This document shows, one piece after another, positions 1 to 64,000 of a stretch of 64,000 bases of DNA. The notes beneath the pieces are model-generated. The model worked only from the letters and a program-made list of their open reading frames with translations, was not told the DNA's origin and did no database searches. This stretch comes from Ianthella basta (lineage: Eukaryota; Porifera; Demospongiae; Verongiida; Ianthellidae). Position 1 is the stretch's first letter. Each line of letters begins with the position of its first letter. The position numbers were made by a program, and so were the translations under genes. The stretch covers positions 3,155,306 through 3,219,305 of the forward strand of contig OZ025887.1 of NCBI GenBank assembly GCA_964019415.1, read 5' to 3'.

Positions 1-1
1 T

Positions 2-415
2 CCTCCAGCAACCATTCCCCCCACCATCATTGGGACCACCGCTCGGCCGGATCTCTTTATTGTGGATGGTAAGCGTGCTACCATGTTGGAACTCACTGTG
101 CCCTGGAACAACCTCACCAGCATCAAGAATGCTAGAGCCCGGAAGCAGGGGAAGACCAACTACCAGCTTTTGGCTTCGGACCTATCTGCCCAGGGTTACC
201 AAGTTCAAGTGCTGACAATTGAGATTGGCTGCCTAGGCCACTACACACACGAGGCCTATACAGCTCTAAGGCTTGCTGCCCCCCAGAGCAAACCCTCTGA
301 CAGACGTAAAGCTCTGACTGACGCGGCTAAAGCAGCCATCTCTGGGAGCTACATTATCTTTTCAGCCTACAAATCACCCTGGAACCTGGGTGCCGGTTGC
401 CCAAATGGAGACTGA
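2..415 (+). pseudogene. 3' tail of a retroelement polyprotein (truncated by window edge)
   Basis: The frame is open from the first bases of the window to a TGA at 413-415, so this is the C-terminal end of a longer protein cut by the window. Visible segments include RPDLFIVDGKRATMLELTVP and, later, QVLTIEIGCLGHYTHEAY. Tails of the form LELTVPW...(K/R)Y..L....G..V....EIG..G are common after the reverse transcriptase in retroelement ORFs of marine invertebrates. No reverse-transcriptase core is inside the window, so the class (LINE, DIRS or other) cannot be fixed. No intron signals are seen. Most likely a mobile-element remnant rather than a host gene. Confidence 0.55.
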
Positions 416-1496
416 GCCCCAATTGTCCGCCAAATATGCCCATCAATCACTGTTTTTTTAATGTTATGTTTAGTGTATTGTTCACATGTAGCACCACCGT
501 CCCCTTACATATCCATGTATTACTTGCCTATATACCCCCCAAATTGTATCCCCATACAGTCCTTTTGTTCCCCAAAGTTATGTTTTCCCCACTTTGTTCC
601 CTCTAGCTTTTTCTCACCCTTACCTTGCCAGGGCATTCCCTAGCAATGCAGTTTCTACTGCTTAGCAACCTGTAACCCTGTGTCCGAGGTTCTACCCCTT
701 TTCTATCACACCATTATCACTGATTGTATACCCCTGTTTTAATAATGATGTGGTTCCCCCCCGCGATGGTTAAACTAAAATCAACAATATTCAGATAAGC
801 AAAGACTCCATGTAGACCGCTCTCACCTTGTGGTCCATCTTCTCCCAAACACTTCGTGCCTTGTTAGTTCCTAGAAAACGGTGATATTTCCGTGAAAACT
901 TAGTATCGCGGGGCCAGATCCTTTGTTCCGGTCTCGCGTAACGCGCAATACCGGTGTCACAGATTATTTTACTCCCCGTATAAAGTATCCCCCGGGTAAC
1001 CGAAGGTTGGTTAAACGACACAGAAATGCTGATAGAAGCTAGTAAAATGCACCCTGCTACAGGATGAGGCTTAACACTACCAGAAGAGACTGTTAGATGA
1101 CGATATAAGCGAACCCTGCACTTCCTTTGCAGTCCTTGCAGAAGACCACATCAATCTTGTTAACTGACGACCGCGGTGAGGTTTCTGTCCTTCTACCATG
1201 GCTGAAATGCTTGTGTACTCCTCTGGGTTCTCGAAAAATGTCAAGAGGGCACTACTGCAACGAACAGAAGTGCTTGAGTAGCACTACGGAGTGCAGTTTC
1301 GCAAACTGGTGGACATCGATGTGCAGGTACATCGACGCTACAGCCTGAGCATGTGAGGAGCATGAAACGGTCTGAATCTTAGCTACTGCTTGTCAAAGCA
1401 GGGTTGATGGGTGTCAGAACAACCCCTCGAAGTGAAACACACCAAAAAGAGTTAAGAAATACTCAGAAATTCAAAGTCGGGGGATAAAGTATCCTA
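416..1496. other. Non-coding stretch, no gene recognised
   Basis: About 1.1 kb without a supportable gene. A 76-codon minus frame at 791-1021 and a 73-codon plus frame at 1127-1348 have no recognisable domain. The sequence is C- and T-rich around 480-640. It may be 3' flank of the retroelement tail or older repeat sequence. Confidence 0.5.
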
Positions 1497-1546
1497 CTTT
1501 ATTTGGTCGGGTATAATTTTCGGACCGCGTCGGACCGGACCGGACC
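1497..1546. repeat. Left target-site duplication plus left TIR of the MULE
   Basis: CTTTATTT at 1497-1504 is followed by the 42-bp TIR 1505-1546. The inner part of the TIR is built from GGACC units (GGACCGGACCGGACC), a motif that also recurs just inside each end and could serve as clustered transposase-binding sites (inference). Confidence 0.85.
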
Positions 1547-2181
1547 GTCCGGTCCGATAGTATAGCGGTATAATTTTCGGACCAGTGACCACACGAGTAA
1601 AGTGAAGGAAAAGCTGGCCACGTGTCTGGTCATAGCGGGAGGCAGGAGGATCGGGATTCATGGCATGATGCACCTGCTTGTGGAAAGGCTACAACGAAGA
1701 TAAGTTGACCTTGCCAATAGTTTTAATATGCTATGTTAATTTGTACCGTCGTAAATTCGTAATCTAGTTCACGATAGCTAGCATTCTATTGCAGGGGTGC
1801 TGGATCCTTTTATCCATCATATAGCTAGCTAAGATAAGTAGACCCTATGCTGTGCTATGTTAGTTTGTACGTAGCTTACCCTAACCCAAAACTACATGTC
1901 ACACTGCACCATGTCACCCCAAGTCTTCAGCATGAGACAGGTACAGTACAATTTGACCACCTTTGCCATTTTCTAGAGTGAGGGAACTTCACCCTGTAGT
2001 TGTCTCTCGGGAATGGGGACATCTTCCCCCGGCTGGAACATTTGAGAAGGTGGTGTCTCATCAGGTTCGGTCTAAAGATGATCTTGTTCCCAGCCCAGCT
2101 CACTTTTTCAATTTCTTATGGTGAGTTCACAGTAAAGCGCATTAGAACAACAAAAACTGTACATAGCATAAGGAAAGAAAA

Positions 2182-2960
2182 TTAGGTCAACAAAGTATGT
2201 ATGATGTACTTTTCATGACACTCCATGCATGTCCATTGCAAGTCCTCAGTCTTGGAAAAGTACTCGTCTGGCACACTGCAACACTTCTGGTGGAACCACT
2301 CACTGCATCCTTCACACTCAATCATCAACCCTTCTTCAACTTCTCTGCATTTACAGTAAACTGGCACATGTGTGATCTTGCCAGCTCGCCATTTTCTTTT
2401 CTGATTTCTTGAGCTGAAGGGCTTCATCACTCCTGTCTCAATGCTTGCAATCAGTTCTTGTCGCAGGCAGCCTTGGTTGTATACTCTGCTGCAGGGATCT
2501 ATATCCATTGCCAGGCTAAGGGCAAATGCAATCGCAAACAATCCACAATCCTTTGCCCCTGTTTGCTTTTGTACATTGACAAACCTGTAGGCGTTGAAAT
2601 ATATTAAATTATTTGAAGGCAAGACTTAGTATAAGCTATTTCAATTAATTCACCAACCTGACTCGAATTGCATCTTCTCCTGTCTTCATGATGGTGGCAA
2701 TCGCCCTTTGAATGCAAGCAGGGACCCTTTGTGACTTGGGTGGAGCAGTGTCAAAAATCTCCACCGCACCATCCTCACTAAATTTGTTTGATAAGCAAAC
2801 CCAGTGCAAACGTGACCGGTCAAACACAATCTGAATGAACCCATCAGGTTCGTCCTCCCATTACCTCCCTGTCTCTGGCATCAGGTGCTGCTTCTACTTC
2901 GTCTTCTGCCAGTGGCCCCTTCCTTCCCCTCTTAGGACTGGCCGAGGGTGACTGGGGTGA
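2182..2960 (-). CDS. Ulp1-like cysteine protease plus PHD finger encoded in the MULE
   Basis: Three minus-strand exons are visible. An acidic/basic linker with SASPKRGRKGPLAEDEVEA lies at about 2960-2870. An exon near 2850-2650 carries the protease His and Asp (LHWVCLSNKF, AVEIFDTAPPKS). The last, about 2600-2182, carries KQTGAKDCGLFAIAFAL, so the His-Asp-Gln-Cys set of C48 (Ulp1/SENP) proteases is present. A PHD finger follows directly, with its Cys4-His-Cys3 ligands spread over VPVYCKCREVEEGLMIECEG and CSEWFHQKC...WTCMEC. It could be the C-terminal part of the transposase polypeptide or a separate transcript. Ulp1-like modules are known passengers in several DNA-transposon families; the PHD addition would suit chromatin targeting (inference). 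No break is seen here. Confidence 0.65.
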
Positions 2961-2998
2961 GTTCTTTTTCTGTATAGTAAAGAAAGTGAAGTTCTACA

Positions 2999-3129
2999 TG
3001 TTGCTTGTATAACATTACAAGAAGTGTATAGTTAGTGTGGAAGATGTTGCTTGTATAACATTACAAGAAGTGTATGGTTAGTGTGGAAGATGTTGCTTGT
3101 ATAACATTACAAGAAGTGTATGGTTAGTG
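2999..3129. repeat. 46-bp tandem repeat, about 2.8 copies, inside the MULE
   Basis: The unit starts TGTTGCTTGTATAACATTAC and repeats at 2999, 3045 and 3091 with one base difference. It sits just downstream of the end of the transposase frame, between the transposase and protease segments. Confidence 0.9.
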
Positions 3130-5017
3130 GAAATTGCCAGGCCTTGAAACTGTTCTCGAAGCAAATATTGCCCAAGGCCAGCTAACCCTCTCTGAACTTC
3201 GTTCTTGAAGTAGCATTGCAGGTGGTACAGGGCAAATGCCAGTGAATCTGGAGACTTTTCCTTTCTCATGACCAATTGCTTGATGAGGGTGTTGAAACCC
3301 TCGCTCTGATTGGTGGTCACCCCACTGTAGCCATTGTAAACACCTAAGGGCTCCAGTATCCACCTCCCACAAGTAGATACAACTTCTGGTGCAAGCTGAC
3401 TGTCAAAGTACTCCACAAATGCTCTGCTCCACCGACCACTCAGTTTCGCATACATTTCTCTGTAGTCATCTTCTGAGGGTGACATTAGCAGCTCCTTGAT
3501 ATCCTGTGTGTATACGTTACACTCTGCAGTGGTTGCCCCATGCTTCTTGAGCCAGTGCCTTGCTGCTGACAGAAGGTGGTTCCAGCATCTCAGGGACAGC
3601 ACTTCTGGTAAGCACTTGTCGATGGCCTTGATAATGTTATCTTCACCATCCGTGACAAGGGGTGTTCCAGCTATCTCTGGGATCTCGGCTGCCATGAAGG
3701 TCATTCAGTATTTCATGAGCAAACTGTGTCCTTTTCTCATGAATGAGAAATGCAGCTGGCATTACTGGTGCTTGCTCAAACAATGTGTGTCGAAACAGAA
3801 TGGGTGACACATAGAAATCTCCCAAGTTGTATGTCATGTCGTAGGAAAGTAGCTGAGGTTGGGCTCCCGGGACACTCAGAACAGCTCTAAGCTCTTGCAA
3901 CATCCATCTATGAGCAAGCACCACTCCTAGCTCAGGAACCAGGAACATGCGGTGAATATAGCCTGTAATATCCTGTGCCAATTCCACCAGATTGAACAGG
4001 TCATCATGTGAATAACGCTGCTCTTGCCGTGTAGCAGATTGCGCATTCTTCACTTGTCTTGGATTTCTTGGTTTTAGGGTGGCCTCATGTGTGATAGTAT
4101 CTCCCTCTCAGCAATCTTCTCTTTGTAATGTAGGGACGAATCTGTTCTGGCTTGTCCAGCTTCTTTGATTACACTAGGAGCAGTCCTAATGTGTGGTCTG
4201 GCCACCTTATTGTTTCCATGAGGAAACAGTGTGCCACTTTCCGGTACAGTCCCTGGAAATGAAAGTATAATTATAAAATCTTTAAGCTTGACCAATACGT
4301 ATGTATGTAATGTATTATATGTATGTATGTATGTAGGTATGTATGTCATTGTATGTATGTATGTATCTTGTATGTGACATCCTTACCTAAATACTGCACA
4401 AGTGTCCCTTGTGTGCCCTTTGGATCGTTGTAAAGGTGGTATGCTACCTTTCTGAACTCCTTGCTCTTCATAGGTGCATTGGTGCCCTCCACAACCAGCA
4501 AGTAGTAGATCTTCTCTACTACTGGATCAGAGCTTGGTAGGAATTTTCGTCCATTCTGGTACCAACGATAGCCATCGGCCTTCCAGTCTCCTGCAAGACC
4601 AACAGACAGTATTAGACTGATTGCTTTTAGTTTTTAAGTAATTGCATTTTTCATTTGTGTACTAGCTATATAACACTGTGTGGTTGCAGTGTGATATTAA
4701 TATGTCATTGACATTTTACTGCTGAAAATATAATTAATACTATATGTTGCATGTATACTTATAACTTTCATAATGAGTTAACGTAGGGAGATACGTACAT
4801 ACGGCTGAAACATAACATAAGTATACACACCTTCTTTCTCTGGGTTGTAGTACAAAAAAGAAGTGTTTCCCTGGGCACGAAATGGTGGCAGAGAAGTAAT
4901 GAAAGGCGCGACCTCGTCTCTAGCTTGCAGGTAGTCGCGAGCAGCAAGCGGAGATATTTCTTGAGATATCTCCAGATAGGGAACGGGTTCAGGCGGCTCA
5001 GCATCTTCCATCATCAA
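3078..5017 (-). pseudogene. MULE-type transposase, frameshifted
   Basis: Read on the minus strand, an N-terminal piece begins MMMEDAEPPEPV near 5017. A segment around 4590-4390 follows (WKADGYRWYQNGRKFLP, SKEFRKVAYHLYNDPKGT), probably a DNA-binding domain. The DDE-type core comes next. The first acidic site is in LLSYDMTYNLGDFYVSP (about 3830-3790), the second in TPLVTDGEDNIIKAIDKCLP, with the family-typical RCWNHLL after it, and a later region TTNQSEGFNTLIKQLV precedes the end. The frame of the first part (to about 3700) and the frame of the second part (from about 3700) differ by one base, with no splice signals there, so a single-base frameshift interrupts the core in this copy. Introns near 4080-4260, 4385 and 4590-4830 are likely. 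Family assignment rests on the motif pattern and the TIR/TSD structure. Confidence 0.7.
4295..4372. repeat. ATGT-type microsatellite
   Basis: Imperfect ATGT/GTAT repeats broken by single substitutions, lying in a presumed intron of the transposase. Confidence 0.85.
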
Positions 5018-5340
5018 ATCGAAGCAAGCGCAGATGAATAGACTGAGTTCCCACCTCCTATTTCACAAGATCGCAGTCGATCACTATGCGGAACCCAGTT
5101 TACACCACCACGAGTGCGAAATTCCGGTTGGAGAGTTTCAATAACATGTAGTTTCACTTCTTCTTGGTATGCATGTGCCTACATGTATTTGATACGCATG
5201 TACAGCTAGCACAAGAACAGCGTTCTTGTTCAAATGGCTGAATGTATATTGATTGACTTGCTCTTGGTCCGAATTTTATACCACCGGTCCGACTATTATA
5301 CCGATTCAGCCATTTTTCGGACCGTCCTATTTAATGTATT

Positions 5341-5390
5341 GGTCCGGTCCGGTCCGACGCGGTCCGAAAATTATACCCGACCCTTTATTT
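5341..5390. repeat. Right TIR plus right target-site duplication of the MULE
   Basis: Bases 5341-5382 are the exact reverse complement of 1505-1546. They are followed by CTTTATTT at 5383-5390, matching the left duplication. The identity of the arms argues for fairly recent insertion. Confidence 0.85.
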
Positions 5391-5508
5391 TACCCGGATG
5401 CATACAAAACTGGGGGGATGGAATAAACCGTGACACCGGAACGGGTCTGGTCTTCCCGTCCCGTCCCGAAAGATTGGTAAAAACTTAGTCCACCCAGCTT
5501 TGGACCCA

Positions 5509-5542
5509 CGTACGGCGAAAGCACCAGTGCTTTCGCCGTACG
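5509..5542. repeat. Perfect 16-bp inverted repeat with 2-base spacer
   Basis: CGTACGGCGAAAGCAC, then CA, then its exact complement. It lies between the MULE and the F-box gene. Flanking bases are only loosely symmetrical (GGTAAAAA on the left, CTGGTAAAAATT on the right). It could be the core of a small foldback element or a hairpin-forming site; no function is evident. Confidence 0.85.
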
Positions 5543-5590
5543 CGGGGCTGGACTGGTAAAAATTGATTCGCAACGCATGTAAGGCGTTAA

Positions 5591-5632
5591 CCCCGCCCCC
5601 TTTGTCACCGAGCTTCCGAAAAGAAAATGGCG
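5591..5632 (+). promoter_or_regulatory. Probable promoter elements of the F-box gene
   Basis: CCCCGCCCCC (5591-5600) is a GC box. AAAATGGCG (5624-5632) matches the core of a YY1 site, 160-200 bp ahead of the start codon. No TATA box at the usual distance is convincing. Function is inferred from motif match only. Confidence 0.4.
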
Positions 5633-5790
5633 TAAAGCAGGCGTGACTTTATATAGAGCGTTTGAGGCTGAAATCGGCGCTGCTATAGCTAATGGTGCTG
5701 GTTAGGAAACAGCATTGAACGTTTCGTGTTTCATTTGACAATGTACTCTTAGTAGAGAGCCAGATTTGTAAGGGCAGCCTACATGGAAAG

Positions 5791-7692
5791 ATGTCACTTC
5801 TTGCGCTCCCCCTTGAGTGCTTGGAAGAAATACTGGGATACCTGTCAACCAGAGATGTCGTTGCTGTTGGATGCTCCTGTAACGCACTACGTAGTGTGAC
5901 GACTTCCTCAAGCAAGCTATGGAGGAGGGTCTGTTTTTCGCGTGTCACTAGTAAACAAGAGGAAGTTGTGTGGGGTTTACTGAAACAGCACGGACATTGG
6001 GCACATTCAGTACGTGTGTCCGCTACACTGCCATTTGGTAAACTAGTGAAGCTACTAGCTCCATGTAAATCCTGTGCATCTTTGTCACTGTGCTTCCAGT
6101 CAGCTCGCAACAGTGGCATCTCACCAGTGCAGTTGAAAGCCCTATGTAGCCAGCTGATATGTTTGAAGTCAGTGGATTTGTGGAACAAGACAAGTAATGC
6201 AACATGTCTAACTGATGTTGTGTCCCTACTGTCTGGTCTTGCTAACCTAGATGAGGCCACCCTTCATCTGAGCAGCGTTCATCCGGTCACCCTGCTGCAG
6301 GCATGGCTCAGCCTCCATTGCCGCCCAAGACATATTTCCCTTCACACTGATTTCAGCCAAGATGATTTGCTGCAACAGATGTTATCTCTGTTGAAACGCC
6401 ACTCCTCTTGTACCATGTCTCTAGTCGAGAGTACTGTCTTTACATGCTGTGTGTCATGTGCTGACCCGCTGCAAACTGACATGTGCAAGCCTGAAATCCA
6501 AGTTACCCTTGGTGCCAGCACAGCCCCCTTCATTGTGATTCCCATCCAGAGTCTGTCCATACCTGTCAGAGGTTCATGTTCACTGGTTCAGACCACTCAC
6601 CGAACTGTAGCCGTGTTTTCTACGGAAGAAGTGCCCAGTGTAGTCCCACGTACATGGAATTTGCATGTGGTTACCCATTTAAACCTGTCTAAGCTTTGTG
6701 TTCTGGAAGCCTCAGACATCTTGTCACTTGTTGCAGAGTCCTGCAAGGAGCTAGTTGCACTGAATGTCAGTGGGAGTGTGGGTGTGTTGATGAACTTGGC
6801 AGGATTGCAAAGCGTTATACAAAATTGCTTGAATTTGAAGTTCATTGATGTTTCAGGGATACCTATTGCCAATGCTGATGTTACCCACTTCTGGGAAATT
6901 CTCTCATCCTCATCACTAACTCATCTTACTGTTGGCAATTGCTCCCTTAGCTCTGCTAAGTCTTTGTCTCTGGGACAAGCTGCAAGACCTCTACAGGATA
7001 ATCCCAATGATGATGCATGGGCTATCTGCAGTAGCCTCACTTCACTGCATGCTTTGGAGTTGCACTGCTGCAATGTTGCTGCTAAAAAGCATGTCTGTTG
7101 GAACTGCTCAACATTCTCTGATAGTCAATTTGCGAAGGTGCAAGTATTCACTCACCTATCCTACCTTGCCTGCTACACATCCACACTCAAGCCCCATTCC
7201 TTGAAACCCATCCTCTCTGAGTGTTGTGCCCTGCAGTGCCTTCGCTTTGAGTACAGATCAATGCAGCTCCAGGCTGGCAGTGGCAGCTTGTACTTGCCTG
7301 GACCATCCCCGGGACTGTATGAGTCTCTTACACAACTCTGCATTGTCAGCACTGTACTTACTCTGTCTGACGACATTTGTGAGGAATTAGGACAGAATGG
7401 AAAGCTGACACACATTTTCTTACTGATTCAAGCAATGTCACTGAAAGCCATTGAGCAACTACTGAGGGGGAACCATAGACTGGCTGCTGTGCAAATGATG
7501 TTCATGTCATTCCTTGGCAAGCATTTCAAGGCATTTGTGCAGGAGCTGTCATCTGACCTTAATGACTACTATGCTGTACAGTGTGGGCGATTCACCATCA
7601 AGGACAACTGTTTACGGCAAATCAACCTGCTTTCTGCAATGACAGCAGATGTTGCCTCAAATCTTGGAACTTTGTGGAAATTAGCCCCTTGA
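5791..7692 (+). CDS. F-box protein with leucine-rich-repeat-like region (intronless)
   Basis: A single 633-codon open frame encodes an F-box at residues about 3-50 (LPLECLEEILGYLSTRDVV, then CSCNALRS and LWRRVCF). This motif binds SKP1 and recruits the protein to SCF ubiquitin ligases. The rest has scattered leucine-rich segments such as LVALNVSGSVG and LNLKFIDVSG, separated by irregular stretches, so a degenerate LRR solenoid for substrate binding is likely. The start is the ATG at 5791, immediately before the F-box; no in-frame extension is needed. Lack of introns in a region where neighbours have up to about 19 exons suggests a retrocopy or a family that lost introns. It resembles FBXL-type proteins broadly, but no specific orthologue is recognised. 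The substrate is unknown. Confidence 0.8.
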   Translation: MSLLALPLECLEEILGYLSTRDVVAVGCSCNALRSVTTSSSKLWRRVCFSRVTSKQEEVVWGLLKQHGHWAHSVRVSATLPFGKLVKLLAPCKSCASLSLCFQSARNSGISPVQLKALCSQLICLKSVDLWNKTSNATCLTDVVSLLSGLANLDEATLHLSSVHPVTLLQAWLSLHCRPRHISLHTDFSQDDLLQQMLSLLKRHSSCTMSLVESTVFTCCVSCADPLQTDMCKPEIQVTLGASTAPFIVIPIQSLSIPVRGSCSLVQTTHRTVAVFSTEEVPSVVPRTWNLHVVTHLNLSKLCVLEASDILSLVAESCKELVALNVSGSVGVLMNLAGLQSVIQNCLNLKFIDVSGIPIANADVTHFWEILSSSSLTHLTVGNCSLSSAKSLSLGQAARPLQDNPNDDAWAICSSLTSLHALELHCCNVAAKKHVCWNCSTFSDSQFAKVQVFTHLSYLACYTSTLKPHSLKPILSECCALQCLRFEYRSMQLQAGSGSLYLPGPSPGLYESLTQLCIVSTVLTLSDDICEELGQNGKLTHIFLLIQAMSLKAIEQLLRGNHRLAAVQMMFMSFLGKHFKAFVQELSSDLNDYYAVQCGRFTIKDNCLRQINLLSAMTADVASNLGTLWKLAP

Positions 7693-8118
7693 TGTTTGCC
7701 AAATGGTAATTCATTCTCTTGGTTATGGTATGTTGCCATGTACTTGTATAACGTTTACTGTAGTTTGTTTTGAGCACCTTTCTTTCCTTGCCTTTCTGTA
7801 CCATGTGAAATGCACTGTTCTGTGTTTTTCCATTGCACTTGTATCATGTAAAGCATGCAACACAACTGCAGCGTCATTATCTTGAAGAAATTTGTGCCTC
7901 CGATTGATCTGTATAGTCGTGCAAGGTGCTGAATTTGACAGTTATGTTGGCAGCGTCTATTCTTAGCTGCTCCATGTCGTAATCGCTAAATATAGTATTT
8001 TCGGAAATGACGTGGATATTTCTTGTATAAATTCAAGGAATGTGCATGTGTTAGAGAGAACGAGGCATAGCACACTTGGATTTCCATCCGAATACTGTAG
8101 TTTCTTCGCATTCGAGCC
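7693..8118. other. Intergenic space between F-box and VWA genes
   Basis: Holds the F-box 3' untranslated region and the VWA promoter. An AT-rich block lies at 7985-8030. No further gene seen. Confidence 0.5.
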
Positions 8119-11100
8119 ATGGCAGAGCAGGCAGACGAGAAGATTGCGCTCAAGACTACTCCCGAGTTTGCTGCGTACAGCCCAGGGAAGATCGAGACAA
8201 GCTGGGCCACGGTGACCATGACTGCACCCTTCTACGAGCCCACCAACCGTGCCGAGATAGACCTGGTGGCCGTAATCGATCGCAGCGGTTCCATGTCGGG
8301 GGCCAAGATCAACTTGGTCAAGGAGACGTTGGATTTCGTAGTCGATCAGCGTGAGTGTCCGCCTGCTAGCATTAAACGCATGCGAGTCATGCTGTTCCGT
8401 ATGTCTTGGTGCTTGTCATGACGTATTATATATTATGATTTGCTACTATTACCAGGATGATGTGTGGCTATAGGTATATAGCTGCTATTGTCTTCATGGT
8501 GCTTGTTTTTTGCAGTAAAGGAGAATGACCGCTTTTCCTTGGTGTCATATTCAAATGATGTGACGGTAGACATTCCTCTAACGTACATGACCAAGGAGAA
8601 GAAGGAATCAGCCAAAGCTGCAGTCAAAGCCCTAAGGGCCACCGGAGGCACTGCGCTGTGTGATGGCCTTGTCAGCGGTACGCATCACATTGCAGAGTTG
8701 CTTCATGTCGGTCTTCTTGCTTTTCTCATGTGCTTAGTGTACACCTCTTGTGCTGTACATACACATAATGTGGTAATGTGCTGTGTGTGTTAGCAGTGTG
8801 CCCTGTGAGTGGGTACTTGTACCTGTGCTTGCAGGTATGCAGCAGGTGACCAAGAGGAGTGGCAAGAAGGCAAAAGTTGCATCAGTGCTTCTGCTGACTG
8901 ACGGACAGGCAAATGTTGGACCCTCTACCAAAGAGAGTATCTTGGATGCCATGCGTAACCACATGAGCTATGATGGTGCTCAGGCACACCAGCCAAATGC
9001 CCCGAGATCTAGGCGAATGAACCCTTTTGCGGTGAGTACACTGTGTATTGCTGTGATGTACATTGCCATAAGCAAATACTGCATGTACTCCAGTGCCACA
9101 ATCACAGTGCAGTGAAACTAATGGCTATGTAATTTAATTGTGCAGCATGTTGCTTGTATGTAGCTAATGCTAGCATCCTTGTCATTTCTTTTGTCTTGCA
9201 GGCTCTTTCAAATAGGCTTACTTCATCCAATGCCCCTCCTCCCCCGGTTCAGCAGATGCAGGCTCCTCCCCAAGTTCAGCAGATGCAGGCTCCTCCCCAA
9301 GTTCAGCAGATGCAGGCACCTCCTCCTCCCCCTGGCCCTCCCCCTCCTCCTGGCCCTCCCCCTCCCCCTGCTCCTCCCCTGGCTCAGCAGACGCAGGTTC
9401 CTCCCCCTCCCCCTGCCACCCAAAAAGAAGGACCTGTGGAGGTGAACAGTTTTGTGGTTTGTGTGCTGGACATGGTTTGGGACATGAATGCACTCGTATG
9501 CTCCAAACTGTAGGTTGTCCCATTTGATGGAACAGTGTACACCTTTGGCTTTGGTGCTGACCATGATGCTGGCCTGCTGGAGGCCATCTCTCAGGCAGCG
9601 GAAGGCTCTTACTACTACATTGACAGTGCTGAAAAGGTACACTTTCACAGTGAATGTGACTTGCTACTGAGTTTGGGAGTGTTCCATAGTTGTGTATGTG
9701 TTTCTGCAGATTCCAGAATCATTTGCTGATTGTTTGGGTGGCCTTCTGAGTGTGGTTGGACAGAACATGGAGCTCTTCCTTGCCTGTGCTAATGGGTGCT
9801 CCTTGGTTAGAGCTCATGCAAAGAACCCTCCCAAAATGTCTGATGGAAACACAAAGTAGGTTTGCCTCTGCACATGGTCCATCTGGAGGACAGTGGCCTA
9901 TTTCAGAGCTTGTGGTGTGATTGCACATACTGCAGGTGTGTGATTCAGTTGGGAGACCTTCAGTCAGAGGAGGAGAGGGATGTGTTGCTGGAGATAAGTC
10001 TCCCAGCGACTGGTGAAGAGGCCAAGGATTGGACCGTGGTCTGCCCAAAACTGACATATTTCAATGTCATCTCTTCCATGATGGAGGAAGTTGTAGTAGA
10101 CCTCAAGGTGCAGAGGTGCCAGGAAGGTATGTAAGGGCCCTTATGCACGTGTGTCTACTGTGTTAGAGTTTCTAGCTGTACTGATGCTGTATTGTGGTAT
10201 GTATGTCCTCTGTGTGGTCTGCAGGAGTGCAGCAAGCTGATCAGTCAGTCCTGGTCCAGAAGCTGAGGGTCACCACAGTGGAGACACTGAAGCAAGCCAA
10301 AGAATTGGGCGCAAAAGGTAATAGTGTTCATGTTTACATTGGCGAGTCGGTTATATCTGCAAAATACTAATGAAAGTCAGTACTCATAACTCCTTGCCTG
10401 TCTTTCTTTCAAGTTGGGACTTTCATTAGTACTTCTAAGGTGTCCGTATGTTTGGTATGGCATTCTGTGGTGTCAGCATGTGCACAACTGTTATGTACAA
10501 TGCAATGTTGAAATGGTATCTGAAAGAGGCATTTTTAAAAGTGAAATCTGTTGCCACGAGTCAAGATTGGCCTTTCCGGGTTGTGTCTGTACCAGAGTGC
10601 TAGAATCAATGTTTTAGTGCTATATTTTGGGCCGGGGAGGCTGGTTGTTTCGGAGAGGTTGCTGCCTTATACAGTGAACACCTTAGACAGGTTTCACTGT
10701 ACTGCTAGGGCATAGATTAGATGCAAATAGCCTCGCTAAGAGTAATGCAGAGTAGCTTGCATGAACAAAAACAAAGCCTAAGCATGCGAAGTGCATTGTG
10801 GGCAATATAGCTAGCCACCCTCTGTGCATGCCTTGACTGGTTTGTTTAGCTTGCTGGTAACAAAGGACAAGGAAAAGCCCAAGGGACTGAAATGATAGGC
10901 CGCAGAGATTACTTGCCTCGCTTTACAGCTCGGCAACTAGCAGGCAGAGCATGTACAAGTGCACCTATGTAATTAAGCACTTCACTGTTCCGTTTTGCTG
11001 CTAATCTTAGGGGAGCTGGAGCAGGCTCGTGTTCTCATCCGAAGAGACATTACTGCCATTGAGAAGAGTGGCCTCACAGAACACGCCCAGATTAAGGTGC

Positions 11101-12054
11101 AGTGCATATTTATACAGGAGTTGCTTCACTGTCAAACAGGCAATGCATCCACTGTTTCATGTCTCAATCACCATACATTGGAATACTGCTGTTCGCTGAA
11201 CATGCCATGCAATTGCATGTGCAATTACAACACATGTACAGTACTTGTTCATTGAGGCACACTCCACAATGTCAGTGTCATCCCTACTGCACTTCATCTT
11301 GAAGTGAACGACTTGAAACATGACTGTATGTGTGCTGGTGGTCATGCTCACTCTGTTCCCCTTCCTATCCTCTGCAGTTCCTTCTGGCAGACATGAAAGA
11401 TGTACTGGAGTCCTTCTCATCAGTGCATAGCTACCAAGGAGTGGGCTCAAAGAAACTTGCCAATGTGTAAGTTTGCTCTAGCATTACTATACGTACAGTA
11501 TCTGTCCTGTATGCACTCTGGTTGGGCCACTGCACTCCTGCTGCATGCACTCTGGTTGGGCCACTGCACTCCTGCTGCATGCACTCTGGTTGGGCCACTG
11601 CACTCCTGCTGCATGCACTCTGGTTGGGCCACTGCACTCCTGCTGCATGCACTCTGGTTGGGCCACTGCACTCCTGCTGCATGCACTCTGGTTGGGCCAC
11701 TGCACTCCTGCTGCATGCACTCTGGTTGGGCCACTGCACTCCTGCTGCATGCACTCTGGTTGGGCCACTGCACTCCTGCTGCATGCACTCTGGTTGGGCC
11801 ACTGCACTCCTGCTGCATGCACTCTGGTTGGGCCACTGCACTCCTGCTGCATGCACTCTGGTTGGGCCACTGCACTCCTGCTGCATGCACTCTGGTTGGG
11901 CCACTGCACTCCTGCTGCATGCACTCTGGTTGGCCAACTGCACTCTTGCTATAGGTGGCAGAGCAATGTCCAGCAGAGAAGCCAGAGCAGTGCTCCCAAT
12001 GCCTATGTCACAAAGAGGAAGGCAATGTCCAAGGAAGCATTCAAGAAGAGTTAA
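8119..12054 (+). CDS. VWA-domain protein with proline-rich insert, 11 exons
   Basis: Exons 8119-8350, 8516-8677, 8835-9031, 9202-9441, 9514-9636, 9710-9855, 9936-10126, 10225-10317, 11011-11096, 11378-11466 and 11955-12054 join in phase to 552 codons. The VWA domain starts at about residue 45. The MIDAS motif is DRSGSMSG, the second metal Thr lies in ATGGTAL, and the third site is LLTDGQAN. A proline/glutamine-rich insert of roughly 80 residues (exon 4, three QVQQMQAPP-like repeats then PPPPPGPP runs) interrupts the domain before its final strands (VYTFGFGADHDAGLLEAISQ). The C-terminal half (CLGGLLSVVGQN, LRVTTVETLKQAKELGAKGE) resembles the region after VWA in cytoplasmic proteins such as plant WAV3-type proteins and protist VWA-Hint proteins. 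No signal peptide or membrane span is seen, so an intracellular protein is expected. Its partner is unknown. Confidence 0.85.
11512..11940. repeat. 34-bp minisatellite, about 12.6 near-identical copies
   Basis: The unit TGCACTCTGGTTGGGCCACTGCACTCCTGCTGCA repeats every 34 bp inside intron 10 of the VWA gene, with variants only at the right end (TTGGCCAACT, CTCTTGC). Because 34 is not a multiple of three and the unit has no stop codon in several frames, open frames of 140-185 codons run along both strands. These are artefacts of the repeat, since the flanking exons splice in phase around it. Confidence 0.9.
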
Positions 12055-12308
12055 GAGATTTTAGAGTTCTTGATCATTTGTGTGGTGAACTTGAAGACAT
12101 AATACATAGCGTACATAGTGTATTGCAGACGTATAATTTGCGCAATACATGTGTTATAGCATTATAGTATTGTATGTGCATGGTAGTAGTAATGTGCATC
12201 ACAGTATTGAATGCATTGGAAAACATTACAATGTCACACATAATGCTTGTTCTGTAAGCAGGTATGGTAAACAACAGAGAGGAAGGGGGTATGGTACTAT
12301 GCATGGAG

Positions 12309-15300
12309 TCAATGGCTGTCCCTCCATAGTGGCTCCCTGAGGACCCAAGGCGAGCCACATGGGCAGTGCTGCAGCCATAGCTGGTCCCAGGAGCTCATAC
12401 TGTGAGGGCCATACTTGGGCTGTGACATACCTGAGCTGGACCACCCATGGCACCTAGGCAGTAGGGCATAAGAGGAAGAATGGGTTGCACTCAGGTACAT
12501 TTCTATTGCAGGGCAGATCCCTATTATTCTTGTAGGTAAGTATGTCACCATTGCCATCAGTCATTTATCCCACCTCTGTACGTATATAAAAGCCACCCTG
12601 CATGTATTGTAGATCATAAATTCACTGAAGAGGCCTTGGACGGGGCCAAAACATCATGAAGCCCCCCCCCCCCCCCCCCCCCTATCAGTAACATAAAACA
12701 ATGCTAATCTGTTGAGCTGACAGATTCATGGCTGGTAAGAAACAGCCAGCTTGTGTTACAGGTACCCTGGTTGTCACCTGCTGCACTGCAGGAGGCTGGT
12801 CCTCTGCCCAGCCGAGATGAGGTTGCCGTGCACAACATCCTTCTCCCCATCAGGGGAGGAAGTGGACCACATGGGAGGGATGGAGTGGGGCAGCTCCAGT
12901 AAGAAGGGGCTGAATGGATCAAGGACTTTCTGTGTACAAAGGACATGTGGGCGTATTCCACAGCCTAGCTCAGTGTACGTGTCTGGCAAGACAGCACCAC
13001 ACAGTCCATGAAGGAAGCCTGCAGGGACAAAGAGCACTAACAACCATGACTAGAGCACTACAGAGAATGACAAGGAGAGTAGGATGGTTCTATACAGCAC
13101 AGCGTGCCAGAAGCAGCTGGTAAGTATATGAGCTATTAATACAGGGATGTATCATGGATGGCAGGGTGCCACAGCACAGCATGCTACCTTGTAGGTACAG
13201 TGCCTTTCTGTGTGAGATCTCCTGAGACTGTGGTTCAGCAGGGATGTTAGCCACCTCAGGTAGCACATCTTTACAGCTCACAGTGGGCTCCTGGAGGTAT
13301 TGAGTCACGACTTTGAACAGTGGGACTGTTATATTGTCTGCACAGGGGATACACCACACATCACAGCTGATAGTTATGCATCACAGGCACACAATAACAG
13401 CGTGCAGCCTCTATGCACACATGTAAAGGAGCACTCTTACCTGTGCTGGGCAGCCTGGGGACAGGAACAGCTGGCTGCAGAAGGTCAAGCAGGACAAGAG
13501 CCCTACGGAGAGCATCTAGCACACACTTCTCTGGGATCTAGGCAGGACAGGTGCACAAGGGAGATGTGGTGGAGATGTGGCTTAGTAGCTGCCTCACTAG
13601 CTGAGTATGAGCAGCGTGGCCAGTGCAGGACAATACAACTGCATGCAACTGCCATTTCCAGCCAGTGCTTACCCTGTCTTGAACTTGAGCCATGATTCTA
13701 GATGACACTCTTACAGCATACTCTGATATGCAGTTAACAGCTGGTACGATGCCTTGAACAGCTGCATGAATAGTACATACATCTGCTCACAACAAATCCA
13801 CATATCTACCTCCCACTGACAGCTACTGTACATAGATAGGATAACTGACAGCTACTGTACATAGATAGGATAACTGACAGCTGTCAGTATTGGTAGCATC
13901 AAGTGATAGCAATAAATACACATGCAAGTACATGTGGTGTTACAACTTGCACGGAGCAGACATGTGACTGAGAGGTGACTGCATTACAATACAACGTGCA
14001 ACACTGGAAGTCTTGGGGTCAAACATTAGCACACCACCTCCTGTCTCTACACCAGTTCCTCCGCTAACAGATGACAAAACCACTTCAGTAAGTTAGTTTG
14101 TCCCCTAGCTAAGTATGTAGGAGTGCACACACAACATATTTATCACTCTGCACCTGCACCATAGGACACCACAGCATCAGTGTACAGCAAGCAACCTAAC
14201 CTTGTTGGGCTACCACTGGTTTGCTTCCCACAGTCTTGCTGACTATCTCAACACTTGATTCACTGCTCATTTCTTCACATGCTCTCTCTATGCCCTCCTG
14301 CAGAGACACTCCAGCATCCAAAGGCGACAGCTGACAGGCAATGAAGTCCATCAGCGCACACAGCTTGACTCCATCACTAGCATCCAGGGAGGGTTGCATC
14401 CCTCCACTCAGACAACTGAGACATAGAGAGGGGGCAAGCCAGTACAGCACTCAAGAGCTAAGGACACTCACACAACAGCAGGCCAACACCAAACGTACAG
14501 TGGAATATGATAATGAAAGATGGCAATCACTGCATGTTGCCGTTGTTACTATTCATGCACTAGCTCCCTACCTCAGCAGGGTGGCCCTGATGGTGGAGTA
14601 CCTCTGAAGAGCCTTCCTTTGGGCACACTTGGACTGTGCATAAAACATCTCCCTCAACCTCTCCAGCACCAAACTCACCAATGGGACACCTGTAGGGTCA
14701 CAGCAGTGCAGTACTATGGGCTCAATTTAAAACCATACGTTATCTCAATGCAAGCATGGTTGAAATGCAACCCTTGTGGTCACTCTCTCTCTCAATCACT
14801 CCTGGCAGCACCCACAGTGCACACTACTTAGTGTGTACAACAACTAGCACAACCCTTGGCAGTGTAGCTGCTAGCCCCTACTTTGTCATCCCCACCCCCG
14901 TGTGAGATGATAAAGTAGGGCTAGCAGCTATGTAGACTAATTCATTGGTAGTTAGACAACACTACACAATGCAGGAAAGCCTTGTACCCAGGCCTTCGAT
15001 AATAAATAAAGGCCTGGTATACACTGTTTCCGTGCAAAATTGTAAAGTGAATATGACATACGTAAAATGATGTCAATATACATTATGTGTTGCGCACTCT
15101 AGCTTTATACAGTACCTCATACCCAGGCCTTTGCACCTGTGGACTGCTGGGGGAGAAACAAAACGAACCTTCCCTTCTCCCCAGCCCTTCAAAGGCCTGG
15201 GTACAAGTCTATGTGCACTCTACAGTAGTCTTGTACCCAGGCCTTCACATCTCGTTTCTCCCAGGCAGCGAAGGCCTGAATACGAGACTGCACACACTGC

Positions 15301-18300
15301 AAGTAAGCATCGTATAGCTGAAGTGATGATTTCGAAAACGGCTAGAGGCAGCAGAGTTTGCCTTCTGTGCAGAAGTTTAGTTTTAGATGTCAAATCTGCC
15401 AGCCTATTCGCTATTAATGGCCAGGAGGAACAATGGCCAAGAACGATAGAAACTCTACCTAATGTGACAGTTAGAAGAGATGACAAACTCCCTGCTTACA
15501 TCTGTGCAAAGTGCAAGGCAAGGATTCAGAATCTGGAGAAAGCTCACACAGACCTTATGTATTCGTGGTGACATGGAAGAATACTGGAATACCCTATTTT
15601 AACCAAAAGTTGGTTAATACAGTAATTATGCACATGTGCAAACAGTGTATACCAGGCCTTCATTCTTTTATCGAAGGCCTGGGTACGAGGTGGGAAAGTC
15701 ACAAGCAGTCAAGTCTCAATGGCACCTGTTTTCTTCTGCATTCTGGCTGTGTACACAGCGAGGTCCCACACAGAGTAATCCAACATCCTGCACCCAACTA
15801 GCAATGCCGACAAGGACTGTACACGATGTTCATAGTTGCTGCCATCTGCAGGGTAGGAAGCATGCTCACATCACTACTGAATACCCAGCAAACAAGCAGC
15901 ACACTGTATGCACTCACATACCATTAGATGCTGGTATCAGAGGGCTGCACAGAGCAAGACAGAGCCTCCCCTCACCAGACGTGTAGGCAACACAGCAGCC
16001 ACATGGGGACACTGCCAGGGGCCAGGCCACCTCAGTGCGAGGGCGCTTGGCAGCTACAGAGGTGGAGCCATGTACACACCGCTACATCCATGATCTGGTT
16101 CCTATGCACATAAGCAGGGTTGTGCACTGTCGACTATTCTCAAGGTACTGTGCTGCTACCTTCTATGAGGCCTTACATAGCAAGTCTACTGCTTCTACTC
16201 TTACCAGGCACACGTGGGGGGCCATTATTTGTGTAACCTGGACACTACATCACTTCCTAGTACACTCCAAAGACCCTAACCCCATGAATGACAGTTCAGG
16301 TGCAAATGGAGTTGTAGTAACCTGGGGGTCTTGTGCATGACTGTTTGTATCACCCTTTGATATTGCCAGGTGTTTGTATTGGTCATCCCGTGGTTTAAGT
16401 GACTTGTATTTGGTCATGCATGAAACTTTCTGGATAATCACTGGCAGTTGTACTTAAGCTGTACTGCATGATGAATAATTGATTAGTCTGCGGTGTCCAG
16501 TGAGTCAAGGTTTGTTCATTGCATGCTCTAGAAGTGTAAGCTTCGTAGGCCAGTGGTAACAGGAGTGTACTGCATTCCCTGCTCTAATAGCTCTCAGACA
16601 TACGCATACATATGTACATACGTAGGACAGATCAGTGAGTCCTAGCACAATATATTAAAGAGTACCAAAGGCAGAAGATGTGACACACTGTATCCTCAGC
16701 CCTTCTATGTAGTTTCCTGTAGCCCAGACCATCTCTATGATGGACTGATATACACACAGCCTACACCCACTCCCGCACCACCAAGTGATGCCTTCTTGAG
16801 TTACACTCTACCTACCTACAATCAGCTATTTCCTTGAATCATGTCTACCTCTTCCTGTCCAGAGAACCCTCCCCCAGATTCACAGACAGCTACATAGTTA
16901 ACAAAATTATATTATACTTCATTCCAGCAGTTGGCGCTGGCGACGTCCAAAGGTACCTATGTACATACGTATGTACGTACACATAAAGCATACCTGATTC
17001 ACAGCTCAACTGTTCGCTTCTTTCTGGTGAAGTGATACCAACAAGCTGATAGTCATCACTGTAGGGCACAACCATTAGGCACAGAGTATACACACCAATA
17101 CCAGGAGGTATCAGACATGAACCCATATATTACAGAAGTATGTATGTAGTAGGGGAGATGCGCTCCGTCCTTCATGATCCTGCAGCCCACCCATGCACTC
17201 ACTCTCTGAGGCAGCTAACATTCCCTCCTTGCTGCCTGAGGACCAGCAGCTCACTGCTCCAACCAGCCCCACTACCCTCGGCAGGGGAACAGGGTAGGGA
17301 GGCAAGGGCCATGGACAGAACTCTATCTTCAAATGGATTGCTCTGAAAAGCTAGTGTTGGCTACAACATGGGAAGGAAATCATGTACAAGTATGTACATT
17401 ACAGCACACTGAGTATTGATTATAAAGTAGTCCAATGGCACATGCAGTATTTAAATACTGTCAATTTTACAGTTAATAAATGGGGTTAACATGAATGTTT
17501 GTGTGTGTGTGTGGGGGGGGGGGGGGGCTTGTGCTAGCTAAGGCACCTACAAGAGGTAATCACGGGTGCTTGGGAGGCATAGCTCAGCAGCCATATTTTG
17601 CATGTATATGTGTGAACAGCATAATAGGGTGCAATACCAGCAAATTGTCTATCGATCAGACTAAGCCATGGCATACTACAGAGGAATGGAAGAGCTATGT
17701 GGCATGTAGGGCATCAGGCATTTGGGCTGTGGATTCACAGCAGTGCCACAGTTTTGTGATTAGCAATCAATGGGGCTTTGTAGTGTACACAATGGCATTG
17801 GCACCCCAGCACCAGCCCTACTACTTTGCAAGCCACAATGGCAGAAAGCAAATCAGCTGTGCTCCGGAATTGTCGTGAAAGGTACTATTCTTTCCCTTAC
17901 AGTCCTCAGACAAGACCCCTACTGTTGAGTCACCAGTGACCGTCCTTTCCCAGGTTGCACAGCCCTCTGTGCTGGCCAACCTAGTGCAACTATCTGTCAA
18001 CCAGCTCAACCTCTACATCAAGTTGGCACTCTCCCAAACTCTAGTCGGCAGCCTCCTCAAGCCCAGCATCGACTTTCACAGTTTCGACAGTAGGAGCAAT
18101 GGACTCCACCTCTGGACATGTGAGTGAGTTGTTCATGCACCATGTACACATGCACCATGGCAAACAATGACTGTAGCCAGCTGGGCCGTGCAGACAGATG
18201 GCTAGGCCAGGCAGTTTAGGCTTAATTAGGCTAGCATCTCTCAGAAAAGGGGCCATTTGGCATCAGCACTCAGCACTATGACACATACTGGCAGGGCATG

Positions 18301-21300
18301 GGCTTGCTGGTCGCCACTAGTCCAATGGACCCGTTTCCTTTTTCGTTTCTGGGCAGGTGTGGCAGCACAGCCCATCAGATTGGGCCAGGTCCCCCACCAA
18401 CCTGGTTCCACAAATTCCTCCCCAAGCCACTCATGGAAGCAGTCAACACCAAACCTGACCCATTTTGCCACTGCTGCCATAGCCACTCCCAGCACCATGC
18501 CACCTGTACAGTTGCAGACATCTTTACAGGGATGCTGTGCTACAATTGTTACATGGCAGCTGTAGCAATCTTTAACTACAAGCTCATCCCTGGTATGCTG
18601 GCCCAAGCCAACACAGTCATCCAAGCTCCGCAACAGTTTTAAGGGGAGGGTTGGTGTGAAAATGACCACTCTTTCCAGCTCCAGGCAGCATCTTCACTGG
18701 AGACAGACTGGGGCCCTATCAGCTTGTCCCCGAATGCACACACCTTCATAGCCACTAACAGAAGGCACAACGTCTGCTGGTTCTGCTTTTCCAGTGTAGC
18801 ATTTCCACCTAACCTTATATATTTAATATGACCTTTTACAGTAGTGCATGTGTTGCTTTTTGATTGTAACTAATTGTAGTGATTTCCCCCTTCACCTGTA
18901 CGTATGCTCAGTTTTTGGGCCCTGCCTCATGTTGTCAATTGGTACTGTGAGTAATTGAGTTGTCCGCATAGTGAAGTTGTTCAGTTCCCTTGTGCCGGAG
19001 TTGCCCTGTTCACATTGGTGCCAAAACCCGGGAGGAACCATGGCAACTGGCCTTGCTTTACCAGAGTCGCTGCAAGAGGATGACATGATGTCATGGTTCA
19101 AACGAATCAAAGTTTGCGCAGCTGCAAACAAGTGGGATGACGGGAAGAAGCTCTTATGATTGCCAACTCTTCTTCAGGGACCGAGCAGGGGCTTTTTACG
19201 ACGCCTTGGCATGTACGCTCACCTGAAGGGGGCGCTCCTCTCTAGGTTGAGCCCCGACACGGACTAAGATAGGCTGAGCGCCCGAGACGCGCTGACCAGA
19301 AGGCGCCTCCGCGAATACAGAGAGTTTCGACGAGTTGGCCAGGGACATTGAGAAATTATTAGACAAAGCTTCACTTGGCCTCCCTGCTGAGATTAGGGAT
19401 ACTGAGCTGCGATTCCACCTCTCCAAAGCTCTTCCTGACAAAATTTCATTTCAGTTGAACTGCTGCCCAAGCAGACTTACCAGGAAACCATATCCAAGGC
19501 AAGGGAGCTTCTGCTGATCTACCAGCGAGCAGCAGAGTCAGTGAATCAGGTTCACACTAGCCAGGGTGATGACTGCCTCGACTAGCTGGAAGAAGTTGTA
19601 CAGCAGGTGTCCCAACAAGTGGCCCCCCTGAGCACTCACTGCCCAGGTGCAGCAGGCAGTGGCAGTGGACGCTTCCAATGTGGCAGGTCTGAACACATTG
19701 CAAGAAACTGCAGGTCCACAGTAGCACATGAAATTGAGTGCTTTCACTGTGGAAGGAAGGGTCACATTGTACACCAATGCCAACTTCTGGGAAACGGCAG
19801 AGGGGGTGTCCCGACTTGTCGGGCAGGGGGTACCCCCTATCGCAACCAAATGCCCATGCCTCAGAAAACATACCAGCACTTGTAGATTACACAAGCACCA
19901 CAAAGGCAACCTATGCATAGAGCCAAATCAACAATTGCAAGGTTAAAGTGTTACTGAATTAAGGAGCATCCTGCTCAGTAATTCCCCAGGACTATGTCTC
20001 ATCAGCTAACTTGGAACCATTGTCCCTTGTGAAATTGATGAATGCCAATGGAAGGGGGTTGAGCCCTCTGGGATTCACCACCATGAAAGTGCAACTGAAC
20101 AACCGTGGACCATCACAGGATTGAAGGGGCCCTCAACGATACTTTTTAAAATTGGCACTACTGAATGTGCAGTGCACATCAATCGGGTGCCCCCTCCTGA
20201 CAGAAGAGGCCTGTGATCAGACAGTGCCAAGTGATTGGCATCCTCCCCTGTTCCACCACTGGGAGGACGCCATGAGATCTGAAGACTTTGGGGAGCAGGA
20301 TTGTTCCCAGACTGAGGAGTCTTCTCTAACTCCTCTGTTGGTCACAGGAAATCCACAAGAAGGTCCACAGGGTCCCAACTTGGTGCCCTCTGTGTCTACA
20401 GAAACACCAACACCAGTAACCACTCGTAGTGGTCGTCAGGTGAAACCCGTGCTTATGGGTAGTAGGTGAAATCCTGCACGGCCAGCCAGTCCAATTGCCA
20501 CAACCCTTAACCTGCTCCTTTGCACCCCCGGGAATGGCCACAACAACCCTGGTCAAGAGTCCATGCTGACTATGCTAGACCTTTCATGGGTAAAATGTTC
20601 CTGATCCTGGTGGATGTGCATACCAAGTGGATAGATATCCACATGGCCAACACTGCGTCTTTACTTGTCACCATCAACAAGATGCATAGTACTTTTGCCA
20701 TGTTGGGTTCACCAGTGATTCTGGACACTGACAATGGAACCGCTTTCATCAGTGCTGAATTTGAGGAATTCTGTAAGCGTAATGGTATTCGCCACGTGAC
20801 ATCATCTCTGTACCATCCTGCCTCTAATGGGCTAGTGGAACAAGCAGTGCAAACGTTTAAAGAGGAAATGAAGAAGCTTACAAATGATGCAGTGGAGACT
20901 CATCTTACACAGTTCCTGCTCAAGTACTGCCTGACCCCCCCCCCTCCACTCAGTAACAGGAATGTTGCCTGCACAGCTTTTGTTCGGAAGACCAATCAGG
21001 TCTCCATTGGATCTGCTGCACCCAGACATCCAGTCAAGGGTATCCAGCCACCAGGGACAGCAGAAGGGAAACAGCGATTGTTATGCCAAAGAGCACATGT
21101 TAAAGGAGGAAGATCTGGTTTATGCCTGTAATTTCCATCCAGGACCAGCGTAGCTTCATGGGGTGGTTAAGACTCATGGTCCAATCTGCTATTCAGTGAA
21201 ATTGGGAAATGACATTACAGTGCGTTGACATGTTGATCAACTGTGAGAGCTTCAGTGGAAGTGCCTGGTGTAGATGATCCTCTTCCATTTGCACCAGTGG

Positions 21301-24300
21301 TTGACAGTACTGATGACAGTACAGATGCAACTGCTCCTGATCCTCTGCCATTGACAGAGAACAGTAACACTATGCCAGAACCACTGTAAAGTCAACTTCC
21401 AGCGTACCACTCCAAGCATCAACATAGACCAGCCAACCGTTGGAGGTTAGCTTACTTACTGATCTGTGGGTTTAACTAGCAGGGGAGGGATGTGGTGACT
21501 TGTTATGTGCTGTGTTGTTGCGTGTGGTGGTATGCCTGTGCATGTCACATGATAAGTGTGCAACATGCACCAATTGAGTTCTACTGCCATGCGGTGAGTG
21601 ATTTGAATCCCTTTGAATCACTGCTGTTGCATGTGTTTCCCATATCATGGGAGCACTCAAGTGGCTGTTCACAAATTAAGAAACATTCTCAACATGTACA
21701 GGGAAATAATACCAACCCCTAATTAATGCATACCGTAGGGTGGCCAATTAAATTAATAGGCGAGTAGCCCTGTACCTCTGCTAAAGGCTACCCTCATACA
21801 TGAGAGGTGAAAGGATTGCTCACAAACAGATACAGGCCACACATCAACCACAGCATAAATCCCCAGCCAAGGGTGTCCACTGAAGGCTGAGGATGTTTGA
21901 GGTCAGTCAAATGTTAATGCCATCTACATTACATCACACCAACCTGATAGGCTGTAGACATCTCCTTCAGCACCCACTTCTCCAACACACTGCCCTCCCA
22001 CAGCACATGGACCTCACATACATCTGCTTTCACAGACATCACCACCTCCCGAATGGTATCTACGTATGAGCAGAAATGCAGAGTGTACAATGCACACTGG
22101 CAGGAGCTGTATGCTGCAGCATTTTGGAGGCTTGTGACAAGATTTAAGGACACAGTGTGACCTGGTATAGAACTACAATGCTACATAAATAACCCTGCAA
22201 TGCCATGCAGTCATGACAAGGATGTCATGAGAGATAACCAACACTTCTTGCTGCCAACCCTAAGGTACGTACCACAGATCAGCCCAAGGTGAACACCTCA
22301 CCCTGTCTAGACTAAAGCACAGGCACACAACAGGAGTTAAGAGCTCACTGTATTCCCTTCCAAAGTGAAATATATGAGATGAGGATCACTATGAATCATA
22401 ATGGGCTGGTGATAAAACACACTAGCACATACGTATGTACACAAGCATGGCTTTTAGTAGCTCAGAGCTGTTTGAGCTCACACTAGAGACTAGAGACTAC
22501 GTGCAGTACATGCTGCATATTGATAAGAGCACACAACGACTGCCCTGAGCCGAAGGCACTGAAATACAGTTCCAACTTGTTTAACAGACATGATATAGCA
22601 ATGCACCACACTACGGCCACCTTACCTCTCCTGGACGAGCTCCACTTGGCAACCAAAATGATGGTGGTTGCCCCGTGGGTGGCTGGCAGGATGCGGTACA
22701 GTCTCAATACCTGGTCCACACTGACAGAGAGGCAAAGGACTGCACCACTGTCTAGCACCATTAGTCGGGAGATGACCACACTGGTCAGCTCCATGAGGTC
22801 ATATCGCTCCACGTCCATTGTTCCCTCTAGCCATACCATATTCAACTGCAAATAGATGAAGACAACAGGTCAATGGTCACTACAGGAGGCACAGAAGTCA
22901 TGCTGCCATTTCAAAGAAAGCCAACTAAGATAACTTGGAATGAGTTTCAACATTCTAATTTGCAGGCAAATCCCATACACTCTTTGAGCACACTCTGTCA
23001 CGACATATTAATGAACTTTGCTTGGTAACACAATTTCTGTACATACTATAGATGGTGAATCAGCTAACAGTCAACAATCAATTACCACATCACAGCAGGG
23101 TTAATCGACAGGACAGACAAATTTATATAGTGGAGTGCAACAAAAGCATGCACTCTTACAATGAACATGTCCACAGTGGCCTTGGCCATCATAAAATACA
23201 GCCACCTCCCTTGGTTAAACCAGGTAGCAGTGAATCAACAGACACAGCATTGTAAGTCTGCACTGCAGCCATCAGCCCAGCCCAGCCAGATCAGGCCCCA
23301 CAGGTATCCCCAGCTTAGCTAGCTCCACTGCACCTTGCAGTCTGCTGTGACTGACAACAGCAGCTTTCCACTGAACTTCCTCAACAGGTATGGCTTTGGT
23401 TGTATCTCAACCTGCTCTTCCAATGAGCCTCCAGTTGGACGCAGCACACCCTGAGGGGAGGGGGAAGGGAGAGGGACACAAGAGAAGGAAGTAACTTCCA
23501 CACAAAGGAAGGAATGCAAGTCACATACGTAAAGGAATGATTGCACTTCATGCAGGGCTCAATATCAGCATGAGTAGGCCTGTGCACACAAGGGTAAGTG
23601 GTAGCAACTTCAGCAGCACACAACATATAAACAATAGTGTATCTGTAGAACGTGGGTGGCAACCAACTGTGCATAAGCACACACTAATGTGGGCAGCACC
23701 TTGGTCACTGGCTCATACCAAGACACACACAGTGGTGCTGATGGGAGGGTGCTGGAATGGACACACCTCCACTGATTGATGTACGCCTGAGGATGGAGAG
23801 GATAGAGATGCAAATGCAGTCATTGGCTAGGCGACACTGAGACACGCACACTAGTTCATGCAGTGCGTACAGTGGACTGCATTGCAACAATGACAAAGTA
23901 ACACACAGTGACTCACAGTGGTCTCCAGCACACTCAGCTTGTGTGAACTGTCACAGCACAACAACCACTGTCCACTATTGGACCACTGCAGGTGGGTGAC
24001 TTGCAGACTATTTCCAAGCACACTGCAGACACACAAAATTGCCTTTCAGTTGAAGTGTCACATCATCACACTCCGCACGCCAGTGCTGACACTGCATTCC
24101 ACACAAACCACTCACCTGTGGGTGACCCATGGCCTGTCTGGGTCCACCACCACCACATCATGCTCTGTGTACCTGGGATGGGCATAACAAGGGAGATCCC
24201 CAGCTCAAAAGGAGAATACACCAACTTGACAATTGAAGCTGTCTACCTTACTTTGATTCATCGAATCCTTGGAACTCCTCGGCTGCCACGGTAACACTGC

Positions 24301-24403
24301 AAGCTAATTTGTTACACCTTGACCAAGCTATGCTCTCCACATTAGCTACCCGGTTGCCACTAGGTTTAGTCAGGGCCACAGCAGCACTGTACAGGGCCTC
24401 CAT
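12309..24403 (-). CDS. MED16: Mediator complex subunit 16 (MED16), many exons
   Basis: Minus-strand exons read in the order of MED16. 24403-24252 has the N-terminus (MEALYSAAV, AWSRCNKLACSVT); 24172-24116 has VVVVDPDRPWVTH; 24022-23917 has THLQWSNSGQWLLCCDSSHK. Next come about 23786-23650, about 23570-23530, 23453-23310, about 22830-22625, about 22110-21940, about 18780-18670 and 17342-17203 (FEDRVLSMALASLPCS). They are followed by about 17110-16993, perhaps 16320-16255, about 16070-15926 (AAKRPRTEVAWPL), about 15848-15716 (DYSVWDLAVYTARMQKK), about 14700-14580, about 14425-14205, about 13545-13448, about 13350-13190, about 12990-12785 and a last exon ending at 12309 with WDQLWLQHCPCGSPW, the conserved Cys-rich C-terminus. 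The N-terminal half is WD-like. MED16 is a tail-module subunit that links activators to RNA polymerase II. Several exon edges are approximate. The gene converges on the VWA gene, with 254 bp between the stops. Recognition rests on a chain of short conserved segments. Confidence 0.75.
12662..12682. repeat. Poly-C tract (21 C)
   Basis: Uninterrupted run of C in the MED16 3' intron region. Other homopolymers in the window are G15 at 17513-17527, G14 at 35231-35244 and C14 at 52523-52536. Confidence 0.9.
13816..13880. repeat. 29-bp tandem duplication in a MED16 intron
   Basis: CTGACAGCTACTGTACATAG recurs with period 29 (13816, 13845 and a partial third copy at 13874). Confidence 0.8.
14985..15685. 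mobile_element. Cluster of four palindromic mini-elements (TACCCAGGCCTT family)
   Basis: Four inverted-repeat units share arms TACCCAGGCCTT...AAGGCCTGGGTA at 14985-15019, 15120-15203, 15234-15282 and 15649-15685. Each is a hairpin with a different loop. Some are preceded by GTCTTG or CTCA, as in the TACCCAGAC palindromes elsewhere in this window. They lie in a MED16 intron and flank the small zinc-binding frame at 15326-15571. They look like MITE-type non-autonomous elements. Confidence 0.7.
15326..15571 (+). CDS. 81-aa C4 zinc-binding open frame, probable mobile-element fragment
   Basis: ATG at 15326 opens a frame with two CxxC knuckles, RVCLLCRSLVL near the start and YICAKCKARIQNLEKAHTDL near the end. 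The layout (CxxC, about 50 residues, CxxC, then a helix) is that of ZAD-like or treble-clef domains found at the N-terminus of many transposon-derived proteins in marine invertebrates. It is antisense to MED16, inside an intron, and lies between palindromic mini-elements. The frame stops after the helix, so it is either a complete small protein or the first exon of a longer one whose remainder is not found. Confidence 0.4.
   Translation: MISKTARGSRVCLLCRSLVLDVKSASLFAINGQEEQWPRTIETLPNVTVRRDDKLPAYICAKCKARIQNLEKAHTDLMYSW
17485..17530. repeat. TG repeat followed by G15
   Basis: TGTGTG run then 15 G at 17513-17527, in a MED16 intron. Confidence 0.85.
17904..18640 (+). other. Plus-strand open segments in a MED16 intron, origin unclear
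   Basis: A frame at about 17904-18127 reads TPTVESPVTVLSQVAQPSVL and on to LVQLSVNQLNLYIKLALSQT. A second frame at 18298-18642 ends just before AAGGGGAGGG, which resembles a retroelement polypurine tract. Both are opposite to MED16. They could be the degenerate end of a retroelement upstream of the gypsy-type remnant. No domain is recognised. Confidence 0.25.
19607..19885 (+). pseudogene. Gag nucleocapsid region, two zinc knuckles, one damaged
   Basis: The second knuckle is canonical (CFHCGRKGHIVHQC, CX2CX4HX4C). In the first, the leading cysteine is replaced by arginine (RFQCGRSEHIARNC). Upstream Gag frames (19039-19158, 19335-19517) are broken by stops and frameshifts. Confidence 0.6.
20520..21131 (+). 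pseudogene. Integrase core of the gypsy-type remnant
   Basis: Catalytic-type residues are visible in order: the first Asp in VHADYARPF, the second in VILDTDNGTAFIS, and the Glu in NGLVEQAVQTFKEE. The frame then drifts after a proline run at about 20935-20950, and the following region is shifted. Without the rest of Pol it is not functional as an element. Confidence 0.7.
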
Positions 24404-24616
24404 GTGCAATCTGGTAGAGAGTAGATGACACTAGTAACACAAACTGACACACAAGCTTACGTTACTTGTATACCACCAATGTCATGCACTAGCAACAGTT
24501 GCTAAGACCAACTTCATTTGGTATATATACGAAAACAGTCTTCAAGCTTTAGTCAGTCTAATGTGTACAAAATGCAGCATAAACTAATTGCTGTATGGTG
24601 GAGCAAGCTGATGGAG

Positions 24617-25891
24617 TCATGAATTATGGGCTTTGAAAGACTGGCTCATCACAACGAAGGTGTTCCATGGCCCGCACTGCACACTGTAAGGCTCCCACCC
24701 GCACACAATGAAGCTGTCCATGCTGATCTCCACAGGGTGGGCTACGTGATCAGACACAACACCAACCTGCCCATATGCCGACCACCCCCATCCCCACACC
24801 TTAAGGTCGGCTGACACTGCGACTGTATGACGATTACCGCAGCTGGCATTGACAAACTGGAGATTGTCACAGCCTTCTACAGTAACAAGAGAAGGCTCTG
24901 CTACTACCTCCCTCTCTCCCAACACATTGCTGTGACCCTTGGCGCCTAGCCCAAGCTGGCCATCATGATTCCAGCCCCAAGTGTAGATATCACCACAAGA
25001 AGAAAGGGCCAGTGAATGCCATCCCCCAGCTTCCACCTCCACTACCCGTAAGCCAGCAAGAGCCTCCACCAGTTGTGGAGCAGGTGAGGGGAGGATGCTT
25101 CCGTGACCTAGCTGGCCTCTGGACCCCAGCCCCATGCTGTACACTGAGCCAGTCTCCCCCAAGATAACAGCATGACTGCTACCACAAGCAACACTGACAG
25201 CTACTTCGCCACTGAAAGGAAGGGGCACCTCAACTGGCTCTAGTGCATGCCCTTCACAAGATTTAAACATTTGAAGGACAGCTTTCTTTCCACTCTCAGC
25301 CTGCACCCAGAATACTGTCCCATTATCATTACATCCAACACGTGTTGGAACACCAGCAGAGAGTAGATGGGCAACCTTAGTCCAGGACTGTCCACCATCA
25401 TCAGGCCCAGGGCTTGCAAACTGACTTCGTGGTGTTGCTGCAGTCAAAGGGGAATTGTTGGCAACAACATACAAGTTTTCTCCGACGCACACAAGTCTTT
25501 TACGCCCTGGCAGTTGCGCTAACTTCACACTCGACGAATCAGCCCCTTTGCTGCATACAACTTTCACTGGTGGTTTGGCTCTCAGAGAGGCCCACACGGA
25601 CACCTCTGCCGAATCCTCTGTGCATGCGCTGATTACGGTAGCGTCCCATGAGGCCGACACAGTCACGTTCGAGGGATCAGCAGCAATATGCTCAACTACT
25701 GCACGCTGCAACACACAATTAGTCATTTCATGATCACCAGCAACATTTCGGATTGGTACCCTGCGCATGTCCGGCTTGTTTAAAGACACAACGCTAGCAT
25801 GGTCCGATGTGAGAAAAGAAACAGAAGTGATGTTGCCGAAGGCATCGAAGCCCAGGCCTAGCACTAAACATAGTTTAGAAATGGACATCAT
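24617..25891 (-). CDS. RCCD1: RCC1-domain protein resembling RCCD1 (intronless)
   Basis: A single frame ends at the TGA at 24617-24619. The likely start is the ATG at 25891 (MMSISKLCLVLGLGFDAFGN), because the RCCD1-like N-terminus G(F/L)GF.AFGN begins there; an upstream in-frame ATG at 26059 would overlap the neighbouring SIVA exon. The length is 424 codons, near the vertebrate protein's about 376. Typical segments are VYSMGLGSRGQLGHGSI, AGGWHSLALSSCGDIYTWGW, ASCGNRHTVAVSADLKVWGW and the ending QCGPWNTFVV. Four to five RCC1 blades are clear in the C-terminal half; the N-terminal half is divergent. Human RCCD1 partners the JmjC protein KDM8 in chromatin regulation and mitosis. It is adjacent to SIVA head-to-head and 213 bp from the MED16 start. 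Confidence 0.8.
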   Translation of the reverse strand: MMSISKLCLVLGLGFDAFGNITSVSFLTSDHASVVSLNKPDMRRVPIRNVAGDHEMTNCVLQRAVVEHIAADPSNVTVSASWDATVISACTEDSAEVSVWASLRAKPPVKVVCSKGADSSSVKLAQLPGRKRLVCVGENLYVVANNSPLTAATPRSQFASPGPDDGGQSWTKVAHLLSAGVPTRVGCNDNGTVFWVQAESGKKAVLQMFKSCEGHALEPVEVPLPFSGEVAVSVACGSSHAVILGETGSVYSMGLGSRGQLGHGSILPSPAPQLVEALAGLRVVEVEAGGWHSLALSSCGDIYTWGWNHDGQLGLGAKGHSNVLGEREVVAEPSLVTVEGCDNLQFVNASCGNRHTVAVSADLKVWGWGWSAYGQVGVVSDHVAHPVEISMDSFIVCGWEPYSVQCGPWNTFVVMSQSFKAHNS

Positions 25892-26043
25892 CCACACACA
25901 CTCGCCTTTTGCGGTAGATCCTGTGCTCTTGAGGGGGCGGGGCGAGGGTAAAACCCAACAACCAATCAAAGGCCGCAGTGGAGCGCGGGAAACTAGCGCC
26001 ATTTTACCGGCTGGTATCAATGCACTGCAGGCACAAAGTGGCC
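25892..26043. promoter_or_regulatory. Bidirectional promoter of RCCD1 and SIVA
   Basis: The 152-bp space between the two start codons contains a GC box GGGGCGGGGC (25934-25943), a CCAAT box (25962-25966), an E2F-type site GCGGGAAA (25985-25992) and a YY1-like GCGCCATTTT (about 25996-26005). Mammalian SIVA1 is a reported p53/E2F1 target, so the E2F match is of interest; activity here is inferred. Confidence 0.55.
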
Positions 26044-27643
26044 ATGACGAAGAGATCAAACCCTTTTGCTGACTACGTTCCGCGACAACTGAAGACCTGC
26101 GTCACTCCAGACCTCATTGCGACCGAGGAAGACAAGAAAGCAGTTTACGGTAAGCCCGATGTCCGATCACCATACTTCTCAGAAAGCAGGCAGTGACAAC
26201 AACTGCCTTTCGATGAGCTGGCTGCCTGGCCATCAGCGACATAGTTCAAATCTGTCACTGTTATTCTTGTCAATCCATCTCAGTCAATATCATATGTTTA
26301 AGCCTATTTCTCTTCTCTATATCAGTTTAATCAAACTTAAATCTTCCACCCCAGGAAGGGTGTGCTGTGTTGGTTTTGATGACTGCCATGAACTGAGTGA
26401 GGTGTTAGTTACAGTACACCCAAGTGTGACCACAGTAATGTATGTACATGTAATGTGATGTGCATAGTAAAAGACGTCTTTACAATGGTCACATCAGCAC
26501 TCTCATCCAGCATCTGAGCTGGAATGAGCTCTGAGTGAACTTCCATATGCTGTTCTTCAATTGGCAGCTCTCCACTACTCAATGTGCTTATAATCTTAAC
26601 ACTGTGAAACTGTCAAACTCTCTGCTTGTTGTCATGGCTAAGCCCTTTGATTGCCTTCCAAGCTAATATAGCAAGTGTCCATGGACACAGCTGGTAGTCA
26701 GGTGCATTGACCTTGGTCAGCAGTGCTTGGTGCTGTGCCACCTCCCTCTCCAGTTTGGCACCCGCTTTGTCATCTGTTAGCAACCCTGTGACTTTGGTTA
26801 ATGGTTGGTTATTGTTGCCTTTGGTTGATTGCTGCATATTGCTTTACAAGATGATTGTTTCTGTACTCGCATATGAGCCTTGTTTGAAGCAGTGTGTGGA
26901 CTAAGGTAATGCAATACAGCTTTCTTTGATGTATCAACCAAAGTTGCAAGAATGTGGGTATGAATACATGCCATTTAGATCCCGACATGTCCTAACTCCA
27001 ATATTGTTGCATACATTAATACTGTAGTGCAGAGTAGTGGAAATAGTATTGTAGCATGTTGTGGCATTGATTTAAGTTAAAATGTGTTAGCCTGTATGTG
27101 TATTAGTTATGTATAGTATCATAGCCAGAAGCAACAGAGCTGTGGCACCTCACATATACCACAGTGCCATTGTAACTTTGAGAGTTTTGATACTGGTACA
27201 ATCTTGTTTGGCACTTGCAGAGAAAACCCTTTCTCTATTGCGAGAGGGATCCAAGCATGTCTATCGGTCTGAGAGTGAGGGTGTGTCTTGCTGCAGTAGA
27301 GCCCCTAGCAAGCAGCCTACTCTCCAAGAGATGATGCAGGGAGGATGCACTGGGTACAAGGGCAAAGGGAAGGAGAGGCAAAAGGCCAATGCATGTTCCT
27401 CGTGCCATTTGCTGTGTGATGGCTCTGGATGTCTTTGTAGCCACTGTAGCAAGGCAGTTTGCCCTACATGCGCTCGGTTGTGCCAACAGTGCAAGGAGAT
27501 GTTCTGTCCTCTGTGCTCAGTAGTAAAGTAAGTGTCACTGCTGTAGTGTTTCTGGTAAGAGCTATGATGTTATGTTGTTTTCTTTTATCATTTGCAGCTA
27601 TGAAGAAACTAAGACCAGACATTTCTGCTTCAGCTGTTTATGA
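26044..27643 (+). CDS. SIVA1: SIVA apoptosis-inducing factor homologue, 3 exons
   Basis: Exons 26044-26149, 27221-27527 and 27598-27643 give 152 codons in phase. The N-terminus MTKRSNPFADYVPRQLK matches the conserved start of SIVA (M.KRS.PFAD..P.QLK). A helix EKTLSLLREGSKHVY follows the first splice. The C-terminus is the Cys-rich zinc-binding part (ACSSCHLLC, CLCSHCSKAVCPTCARLC, FCPLCSVVNYEETKTRHFCF). In vertebrates SIVA binds CD27-type receptors and others and promotes apoptosis or p53 turnover; the Cys-rich domain coordinates zinc. The length is close to the human protein (175). Intron 1 is 1.07 kb and holds repeat-like sequence (26280-27200). The gene converges on DPF. Confidence 0.85.
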
Positions 27644-27894
27644 ATAGATATGACTGTGTATACATTGTGCTGTGATGCATGCCTTGTCCCTGGTCAACAT
27701 TGAGTGTATTCACTCCTGATCATTTTATGATATTTTCTGAAATGACAGCTGCCATTTCCACTACGAGAATGACACTGGTACATATATCATAGCTGTGTTA
27801 GTGATAATGAAACTGCAGTGTGCTAGATTGAATGTCAATAGGGGGATGCAAAACTGTGGATAGAACCCAATGAAATGGTCATACAGGAGGCACT

Positions 27895-30056
27895 CTACTT
27901 CCGTCCAAGTCTGTGCAGGCAGACATCACAACTCCAAGAACCTGCAGTGTAGCAGTGCAATTAAAATGCAGGATTTGTTATTGGCAAGTACAGCAGATTT
28001 ACGCAATCTTGCAACAGGTTCCAAACCTTCAGGCAGTCGTTACCTAGGATACAGACTGTGTGACATCATACTTGTGTACAGTTTGGTCGTAACCTAGGTA
28101 ACGACTACCCACAGTTTGGAAACCTGTTGCAAGATTGCATAAATCTGCTGTATGCGTTGCAATAATAATTACCTTCAGGAGGTTCCTTAATAGGAGGTCT
28201 GACACAGAACATGTGATATCCCCTATCACAGTCGTCACAGAACAGGAGCTGGTCCTATAGATACAATACAAACAAGCAGCACACACTTGCACACACCCTA
28301 CACTTTTAAACAGTAGATCAATGAAACTGCACAAACTAATGACCTGAGGGTCATGTCTCACCTCGTTGTCAGATTTGCTGCAAATGGCACATGATTTGCA
28401 CTCGATGCACTCCCAAGGGTAGGTCATCACTATTGCTGCCAAGTCAGGAGACAACTGCAGACAAGAAATGTGAGCTGCAAGAGAAAAACAAGCACTCACA
28501 GCATGCAGACCTGCTACACTCCAGTACAGGCACTAGAGTGAGGTACATGACACCTGTAAACTGCACTGTGGTGTGGTACAGGGACGGATCAAATCAATAG
28601 CTCACCACTTCTGCCACATTTACAACATGCCACCATCTTCTCTGGCTTGCATAACTTCTTGTTCATAGTACTGTCACCCAAGCAGAAGTCACACAACCGT
28701 TGTGGGGGCAATTTCCCTTTGTTCCGTTTCTCTCTCTGCCCATTTCCTTCAGCTGATATACTGGAAGAGTTGCTGCTCCGCCTACTTAAGACTTTGGAGG
28801 TACTTTTCTCAATTTCATTGTGCAGGGGAGAGGAGATGACATCGCTGAGACTTGTGGTGGATGCGGCCTGTGGCAGGGCCACACTATTGTTGCTGTTCAC
28901 TGACCCCCCGTGGTACTTGGTAATGTGCGCCTTAAGGGCAGGCTGTGTCTTATAGTAGCGATTGCATTCTGCAGCATTAATACACATGCATACATAGTGC
29001 AGCACATCAAATGTGTCTCAAAGAGCCGCACAAAATGCATTACTGGAGCTCACCTTTGCAAAAATAAGGAGTTTCAACAGTTTCTGCATTACTTGCTTCT
29101 CTCTTAGGCCTTGGAGGATTAGCTGGTGATGGTCGTGTCTATCACAAAGATACAATGTGGGTGCTATAAATGGTGATGGCCGATCACCAAATACATACAC
29201 CTTTAAAGAACTAGCAATCAGCTCACTCGCTTGGGCTTCCTCCTGATAGTCACTTCCTCATCACTCTCCTCTTCCTCCAAAATGGCATCGCCACCATCTG
29301 CGGCCTCGTCCTCACTGTCTGTGTCATCAATACGATAGCGACTATCTGAGGATGGTACAATACACGGGCCATCAGTTGAAGCACCATTTCACCTGTCATT
29401 TGTATACTTGTCATCTGCACTCACTACGTCCCTCTCCCTTGCTGCGACTAGACTCTAACGTCCTGGTGCTCCTTTTTGTGCCACTCACTACCGGAGCACA
29501 TTCACCACCAGCAGCAGCAGCAGCTGCACTTGGGGTTGGAGTTGATGAGTTTCGGATGTCAGCCAAAGAAGTAGCGGCTGTAGTGGGGCAACAAGTGTAC
29601 ACACACAGGAACTCAGATCTGCTTTCTATATTCTAACACAAGGACAAGCATCGCTGCAGTGGTGTTCTGTACACAATCGTCGATCCAAAAAGCCGTTTTG
29701 AAAAGATGCCTATACATGGTACATCCATTCAACAGTGCCTGATGACACTGCTACTTACCTTTAGGTCGATTTAACTCATCTCGATCGGGGACTTGTTCAG
29801 GCTCGTTCACCAGTTTCCATCTCCTAGGCATGTAGCTAAAGATTTGTCCAGGGAGGTGGCCTTTCCTTCGTTCGCTAGGGCTACGCCACAAGTGACACAT
29901 TCTTTGGATTAGATTCGTCTGGTTGTCGTAGAAAGGAATCCTGGAGTGCCTCTCATGCTGTAGCCTTCTGTTAAAGGCAAGAGCATTTGCTACAGCGTCT
30001 TTATACACAGGACTGAGAAAGAAGCGTTTGAGCTCAGGCCTAACTTCTGTAGCCAT
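27895..30056 (-). CDS. DPF2: DPF/requiem-type double PHD finger protein (BAF complex), 8 exons
   Basis: Exons 30056-29759, 29577-29425, 29345-29227, 29138-29054, 28968-28606, 28474-28362, 28254-28173 and 27941-27895 join in phase to 419 codons. The N-terminal requiem domain shows [27 protein letters not shown] and [12 protein letters not shown]. An acidic segment with [14 protein letters not shown], a C2H2 finger ([13 protein letters not shown]...HITKYH) and tandem PHD fingers follow: [45 protein letters not shown] and [15 protein letters not shown], ending SWSCDVCL. The paired PHD unit reads acetylated or crotonylated H3 in the family, and DPF proteins are subunits of SWI/SNF (BAF). Length and order match vertebrate DPF2 (391). 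The last intron contains a palindromic mini-element. One gene probably represents the ancestor of DPF1/2/3. Confidence 0.9.
27991..28150. mobile_element. 160-bp foldback mini-element with TA flanks
   Basis: Arms of about 60 bp (CAGCAGATTTACGCAATCTT... and its near complement ending AAATCTGCTG) pair with few mismatches around a short centre. TA lies on both sides (27989-27990, 28151-28152), as expected of Tc1/mariner-type MITEs. It sits in the last intron of DPF. Confidence 0.8.
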
Positions 30057-30110
30057 TTTGCGTTGCCCGCAGCATTGCGCAACGCAGCCACGTGAAGCGC
30101 GCCGTGACTA

Positions 30111-30183
30111 GTCTGGCTCGCTAGACCGTCTCATCTAAACGCCCGGGGGCATAGATGCCATGGGACAGTCTAGGAAGCCAGAC
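30111..30183. mobile_element. Palindromic mini-element (GTCTGGCT...AGCCAGAC)
   Basis: Imperfect inverted repeat with arms GTCTGGCTCGCTAGACCGTC and its near complement; the left flank is TA. Confidence 0.6.
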
Positions 30184-30201
30184 CATACCACGCGGTGACT
30201 A

Positions 30202-30277
30202 GACTCGTACCCAGACCATGCCCAGACCCTTCCGCCGGCCGCAAATGGCGAACGGCGGAAGGGTCTGGGTACGAGAC
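30202..30277. mobile_element. Palindromic mini-element (GTACCCAGACC family) with TA flanks
   Basis: GACTCGTACCCAGACC at the left pairs with GGTCTGGGTACGAGAC at the right with one mismatch. TA on each side (30200-30201, 30278-30279). The stem continues with CTTCCGCCG...CGGCGGAAG. Confidence 0.8.
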
Positions 30278-30599
30278 TACGCGGTGACCGGACGTGGTCC
30301 GGCAATGACCACGAGCGCCAATCAGATGCATGGTGTCAGTGGCGGTAGAATTGAAGACTTTCCAGCCTGTTCTCATCGCGCGGTGCCCCGCCCGTACAAT
30401 TCTTCACAGGAGGAATGAGCCGCACACGATCCAGTGGAAGAGGACCGCTCACCCGTGACTTTTATTGTTGGTGAGAAGTTTTCTTCGTACAGCGACCTCA
30501 AGGCAAAGGTCTGGTTCTGCAGGGAGTGTTTTGCCACAGCCCAGGAGCAGCATTAGCACTGGCTTCAGTATTCTCAACTGCCATAACTATACATTTCAT

Positions 30600-31436
30600 T
30601 ATTTTCTTGCATGCTTTTGTACTTTACCTACCTAGCTATGTTAAGTCAGGTACACTGCTGCTTGACCAACAGAGCACCGTCATTCTTGACTGCCAAGTTC
30701 AGCACCAACGTGGCCCAAAATGCTAACTATCCCTCAACACAAGGAAAGAACAACCTACATATAAAGCGTCCTCAAACTAATGCCTATCGCTCGACATTTG
30801 AATACCAAGGGGCATATCACTTTAATGCCTTGCCACAAGCTATCAAAGATATTAAGGATAGAAAGTTGTTTTGAACAGCTCTATACAATCTGACCCAGAC
30901 CTCGCCATCACCAAATTAATTTATTTATTTAAAACTTATCCATTTACCATTGTTACCTATCCATAAATAACAAGCAATCAATCACAGATTACAATAAGGC
31001 ACACATGCGCACTGCCTGTGATAAATGAAAAACAGTTCATAAAGTATAAAATTAGTGATAATACAATCACAGAAAACTAAAGTAAATTAATAACAGCGTA
31101 CAGACAAACAAACAAACAAATAAACAAAGAAGGAGAGTCAATACCCATCCCACCCAGAGTCCATGGATCCCTTCAGGGTCCCCCTATCCATTGTACATTT
31201 AAATTTATTTATTTAAAACTTATCCATGCATTCACCATTGTTACCCATGTATTGTACATCAATTATCCATTATTTACAACTCATCCATTTACCACTGTTA
31301 CCTATGTATTGTACATTATTTAAAACTCATCCATCCACCATTGTTACCCATGTACTGTACTGTACTGTCTTGTACCAGGACCTGCATGAAAATCTACCAT
31401 ATGAAGTAGATGCAGCACTCCTGTTGTCAAATAAAA

Positions 31437-31465
<29 letters not shown>
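30600..31465 (+). mobile_element. 3' end of a LINE-type retrotransposon
   Basis: A frame to 30874 ends with NLHIKRPQTNAYRSTFEYQG and FNALPQAIKDIKDRKLF, the usual C-terminus after the reverse transcriptase in CR1/L2-type elements. Downstream is AT-rich sequence with repeated TTTAAAACTTATCCATTTACC segments, and then a (TATC)n tail at 31436-31465, typical of such 3' ends. The 5' part is missing. 30420-30540 holds a further small open piece (SPVTFIVGEKFSSYSDLKAK) of unknown origin. Confidence 0.6.
31436..31465. repeat. (TATC)n microsatellite
   Basis: Perfect tetranucleotide repeat at the 3' end of the LINE remnant. Confidence 0.95.
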
Positions 31466-31467
<2 letters not shown>

Positions 31468-31728
31468 GTTCATCTGTTTTCCTGTTCACATTACACACTA
31501 CTGCAGTACTGTAATATGGCAGTGCCTAAAACACTGCACTACCAAAAATGAGTATCTGTAATTGCATTGAGTGTTGCCTTGCTTGTAGCTAGCAAGGTAC
31601 AAGGGTATGCTAGAGGAAGGTTCACTGTATACTTCACAAGGTACAGGAATTAGTGTACATCGCCAATTGAAAATTGGTTCGCAACTTGAGTTCATATTTG
31701 ATCAAGAGTTCCTTGGAGCTCTGTCCTA

Positions 31729-31832
31729 GTCTTGCATAGCCAGACCACTTCTTCCCCTCCATTTTATATGATGACATTCAATGATGTCATCATATAAAAT
31801 GGAGGGGAGGAAGCGGTCTGGCTATGCAAGAC
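31729..31832. mobile_element. 104-bp near-perfect palindromic mini-element with TA flanks
   Basis: GTCTTGCATAGCCAGACC at the left and its complement at the right end, with the arms continuing through CCCCTCCATTTTATATGATG to an almost perfect centre. TA at 31727-31728 and 31833-31834. The small number of mismatches implies recent origin or strong constraint. Confidence 0.85.
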
Positions 31833-32050
31833 TAGCCCTGTCCAGCAAATCACAAAGAGCCTTCCCAAGTGTAACCATGCATCTGATTGGTGCTCGTGAT
31901 CATTGCTGTTCACATGACCAATAGCCGTGAAATGGCCATCTGGTTACCAGACCAATAGCCACAGGAATAATAATTAGCCAGCCAGCCACAAAACAAGATG
32001 CGAAACATGAACACAACAGAACCTGGAGGATCTATGGCACCACATGGCTT

Positions 32051-35000
32051 CTAAGCGTCTACATCGTCTCTGCAAGCATGGGCTAGTTCAGACAGCTTTG
32101 CTATCCATGGCATGTAATCAGGTTCTTCATGAGTGGATGTGTTCAGGAGAAACCTAAGGAGGCTTTGCCACTCCAACTGATGCCAGTACCTGCAATACAT
32201 GTGAATTGTGTACAGCCGGCTGACTAGTGCTTGTACACTGCACACTACACAATCACACCACTGTACATGCTGAACACAAGCATATATCTGTCCATGCAAG
32301 CTATGCCAACACACAAATACACTGTACTACAAACCACATGCAAAGCACTACATAGCACAAGTGCTTGGTGTTGCTAGGTGACTAACCTGGGCACCTTCCT
32401 TCGGGCTGTGTACTCCTTGGTATTCTCATTGTAGAGGACACAAAAGTTATAATTGTGGTGGGCCACAATGTGAACAGTTGTCGCCACTGCGTACGTGTCC
32501 ACCTGCAGTTTCAGGTAGGTCACAAAATGCATGGTACACATACAAGAATCAGTGCAGGTTGTTACAATTATGCACACACATTGACAGAGGATCCCATGCT
32601 TAAGGCAGTACCTGGTACTTCCATGGTTCATTCCTTTTCATCTGCTCACACTCAAAGCTTGAGGTGTAGGAGGTACCAGTGAAGGCTACATCCCTGGGGA
32701 AGGCCCTCAGGTCTACTGCACGGGAGAAGTCTCCCAAAGCCAAGGTGGGACCACCAGCACTGCAACATGAGGACCAGAGAGGGCCTGAAAAAGTAACTGT
32801 TATAAAGAAACGCCCAGGTTGCCGTAGAGCACGGTGACAATAAGGACTTAGCATCAGTCCACCAGCTACTCATGCATTATGATCACTGTCAACTACATAC
32901 TATGTGGATACATCCTTACCTCTGCTCCCTTATAAACAGATTGTCTGGCTTGATGTCCCCATGAAGGATCCCTATACTGTGCAGGGCACTAAGAGCAAGG
33001 AGAATGTCAGCGACATAGGCTAAGGCTGAGGCTTCTGATGTCACAGGTTGGCTGTTTATGACGTCCAACAGTGTCCCACAGTGGTACAGGGGAAGCACCA
33101 GAAACGATGTGTCTGCCAAGATGCAGGCACTCAACACTTTCACAAACAACTCCTGCAATCAATTCCACAATCATGAAGGGACGATTATTCAAGTAACACT
33201 ACTAAATGCATTCACTAGTTACATACTCATGTACATAGGAAACAGTCAGAGCAAACCTTGTCAACTGATGGCTGTTCTTCATCCAATCTCCTGCGAACTT
33301 CCTTTAAGACAGCACACTCCCACTGATCAGCTGGCTGCTGGATCTATGTACAAATACATAGCTTGTGCTGACTGCCAGTGATACACACAGTGGTGGGTGC
33401 ATGCAGGTAGTGTTGCTTATACATATATTGCAACATCTGTCTGACCTTGACTGCTACTTCACGGCTGTCAGTTGTTACTGCCTTGTAAATCACTGCAAAG
33501 CCTCCTTCACCAATTTTATTCATGAGGTGGCATTGCATCCCTGCACATATGCATTGACAATAATTGTTGAATTCAGACAGTATAGGAGAATGGAAGTGAA
33601 GAACATTAGATACAGGCATTTACAATTATGTGTGCTATACCAGAAACTGTCAAGATCGATATTCCCTTCAAATGTACTGCACACACAACACAAATTGCAT
33701 ACCAAGATCAATGTACGACTGCTCCAGTGGCTGCGGGGGATCCTCATCCCTTCGTGGCACAGGGCTCCCTCCCACTGCTGACAGCATAAACTGGACAGCC
33801 TCCAGCTTAAATGGGTTGAAACAGACATTGCCCTTAGCAGAATACAGTGGTGTAGGTACAGCTGTGGACACACTGGAGGCATACAGATTCCTCCCAGCTG
33901 TGGAGTTCATGGCTCCTATGCTGGCACTGCTGCCACTACTGTAAGACTCGCGCTCTACTTCTGCAATTGTCTCCATTGGCATCCCCTTCCAAGGCTGGTG
34001 AAAGAAAGTGTGTCCCCCTCCCTGTCCAGCAGGGGCAGACAGGTCCTCAGTTGGTGATTTGGGTGCCTCAACCTCGGGGTAGCTTGGATCCAGCTTCAGT
34101 TTGCCCAGTTCACACTGAACATTAGTCACATCTAAACTAGGCAGCACTGCACACATACAGACACACTCCAGCTAAAGGAGAGAGCCAACAAGTATGTACA
34201 CGAAACCATGTGAACATGCACAAACCTGAGGCAGTTTTCTCCCAGTGGTTTGGAGTGGAGCTAAACTTGCTAAGTGGCAGCATTGGGCGTGGGATATCAG
34301 CCATTGTCACACTCTCTTCAAACACAGTCTGTGACTGGGTGGGCAGTGGGTCGGCCTGGACACCCCCTGACATCACATCGCCTATGTTGTGCATTGTGGC
34401 CGGCTGACTTGGCTCGGCCACCCAAGGGAACAAGCCAGACTGTGCCTGCACAGGTAAAACAGAGTAGACATTACACATAGCAACCACATGCAACTATCCA
34501 GGGGCCCAACCATCTACATACCTTCTCCACAGGTGGTGGTGCTGCAACAGTGGGTGCAGTTCCACCTTGACGCCCTGCCATGGGCCAGCCCACACCACTG
34601 GGTGGCTGGTCATCAGGGGGTGAGTCCTGGTACACCTCAAAGTTTCCTTCCAACAGTGACTCAGTGTCCACACTGTCATTGTCCTTTAGGTCCTTTAACA
34701 CCTTCAGTGGTTGTCTGGAGATTGCGGCTTGCTTCACAGAAAGCTGACTGCTGTTGTCTGTTGTAAGGCAACATTACATTAATGCTAATGCAGATGGCTG
34801 TACCGCTACCATACCAATTCAATGGGAGGTCAGACTAGCACTAGCTGAATGGCACAGTCATACATGCCATCTGAATACGTACATAGGCTTGTAACCACCA
34901 CTGAGTGCATATTAGTTATTTTGCAGATTTTCACTAATATACTCTTGTATCTGTTGCCATACTCACTGTGGATAGTTAGCTAGCTACTTAGTCACATGCA

Positions 35001-36239
35001 TGTATGTAGCTACAAGAAAATTAGGAATACAGGGTGAACTCTATGGAAATGCGGCTTATCACGGTGTTGAGTTACTGTTGCTTGTTTCTATGCTTTTTCT
35101 GCTGGCCATTCCTAAATCACTTTTAATTCTAAAGGAATTTTTATACACTAGTATATATAAGGCGTAATCGTCGTTTCGATTGCAAAGGCAATATAAGTGA
35201 GAATACCTGTAAAGAAAGCTCAGGTGAAGCGGGGGGGGGGGGGGCAATTTGGCATGAGAGTCCCATGCAGTGTATCTGCAAACGTGCACCTAACACTCTC
35301 ACCAAGTCTCCTTGATGCATGAATTGACTGCATACTGTCCTCGTACACCTGGAAGCTGCCTTGGTTGGTGCTCTCCATTACAGACGAGAGGTTGGTAGCC
35401 CTGGATGCCCTCATTGATTGCTTCCCTGGTCTAGCAGAGCTGGGCTGGTCTACACAGGAGCTGTCTTCAAACACCTGCACATGATGGATATGTGCTGGAG
35501 GCATGACTCCAGGCTATGTGTGTACATGAGTAGTATCAGCCATGTGGACCCGACCTTGAAGGTGCCACCAGCCAGTGACACACTGCTGTCATAGGCACTG
35601 AAGTTGCTAGTATAACTCCGGCTGTCACTAAAGGAAAGCATCTTCTGTGGACTTCCCAGCACAAAGGAGCAAGCAAGAGAAAGTTACTGCCTACATGCAC
35701 ATGCGAAGCACCAATCCCCAATTTCAGGGACACACTCAGACTGATGAATTGGTTGACTACTCACGTCCTGCTACTATGGTCCAGGTGGTTCCAGCCAGGG
35801 CCTCCTTGGGGAGTGAAGGCATAACTCTGCTGTGACTGCAACAGTTTGTTGAGAGAAGAATGCTGAGGTGCAGGGTCCTGGGCAGGAACACAAGGCAAGT
35901 TACTTGTAATGACCATGTACGTATGACAATAATAATGTACAGCCTGTATCCGTCGCAGTGTATGTGTGCACTGCCACACACTTGGGCAAGTTGTATGGGA
36001 TGCTCCACATTGCTTCTACCCTTGTACACAGGCAAGCCCTTGAGAGTGTTGATTGGATCTCCAGGCATGCATGTGAACTCCATAACACTGTCATTGACAT
36101 CCTCTGGAAGCACCTGGTACTTCTCCATCTTAGCTCGGATCATCTCGAGGCTGGCCTCCCCTCCACTCCGTGGGTATACCAGCTCTTTAGGGTACATCAC
36201 TTGGCAAATGCCCTGATGGTAGAACTTGTCATCCCGCAC
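32051..36239 (-). CDS. BUB1: BUB1/BUBR1-type mitotic checkpoint kinase, about 13 exons, N-terminus not found
   Basis: Recognised minus-strand exons: 36239-about 35987 (GLEBS-like QVMYPKELVYPRSGGEASLE), about 35880-35775, about 35660-35548, about 35480-35270, 34756-about 34515, about 34445-34220 and about 34147-33703. The kinase exons are 33540-33446, 33343-33257, 33152-32920, 32784-32612, 32502-32387 and 32189-32051. The linker repeats short FEVYQDS/FQVYEDS/VFEDSS motifs. The kinase shows the glycine loop KIGEGGFAVIYKA, the VAVK lysine, QQPADQWE, the catalytic loop LHGDIKPDNLF, then LALGDFSRAVDLRAFP where DFG would stand, and EPWKYQVDTYAVATTVH. BUB1 and BUBR1 act at kinetochores with BUB3, which binds GLEBS. 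The usual N-terminal Mad3/BUB1 TPR region was not found upstream, and no KEN box was noticed. Whether it is BUB1 or the unsplit ancestor cannot be said. Confidence 0.8.
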
Positions 36240-36596
36240 CTAAGTACATGCGTGACATCAGTCAGCAAACACTCACAAGTTACAGTAGACCTAGCAAATG
36301 GCAATAACGCATATGCAGTGTCTATAGTGCACTGCATCAGCACTTAGCACAGCAGGTTAACTTGTAGTGGGCACCATACATGTGCAACGCCAACACCACT
36401 CCACAGTGACCTGTTACATTACATGAATGTGATCACATCATCAGGACTAAGCCAATTAGTAATTACCAGTAAATGAGAAGTCTTTCATGTTTAAAAGAAT
36501 GCAGTGTGCCTGCACCCCAAACCTTGCTAGTAATGTCCTCATGCATGCCATGAGTATGGCCAGTAGGTATTGGGGGGAGGCAGCACCACTGGTGGT

Positions 36597-37406
36597 CTAG
36601 AATACACATTCAGAAACCACAGATTGTTGAATGGCATTGGCTTCAAGTCTCCAGATTAGCTGGGCAGTCGACCAGTGAACAGCAGCCCCTACCAAAATAT
36701 CAAACTGCTTCACTGGTGGATGCAATGATGTATAATTCTAACTCCCACAACATCACTATAGGTGTTACTGCTTGCCCCAGAGGAGTATGCTAAACACACT
36801 AAACGCACTCTGTCCTGAACTGCCAGGTTGATCAACCAATAGAGTGACTTGTCGAAGACAATGTTAAAGTGGTGGAACTGCTGGTATACCAGAACCGCAT
36901 CACAGAGGTGCAGAGTGAACATTGGACAAGCATCGTCATTGGCTACCGTGACCAGCTTTTATTTTCTTGGAAGCGGAGAAAGTACAATGACAGAAGCAAG
37001 CTGACAACATAATAGACCAGGAGTCTTGCAAACTAGCAATATAACCCCTTCCCCTCACACACCTCACTCTGACATGGTCACTTTAACAGCAAATAACAAC
37101 TATTAGTATACCAGTGCTAGACGTTGGGCGCTGCACTAAATCAACGGCTAACTGGTATTAATGTGACAGAGACAATACTTCGAGCTCACCGCATGATCAC
37201 CAATCCCATCCGATGGACGATAGAAGTCATAGGACACCTCGAACTTTACACCCTTAGGCTTTTCTGTCAGTGGCTTTCGAATTGCCTGAACTAAATAGTG
37301 AAGGAAAACGTCGTGTATATATATATAGCCAGCAACGGAGGGATGACAACTGGGCCCTGGTAACCAACGTACAGGGTCTTCTGTTCTCTTGGTTGATGAG
37401 ACTCAT
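36597..37406 (-). CDS. Unrecognised 137-aa protein, 4 exons
   Basis: Exons 37406-37373, 37290-37190, 36955-36769 and 36688-36597 fit in phase (138 codons with stop) with usable GT-AG signals. The protein starts MSLINQENRRP, contains VKFEVSYDFYRPSDGIGDHA, TLHLCDAVLVYQQFHHFN and SLYWLINLAVQDRVRLVCLA, and ends WRLEANAIQQSVVSECVF. No signal peptide, membrane span or known motif is evident; the middle looks like a compact alpha/beta fold. Codons are evenly used and other frames are closed, which supports real coding. It is head-to-head with the TMEM79-like gene (55 bp apart) and 357 bp from the first recognised BUB1 exon on the same strand, so an alternative is that these exons belong to the BUB1 transcript's 5' part; the in-frame stop at 36597 argues against that. 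Confidence 0.45.
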
Positions 37407-37461
37407 GGTCAGCAAAATTCCCGCTGAAAACGTCACATGATCAAGATCACGTGCTAAGAAA
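37407..37461. promoter_or_regulatory. Bidirectional promoter with E-box
   Basis: Only 55 bp separate the two divergent ATGs. CACGTG (37448-37453) and CACATGATC (about 37433) are E-box-like sites. A second CACGTG lies at 40380-40385 ahead of the tandem paralogue. Confidence 0.4.
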
Positions 37462-38028
37462 ATGGCTACCGGGACGAGCGTAGAAGACAAGCAAAGCCCC
37501 CAGCCTAACTTTAAGGTGTACATACACGGCCACATTCTCGGTACTGGAGCGGTAGCTGCTAGTCTTTGCATAGCGTATAAGTACGGTGGGCGTATACCCG
37601 TTCCTTCCAGCCTGGATGCTGCCACCAAATTGGGCTACACTGCGAAGTGGTTGCTGCTACCCTCCTCAACTGTGATGCTGGCTTTCATGAATGTGGCTAG
37701 GTGGAGAGGAAAGGCAAAGGTCTGGCCCTTGAGTGGTAGGGAACACCTGTTGGAATTGCCGAAGAGCATCTGTGCCAACACTGTGGAGCAGTTCTGCATG
37801 TTCTCAGGCAGTCTACTGGCTCTGGGAGCGTGTGTGCAGACACCGGAACAGATGAGATTCATTCCAACAGCTGCAATGCTCTTTTTCATTGGCCGCATCC
37901 TGTTCATGGTTGGCTACAGCATCAAACCAGAGTACCGTGGCTTGGGCATGAGTATCAACTTTGCCCTTGACTACTTCACCCTCGGAGCTACTGCATACCT
38001 CATGTGGAAGTATGGAATTGCCAATTAG
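37462..38028 (+). CDS. TMEM79-like MAPEG-fold membrane protein, copy A (intronless)
   Basis: A frame of 188 codons. Hydrophobic segments at about residues 22-44, 68-84, 112-128 and 140-185 indicate four membrane spans. Conserved family-like segments are GRIPVPSSLDAATKLGYTA, SGREHLLELPKSICANTVEQ, PEQMRFIPTAAMLFFIGRIL and EYRGLGMSINF. The R(E)..L......NTVEQ and RFIP.....F..GR pattern resembles TMEM79/mattrin and other MAPEG (membrane-associated eicosanoid and glutathione metabolism) proteins. The function of this branch is unclear; it may be structural or enzymatic. It has a close tandem paralogue at 40468, with the C-terminal two thirds most alike. Confidence 0.75.
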   Translation: MATGTSVEDKQSPQPNFKVYIHGHILGTGAVAASLCIAYKYGGRIPVPSSLDAATKLGYTAKWLLLPSSTVMLAFMNVARWRGKAKVWPLSGREHLLELPKSICANTVEQFCMFSGSLLALGACVQTPEQMRFIPTAAMLFFIGRILFMVGYSIKPEYRGLGMSINFALDYFTLGATAYLMWKYGIAN

Positions 38029-38580
38029 CTAAGAAACCTGATATATAGTCCAATTGCATACAATGTAGGCTGCATCTCTAGCATTATTCTTGCTGCTGTT
38101 TTAAGGCTCTTATCACATTTGATTTCATTACTATAATTTATGCTTTGCCTTGAGGTTGTGTGGTTGTTGACTAGTGCTCGTGACATGTTGTCCTAGGTCT
38201 TGTGTGCTAGACCACAGGCCTTTTGTTTTGCCAAACAATAGTGACTTTGCTTATTTAGTAATTAGAAGCACACTATACTATCAATCCATGTACAATATAC
38301 GTAACCCATACTGTAACAACACAGTACAAACAGAGAAACAGTGTGTAATAAAAATGCATACAGTTGGTTGAAGGGGAGGCATTCAGTGAAGGAGTGGCTG
38401 CTAGTGGAAAATATAGCTAGTACATACCTCAGTATCAATCAATCAATCAGACATACAGCTTTTCTCCTCAATAGGAGGTCACCCTAAGTACAGAGAAATA
38501 TCAAATAATGTAGCAGTTAGTATAATTATACTAAGCACATGCAGTTCTGGCATTAATAATTTACTATGTATGAGAATGTC
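38029..38580. other. Non-coding stretch after TMEM79-like A
   Basis: AT-rich 3' flank; no gene seen. ATCAATCAATCAATC repeats at about 38434-38448. Confidence 0.5.
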
Positions 38581-38589
38581 ATTCTATAT

Positions 38590-38960
38590 CAGCTATCCAC
38601 TTCATTCTTGGCCATCCTCTCGGTCTCCTGCACACATCATCTTTGAACACTCTCCTCAACCTCTCCTGTGACATTCCTTCAATCCTCTAGTCTCATACCC
38701 AGACCCACTTTCGCCCCCCCAACGTGGGTCTGGGTACAAGACTATCAACTCTCTCTCCACTCCTTTTTCCTGTCTGTGACTGCTAGCACTGCTTCAACCC
38801 CCAGCCTTCTTCAATGTCTTCATTCGAAACTCTGTCCAATCTGGTCACACATTCTATTTTCCTGAGGTACCTCATCTCCATTGCCTGAATTCTGCTTCTG
38901 TGTCTCTTCTGAAGAGTCCAAGTCTCGCTCCCATACAACAGGGGCGGCACAACCATAGTG
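38590..38960 (-). mobile_element. LINE reverse-transcriptase C-terminal fragment, interrupted by a mini-element
   Basis: On the minus strand, LLYGSETWTLQKRHRSRIQA, MEMRYLRKIECVTRLDRVSN and EDIEEGWG (about 38960-38770) are the hallmark region after the reverse transcriptase of many LINEs (LYGSETWT...MR.LR.I..V...DRV.N..I). The continuation ERLRRVFKDDVCRRPRGWPR lies at about 38680-38590, on the far side of the palindromic element 38690-38742. Truncated and non-functional. Confidence 0.75.
38690..38742. mobile_element. 53-bp palindromic mini-element (TACCCAGACCCA) nested in a LINE fragment
   Basis: GTCTCATACCCAGACCCA pairs with TGGGTCTGGGTACAAGAC; TA on both sides (38688-38689, 38743-38744). 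Its position inside the older LINE fragment shows it arrived later. Confidence 0.8.
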
Positions 38961-40230
38961 TTAATTACTCTTAGTTTAGTTGCCTTGGTAGCTATTTTTG
39001 CTAAAATTATTGCGGTATAACTGCATACCTACTATTTTGTGCAAAATGAATTGCTGACATGCAAATCACTGTTACTTGCATATAATATATGGAAGATTAC
39101 AACTACTAAGGCTAGGACTGATGTTGATTTACACTTCGTAGCTTCATTTGTGTACACAGTGGACAAGGTTCGCGCGCGACATGACATGTCGACATCTGTT
39201 ATTAGCGTGATGCCACAAAAATGGCTGTCGTGCGCAAAGATAATTAAATTGCTTAGAATGGTACAAAGAAGCGTTACTTAGACATTTGAGAGGCGAACGA
39301 ATCATAGCAAAATCTGTAACATACCTGATCTGTGATATTAACATGGGAATACCGTGTAACTAGCCGGTATTTCGGTATCCGGTTTATAAGATGCAAATAG
39401 CTAGCTAGCTATAGCTAGCTACTTGCAAATATACAATACCTTCAGTGGCTTCACAGTAATGAAACAATACCTGTAACCACGGTATAACTACATACTGGTA
39501 TACCGCCCACCCTTAAATTACTGTGTACTATTACATGATGCGCTATTATGCAGTGTTTGTATAATAGCCACATGTATTTCACACAAATAATATGTTTATA
39601 TAGCATGTAGCTAAGGCATGCTTGTAAGAATATAATGTGCCTACAACAAAATAGTGATGGTCAGACAAGTAACTCACATGATTGTATGCAAGCATACATT
39701 CAGTGTCAGAGGTTAATTGTAAGCAAGAGCCTGATGACTGCAAACTTCACAACTCATGTCCTTGAACAATCTCGTTTTCACCTTTGCATGTGTTGCTGAC
39801 CTTCCTCTGGAAGCTCAGTTTCCTCAACTCTAGTGATATCACTAAACCTTTCCATGGTGTGAGCTTTGAAAGTCATTGATTCTGAGAAAATCAAGTAACT
39901 AGCTGACTTAAAACGAAAGAGCTTAATTTGTGCCTGAGTCGAAAGAATGCAAGACACTAGCTAACCCGAAAGTTTCCAGTTAACAACAGACATGAGCATG
40001 AGGGCATGAGCACTTCAAATACTCACAACTAGCTATCCCTGTCTTTGCTGTTGCAACTGAATCTCCAACTGGTGTCAACATCACTTGCCGATGCTGACAC
40101 CAGTCAGGAGATGCACCTTCCCTTCTAGCTAAATTAATGTTTTGCTGATCATTGCTGAAACCAATGATGTCCAAAATCATATCTTCATTCGAGTTTTTGC
40201 ACTGATTCATACAAGACTTGCAAGACACTA
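38961..40230. other. AT-rich repeat-like intergenic stretch
   Basis: No gene supported. It contains repeated ACGGTATAACT/GGTATACCG-type motifs (39015-39030, 39480-39512) and alternating TAGCTAGC at 39398-39424, consistent with decayed transposons. Confidence 0.5.
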
Positions 40231-40371
40231 GTCTCATGCCCAGACCCAAGTGCGTCCCGCCGGCGGTGCATGCGAGGCTGGGCGAGCGTAGTACTGTACT
40301 ACTGTAGTATCTATGGTACTAGTCTGGCTAGCTAGACCGTACGCCTATTGGGACGGTCTAGCTAGCCAGAC
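40231..40371. mobile_element. Two adjacent palindromic mini-elements
   Basis: GTCTCATGCCCAGACCC begins at 40231 (TA before it), with a degraded partner near 40275-40288. A near-perfect 50-bp palindrome GTCTGGCTAGCTAGACCGT...ACGGTCTAGCTAGCCAGAC lies at 40322-40371 with TA on both sides. The second belongs to the same kind as 30111-30183. Confidence 0.7.
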
Positions 40372-40467
40372 TAGCAAGTCACGTGCCGATGTTGTAGGAT
40401 TGCGTCATACCATCCACATCCTCCCCTCGAAGCTTCGTTGATCAAGCAATCGCGTGCTGTTGTAGAG

Positions 40468-41079
40468 ATGTCCTCTCCGAAAAAAGAATCTCCGAAGGTG
40501 CCACCACCTAATAAGATGGTAGGAGTGGTGCTGTCTGTTCTTGGTTTGATAACAGCTTCCGTCACTCTCTACCTGGGTTATCACGAAGGAAAATTTATTC
40601 CTGTTCCGGCTAGCCTAGACGTGGCCACGAAGTTGGGCTACACTGTCAAGTGGCTGCTGCTGCCTTCTTTCAGCGTGATGATAGCCTTGTTCAATGTGTC
40701 GAGGTCGAGGGAAAAGACAAATGCCTGGCACCTGAGTGGCAGGGAGCACTTGGTGGAATTGTCGAAGAACATCTGTGCCAATACTGTGGAGCAGTTCTGC
40801 GTGTTCTCTGGCAGTCTACTGGCTCTGGGAGTGTCTGTGCAGACACCGGAACAGATGAGATTCATTCCATTGACTGCTTTCCTGTTTTTCATTGGCCGCA
40901 TCTTGTTCATGGTTGGCTACACCATCAAACCTGATTACCGTGGCTTTGGCATGAGTATAAATTTTGCTGTTGGTTTCTTCACCTTTGGAACTAATGCATA
41001 CCTCATGTACAAGTATGGCCTGCTTGGGGGCCTGGAAGACAAGACTGACACTCTGACCGATAGCTTCAAGAGACCGTGA
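40468..41079 (+). CDS. TMEM79-like MAPEG-fold membrane protein, copy B (intronless tandem paralogue)
   Basis: The ATG at 40468 opens a 203-codon frame; codons just upstream are open but lack an ATG. The N-terminus MSSPKKESPKVPPPNKM is polar, followed by a hydrophobic stretch MVGVVLSVLGLITASVTLYL and three more hydrophobic blocks. GKFIPVPASLDVATKLGYTV, NICANTVEQFCVFSGSLLAL and PEQMRFIPLTAFLFFIGRIL are nearly identical to copy A. It ends with a longer polar tail (KTDTLTDSFKRP). The duplication is local (2.4 kb apart, same strand), and mini-elements have accumulated between the copies. Confidence 0.75.
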   Translation: MSSPKKESPKVPPPNKMVGVVLSVLGLITASVTLYLGYHEGKFIPVPASLDVATKLGYTVKWLLLPSFSVMIALFNVSRSREKTNAWHLSGREHLVELSKNICANTVEQFCVFSGSLLALGVSVQTPEQMRFIPLTAFLFFIGRILFMVGYTIKPDYRGFGMSINFAVGFFTFGTNAYLMYKYGLLGGLEDKTDTLTDSFKRP

Positions 41080-41660
41080 CATGAACGTGTGTGAAGACTA
41101 GCTTGTTTGCTCTTAGCTAAAACACCAAGTACGATGTGTAGCCAACTGTCTGTAGGCGTCCATTCATCTGTTTGCCATAGATCCTCTGTGGGTTGCCATG
41201 GAGAGTGTACACTTGAGTTCATCAGTGTAGGCAGTTACATGATCCAAATGCTTTCCAAACATCACTTGTGTTGCATCGACACCAGACAAAGCTTGCGCTG
41301 CTTGGACTGCAATCTTCTGCATGTTTACACTAATACTGCTTCATTGTATAAGCACGCCATGCATTTGTGGTTTGGGTCACTGGTAGTCTGTGCTAATGGG
41401 GATGGTGCCTGCATAAGAGCTGTGCTGGCATGCCGTGTCACTCCGGGTCCTCTCTCCTCCCGGCACACCATGCACCGCCTGGCGTGATCATCGTGCTGGA
41501 CCCCGTAGTGTGTCTACCTATAAACACACGGGATGTATATATATATGCGGCACATCATGTGTGGGAACAGGAAATTCATCAATGACACGTGACAGCAGTG
41601 CTTCCTGCACAGTACGAGGTGAACTGTGGTGACCGAGTTTCATTGTGACAGTCTCTCTCG
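41080..41660. other. Intergenic region before the RIN-type gene
   Basis: No gene recognised in this 0.6-kb stretch; a TATATATAT run lies at about 41535-41545. Confidence 0.4.
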
Positions 41661-44600
41661 ATGGCGGGGTCTAACCAGCATGTGAGCGCCTCCGCTGGTC
41701 TACTAACGTTACTGCCAGTACAGTGGTGGACGAGACCACCGCTTTGCGCCCCGGTAGTGCGTTGTACTTGACCGAGTCTCGCCTTCTCTTTCCTGAATGC
41801 TTCAGGTGGTGCGGATATTTGCCGAAAACCTAAGACAAGTCCAGACCCTGTACGAGACCTGCCCCATCTACGCACAGTAAGTTCACTCTGTCATCCCCGG
41901 ACACCCTGACAGGCAGTCTGGCCTGTACTGTATATGGTTACTAGCCAGTTTTGTCCGCAATGGCCACGACATGGGGTATCATTGCTGCTATGGCATTATG
42001 ACGGTCGGAATCTGTTGCAAGCGCTAAATAGCTTTGAGTGCCTTGGGCTGAACGTGTATGTCCCTAATGCTGGAGTCACTAGATGTGTGTGTATGTGTGA
42101 GAGAGAGAGAGAGAGCCGACCACCCAGCCACAGCCAGTAGCTCATTGTAACTGGTTATTGACACAAGGACAGGAGGGTATGTGAAAGGCGTAGTTGGTCA
42201 ATAGCTAACTGCCTTTCAGTTTCACCTGAACAGGTAAGGGTAGATGTGGGGTCTGGACTGGTATGGACACGGCCAGTTTGCTCAGCTAGAGTGCAATATT
42301 GCTACAAAGCTGAACCCTGGAATCAAGGTAGCAAATTCTGTGGAGGCCCAATTCTGCGAGATCAGAGCTGAATTAGCTGGCCTGTTCTTATAGTTACGTG
42401 GGTCGTTAGTAGTTGTTTCACAGCCTGCAGCTTGGGGGAGCATAGTAAACTATAAGTGGACCATCTGCAAACAAGGGAGTGTGCTGTCACAGTATGTTAG
42501 GTATCTCTTCCATGTGTTGCCCACATAGGATTGTGCACACCTCCTTGAGTACATGTGTCTGTGTCTGTTAGCAGGCTACTCCCATCACAGCATACCATGT
42601 GTGCGGTGCAGTAGTTGTGGCGTGTTGCTTATGTGATTGTGAGCACATGAAACCTTGTTGAGTGTGACATAAGCAGTCAAGGGCTGCCCATCCCCCCTCA
42701 CCCTGCAGGCCAAATGCAGTAAGAAAGCAAGCTGAAGAGGTGGTCATCACAGGGTCCATTGTGAGTCCTACATGGCTGGGGTGGGTAGGCTGTCTCTGGT
42801 ACACAGTCGTGTGTCTACCACTGAGGCAGTCTAGTGGCTTAGTGCATTTCAGAGTTTAGAGGTGAAGTTCGTCTGTTTTCACTTGCACCAATAACAAAGG
42901 TGCTTGTACAAGCATGTGCCTTACATATGTAAACGCTAATTATGTTACTTACACTTCCTCCTACTTCAGTTTTGCCGGGAGAATGCTGAGACAGTTCTAA
43001 AGGCTTGTGAACGCTACTGGCACTTTTCCTACTTGCAGCGCCATCAAGGTAACCCAAGAGTGTAATGTTGCACACATTTCAGCACTAACTGGTAGTGGTG
43101 CTGTGTACACAAGTCTCAGTTGCTGTTCTGTGGCATATAGTGCCATTGCACCGTGCTTTGTTTCTTCCTGTGCAGCCAATGAGTTTCTGATACGGGAGGT
43201 CCCAGGGGTAGGTTTAGTGACTGGTGCTACAGACCTTCCTCCCCCTGGACACAGCTGGTAGTCACATCCTTCTTCCCTTCCCTTGTGTTTCCTCTCAGTC
43301 CTTCATTGTACGTAGGGCTAGCAAGATGGACAGCTATGCCTTGTCCATTCGACTGCCACCCCATTGTGCTGACCCAGTGACACACTACCTGATCGTAAAG
43401 GAACCCAGAGGTTAGTGACCATGTCCAGTGTACTGTGTGTGGCCTTCATCTTGGCATTGCCCAACTCTGTATGCTGCTTGCGGTCCTGTCCTGCAGGCTA
43501 TGTGGTCCAAGGGTCTAAGCTTCCTTTCCCCACATTGTATGCACTCTTGGGTCACTTCTGCTTCAAGCAGAGGTAGGTGACGGTCAGGCCACTCAGCAGC
43601 TAGTGTGTTGATGTAGTAGCTTGTGTTCACCATCTCCCCCCTCCCCTCCCCCTCCCCCTCCCCCTCCCCTCCCCCCTTCATGCTTCACATGTCCTCACAG
43701 TGGAGGAATGCCCTGTCTGCTGAGACCGCCCAATGTTCCTATCGCTAAATCATCCCTGGACCCAACCAGGGCCGGATATGCCAGTGAGTGCCTGCAGGCT
43801 TTACATTCCATTGGCCGTGGTGTTGAGTTACAGTGTGACCGAGTACCTGAGTGTTGTGCACCTCACTCTCCTGCACAGCTCTGGAGGAGGCAGGGATGTA
43901 TGATTCACAGAAGAGGTAGATCGCTGCATTCTCCCTTGGGGGCAGGCTCTGATGACTGCTACACATACATACAATATATTTGTACACTGACCACCACTAT
44001 AGTGTACAGTGCAGTGGGCGGCCAGGTGTTCACATACCCACCATTGTCACTGTTGCATTTTGCTTTGGTGGATGTAGACGCATTGATGGGAGGGCTGTCT
44101 CAAAGATGATCCGATCACAGAAGCCACTGGCAGGGGATGAATCGCCTCCACCGCTCCCCCCTCCTAGGCATGCTAAAGGAAGCCGGTTAGGGGGTGTGTG
44201 GGGGTAGGGTATGGACAGTATAGTTTACTTGCATCAGTTGGAGTGTGTTCATCACCTGTGAGATTGGGATAGGTATGAATGCACGTATGTTAATGTTAAC
44301 CAGTTTAGAGAGTATACTGCAAGTATGTGTGCATGTGTGTGTTGTACTATGCGTGTGTGGTGACTGCACCCTAATGGTATGGGGTGGAGAGATAATGTCC
44401 TCACTGATCACCACTTTCAGTTTGTGTCAAGTAATGTGTGCAGTGCTCATGTGTTGTGTGGCTGAGCATTACTCAGTGTTGGCAAGTGTCTTCCATCCTA
44501 CTCTATCCAGGAATGGTGCTTGCTCGCGCTCTCGGACTACATATGAAGACATCTCTATCACTGCTGCTGATGAGTCAGGCAGACAGGAGAGAGGTGTGGC

Positions 44601-47600
44601 CCCTGGGTCAGTGCGCTACGTCCAGCGCCTCTCCAGTGTGTATGGCCAGCTGGACCAACTGGCTCAGCAGGTGGCTGAAATGATCAACAACGACGAATCG
44701 CCCCATGATGAGGCAATGGAGATTGAGGACTTTGAGGTGGAGGTCAGTGCAAGTGATGACAGTGGAGATGAGTATGACAACCATAAGGAACACACCAGTC
44801 TGCCCACAAGGCAGGAGAGTAGCGGGGAGCTTGAAGCCAGAAGGATGGCAACTGCCAAAGAGCCTCCTGTTGTCCCAGGGTACAGCCCAGATAGCCCTTC
44901 ACTCCAGCCCCAGGGGCGTGCACGCAAGACCTACCATGCGTTACCCAGTAGACCTACTTCTATTGGTTCACACCACTCTCCTGTCCCACCACGGTCACCA
45001 ATGCAGTCTCCTGAGCCAAACCCTCCCCCACTCCCACCCCGCCTCAGCAAGTCCTTCCATGACAACAGGGACCTACCACCCAAGCGTACCTCCTCTCCAT
45101 CTCTGGACCACTCCTCACTATCCCCCCTTCCGCCACGCCCCCCTAAACCGTACCGTATGTACAAGCAGCCCCATGTGGACCTCTCATCCTCACCAAGGGA
45201 GCGGGCTCCCAGTGTAGAGAACCGCCAAAGTATGTCAGAGTCCGCTCTGCAGGAGTGGACAAGGACAGGGTCCACAGGAGAGCTCCCCAGGAAGGCAGAC
45301 CTGCAGAGCGCGGCCTCCTCAGCGTCTTCCCTTACCTCCTCCATACCAGTGTCCACAGTGGACCCACTAGTGACATCATCATCCAGTGGGCATAAAACAA
45401 CAGAGTGAGTAGTTGCGCACTACAAGCGTACGTACGTACGTACACTGTTGCTGGTAGTGGTCACCTTGTGCAGGTACAGGGGGTAGGTGCAGGTATGAAT
45501 GAGTGTCACGCTGTGGTGCATGTTACTACAGCACTCTGTACATTTGGTCGATGCTGGTGCTCCCTACCATGCTGTGCTGATCGTACTGCATACAAGTATA
45601 ACATTCGTTCTCTAATGACGTGCCACCACCAATTGATTTGGTACATAACTACATATTCATGTGAATGGCATTTACAAAGCATTGCCCTCTCATTTGCCCT
45701 AACTCCTACTGCGTGCACCTCATGGGGTCAATCTACCTTTGTTCCTGTTCAATAGCTTCCTATTTTAAGATTAGTGGTGGGCAAGTTTTGTTTTATGTAT
45801 GACATCCATATTGGTGGAGTTACACACATACGTAGCTGAGCCCAGCAGGAAGACACCCAAGTAGCTGTATGTTGCTGCACACTACCTGCCTACACAGTCC
45901 AATGTGCAGTACAGTATACTGCAGTGTTTGCAATACTTGTCAACAATGATAGTACATATGTACTAGTCTATACTGGTGCAGTCAGTAAGAGAGCAGTTTG
46001 TTTTGTCATTGTTGTCGTGCTGGTGACAGGTAGGTCTTATTAGATCCGTGTAATATGTGTGTGTCCTTGATGGAGCCCTTTGTCAGGGAACTCATTAGGA
46101 CTTCATCAGAACTCTTGCTGATAGATTTAGTTGTTTGCGCTTCAATACCTACTCCCACAGTAGTTGTACATAATTTGTGGTTGGGGGCAGGAGTCATGTC
46201 ATTACATGCCCAGACTGTAACAAGAGCACCACAATGGGATTGGGAGTTCAAAGCAGTACCAGTATATGGTACCACATTTGTGCAGGTCTGAGCCCGAGGG
46301 TGACAGCATCATGAGCGACTCGGGGGTGCATGCAGCAAAGCAGCAAGGAAGCAAGGGCAGGGGATATGTCAAGCAAAAGAAGGCTCGGAAGAAGCTGAAA
46401 TGTGAGAATTGACATTGTTACTAAGCTATGTACATCTCGCATACAGTGTCATTGTACTGGCACTGTTAGTCTATGTCTCCACTCCTACCTATATACTCTC
46501 CCTCCAGTGCGCTTCCATGTGAAGACCCCAGCTGAGAAGATAGCTGAACTAATTCATGACTTGTCACAATCGGACTCTGGCCAGTTTGCGCAGGTGCTGT
46601 CCGGTTTCTGCAATCGTGCCAAGCATTCACATGCCAATTACCAGATGCTGCTACAAGAGACCAGGCAGTGCATGGACCAGCTGCGGAAGGTACTGCTGAA
46701 GGAGCATGCAGCAGAGCTGGACAAGAGGGGGCGCAAGGTGAGCCAACTCGCACCACGTCTAGGCTGCTGAAGAGCCCTCGTCTACTGTAACTGCCCACCA
46801 CTCCTGCTTTGCCCTGGTGTCTGCATTAGCGGTGCAAGCTGTTTGATGAAGTGTTAGAGCGGACCCTGCAAGATGTGGTGATTGGACCTTTGTATGAGCG
46901 CATCATGGCTGTCATGGAGGAGCACTTTGAGAAGTAAGTGCCTATACTCACTGCAGTGTTGTGCTCCACTGCACCACTGTCCACATGGTGCTAACATACG
47001 TAGGTGGTGAAACATGTGCACGTGTACAGAACTTTCAACAAAGCATGCAGTTTAGCTTGTTTTGAGCACTTCTTAGCTCTTGTAACTTCTCAGCTTGGGC
47101 CTATTCACTGCACACAATGAATAGGGTTATTCTGTCATATCCCTGTGGTTGGGGAATGGGAAAGGGAGGTGTGGGAAGTTATAGCTCCACTTTCAATCCT
47201 GGATAAGCACCATAAGAGGTCTTTGTTGACACACTGTGTATGCTCCGTGTTGTGTGGAGTGTCATGACATATGTACCTAAGAGTGCAACCCTGTCATCTT
47301 CTGTGTACCTGGATGTGCTGCAGCTCAAAAGATTTGCAAATCCTGCAAACCAACATTGCCCATGGCAAATTGCTGGACCAAGGAGAGCTGGGTATCCGTG
47401 ACAACATTGTGGTTCCTGACGGTGCATCCATGGCAGCTATTGCTGAGACACTCAAACGGATGGAGCAGACAACCTCTGCCATGGTGAAGCTGGAGCTGCT
47501 GCTGGAGGCCGTCAAACTCACCTATGACAATGTGAGTCATTCCTTAGACCAAGGCAGTAATGAACATTGTATGTATACACACTGTACACCGTGGAGCGTG

Positions 47601-50600
47601 GTTGTGCTAGCATGCCAGAGAAGAGCAACTTGTCAATTCGTTATCCTGTGCCTGCATACGTATGTACAATACTGAAATATACCGTAATTGCTGACAATTT
47701 CATTGTGTAGAAATTTTCATGGTTGCTGTCAGCCATGAAAATTATACACACGAAAATTTATGTACAAAGAATATAGTAGCAACAAATAATTGTAACTTGC
47801 ATCTAATAGTATAATGTCCAATAATGATGGTCTGCATCTGAATGCAGCACTTGTGTTGGCAGGAGCCAGAAGAGATGGCTGTACTGAGGTGCCTACAGCA
47901 GAAAGAAGGTCTTCCAGATCTACGTGGCTCAATAGTGTCTGCTGTACTACGTACCTTCGTGGTCCTTGCCACAGCTAACATGTTGGCCTGCACTGCATGG
48001 AGCGCAAACAGGAGCGCAGACCTTATCAGCACTAGCCCTAAGATCCGAGCACAAGTAGGTAAATGCTCTGCTTGTGTCACAGCACGGCTGCAACAGTGCA
48101 CTTCTTTTCCAGGGAGCTGAATCAACAGGGTCAGTGAGACTACTGTGCGTTTAATCAGGATGCCCTACGTTGGAGAATGAGGAAGAGCTAGAATGTCTTC
48201 AATTGGAAAGCTGGTGCACTGTATTCTGCTATGCCTTAATAATCCTACTATAATTTACGGGATCTAGAATTTGGATGTATGTTTGTTCAGCCATAAAATC
48301 GCCGCCTTGCCGGGAATGGGCTCGAGACGCTCCGTGCCTGTTGATGAACTCGGGGGACATGTTCTTAGCGGGGTGCCGTTCGCCTAGCTGCCTTGCGGCC
48401 GAAAAGGGAGACGTCCTTCGTCAAATCTCCGCGGGCCGACACGCCATTTTTAACATTATCGACCGGCCCTTCCACTACCGGCCATTGGCGTACTTGATAC
48501 GAGCCAAGCCAGTTAAGGGAGTGGGAGGACATGAGCTTAGAGAGGTGTCGTTCACCTAGCTGCTCTGCAGCCGAAGAAAGCGCTTCCTTTTTTCCGGCGG
48601 GCCGAGACGCCATTTTTAATTATTGGTTTCTGGGACTTCCGGTTACGGAAAATCTTATTCGTTGTCGCCAAACGTTCGAATTAAACACTACCGTCGTTAT
48701 AGCAGCTAGTCTCCGTTGCTACCTGTGCAGATAGTTCAAAACTGGCAAGGTACCGACTCACTGGCTTGCGATAAGCTGGAACCTGCCCGTAGGGCGGGCA
48801 TTCAGCTCGTGTACACAAATATGTATAACTTTGTGGGGTTTAAATTTTGTGGGTAGCCCAGATCACAAAATTTTTGCCACATGAAAATTTCAACAATTAC
48901 AGTAGTCCACTTGTCACATACAGCTTGCAAATGTTTGGATATAGGAAGCAGCAGGTGTTCACAGAGTGTAGTACAATCTATGGAGTGTCCTCGAACGAGG
49001 CAGTGTGTTTTACAGTGCAAGTATAGTCCATACTGTACAAGCATACAGACAGCACTGTGTGCAGTATGGTGAACAATGACAGTTTGACCACCTGAGGAGT
49101 GTGACCCGAGTTAATGTGCATATGGTGGTGACAGTACAGAAGATAAGAGAGATACCACAAGACATTACTTCAGTAACCTCTGTGCCTATAACTCAGCTGT
49201 CTCAGCCTGTTGTAGCAATAGGACTGGAATTAACGCTGATGTACATGTCTGGTGCCAGTGCAGAGTGCAGTAGCATGTGTTGACCATTCGCCATTGCATG
49301 TGAAATGCTAAGTTTGTGATTATGTTGCTCTTTGCATTACATTAGGCAACCACGACACCCAGCATTCCCTGTACTAACTGTGTTTAAGCATATTCCACTT
49401 AATTAGCACTACTTTAGCAAACTAGTGTATCTAATTGTGTGCATCCGGTTGTGTGCAGTGGTATGTGGGTATCACATCTGCTTGCTTGTCCTGAAGGTGC
49501 ACGATGCTAGGGACCCTACTAGAGTCATGAAGAGCCTGGGAGCTGACGGTAAGTTGTCAATGGATCAAGTATTTGATATATTGTTTAAGGTGCAGTGAAG
49601 TGGTCGCAATGGTTGTGTTGGCTGCTGTGTGCATGCTGTCATGTCTTGTATCAAGATTGCCTAAGTGCCTTGCTGGACTCCCTGCGGTTTACACCCCCCC
49701 TTCCCTCCCCTGTCCCCCATCTTTAGACTTTCTCCCAATATTTGTCTGGGTCCTGTTGCAGTGTGAGTGTGGCAGAGCGGAGCTGGAGGCAGAGTTCATG
49801 TGGGGATTGGTCCACCCATCCCTTCTCAATGGGGAGGGTGGTTACTACCTCACCACCCTAACCAGTGCTGTGCAGGTTGTGAAGCAGCTCAAGTTTGACA
49901 ACATGGCCTTGGATGAGGGCAAACCGGAGAACAAGGTGCACCTGAGGGTATTGCATGGGGGTGTGGTGAGGGGATGGGGGTGGGGGGTGGGGGGTGCTTG
50001 TCCTCTGCAGTAGACATGTGTTTTACCCTTTTGTACTGTACTAGGCACTTGTTGGGTGTGCTAGGATGTGGTGCTTTAAACTAGTAGCTATTACCCTACA
50101 GCTATTGTACAGTAAAGGAAGGAACTGATTAGCGTGCCTAATGCTTTTGTGTGTTTTTCGATGGCTGGTCAGACACTATTGTACTGTCTAGCCCTTCCTC
50201 TTGCTTCACACAGGGTCTTGCTCCCATGTCAGAATGTATGGCCTTCCTAGAAGTATTTGTAGAACATCCTGTCATTGGCTCTCGCACCACTTCTGCCCTC
50301 ATCCCAGTTCATTCCAACTTGGATGCTGCAAGTACATGTAAGTGCTAGAGCTCTCTTCCACTTCTCCTGCACTGCACTCTGGTGGCTGTGTGATACTTCC
50401 ATCACGGCAACTACTAAGATGACTGCCCTTTGTGGGTGGTTGTATGTTACCTTATGTGTGTGCCTTGACTAGTGGTATTCATTGAGAGGTGCTAGCAAGT
50501 TCCCTGTGGGGATGGTTCCACGATGTGCTGGTGAGCACCTACACGCTCCAGTCTCATTCCCCCAACATAGCACAGTGTATGGCTCTCACACACGCCTTAA

Positions 50601-50777
50601 TGCCATGCACACTTTACTTAGTACTTTGTAGGACTAGTCGAACATACATTATACTCCAATAGCACCCATGCAGCATGTGCTTTGTCATGTGCAAAGTATG
50701 TAGCCTCAGTTATTGGTGATGTGCTACCTTCTTCCCTTCCTATGTTCTATCACTTGCCATTCACCTTTGAAGTGATG

Positions 50778-50833
<56 letters not shown>

Positions 50834-51218
50834 GTGTGCGTGTGTGTGTGTGTGTGCGCGCGCGCGCGTGTGTGTGTGTACACTTCAGAGGCACAAATGT
50901 ATGTAGTTGCACATGCCATTCCACCTCCCTCATCATATGTTGTATCATGTTCACAGGCCAGCTGCTTGTGTCGCGATACCAAGGGACACTCAACCTGAAT
51001 CCTGATGAGTACCACTTGTATGCTGTAGAAGGCAATCAAGGTACTTACATAGGCTGTGCCCCCTCGCCCCAGTTGCCTTGTAACTCTCACATACTCCAAC
51101 CATTGTAGAAACAGAGTTGCCACCGGATGCTTGCCCACAGCTTATTAGAGCACATTGGCCCAGTCAGGAGGACGGGGTACGCCGCTACTTTGCCTTTCTG
51201 AGGAGAAGACAACAGTGA
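41661..51218 (+). CDS. RIN-family Rab5 GEF: SH2, proline-rich, VPS9, RA-like; about 19 exons
   Basis: Confident exons: 42970-43048, 43176-43207, 43299-43410, 43497-43572, 43701-43783, 43879-43915, 44078-44185, 44511-45404, 46286-46401, 46508-46737, 46830-46933, 47324-47531, 49497-49548, 49727-49935, 50214-50337, 50957-51040 and 51109-51218; phases agree (885 codons). Two earlier exons (41661-41753, 41806-41876) are tentative, and their junction to 42970 is unresolved. The SH2 domain shows PGSFIVRRASKMDSYALSIR and YVVQGSKLPFPTLYALLGHF. A long Ser/Pro-rich exon has SH3-ligand-like PPPLPPR and PLPPRPPKP. The RH/VPS9 region shows AEKIAELIHDLSQ, ADDFLPIFVWVLLQC and GEGGYYLTTL. A final RA-like segment has YQGTLNLNPDEYHLYAVEG. 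RIN proteins bind active Ras and activate Rab5 on early endosomes. Confidence 0.85.
42094..42116. repeat. TG then GA microsatellite in a RIN intron
   Basis: GTGTGTATGTGTGAGAGAGAGAGAGA-type run. Confidence 0.8.
43633..43677. repeat. CCCCTC pyrimidine repeat before a RIN exon
   Basis: (CCCCTC)-type polypyrimidine run 25-65 bp ahead of the acceptor at 43700. It may act as an extended splice tract. Confidence 0.8.
45426..45444. repeat. GTAC repeat
   Basis: GCGTACGTACGTACGTACAC in a RIN intron; self-complementary tetranucleotide repeat. Confidence 0.85.
47684..48907. mobile_element. Inverted pair of AT-rich mini-elements with GC-rich insert in a RIN intron
   Basis: The left end TACCGTAATTGCTGACAATT resembles, in inverted orientation, the right end (AAATTTCAACAATTACAGTA, complement TACTGTAATTGTTGAAATTT). 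Both carry internal AAATTTTC(A/G)TG motifs. Between them lies GC-richer sequence with two diverged copies of a roughly 110-bp segment at about 48380-48480 and 48550-48640 (each with CTAGCTGC, GCCGAA, GGGCCGA and CGCCATTTTTAA). Either one 1.2-kb composite element or two MITEs flanking older repeats. A 92-codon frame at 47842-48120 (LQQKEGLPDLRGSIVSAVLR) has no known domain. Confidence 0.45.
50782..50880. repeat. (TG)n/(CG)n microsatellite
   Basis: About 100 bp of GT repeats with an internal GCGCGCGCGC block, in the penultimate RIN region; potentially Z-DNA-forming. Confidence 0.95.
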
Positions 51219-52252
51219 CAGATCACCAATGAGCCAATAGAAGTGGTTCCTGCATGCTTTCTGTATCTGCAGATTGTATTTTTAAACAGGCACTTACACC
51301 GTTCAATCACTCAACAGGCACCATGTACGTACGTATATACAAGAATATATTCTTTGTTTCTGTAAGTGTAGGAGTGTCTATGTGCGTGTGTGTGTGATGT
51401 GTGTTACTGTGTGCTGTTCGGTTACATTAATGTACTTCATTGTATGCTCTGATGCTTATGATGTACCAGTATATAGGCTTGTGTACTACCTACCTAGTGG
51501 ACACCATAGTTTGGCAGCTGTACAGTATACATTCGATGTAGCAAGACTGCATGGCCTGAAGGGCAGATCGAGGTCTTCGCTAGAGGGGCTGTAGGTATTT
51601 TGGGTCTGCAGTCCTTGATAGTAGAAAGGTGCATTTTTTATACCCATATGATTAGAGGAAGGTGGGTGGGGGGTGAACCCCCAGTGGGTGGGTGTCCCTT
51701 TGGATCAGTCAGGAGCGGCTACAGCCACGTACACCCTTTGCATGCACTGCGATGATACCTGTTCATCTGAGTGAACTCCTAGCTGTGCATGTGTGGGTAT
51801 TCACTCGTCTCCCAGTGTCTTTGTTACATAGCTTGGGGTGCTGTGGACCATGGAGGGTGGCTGCCCTGGCCCAAAGGCCGTGACCAGTAGTGCTGCAATG
51901 TGCGATGTGCTAAGCAGCTATGTATGGTAAATCCATCCTCTTTTAGGACTTAAGTAACAATGGTGAGAGATATCTAAGACTATATTGCTTGTGCACTTTG
52001 CCATTGCTGGTTGTTAGTTCTGTAGGTTGACACGAGCCCTAACTGACATTGCCATTCTTCACTGAACATAATGATTGACTCATTTAAGCTCAGCTGTCAT
52101 CCCTCTACCAGTGAATGCAAGGCATGGTGCATGCATGGTTAATGAACTAGCAAGACTACTCTTTAGCTTGCATGTACATAATAAGTAGAGACACAGCAAA
52201 AATGAGTTCATGCAATTAAGGTTTGTGATGATTTTGTTCGCAGCTACTTCTG
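51219..52252. other. Intergenic space between RIN-type and LSM1 3' ends
   Basis: About 1 kb between two convergent genes. Small plus frames (51382-51594, 51692-51883) show no recognisable protein. Probably untranslated regions and repeats. Confidence 0.5.
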
Positions 52253-53122
52253 CTATACAAACATGTCATCGTCAGTCTTAATAGCCATTTGTCGCCGGAC
52301 ATCCTTTTTCCTCCTCTCCTCTTCAACCTCAGACTGCTGTGCTTCCAAGATCTGTTCAACTGACACACATTTTAAAGGAGACGTGCTCTCTCGTTCTGGG
52401 TCCTACAGGACATAAATGGTAGACACTGTCATGTGCATTAGCCCAGCACTAGCAACTACCAAGCTTGGCACAATACACCAGTGACCTTGAGTATCTCTCA
52501 AACATACTAACACTGTTTCCTGCCCCCCCCCCCCCCACACACACACTTACTACTTCTCCCATCAGAACTACATTCTCTCCGCGAACTATGAAGAGACCTC
52601 TGGGAATGTCGCCGTATTCCTTCCCAACATGAATTCGCTCAATTGTGTCTTGCAGAAGTAGATTAGCTGCAAACAGACCAATTGGATTATCACCACTAAT
52701 TACTTCACAGTGCACCACACATCGTCAAGGAAATAAACACGTAACTTTCTTCTCACCGAATTGATCGAGACTTCTCAGATAGCCGATCAATGTCCGACCA
52801 TCTCTTAGCACCACCAGAACTCTTTCTACAAGTTGACAAGCAACAAACAATGTTTTATCCTACCGCTTCACACCCAGCCATGAAGGCAGGACTGTGTGGT
52901 ACCAACACAAGCACTAACGCCGAGTAATAAAGTGGGTACAAAAGCAGTTTCAAGGACTTCATAGACACGTGGTTGAAACGATTCATGCCCTATGACACTT
53001 TGAAAGGGTACATAGATTATCTTACTGTCTAGGTCTTCCACCAGACTAGCAGATCCAGGAAGGTAAGACTGTATGCCGAGCCCTGCCGCCGTATCCGTTA
53101 AATTAGCATCTGTGGACGCCAT
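52253..53122 (-). CDS. LSM1: LSM1, U6-like Sm protein of the decapping activator ring, 4 exons
   Basis: Exons 53122-53026, 52825-52757, 52666-52551 and 52402-52253 join in phase to 143 codons. Sm motif 1 is [20 protein letters not shown] and Sm motif 2 is [16 protein letters not shown], both nearly as in other animals. [15 protein letters not shown] between them is an LSM1 signature. The C-terminal helix region ([20 protein letters not shown]) matches the LSM1-specific extension. The N-terminus is about 20 residues longer than in vertebrates ([20 protein letters not shown]). LSM1-7/Pat1 binds deadenylated mRNA 3' ends and promotes decapping in the cytoplasm. The gene is head-to-head with the hnRNP L gene. 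Confidence 0.93.
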
Positions 53123-53194
53123 TTTTATTCCGCCACATTGTACCGCGCATGCGTACAACACGGTTATATTGACCTCGTGCCCAGAGGGTTGGAT
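53123..53194. promoter_or_regulatory. 72-bp bidirectional promoter of LSM1 and hnRNP L
   Basis: The ATGs are only 72 bp apart. CGCCATTTTT at the LSM1 start is YY1-like on the opposite strand. No TATA box. Transcripts must start within this space or overlap each other's coding regions. Confidence 0.5.
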
Positions 53195-56100
53195 ATGGCA
53201 GAGAAGCACGCGCTCGATCAGTTCTCTCAATCTGCAGACGGTTCGAACGCTCAGGCTCAGTGGTATAGCGCCAACGATCCAAAGAGGAGGAAAGTGGACC
53301 AGCAGATGGCCAAAGCCAGTGTGGATCCTCATAACGCTCCCGCCTCGCGGGTCGTACACGCTCGGGCAGTGCCGGACGGCTGCACCTTCCAGATGCTGGT
53401 ATCATCGCTGGCGAGGTTCGGAAAGATCAGGTAAGGGGAGGAGTCCTGGTGTCGTGTGGGGGTGGGTGGCAAGCTACGCTGGCTAGTTTCTGCGATAACA
53501 CTGGAGGTGCCTGTGCAGGTGTTAAAAAGTACAGTTGTTAGAGAGTATACCCTGTCTAATGCATTGTACTCGGCCAAAGTAGCTTAAAGACAGCAGTGGT
53601 CTATTCCTGTGTGGTTTTGGCCACTGTTGGCGTAGTGCGCGCGGAGAGCTGTGTGGTCGAGGTGCAAGGCAGCAGCAGTTCATCCTGTGCTCCTGCACTG
53701 CGCAAGCCAGTACTGCTGTCATGCCAAAAGTGGTCCTGGCCAAATCTGGTCCTCTGAAGCACTTTTGGCAACCAAATTGGTTCAATGGCAAATTTTATTA
53801 GCCCAAACTAAAGGGCCATGTTGGCAGTCCAAAAGTGTTTGTAGTCTTTTGTCAGCATGTTTACTTCACAGAACTTCCAAGTACTGACTTTATCATCCAT
53901 CTAAAGTAGTGTTACATTCTGCTGCTGGTGATGTCCCGTTGTAAACAAAAATGTCAGCTAATTCAATGCTTAACGGCATTTATTTTGCTCATACCATTCT
54001 TTCCATCCCTTGCATGCTGCTTTTGCTTCTCAAGTAAGAAATCTAGCCATTGTCAACGACGAACTCAGTGTCTTTTTTTTAGAGATTGGTCTCTCATGGT
54101 GTTCCACACAGCAAGGCAAGGTACTGGGAGACATCCTGCACCAGATTGCCAGCTTTCTCTGCCTCCTCGGTAACCTTGCAGAATCACTCCATCTCTTTCT
54201 CGACTACCCTAGAGATGATTCGTCCCCAAACGAGCTTAGACTACTTGTATGTCACTTGGAACTAGCTCCCGCCCCAACCAGCTTTTGTCCCCATAAAGAC
54301 CTTTTTGTGACACTACGAGTATAGTCTCACTAGATGGGGTTGTCACTAACTGGACTGCGGTAGCCTTGAAGGATTGGGGCATGCTGTCATCCACCTGTAG
54401 TGTCCTTCACTAACCTGTACAGCTGCCACCCCTCCTCCCCCCAGCTACATTACCATGATGCCGCGTCTCAGACAAGCTCTTGTTGAATTTGAGCGTCCTG
54501 AGGATGCCCTCAGTTGTGTCCGCAGCACTGCTGAGAGCCAGCTCTACATCATGGAGCGCCCTATCTTCTTCAACTTCTCCACCAGCAGGGAAATCACTCG
54601 GTGAGCACTGTGTGTGTCTGTGAGCATTAAAGGCATTGTACCTACATGAAAGCACTAGGGTGTCTTGCAGTTTGGGTGTTCTCTGATGGCCTTCCACCCA
54701 TTGTCACTGCTCCCGTGCATGCCATGTGCAGGTCACCTTATGGCTACGCACCGGATTCAAACCAGGCTCCACCAGACGAGCCTCCTCCCAACCATATCCT
54801 CCTGTACACTGTGTTTAATCCCATGTACACTATCAATGTGGTGAGTGGTGCTTGTACAGGCCTGTTGGACGGTCCATCAGCACTCTGTTGCACAGATGAT
54901 GGCAGTGGTCAGGTTTCTGCATGTCCTGTTTCTCTACAATGTGTTCAGGATGTAATACATACCATCAGTAGTCCGTATGGAGTGGTGCAGAGGGTGGCCA
55001 TTTTCAGAAAGAACGGAGTCCAGGCATTGGTGGAGTTTGACAGCAATGCATCTGCCTTGCGTGCTAAGGCCAACCTGGATGGAGCAGACATCTATGCTGG
55101 CTGTTGTACACTGAAGATAGAGTTTGCAAGGGTGAGCATTGTCCCGGCTGCTGGCTGGGAGTTGCTAGAATGCTTCTGGTGTGGTGTGTATTGCAGTTGT
55201 TGTGTTTTGTCGTACATGCAGACACAGCGAGTCAATGTGTTCAAGAATGACGACATGACGTGTGACTATACAATGCAGGGTGAGTGGTACATACGGGGTG
55301 TGTATAGAAGTGTGTGTTGTCTGCCACTCCTTGCGCAGCAGGCTAGCACAGGCACAGTTGCAGTATGCCTCCCGCACTCACTGCACCCGCCAGCCGTCCC
55401 ATCCCCACCACCTCATGCCGCAACACAAGAGCCCGCCGCACACTGTGTGCACACTGCCCAAGACATACAGACTGTCCCTTGAGAACAGTCCCACGCTTAC
55501 TCTAGCACTACACTCACGCCAGTCAGGCTGAACTCACCAAGTACCTCCCTACTCTTGTTTGCCTGCCACCACACATGCAATGCTGTTCCACCCAGATCCA
55601 AGATGGCTGCAGCAGGTACAGCCTGGTGCCCATGTCCCAGGGCAGATGGGGAATGCAGGTGTACCTGCTCCCTGGGGTCAACTGTGGAGCATGCAAAGCG
55701 CCATGATGCCTGCTTACCAAGCATACTACGGGTTAAATGTGCCAAGACCAGCTGTAGGCCTTGCTCCACAGGTGGGCAGTCACTTGGGAGGACCCGCTGT
55801 TAGCACTGGCTTCAACCCTGGTGCCCCTTCTCCGGCCTTTAATCATGGGCAGACAGCAGCAGTAGTACCAATGCAGGCTTGGGGCCAGCATCGTCCAAAC
55901 CCTCCATCTTCCCAGATTCCTCCCCAGTCTGTTCAGCAACCCCCTTCTGAGCAGTCATCAACTGAGTACCAAGTAGTGCAGCAGGGACCACCTAACTGAG
56001 GCTGAGGTGTGCAGGGTGGAGAGGAGTGCCCTCGTGGCTGCAGCAGCTGCTTCAAAACTCTGCACTTCTTCTCTCTTGTACTGCTGCTGCTGCTAACTCA

Positions 56101-57688
56101 GAACTTGCTTACCTGCTACATACATGACAGTGCACGCACTCTCATGCTTTCTTACTCACAGGCCAGCGGATGACCAGCATTCGTCCACCTGCAATACAGC
56201 AGCAGCCTGCAATGGGCTTCCTCCAGCAGGCCTACCCTCAGGCACCCTTCCAGCAACAGCAGCAGCAGCAGCCACCGATGGCCCAGGGTGGACCACAGCA
56301 GTTTGGTGAGTCTTAGCAGCAATGGTGTGCTGCAGGCAGTGTATCATCTCCTTTCTCCTGTTGGAAATGGCTGCAGTCCCGCCAAGTGGTCCGGGAGCCC
56401 CTATGACTGGGATGCAGTACAACATGCCTCCTGGCTCACCTGCCATCCCTGGGTCAGTTGTGATGGTCTATGGTCTGGACAGCCAGAGGATGAGCTGTGA
56501 CAGGATCTTCAATCTGTTTTGCTCCTATGGCAATGTGTGGAAGGTCAAGTTCCTCTTGAACAAGCCTGGGACTGCCATGGTCCACATGGACAGCCCTCAG
56601 GCAGCCAAGAGTGCTATTCAGTTCCTTACCAAAGTCAAGCTGTTTGGCAATGAACTTGAATTGGCGTAAGTGTATGCTGCATTGCTGGTGTGATGGGCCG
56701 AGAGGTATTCAGGGTTGCAGCTCTGCAATTCTCCACCTTATAGGATCTCAAAGCATGACTTTATTGCTGACCATGGTGCTATGGCAGACCCTCTGCCCGA
56801 TGGCTCCCCGTGCTGGAAGGACTACTGGCAGTCCAGGAACAACAGGTACGGAGTTCTTGCAGCCAGCCAACTGTGTGCATTTCCTGTTGTGCTCATTTGA
56901 GGAGTTGTAGGTAGTCTCTTCAATGTGGGCTAGCTGGTTTATATCCCCAATCACTGATTTGTCTCCAGGTTTCTCACTGCTGAGGGTACTAGTAAGAACC
57001 GCATCATAGGCCCAAGCCGAATACTTCATTTCTACAACGCTCCACCGGATGCAACAGAGGAATCCCTCAAGGATATCTTCACAAAGTCAGGTGCAATCCT
57101 TCCAAAAGGCATCAAGTTCTTCTCCCAAGGTGGCAAGAGTGCCACTGGACTGATGGAGTGGGACACTATTGAAGAGGCCCTGGAGAGCTTTGTAGTAGCC
57201 ACACACACAACAGTGCAGGCCAGTGGTGAGTGCTGTACATATATTGACCCTCTTTACACATAATACTTAACTCATTAGCACTAAGTTTTTCGAAGAGCGA
57301 AGCTCACCATGTGCTGAGCCAAGTGTAACCATGGTGCTTTCTGCTGTATTTTGACAATTTTCATGAGCCACTGGGTTCTGTCTTAGACAGCCTCCCTCAT
57401 GTGGCAAGTAATTTGAACTCTCAGTTGCTAGTAGATGTGATTTTGTGCCCTGTAAAATTGACAGAGTCTTAAATTCTGTGCTTACAGTGAAGTGAACCCC
57501 ATTGTTGTTAAAACTGTCACAAGTGTTGCACAATATGATAGGTAGAATACCCTATATGTGCACAGTGTTAACTTAGCAGTTGACACTGAGTCAGTCCCAA
57601 GTGTTAGTGCTGCATGCTGTTCCTTTCTGCAGATACTCGTGCTTACACATTCAAGCTGGCTTTTTCACCTCTTACCACCATTGAGTGA
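53195..57688 (+). CDS. HNRNPL: hnRNP L-type RNA-binding protein, 4 RRMs, 10 exons
   Basis: Exons 53195-53430, 54445-54600, 54732-54840, 54949-55131, 55222-55279, 56162-56305, 56377-56665, 56744-56845, 56969-57225 and 57633-57688 join in phase to 529 codons. RRM1: SRVVHARAVPDGCTFQMLVS ... SYITMMPRLRQALVEFE. RRM2: PPPNHILLYTVFNPMYTINV and VQALVEFDSNASALRAKANL. Next a Gln/Pro-rich linker (PFQQQQQQQPPMAQGGPQQF). RRM3: SVVMVYGLDSQRMSCDRIFN. RRM4: SRILHFYNAPPDATEESLKD, ending YTFKLAFSP. Also diagnostic are TQRVNVFKNDDMTCDYT and YWQSRNNRF, as in hnRNP L and LL, which bind CA-rich RNA and regulate splicing in the nucleus. A possible alternative exon lies in the 0.88-kb intron (55596 on). The RRM spacing matches vertebrate hnRNP L. 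Confidence 0.9.
55596..55999 (+). CDS. Candidate alternative exon of the hnRNP L gene
   Basis: An acceptor CCACCCAG at 55590-55595 follows the phase of exon 5 (G then AT CCA AGA), and the frame stays open for about 130 codons rich in Pro, Gln, Gly and Ala (DPRWLQQVQPGAHVPGQMGN, SSQIPPQSVQQPPSEQ), ending at TGA 55997-55999. It could be an alternative terminal exon giving a protein with only RRM1-2, or a short cassette using a phase-compatible donor near 55655. Low-complexity composition limits confidence. Confidence 0.45.
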
Positions 57689-58420
57689 CGTGCTGCCAGA
57701 ACCACTGTGTAGTAACACATGCATTATCTTATTCTGGTGTATCATTTCTAATACCATGCTCTTGCTGCATGCACAAGACATTAAGCAGTGTGTATATGTA
57801 GCAGCAAACATTGACACGTGCATAAGAATCTCTCAATGAGCTCACCCCCTTTCACATGCGCATGGGATAATGGCTTGCTGCTGAGGCTGAGGTGATGTGC
57901 GGAGGATCTGTAGGCAGGCCATGCACCAGTCCAGAGACTTCCTAATACTTGTGAACTGAGCTAAACTTACCCAGCTGTCTGTGGCCTTGAGGCTTGGCAC
58001 CTGCTCCAGGTGCACAGGGCAGCTGGAGGGTAAGGAGAATGGGGCACGAGTTAGATGCCCACTGGGTTGAGCTTCATGCAGCATACTGTTGTGTCAAAAC
58101 TTCCGTTCCCTGCGTTTGTGCTTGCAGTTTGTATGGGGTGCATATGACACTGCAGCTGCTGAGAAGAACCAGTGTTGCTCTTGTGTGGCTTATATAGCCA
58201 TTTGTTTAGCATGTGCACCTGCAAGGTGGTGGATGATGTTACTTGTGCTGTGTGGCACTGGATCTAATAACAGCTACATACAGAGGGGTAACGGAGAAAG
58301 ATATTTCCACTCGTGTTGAGCATCACTTGGGATTTAAGTAAAATCATAATGAACAATGACAGCAAACATTTGCACACATAAAAGGTTGCTCATGCTCATG
58401 CTTGTGAAACACAAAAATGT
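57689..58420. other. Intergenic stretch between hnRNP L and RhoGEF 3' ends
   Basis: No gene recognised. A minus-strand open piece at about 58060-57980 followed by GTAAGT has no identifiable domain. Confidence 0.45.
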
Positions 58421-60174
58421 TCACTGTTTGTGAAATAATTTCTTGATGAGTCTCCCAAGTCCTTTCTTGCCTTTATTCTTGCAAGCAGTGTTGTCAGTGG
58501 AGTGGATGTTCAGTAGAGACATGCATTGCATGCTCTGGACAGACTTCGCTCCAACAGGAGCAGTGTAGTCACTGTAGCTCTCTGTAGTCAGGAGTTGAGG
58601 GGTGGACATGCAGAGTTGCTGTTGAGACTGTATGGATCGCACAGGTGGGCTGCAGTGGCTGGTTGTGTCCTTGAAAGCTGCATCTTGTCTCAACTGTGGA
58701 TGGCTGAAGGTGGTGTCAAGTGGTGAGGCAGAACTGGAGGAAGACCAGGAAGCACCACTCCATCGATTAATCTTCCTTGGTCTCCTTCGCACTGAGCCTA
58801 ATCTCCTCCTGTTTCTGCTAAGCTGTCTGTAGTCTTGCACAATGTGGCAGTGGGTTGCTTGCAGGATTGCACTGTCTAGCTTGCTCAGTTCTGCCTCCAA
58901 CAGCCTCAATGCATGTCCCAGCAGAGGGGCATAGGGCAACCGTTGGAGGAGCTCCTTCAAGAGAAGGCAGTAGCGAGGCAATCGCTGCACTGGAGTCAGC
59001 AAGTAGGCAAGCAAATCTAGACCCTTGCACTGGGGGTCTTGTAGACATGCCTATACAGATGGAAATGGGAATAATAATTGTTGATAAATGTTCACTTCTT
59101 CAATCTCATTTGGACATGACTATATATGAAATGTGCTAACCTCATACACTGTTCTGAAATAGGAATCGCTCATGTACTTGTGCAGAATGTGACATGATGT
59201 TTGGAAGCTGTTCATGTATGCACAGTAGACACTGGAAAATCCAACCTGCAGGGTGGGTAACATACAGAGAGTAATGGAGTCAAGGGAGACGCCCAGCAGT
59301 TGCCTTAGCATGTACTCACCTGTCTAGACCTGAGGAGCTGCAGGAACACTCTCCCAATTTCCTCTTCGTCATTATGAAAAGCAGACTTGAAATCTTGCAG
59401 CAAACTGGAGTGGATCGAAACAAGCTGCTCCAGTTGTGCAGGAAACAACAGCCTGGGGAAAGAGTACAAGCAATACTTAATTTACTTAATACTTAAATTA
59501 CTACTTAGGTATGATGTGTTGCTACTAGGTTGTGGTGCATGCATGGTGTTTTGTAGCTTACCTGAAATCTCTATGTGGGACGGCATTGCTCCGCTCCATG
59601 GGGCTCATGAACACATCCAGGATGGTGTGTAGGGAAGCTAGGTAACTCTCTTCTGTGTCTACCAATTCCTGGTAAACTGCCCAGAACGCCTTTCCCTTGC
59701 TAGCCCTACCAGTCTGGTCGCTGTCTGCATTATTGTGTTGATTCGCAGCTTGTAAACGCCGTCTCCTGTGATAGTTGGTCAGGTTGGTGAAAGCACGCGG
59801 GGTACCGACGTCGCTGTAGCTGTCACTCTCTAGTAGCTGGCATGGGCTAGGCTGCACTTGGACCAGCCGCGACCGAGCAGCGACGTGTGGCCGGCTACCC
59901 TCCATCACAGGCCCACAGCTGCTGAGCGGCTCTGCTACAGGAACTGCTGCAATGGCAGCGGAAAGAACAATGTAAGCAGTTGTCGTCCATTGCTGTCTAG
60001 CTAGCTATAATTATGAGATTGCTCACCTTCTAATGTACTTGCTTCCCTCAGCTGCAGGGTGGAGGACTCCTGACGCGGACTTGGGCTGCGGTGCAGCAGC
60101 ATTTGGCCCGATTCCTCCATCAGGTACCAGCCAGTCGACGTAAGGGCGCTGCGGAACGAACCAGAGTAGGCCAT
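58421..60174 (-). CDS. Dbl-homology RhoGEF, apparently without a PH domain, 5 exons
   Basis: Exons 60174-60027, 59946-59562, 59452-59320, 59245-59141 and 59050-58421 join in phase to 466 codons. The DH domain runs from about residue 150: conserved region 1 AVYQELVDTEESYLASLHTI, then LLFPAQLEQLVSIHSSLLQD, then YMNSFQTSCHILHKYMSDSY, and conserved region 3 GLDLLAYLLTPVQRLPRYCL with LLKELL. After the DH there is a Ser- and Arg-rich tail with no PH-like pattern, ending in a polybasic segment KNKGKKGLGRLIKKLFHKQ that could bind acidic lipids in place of a PH domain (inference). The N-terminus is Ser-rich and low in order. The family catalyses GDP/GTP exchange on Rho, Rac or Cdc42; the specificity is unknown. 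No vertebrate orthologue is assigned. Confidence 0.8.
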
Positions 60175-60409
60175 TCTGTGATCAGAATTGCATGTATCTG
60201 AACAAGTGATAAATGCCGCCTAGCCGAGCGTGTGGTATTTATCATGTACAGACGTGTTATCTGGCGTCATTCGTGTTTGTATTCCGCGCGCGGCGTTAAT
60301 GACGTAATATTATTATTGCAGTACGTAAGTCACCTGATCCGAACAAGATGGATCATTTCTGTCCCCTAGTCATGATCTCGCATTCGTCTTGAAGAGCCAC
60401 AGGTACACC
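60175..60409. promoter_or_regulatory. Bidirectional promoter of RhoGEF and ankyrin gene
   Basis: A 235-bp space between divergent ATGs, with CCGCGCGCGGCG (about 60285-60296) and no TATA box at a consistent place. Confidence 0.35.
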
Positions 60410-61576
60410 ATGGCTTTCGCATTGAATGACGACAAAGGAAACAGGACTGACGGAGACAAGCTAGCGGAGTTACAGCGAAACTGCCGCGAGGGAAGCCTGA
60501 AGTACTTGGAAGAGTTTTACTGCCAGGATCACTTAGCCATCAGTTATTTCTACCTGCCACTGCCCGGTCCCAAGGGATACACTTTGCTGCATGAGGCAGT
60601 AGAGGTGAGAGACAGAAATACGCGGAGCTGTCCGCACTGCAGCCATGCGCGCTCACATTATACGTACACACGCCCTCCCACACAATGTGGTGCTCACATA
60701 GTACCCAACTAAGTGAACAAATAAAGGTTCACTGTCTAGATGGACCTGAGGTGTTCATACACCATGACTGAGGTAATGAAAAAAGTGTGCACAGTTGATA
60801 AACTAGAGTGATTGGCTGAGTTCTGAAGATCAGCCTCCTAATGTCTTGATTCCCATGCTGATGTCTCTGAGATAGAGCAATGTACGTAACAGCTTCTGCT
60901 GTTGTTGGCAATATGTATTTCTTGACAGAGTAGAAAGCAGGACATGTGCATGGAGCAGTGGACCACTATACTAGAGTTGCCTAGTAGACGGGAGTCTACA
61001 AAATGGAGGTTTGCTACATGAGACTAAAAGTTACCTTTTGTTGACAAAAGTCATTTGCTAATGGACTTTGTATTTTGTCTGTGACATTAAAATCACACCC
61101 TATGTGTGGTGTCCTACAGGCAATGTTCGTTCAAGCAATGAGATACAGACCAACTAATAGTTAACTTAAAATAGTGTGCAGTGAGGATTTGTACTAGGAG
61201 TATGGAATGCATCATGTCTTCAACGGTTCATGTTGCTTTCATTGGCTCAGCTGCAGCTGTGCCAATACACAGACACATACACACTGTGATATGTGCTTAG
61301 TAGGTCACTATTAATGCTTCTCTTCCCTATAGAATGACCAGCTTGAGATTGTGCACTTTTTGCTGGTGCATGGCGTTAACCCTGATGTACGGTGCAAGTC
61401 CAACAATCAAACACCTCTCCATGTTGCGTGCCTAAAAGGGCATGTTTACTGTGTCCAAGACCTCTTGCAGTTTGGTGCGGACATCAATGCTGTGGATGAC
61501 CAGCGGCACAACTGCTTCCAGAAGGCAGAAAGAGGACGGAAGAAAGACCTCATCCTTCCACTCCTAAGAAGCAAAG
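60410..61576 (+). CDS. Ankyrin-repeat protein, first two exons (3' part unresolved)
   Basis: Exon 1 60410-60604 (ATG in ACCATGG) and exon 2 61333-61576 join in phase: MAFALNDDKGNRTDGDKLAE ... KGYTLLHEAVE, then NDQLEIVHFLLVHGVNPDVR, TPLHVACLKGHVYCVQDLLQ and FGADINAVDDQRHNC. Three ankyrin repeats (TLLHEAV, TPLHVAC and a final weaker one) are clear. A donor GTGAGC follows AAAG at 61576. Later exons are expected but none is convincing; a minor open piece at 62912-63077 (SLKAAMQRAVKHLCRVCKSA) does not fit the phase. Repeats of this type bind proteins; the role is unknown. Confidence 0.65.
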
Positions 61577-63443
61577 GTGAGCAGCACTTTAATACTCGTG
61601 TACAAGATATTTTGCTAGGGTAGTCTGCACCGTGATAGATCAAATGGACTGATTTGGGTACAAGTTGTTTTGCAGCTGTTGGAATCAATTAAGACGAGGT
61701 AGTTCTGTCATCATTTGAAAGAGTCTGTGATTGGTTTGGTCAACTGCTTGTAAACAGACCACACCACACAGAAGAATAATTGACAGAGTGGCAACAGTCA
61801 CCTGGAGGTTAGATGTGCCTTTGCCAAGATTAGTTTAAAGAAAACAGTGGGTCTTCTTTCAAGTTGATGGTCAGTCACCATCTCACATTTCACTCACATG
61901 CTGGCTGTTCTTGGTCCACTGTGGAGAGATGTTGAGTACGATGTATGCATTTGATGGAAGAAGTTGTTCCCTTTGTGGTGATCTCTTCATGGTGATGGTG
62001 ATTCATGTTGTTCAGAGGCACCTTACCCCGACATGCATTTTGTAAGAATACATAGCTGTAGTTGCAGGATCAGGCAGCCTAACAGCTAGACACCAGAAGC
62101 CACACTTTTGGAGTCAATTCTGGTATTCAACTATTCAGTTATTAGAATGGCTTATAGAAAATGAAAATGTACCCTATATGTGAATTTGATCAACTGCAGT
62201 AACTACCGCACCACAGGGAAATGCCTAGAGAGGATACTTTGGGAATGAGCTATAGAATGTCACAAGAATTTTCTAGAACTCTTTACAGATAGTAATTTAG
62301 CAAATCAGAGTACAGTTTGTGACTTAATCACCAGGTATCGTGTATATTTGGTCCAGTGGCCTATTTTTGTTCATGTCGAAAACTTACCACAGATTAACTG
62401 ATTCAGCATTACTTCATTGCCTTGCTAAAAGGTTAACTTTCAGCATTGATATGTGGCATAGCAGATGTTGGCCAAAGTATTATGTACGTATAATTTTATG
62501 CTTACATACCATCATAGACCCAAAATGTATGTCCATGTACAAGGAATTAGGAATGTCGAGTCACCTCCACAGAAATGAAGTACATATACATTTAACGGTG
62601 CTGAGTGGCTTTTGTATGCTTTTCGGATGGCCATTCCTAAATTCCTTTTGATTTTAGAAAATTTTTATTATCCTCGTTTTTACAGTTCATGCTGCATCAC
62701 TTTCTTCTTGAACTGGCTAAGGCCATACGTTATGCGAACGCAACAAAATGGCGGCATTGGGGTACCTTTAATACACAGGTACACAGACTTTGTACTCGCT
62801 ACAGCGCTGTACCAATTGGATTTCCACCGGTACTCAGATCCTAGTCCTTCACATTCGTGCACAAGTCCTTGTATGGTACGTGTCACAAGAAACTTACGTG
62901 AGTCCACCGAATTCTGCTGATATTCTGCACAGCAGCCTCAAAGCTGCCATGCAGCGCGCCGTGAAGCATCTGTGCAGAGTTTGTAAATCAGCTGTGCAGT
63001 GTCGGAAGAATGTTTGTGCTCAGTCTCCAGTGTTTCTGAACCAGTTTCACGGAATGTCTGCTAAACAAACATTCTAGCACACGAAATGGTTTCTGTACCT
63101 ACTTCAGCAAGCATGGTGGGCAAAGATTCTAATTATGTGTATTAAACACTCAAGGACTACATGCGAAGTCGTTCCTAACCTGACTGACTTCATATCAACA
63201 ATAAGTAATAATAATTATAGCAACAAAGAATGACAAGAACAGCATCAATTTTCCAACTGGTTTCGATTCGTTAGTGTGAGCCAGTGGAAACAAAGATGGC
63301 ATCGTACAAAGTAGGGTAGCTACACCATTTCCAGTACAGCGCCAATACCACCAGGACACTTAGTAAAAATATACGTCGCACGAAACAGACAGGCAAAACT
63401 TCGAGCTAACGCCACACTTGGTTGATACTTGCACTAGCAGGGT
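61577..63443. other. Mostly non-coding region with repeat traces
   Basis: No gene supported in 1.9 kb. 62605-62660 (GGCCATTCCTAAATTCCTTTTGATTTTAG) resembles 35097-35135 (GGCCATTCCTAAATCACTTTTAATTCTA), so a dispersed repeat is present. Confidence 0.45.
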
Positions 63444-63990
63444 TTAAGAATCCGCAGCCAAAATGGGACGAGCGCCCTTTGTTCGGCGGCTGGACACCGA
63501 TTCCTTCTCCCTTATCTCTTCCGGAGCGTCAAGAGTTGGCAGGAAGTAGGAGGAGCTAAGAATTGTATCATCTTCGATTGCGTGCCAAATTTGAGCGGTT
63601 GGCCAGATCTGCTTGCAGAAAGATACATTGAACTCATTGGTGATCGAATTGCTTGCACTACAATAGAAACTAACGTTTGTGCTTGAAAGAAGTTAGTACA
63701 TTTCAATACATATTAGTTACTGCAGTTGCCAATTGTCGGACAGCAGCATAATATGCATACTTTGGTTGCTGATTTAATTTCACAGGCGATAGCTAGGCAG
63801 AGTGAAGGCAGACATACCTGTGCAGATTGATACTGGAGAGGCGGATGAAGGAGTTTGCGCCACCTGTGGAACTGATGAAGAGGGCACTTGAATTTGCTGT
63901 AACAGTTGTTACAAATGGCATCATCGTTGTTGTATAGGGCTCTAGCAACCTTGTCCAGTCCTTTTGTAAGTGCGCTGAATGTTGATCCAT
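63444..63990 (-). CDS. Unrecognised 128-aa protein, 2 exons
   Basis: Exons 63990-63818 and 63657-63444 join in phase (129 codons with stop) with a GTATGT donor and a TTGTAG acceptor. The start context is AACCATGG, favourable. The protein begins MDQHSAHLQKDWTRLLEPYT, has VTANSSALFISSTGGANSFI, NEFNVSFCKQIWPTAQIWHA and SSSYFLPTLDAPEEIREKES, and ends with a basic tail RRTKGARPILAADS. No known motif, signal peptide or clear membrane span. Upstream exons beyond the window cannot be excluded. Confidence 0.5.
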
Positions 63991-64000
63991 GGTTGCAATG

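Follow-up and report, generated by a model that had tools for sequence, protein, structure and literature searches.

Ulp1/PHD tails on Mutator and Ginger1 transposases were already reported in 2010 (PMC2836005). In the relevant passages of that paper, Ulp1 lies at the C-terminus of the DDE enzyme of Ginger1, one family of which (Ginger1-9_HM) also has a PHD finger; Ulp1 is cited for Mutator (MuDR) elements of hydra and lancelet; and a figure legend names both Ulp1 and PHD as aligned with Mutator transposases (PMC2836005). Rehavkus, as summarised in its description, is MULE-like, makes a 9-bp target duplication, has a PHD finger in the transposase, and carries a minisatellite (PMC6446971). The plant Kaonashi/KIU and VANC elements are MULEs that carry Ulp1, there linked to the release of silencing (PMC13317346). 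RAG1/2 resembles such systems in its working at most, as a DDE recombinase complex with an H3K4me3-binding PHD; this finger sits on the partner RAG2, is absent from the RAG2L of ProtoRAG, and is described as also inhibiting transposition (PMC11844651).

The window, a stretch of 64,000 nucleotides from the sponge Ianthella basta, contains an element that shares Ulp1 and PHD domains with the animal Mutator transposases. The combination of transposase, Ulp1, and PHD, which the earlier note held to be unusual, is not new. What is less expected is the presence of three extra 105-bp exons in one element and none in another, a possible CG-1-type domain, and hints of tail exchange. Compared by description only, the hydra and lancelet elements differ in that a CG-1-like domain and an exon array find no mention in the passages concerned (PMC2836005). 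Ginger1 is described with a Gypsy-type integrase and GPY/F (PMC2836005), whereas the window family (family A) has a MULE core and no integrase family is listed for its protein. The account of Rehavkus names no Ulp1 and places the minisatellite before the 3' terminal inverted repeat (TIR) (PMC6446971), whereas the repeats are intronic here. The plant elements are described as non-TIR, with the Ulp1 gene apart from the transposase (PMC13317346), whereas our family has TIRs and one frame across splice sites. The features of the window copy are as follows.

1505-5382: the element, a MULE, with all coding parts on the minus strand
1497-1504, no strand: left target-site duplication CTTTATTT, by direct reading and empty-site match
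5383-5390, no strand: right target-site duplication CTTTATTT, by direct reading
1505-1546, plus strand: 42-bp TIR at the gene 3' end, 100% complementary to 5341-5382
5341-5382, minus strand: 42-bp TIR at the gene 5' end, 100% complementary to 1505-1546
4831-5014, minus strand: exon 1 with the start codon, from the gene model
4387-4590, minus strand: exon 2, core of the putative CG-1-like N-terminal domain, from the gene model and profile comparison
3128-4252, minus strand: truncated exon 3 with the transposase DDE core, frame broken, SWIM-coding end deleted
2998-3135, minus strand: a 46-bp direct repeat in three copies, within the intron array that bears the small exon
2865-2969, minus strand: a single small exon of 105 bp (35 aa), chimeric between the exon 4 start and the exon 3 end
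2658-2861, minus strand: exon 5 remnant with the Ulp1 His and Asp, first 184 nt deleted, by alignment to L012
2182-2584, minus strand: exon 6, encoding the Gln/Cys half of Ulp1 and the PHD finger up to the stop codon
2218-2361, minus strand: PHD finger (Pfam PHD, 34.5 bits, above cut-off)

The element was proposed to be a MULE with intact ends, and this holds: its TIRs are perfect, CTTTATTT stands on both sides, and the site is found empty elsewhere. A 600-nt query made of the element's two flanks and a single duplication gave 42 matches, of which at least 39, copies of a host repeat, run straight through the junction (query about 3-349, junction at 300) and thus reveal the empty site; this count is a lower bound, 40 of 278 candidates having been scored. 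The remaining matches are the window's own two halves and one match of 42 nt. Perfect target duplications flank 12 of the 14 two-ended elements examined (13 of family A and one of sister family B), nine with 8 bp and three with 9 bp, in line with the TIRs and 8-11 bp duplications of MULEs; L010 has none and L022 has one mismatch in 8. Among 182 cross-pairings of non-cognate left and right flanks, no 8-bp match occurred. Three identical copies of 3878 bp, the size of the window element, lie at different sites, and there are identical pairs of 5324, 3083, and 428 bp. The search for full-length copies suggested by the earlier note brought up relatives of 4.6-5.4 kb, among them L011 and L012 with an open gene. 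The best explanation is a recently active MULE family with intact copies in the same genome.

Compared with these longer relatives, the window copy has lost SWIM and the first part of the Ulp1 domain, and two one-base length changes break the frame of exon 3. It retains the DDE motifs (SYDMTYN, VTDGED, and NQSEG) and those of Ulp1 (His in RLHWV, Asp in EIFDT, Gln and Cys in QTGAKDCG), whose named residues we take to be catalytic. The DDE-type core and the PHD finger do lie on one strand, as had been noted. The claim of a complete Ulp1 set is right for the four residues but not for the domain, of which about 61 codons are gone in front of His/Asp, within their exon. The copy's own open reading frames reflect this fragmentation, because MULE scores 14.2 bits, below the 27.6-bit cut-off, and no Ulp1 family is listed by Pfam; the PHD finger alone passes. 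The deletions and the broken frame rule out that the window copy is autonomous, as it cannot make the full protein. Since three identical copies occupy different sites, it was probably moved in trans by a full-length protein.

Gene models were drawn for L011 and L012 (L014 and L010 were left out). Both have six exons with GT-AG borders, 992 codons, and a single stop, and the 992-aa protein would read CG-1-like N-terminus, MULE DDE, SWIM, Ulp1, and PHD. Because a six-exon gene open through all domains survives in two relatives, the transposase, Ulp1, and PHD of intact copies are most likely one polypeptide, with splicing predicted from the exon borders. The proposal that the three are fused or linked is thus best read as one spliced gene in intact copies; the window copy cannot make such a protein. 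Two nearly identical elements have 3 and 0 extra in-frame copies of the 105-bp exon (counts from exact strings, hence lower bounds). In the proposed protein, the linker before Ulp1 can take up differing numbers of 35-aa exons. A 2301-aa open frame at C1:7544704 was discarded because it runs through Ns.

The MULE domain of family A scores 19.7 bits on the protein and, in a scan of the genome, 24.6 bits, both below the 27.6 cut-off, and the assignment to MULE DDE transposases comes via sister family B, which scores 28.7 bits and whose transposases are 61-71% identical to those of A. SWIM (residues 609-629 of the L012 protein) scores 13.5 bits, below its 19.6 cut-off. The Ulp1 part of family A is assigned to peptidase C48 by its His, Asp, Gln, and Cys motifs; C48 gives 18.5 bits against a cut-off of 20.7 and is outscored by the YopJ acetyltransferase model (23.3 bits, also below cut-off). 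YopJ and C48 are related cysteine-peptidase folds. C48 passes its cut-off in the tail of B (26.1 bits) and in that of an integrase locus, L031 (24.6 bits), which is also similar to an Ulp1-like SUMO protease of known structure (E 1.5e-4). The PHD is above the Pfam cut-off in families A and B, and the solved chains nearest to that of L012 are PHF2, EBS, Spp1, and PHF8, all of them H3K4me3 readers. Of the four aromatic cage positions of PHF2, Tyr, Met, and Trp are kept and the second Tyr is without counterpart.

At the N-terminus, slender sequence resemblance makes a CG-1-type DNA-binding domain possible. The CG-1 profile stays below cut-off throughout (E 0.0014 in B, 0.041 in A), does not match the L051 N-terminus, and is not listed for the whole family A protein in the Pfam search. 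A genome-wide CG-1 scan gave no match in MULE copies and two in one host gene, whose CAMTA-like CG-1 domain itself scores 82.5 bits. With this host domain, hhalign aligns the MULE N-termini over 30 columns (probability 13%, E 0.0021), and the Smith-Waterman score is reached by 124 (A), 26 (B), and 24 (L051) of 5000 shuffles. The PDB set, searched with the MULE N-terminus at E up to 10, returned ribosomal proteins alone, presumably chance matches, and no CG-1 chain; with the N-terminus of B, a single unrelated chain came up (E 0.19). An AlphaFold2 model of exon 2 alone (mean pLDDT 59) was not used.

Between L012 and the older copy L019, dN/dS is 0.13 for the transposase, 0.29 for Ulp1 (11 synonymous and 13 nonsynonymous changes), and 0.40 for the PHD (2 and 4, few changes); Ulp1 gives 0.42 against L020. 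These values suggest that the Ulp1 part of intact copies is under purifying selection. In the SWIM region, some close comparisons exceed 1 (L014 1.18, L010 1.63), on few changes. Together with the observed anatomy, target duplications, empty site, identical copies, and open frame, the low Ulp1 dN/dS is part of a joint reading that we consider quite probable: recently active MULEs encode one 992-aa fusion, the window derivative is moved in trans, and the tail acts on chromatin and SUMO. The CG-1-like N-terminus would probably bind the TIRs, and the full-length transposase would move deleted, window-type copies in trans. The PHD may anchor the protein to active promoters through H3K4me3 chromatin, and the protease may strip SUMO from factors that act in silencing or repair at the donor or the target. 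Such a targeting or counter-silencing role of the tail is a fair idea, offered as a proposal. The reason for which transposases take up SUMO-type proteases and PHD fingers is an old question; it becomes testable with a single genome that offers full-length open genes, recent copies that are identical, and clean sites of insertion.

Two same-strand genes inside one element, the first for a transposase that has SWIM at its end and the second for Ulp1-PHD, could account for the large introns and the repeat array between exon 3 and the tail, with the separate Ulp1 gene described for the plant KIU/VANC elements as a precedent (PMC13317346). We think this improbable, given that the GT-AG borders link exons 3-6 in one reading frame that stays open up to the final stop, that the duplicated 105-bp exon keeps frame in L011, and that in integrase loci L031 and L036 a related Ulp1-PHD tail follows the integrase C-terminus in one open frame. 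A reading of the tail and its fusion as passengers that do nothing for transposition seems very improbable. Copies without the whole tail still move (the 3878-, 3083-, and 428-bp sets), but they are also without the whole transposase and so had to use protein made elsewhere; the Ulp1 dN/dS values also speak against it. Nor did the findings that the earlier note named as contrary to its reading turn up: L027 and L028, copies without Ulp1/PHD, are also without part of the transposase by protein comparison, and related Ulp1-PHD stretches lie in mobile elements, not in a host gene, wherever the surroundings are readable and recognisable.

Integrase loci that carry a tail of this type are also present in the Ianthella basta genome. 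Possibly, though we would not favour it, a MULE ancestor captured the tail once, and the tail has since evolved faster than the transposase, without exchange with other elements. The dN of L012/L019 in family A, 0.030 in Ulp1 versus 0.013 in the transposase, fits this, and five AU tests that constrained the MULE tails to a single clade (p 0.02, 0.064, 0.061, 0.117, and 0.032) do not clearly reject it; of the two later trees, one leaves the grouping of the A tail with that of L031 (support 85/89) unresolved. The first tail tree left out L032, L037, L038, L044, and L045; the later two added L032 and L045 and left out MULE_B_L030, L042, and L043, so that L037, L038, and L044 are in none. Against a single capture, the A and B tails are only 32% identical, despite the similarity of their transposases, and no closer than the A tail is to that of L031 (36%); the partial tail of C is 42% identical to that of integrase L047 and 28-33% to those of A and B; and within B, tails (94%) and transposases (93-97%) diverge about equally. 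These similarities and the AU values hint at an exchange of tails between MULEs and elements that bear an integrase. A broader version, in which the tail is a chromatin cassette exchanged by exon shuffling between MULEs and integrase-bearing elements of Ginger1 or Gypsy type in this genome, with CG-1-type end binding by MULEs, appears rather unlikely. If true, unrelated DDE enzymes would have been given the same H3K4me3-tethering, deSUMOylating module, and the CAMTA DNA-binding domain would join those sharing ancestry with MULE proteins. Exchange between classes would mean that unrelated elements have in common the need to cope with SUMO-dependent silencing or to gain access to promoters.

Fifteen of 20 regions were fetched (C5:4027500, C20:3920000, C21:5234000, C3:9445500, and C5:8227500 were left out). 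A viral_contigs search for close relatives of the transposase confirmed none, and two PHROGs matches (E 0.03-0.07) were not used. Around the C22 integrase-Ulp1 stretch, no inverted or direct repeat of at least 14 nt with starts more than 600 nt apart was found, only scattered 12-mers. Non-LTR retroelement-like pieces flank this stretch on both sides.

The element at 1505–5382 ends in perfect terminal inverted repeats of 42 bp and carries CTTTATTT on both sides, an 8-bp target duplication. When the flanks were joined with one duplication, the genome gave at least 42 matches (40 of 278 candidates were scored, so these counts are lower bounds): the site's own two halves, one 42-nt match, and 39 spanning the insertion point. 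Because at least 39 repeat copies match across this junction, we conclude that the element inserted into one copy of a highly repeated sequence, duplicating 8 bp. The earlier note's reading of both ends is therefore confirmed, directly and by the empty site. The region contains:

2–415, plus strand: open frame entering at the left edge and terminated by a stop, by eye resembling the end of a retroelement protein
1205–1504 and 5391–5440: high-copy repeat around the element, matched across at no fewer than 39 further sites, nearly all at 94–96% identity
1505–5382, coding strand minus: the MULE
5505–5546: inverted repeat directly outside the element, with 20-nt arms (95% complementary) and a 2-nt loop
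5719–7692, plus strand: 657-aa stop-to-stop ORF, with an F-box-like start by eye

A DNA search of the same genome (209 Mb in 96 contigs) with this element found at least 137 matching pieces, a lower bound from 40 scored candidates of 267. Three copies of 3878 bp are all identical, a fourth place (C20:4589830) matches positions 1–3044 only, other identical pairs measure 5324, 3083 and 428 bp, and 12 of the 14 two-ended elements have perfect 8- or 9-bp duplications. Identical copies at separate sites show recent movement. As a side observation on this genome, COX1 on contig C96 has nine in-frame TGA codons and is open under code 4.

In L011 and L012, both with perfect target duplications, transposase, Ulp1 and PHD finger lie in one open predicted spliced frame: six exons with GT-AG borders, which joined give 992 codons and one stop. 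Their 4600 aligned bases show 3 differences, and the two also differ in a 105-bp exon, built from the first part of exon 4 and the last part of exon 3, that has three extra copies in L011 and none in L012; with all copies read, the L011 frame stays open (1097 aa). In our reading the number of exons changed recently, and either state may have come first. Sister family B (L025, L029, L030) has long minisatellite-like repeats between its N-terminal exons and transposase exon.

Compared with L012, the window copy is a deletion derivative. It is without the second half of exon 3, including the SWIM zinc finger (about 2262–2716 of the L012 gene), and without most of exon 4 and 184 nt from the front of exon 5 (2963–3389); one small repeated exon is kept, and exon 3 has two one-base length differences from its relatives. 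Judged from its sequence, this copy can code for neither the transposase nor a complete protease domain, and we infer that the identical window-type copies were mobilised by protein from another copy. The four Ulp1 residues formerly read in it are all present, but the protease domain is not whole, the start of exon 5 being deleted.

In the 992-aa protein, Pfam places PHD above its cut-off (28.3 bits) and MULE (19.7), YopJ acetyltransferase (19.3), C48 (16.1) and SWIM (13.5) below theirs; the Ulp1 part alone scores 23.3 for YopJ vs 18.5 for C48. In family B, MULE, C48 and PHD all exceed their cut-offs. For the separate N-terminal pieces of both families, CG-1 is the sole Pfam family listed, covering nearly the whole profile below cut-off (E-values 0.0014 for B and 0.041 for the window family, A). 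With the whole protein as query Pfam does not report CG-1, a genome-wide CG-1 scan returned a host CAMTA-like gene and no MULE copy, and direct comparisons of the MULE N-termini with CG-1 are weak. The degraded relative L051 retains DDWKADGYRW and has no CG-1 match. Among the literature matches listed, no title concerned CG-1 in transposases, the paper with both terms being on plant CAMTA. We tentatively call the domain CG-1-like and claim no more. Between L012 and the older copy L019, which has four stops in the transposase and one in the CG-1-like region, dN/dS is 0.13 for the transposase, 0.12 for the SWIM region, 0.29 for Ulp1, 0.40 for PHD (2 synonymous and 4 nonsynonymous changes) and 0.71 for the CG-1-like region; against L020 it is 0.42 for Ulp1 and 0.60 for PHD. 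The SWIM region gives 1.18 against L014 and 1.63 against L010, close comparisons with few changes and scattered values.

Similar Ulp1-PHD tails are widespread, with at least 129 genome matches (149 of 197 candidates scored), and at eight loci (C6, C18, C14, C17, C22, C23, C11 and C2:6465742) the tail is closely preceded by a same-strand integrase match. Some MULE-like transposases elsewhere have no match to the family A tail, e.g., L033 (C7:87000–91500), a different MULE with a 921-aa frame recurring at C20:3923379 and C21:5237189, where the 4.5 kb read at C7 held no Ulp1 or PHD match. Related sequences take several other forms. Runs of 5, 3 and 5 Ulp1-like matches spaced by about 2 kb (genome G000, C3:3659316–3668032, 3781233–3785861 and 4187391–4196101) read as tandemly multiplied Ulp1-like sequence. 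A single open frame (L043:3–971) holds what by eye resemble CCHC knuckles and a motif of aspartic proteases, and continues into a Ulp1-like segment; on a contig of 28.8 kb, Ulp1-PHD closes a frame with a stated length of 2031 aa (L041, C29:8800–10400); and an integrase-Ulp1-PHD stretch (L036, L052, L053; C22:4447400–4455500) is flanked by pieces resembling a non-LTR retroelement, in which it may be nested.

Have tails passed between MULEs and integrase elements? Families A and B share 61–71% identity in their transposases vs 32% in their tails, and part of this gap arises because the Ulp1 part evolves, within A, at roughly double the rate of the transposase. One tree grouped the A tail with that of the integrase-bearing locus L031 (85/89); of two further trees, one did not resolve the pair and the other placed it inside a four-row group (85/96). 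The partial tail of a further MULE family, C, grouped with that of integrase locus L047 (79/80.9, and again 89/88). When the MULE tails were constrained to a single clade, five AU tests returned p values of 0.02, 0.064, 0.061, 0.117 and 0.032. Together these comparisons tip slightly towards tail exchange, which we regard as unproven.

A literature search with MULE transposase, Ulp1 and PHD finger as phrases returned nothing, and a second search only PMC2836005. In the available part of that paper, Ginger1 transposases carry tails of OTU or Ulp1 type, in one instance together with PHD, hydra and lancelet have Mutator elements with Ulp1, a figure legend describes an alignment of Ulp1 and PHD from Ginger1 and Mutator transposases, and a DNA repair role is suggested. 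The available text of a MULE survey (PMC6446971) reports a PHD finger in Rehavkus and has no word starting with ulp. The combination, which had been thought unusual, is thus already known, and the window family is a further member.

Most likely, this is a cut-and-paste MULE whose fused tail would guide or protect the element. The nearest solved relatives of its PHD are PHF2, EBS, Spp1 and PHF8, all H3K4me3 readers; the finger would direct the element to H3K4me3 chromatin, and the protease would act against SUMO-dependent silencing or repair control. From the end of the MULE to the first ATG of the 657-aa ORF the distance is about 0.4 kb, which fits promoter targeting, though this is a single case and lies inside a repeat. 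In plants, Vandals carrying KIU have been linked to hypomethylation of related copies, according to the available part of PMC13317346.
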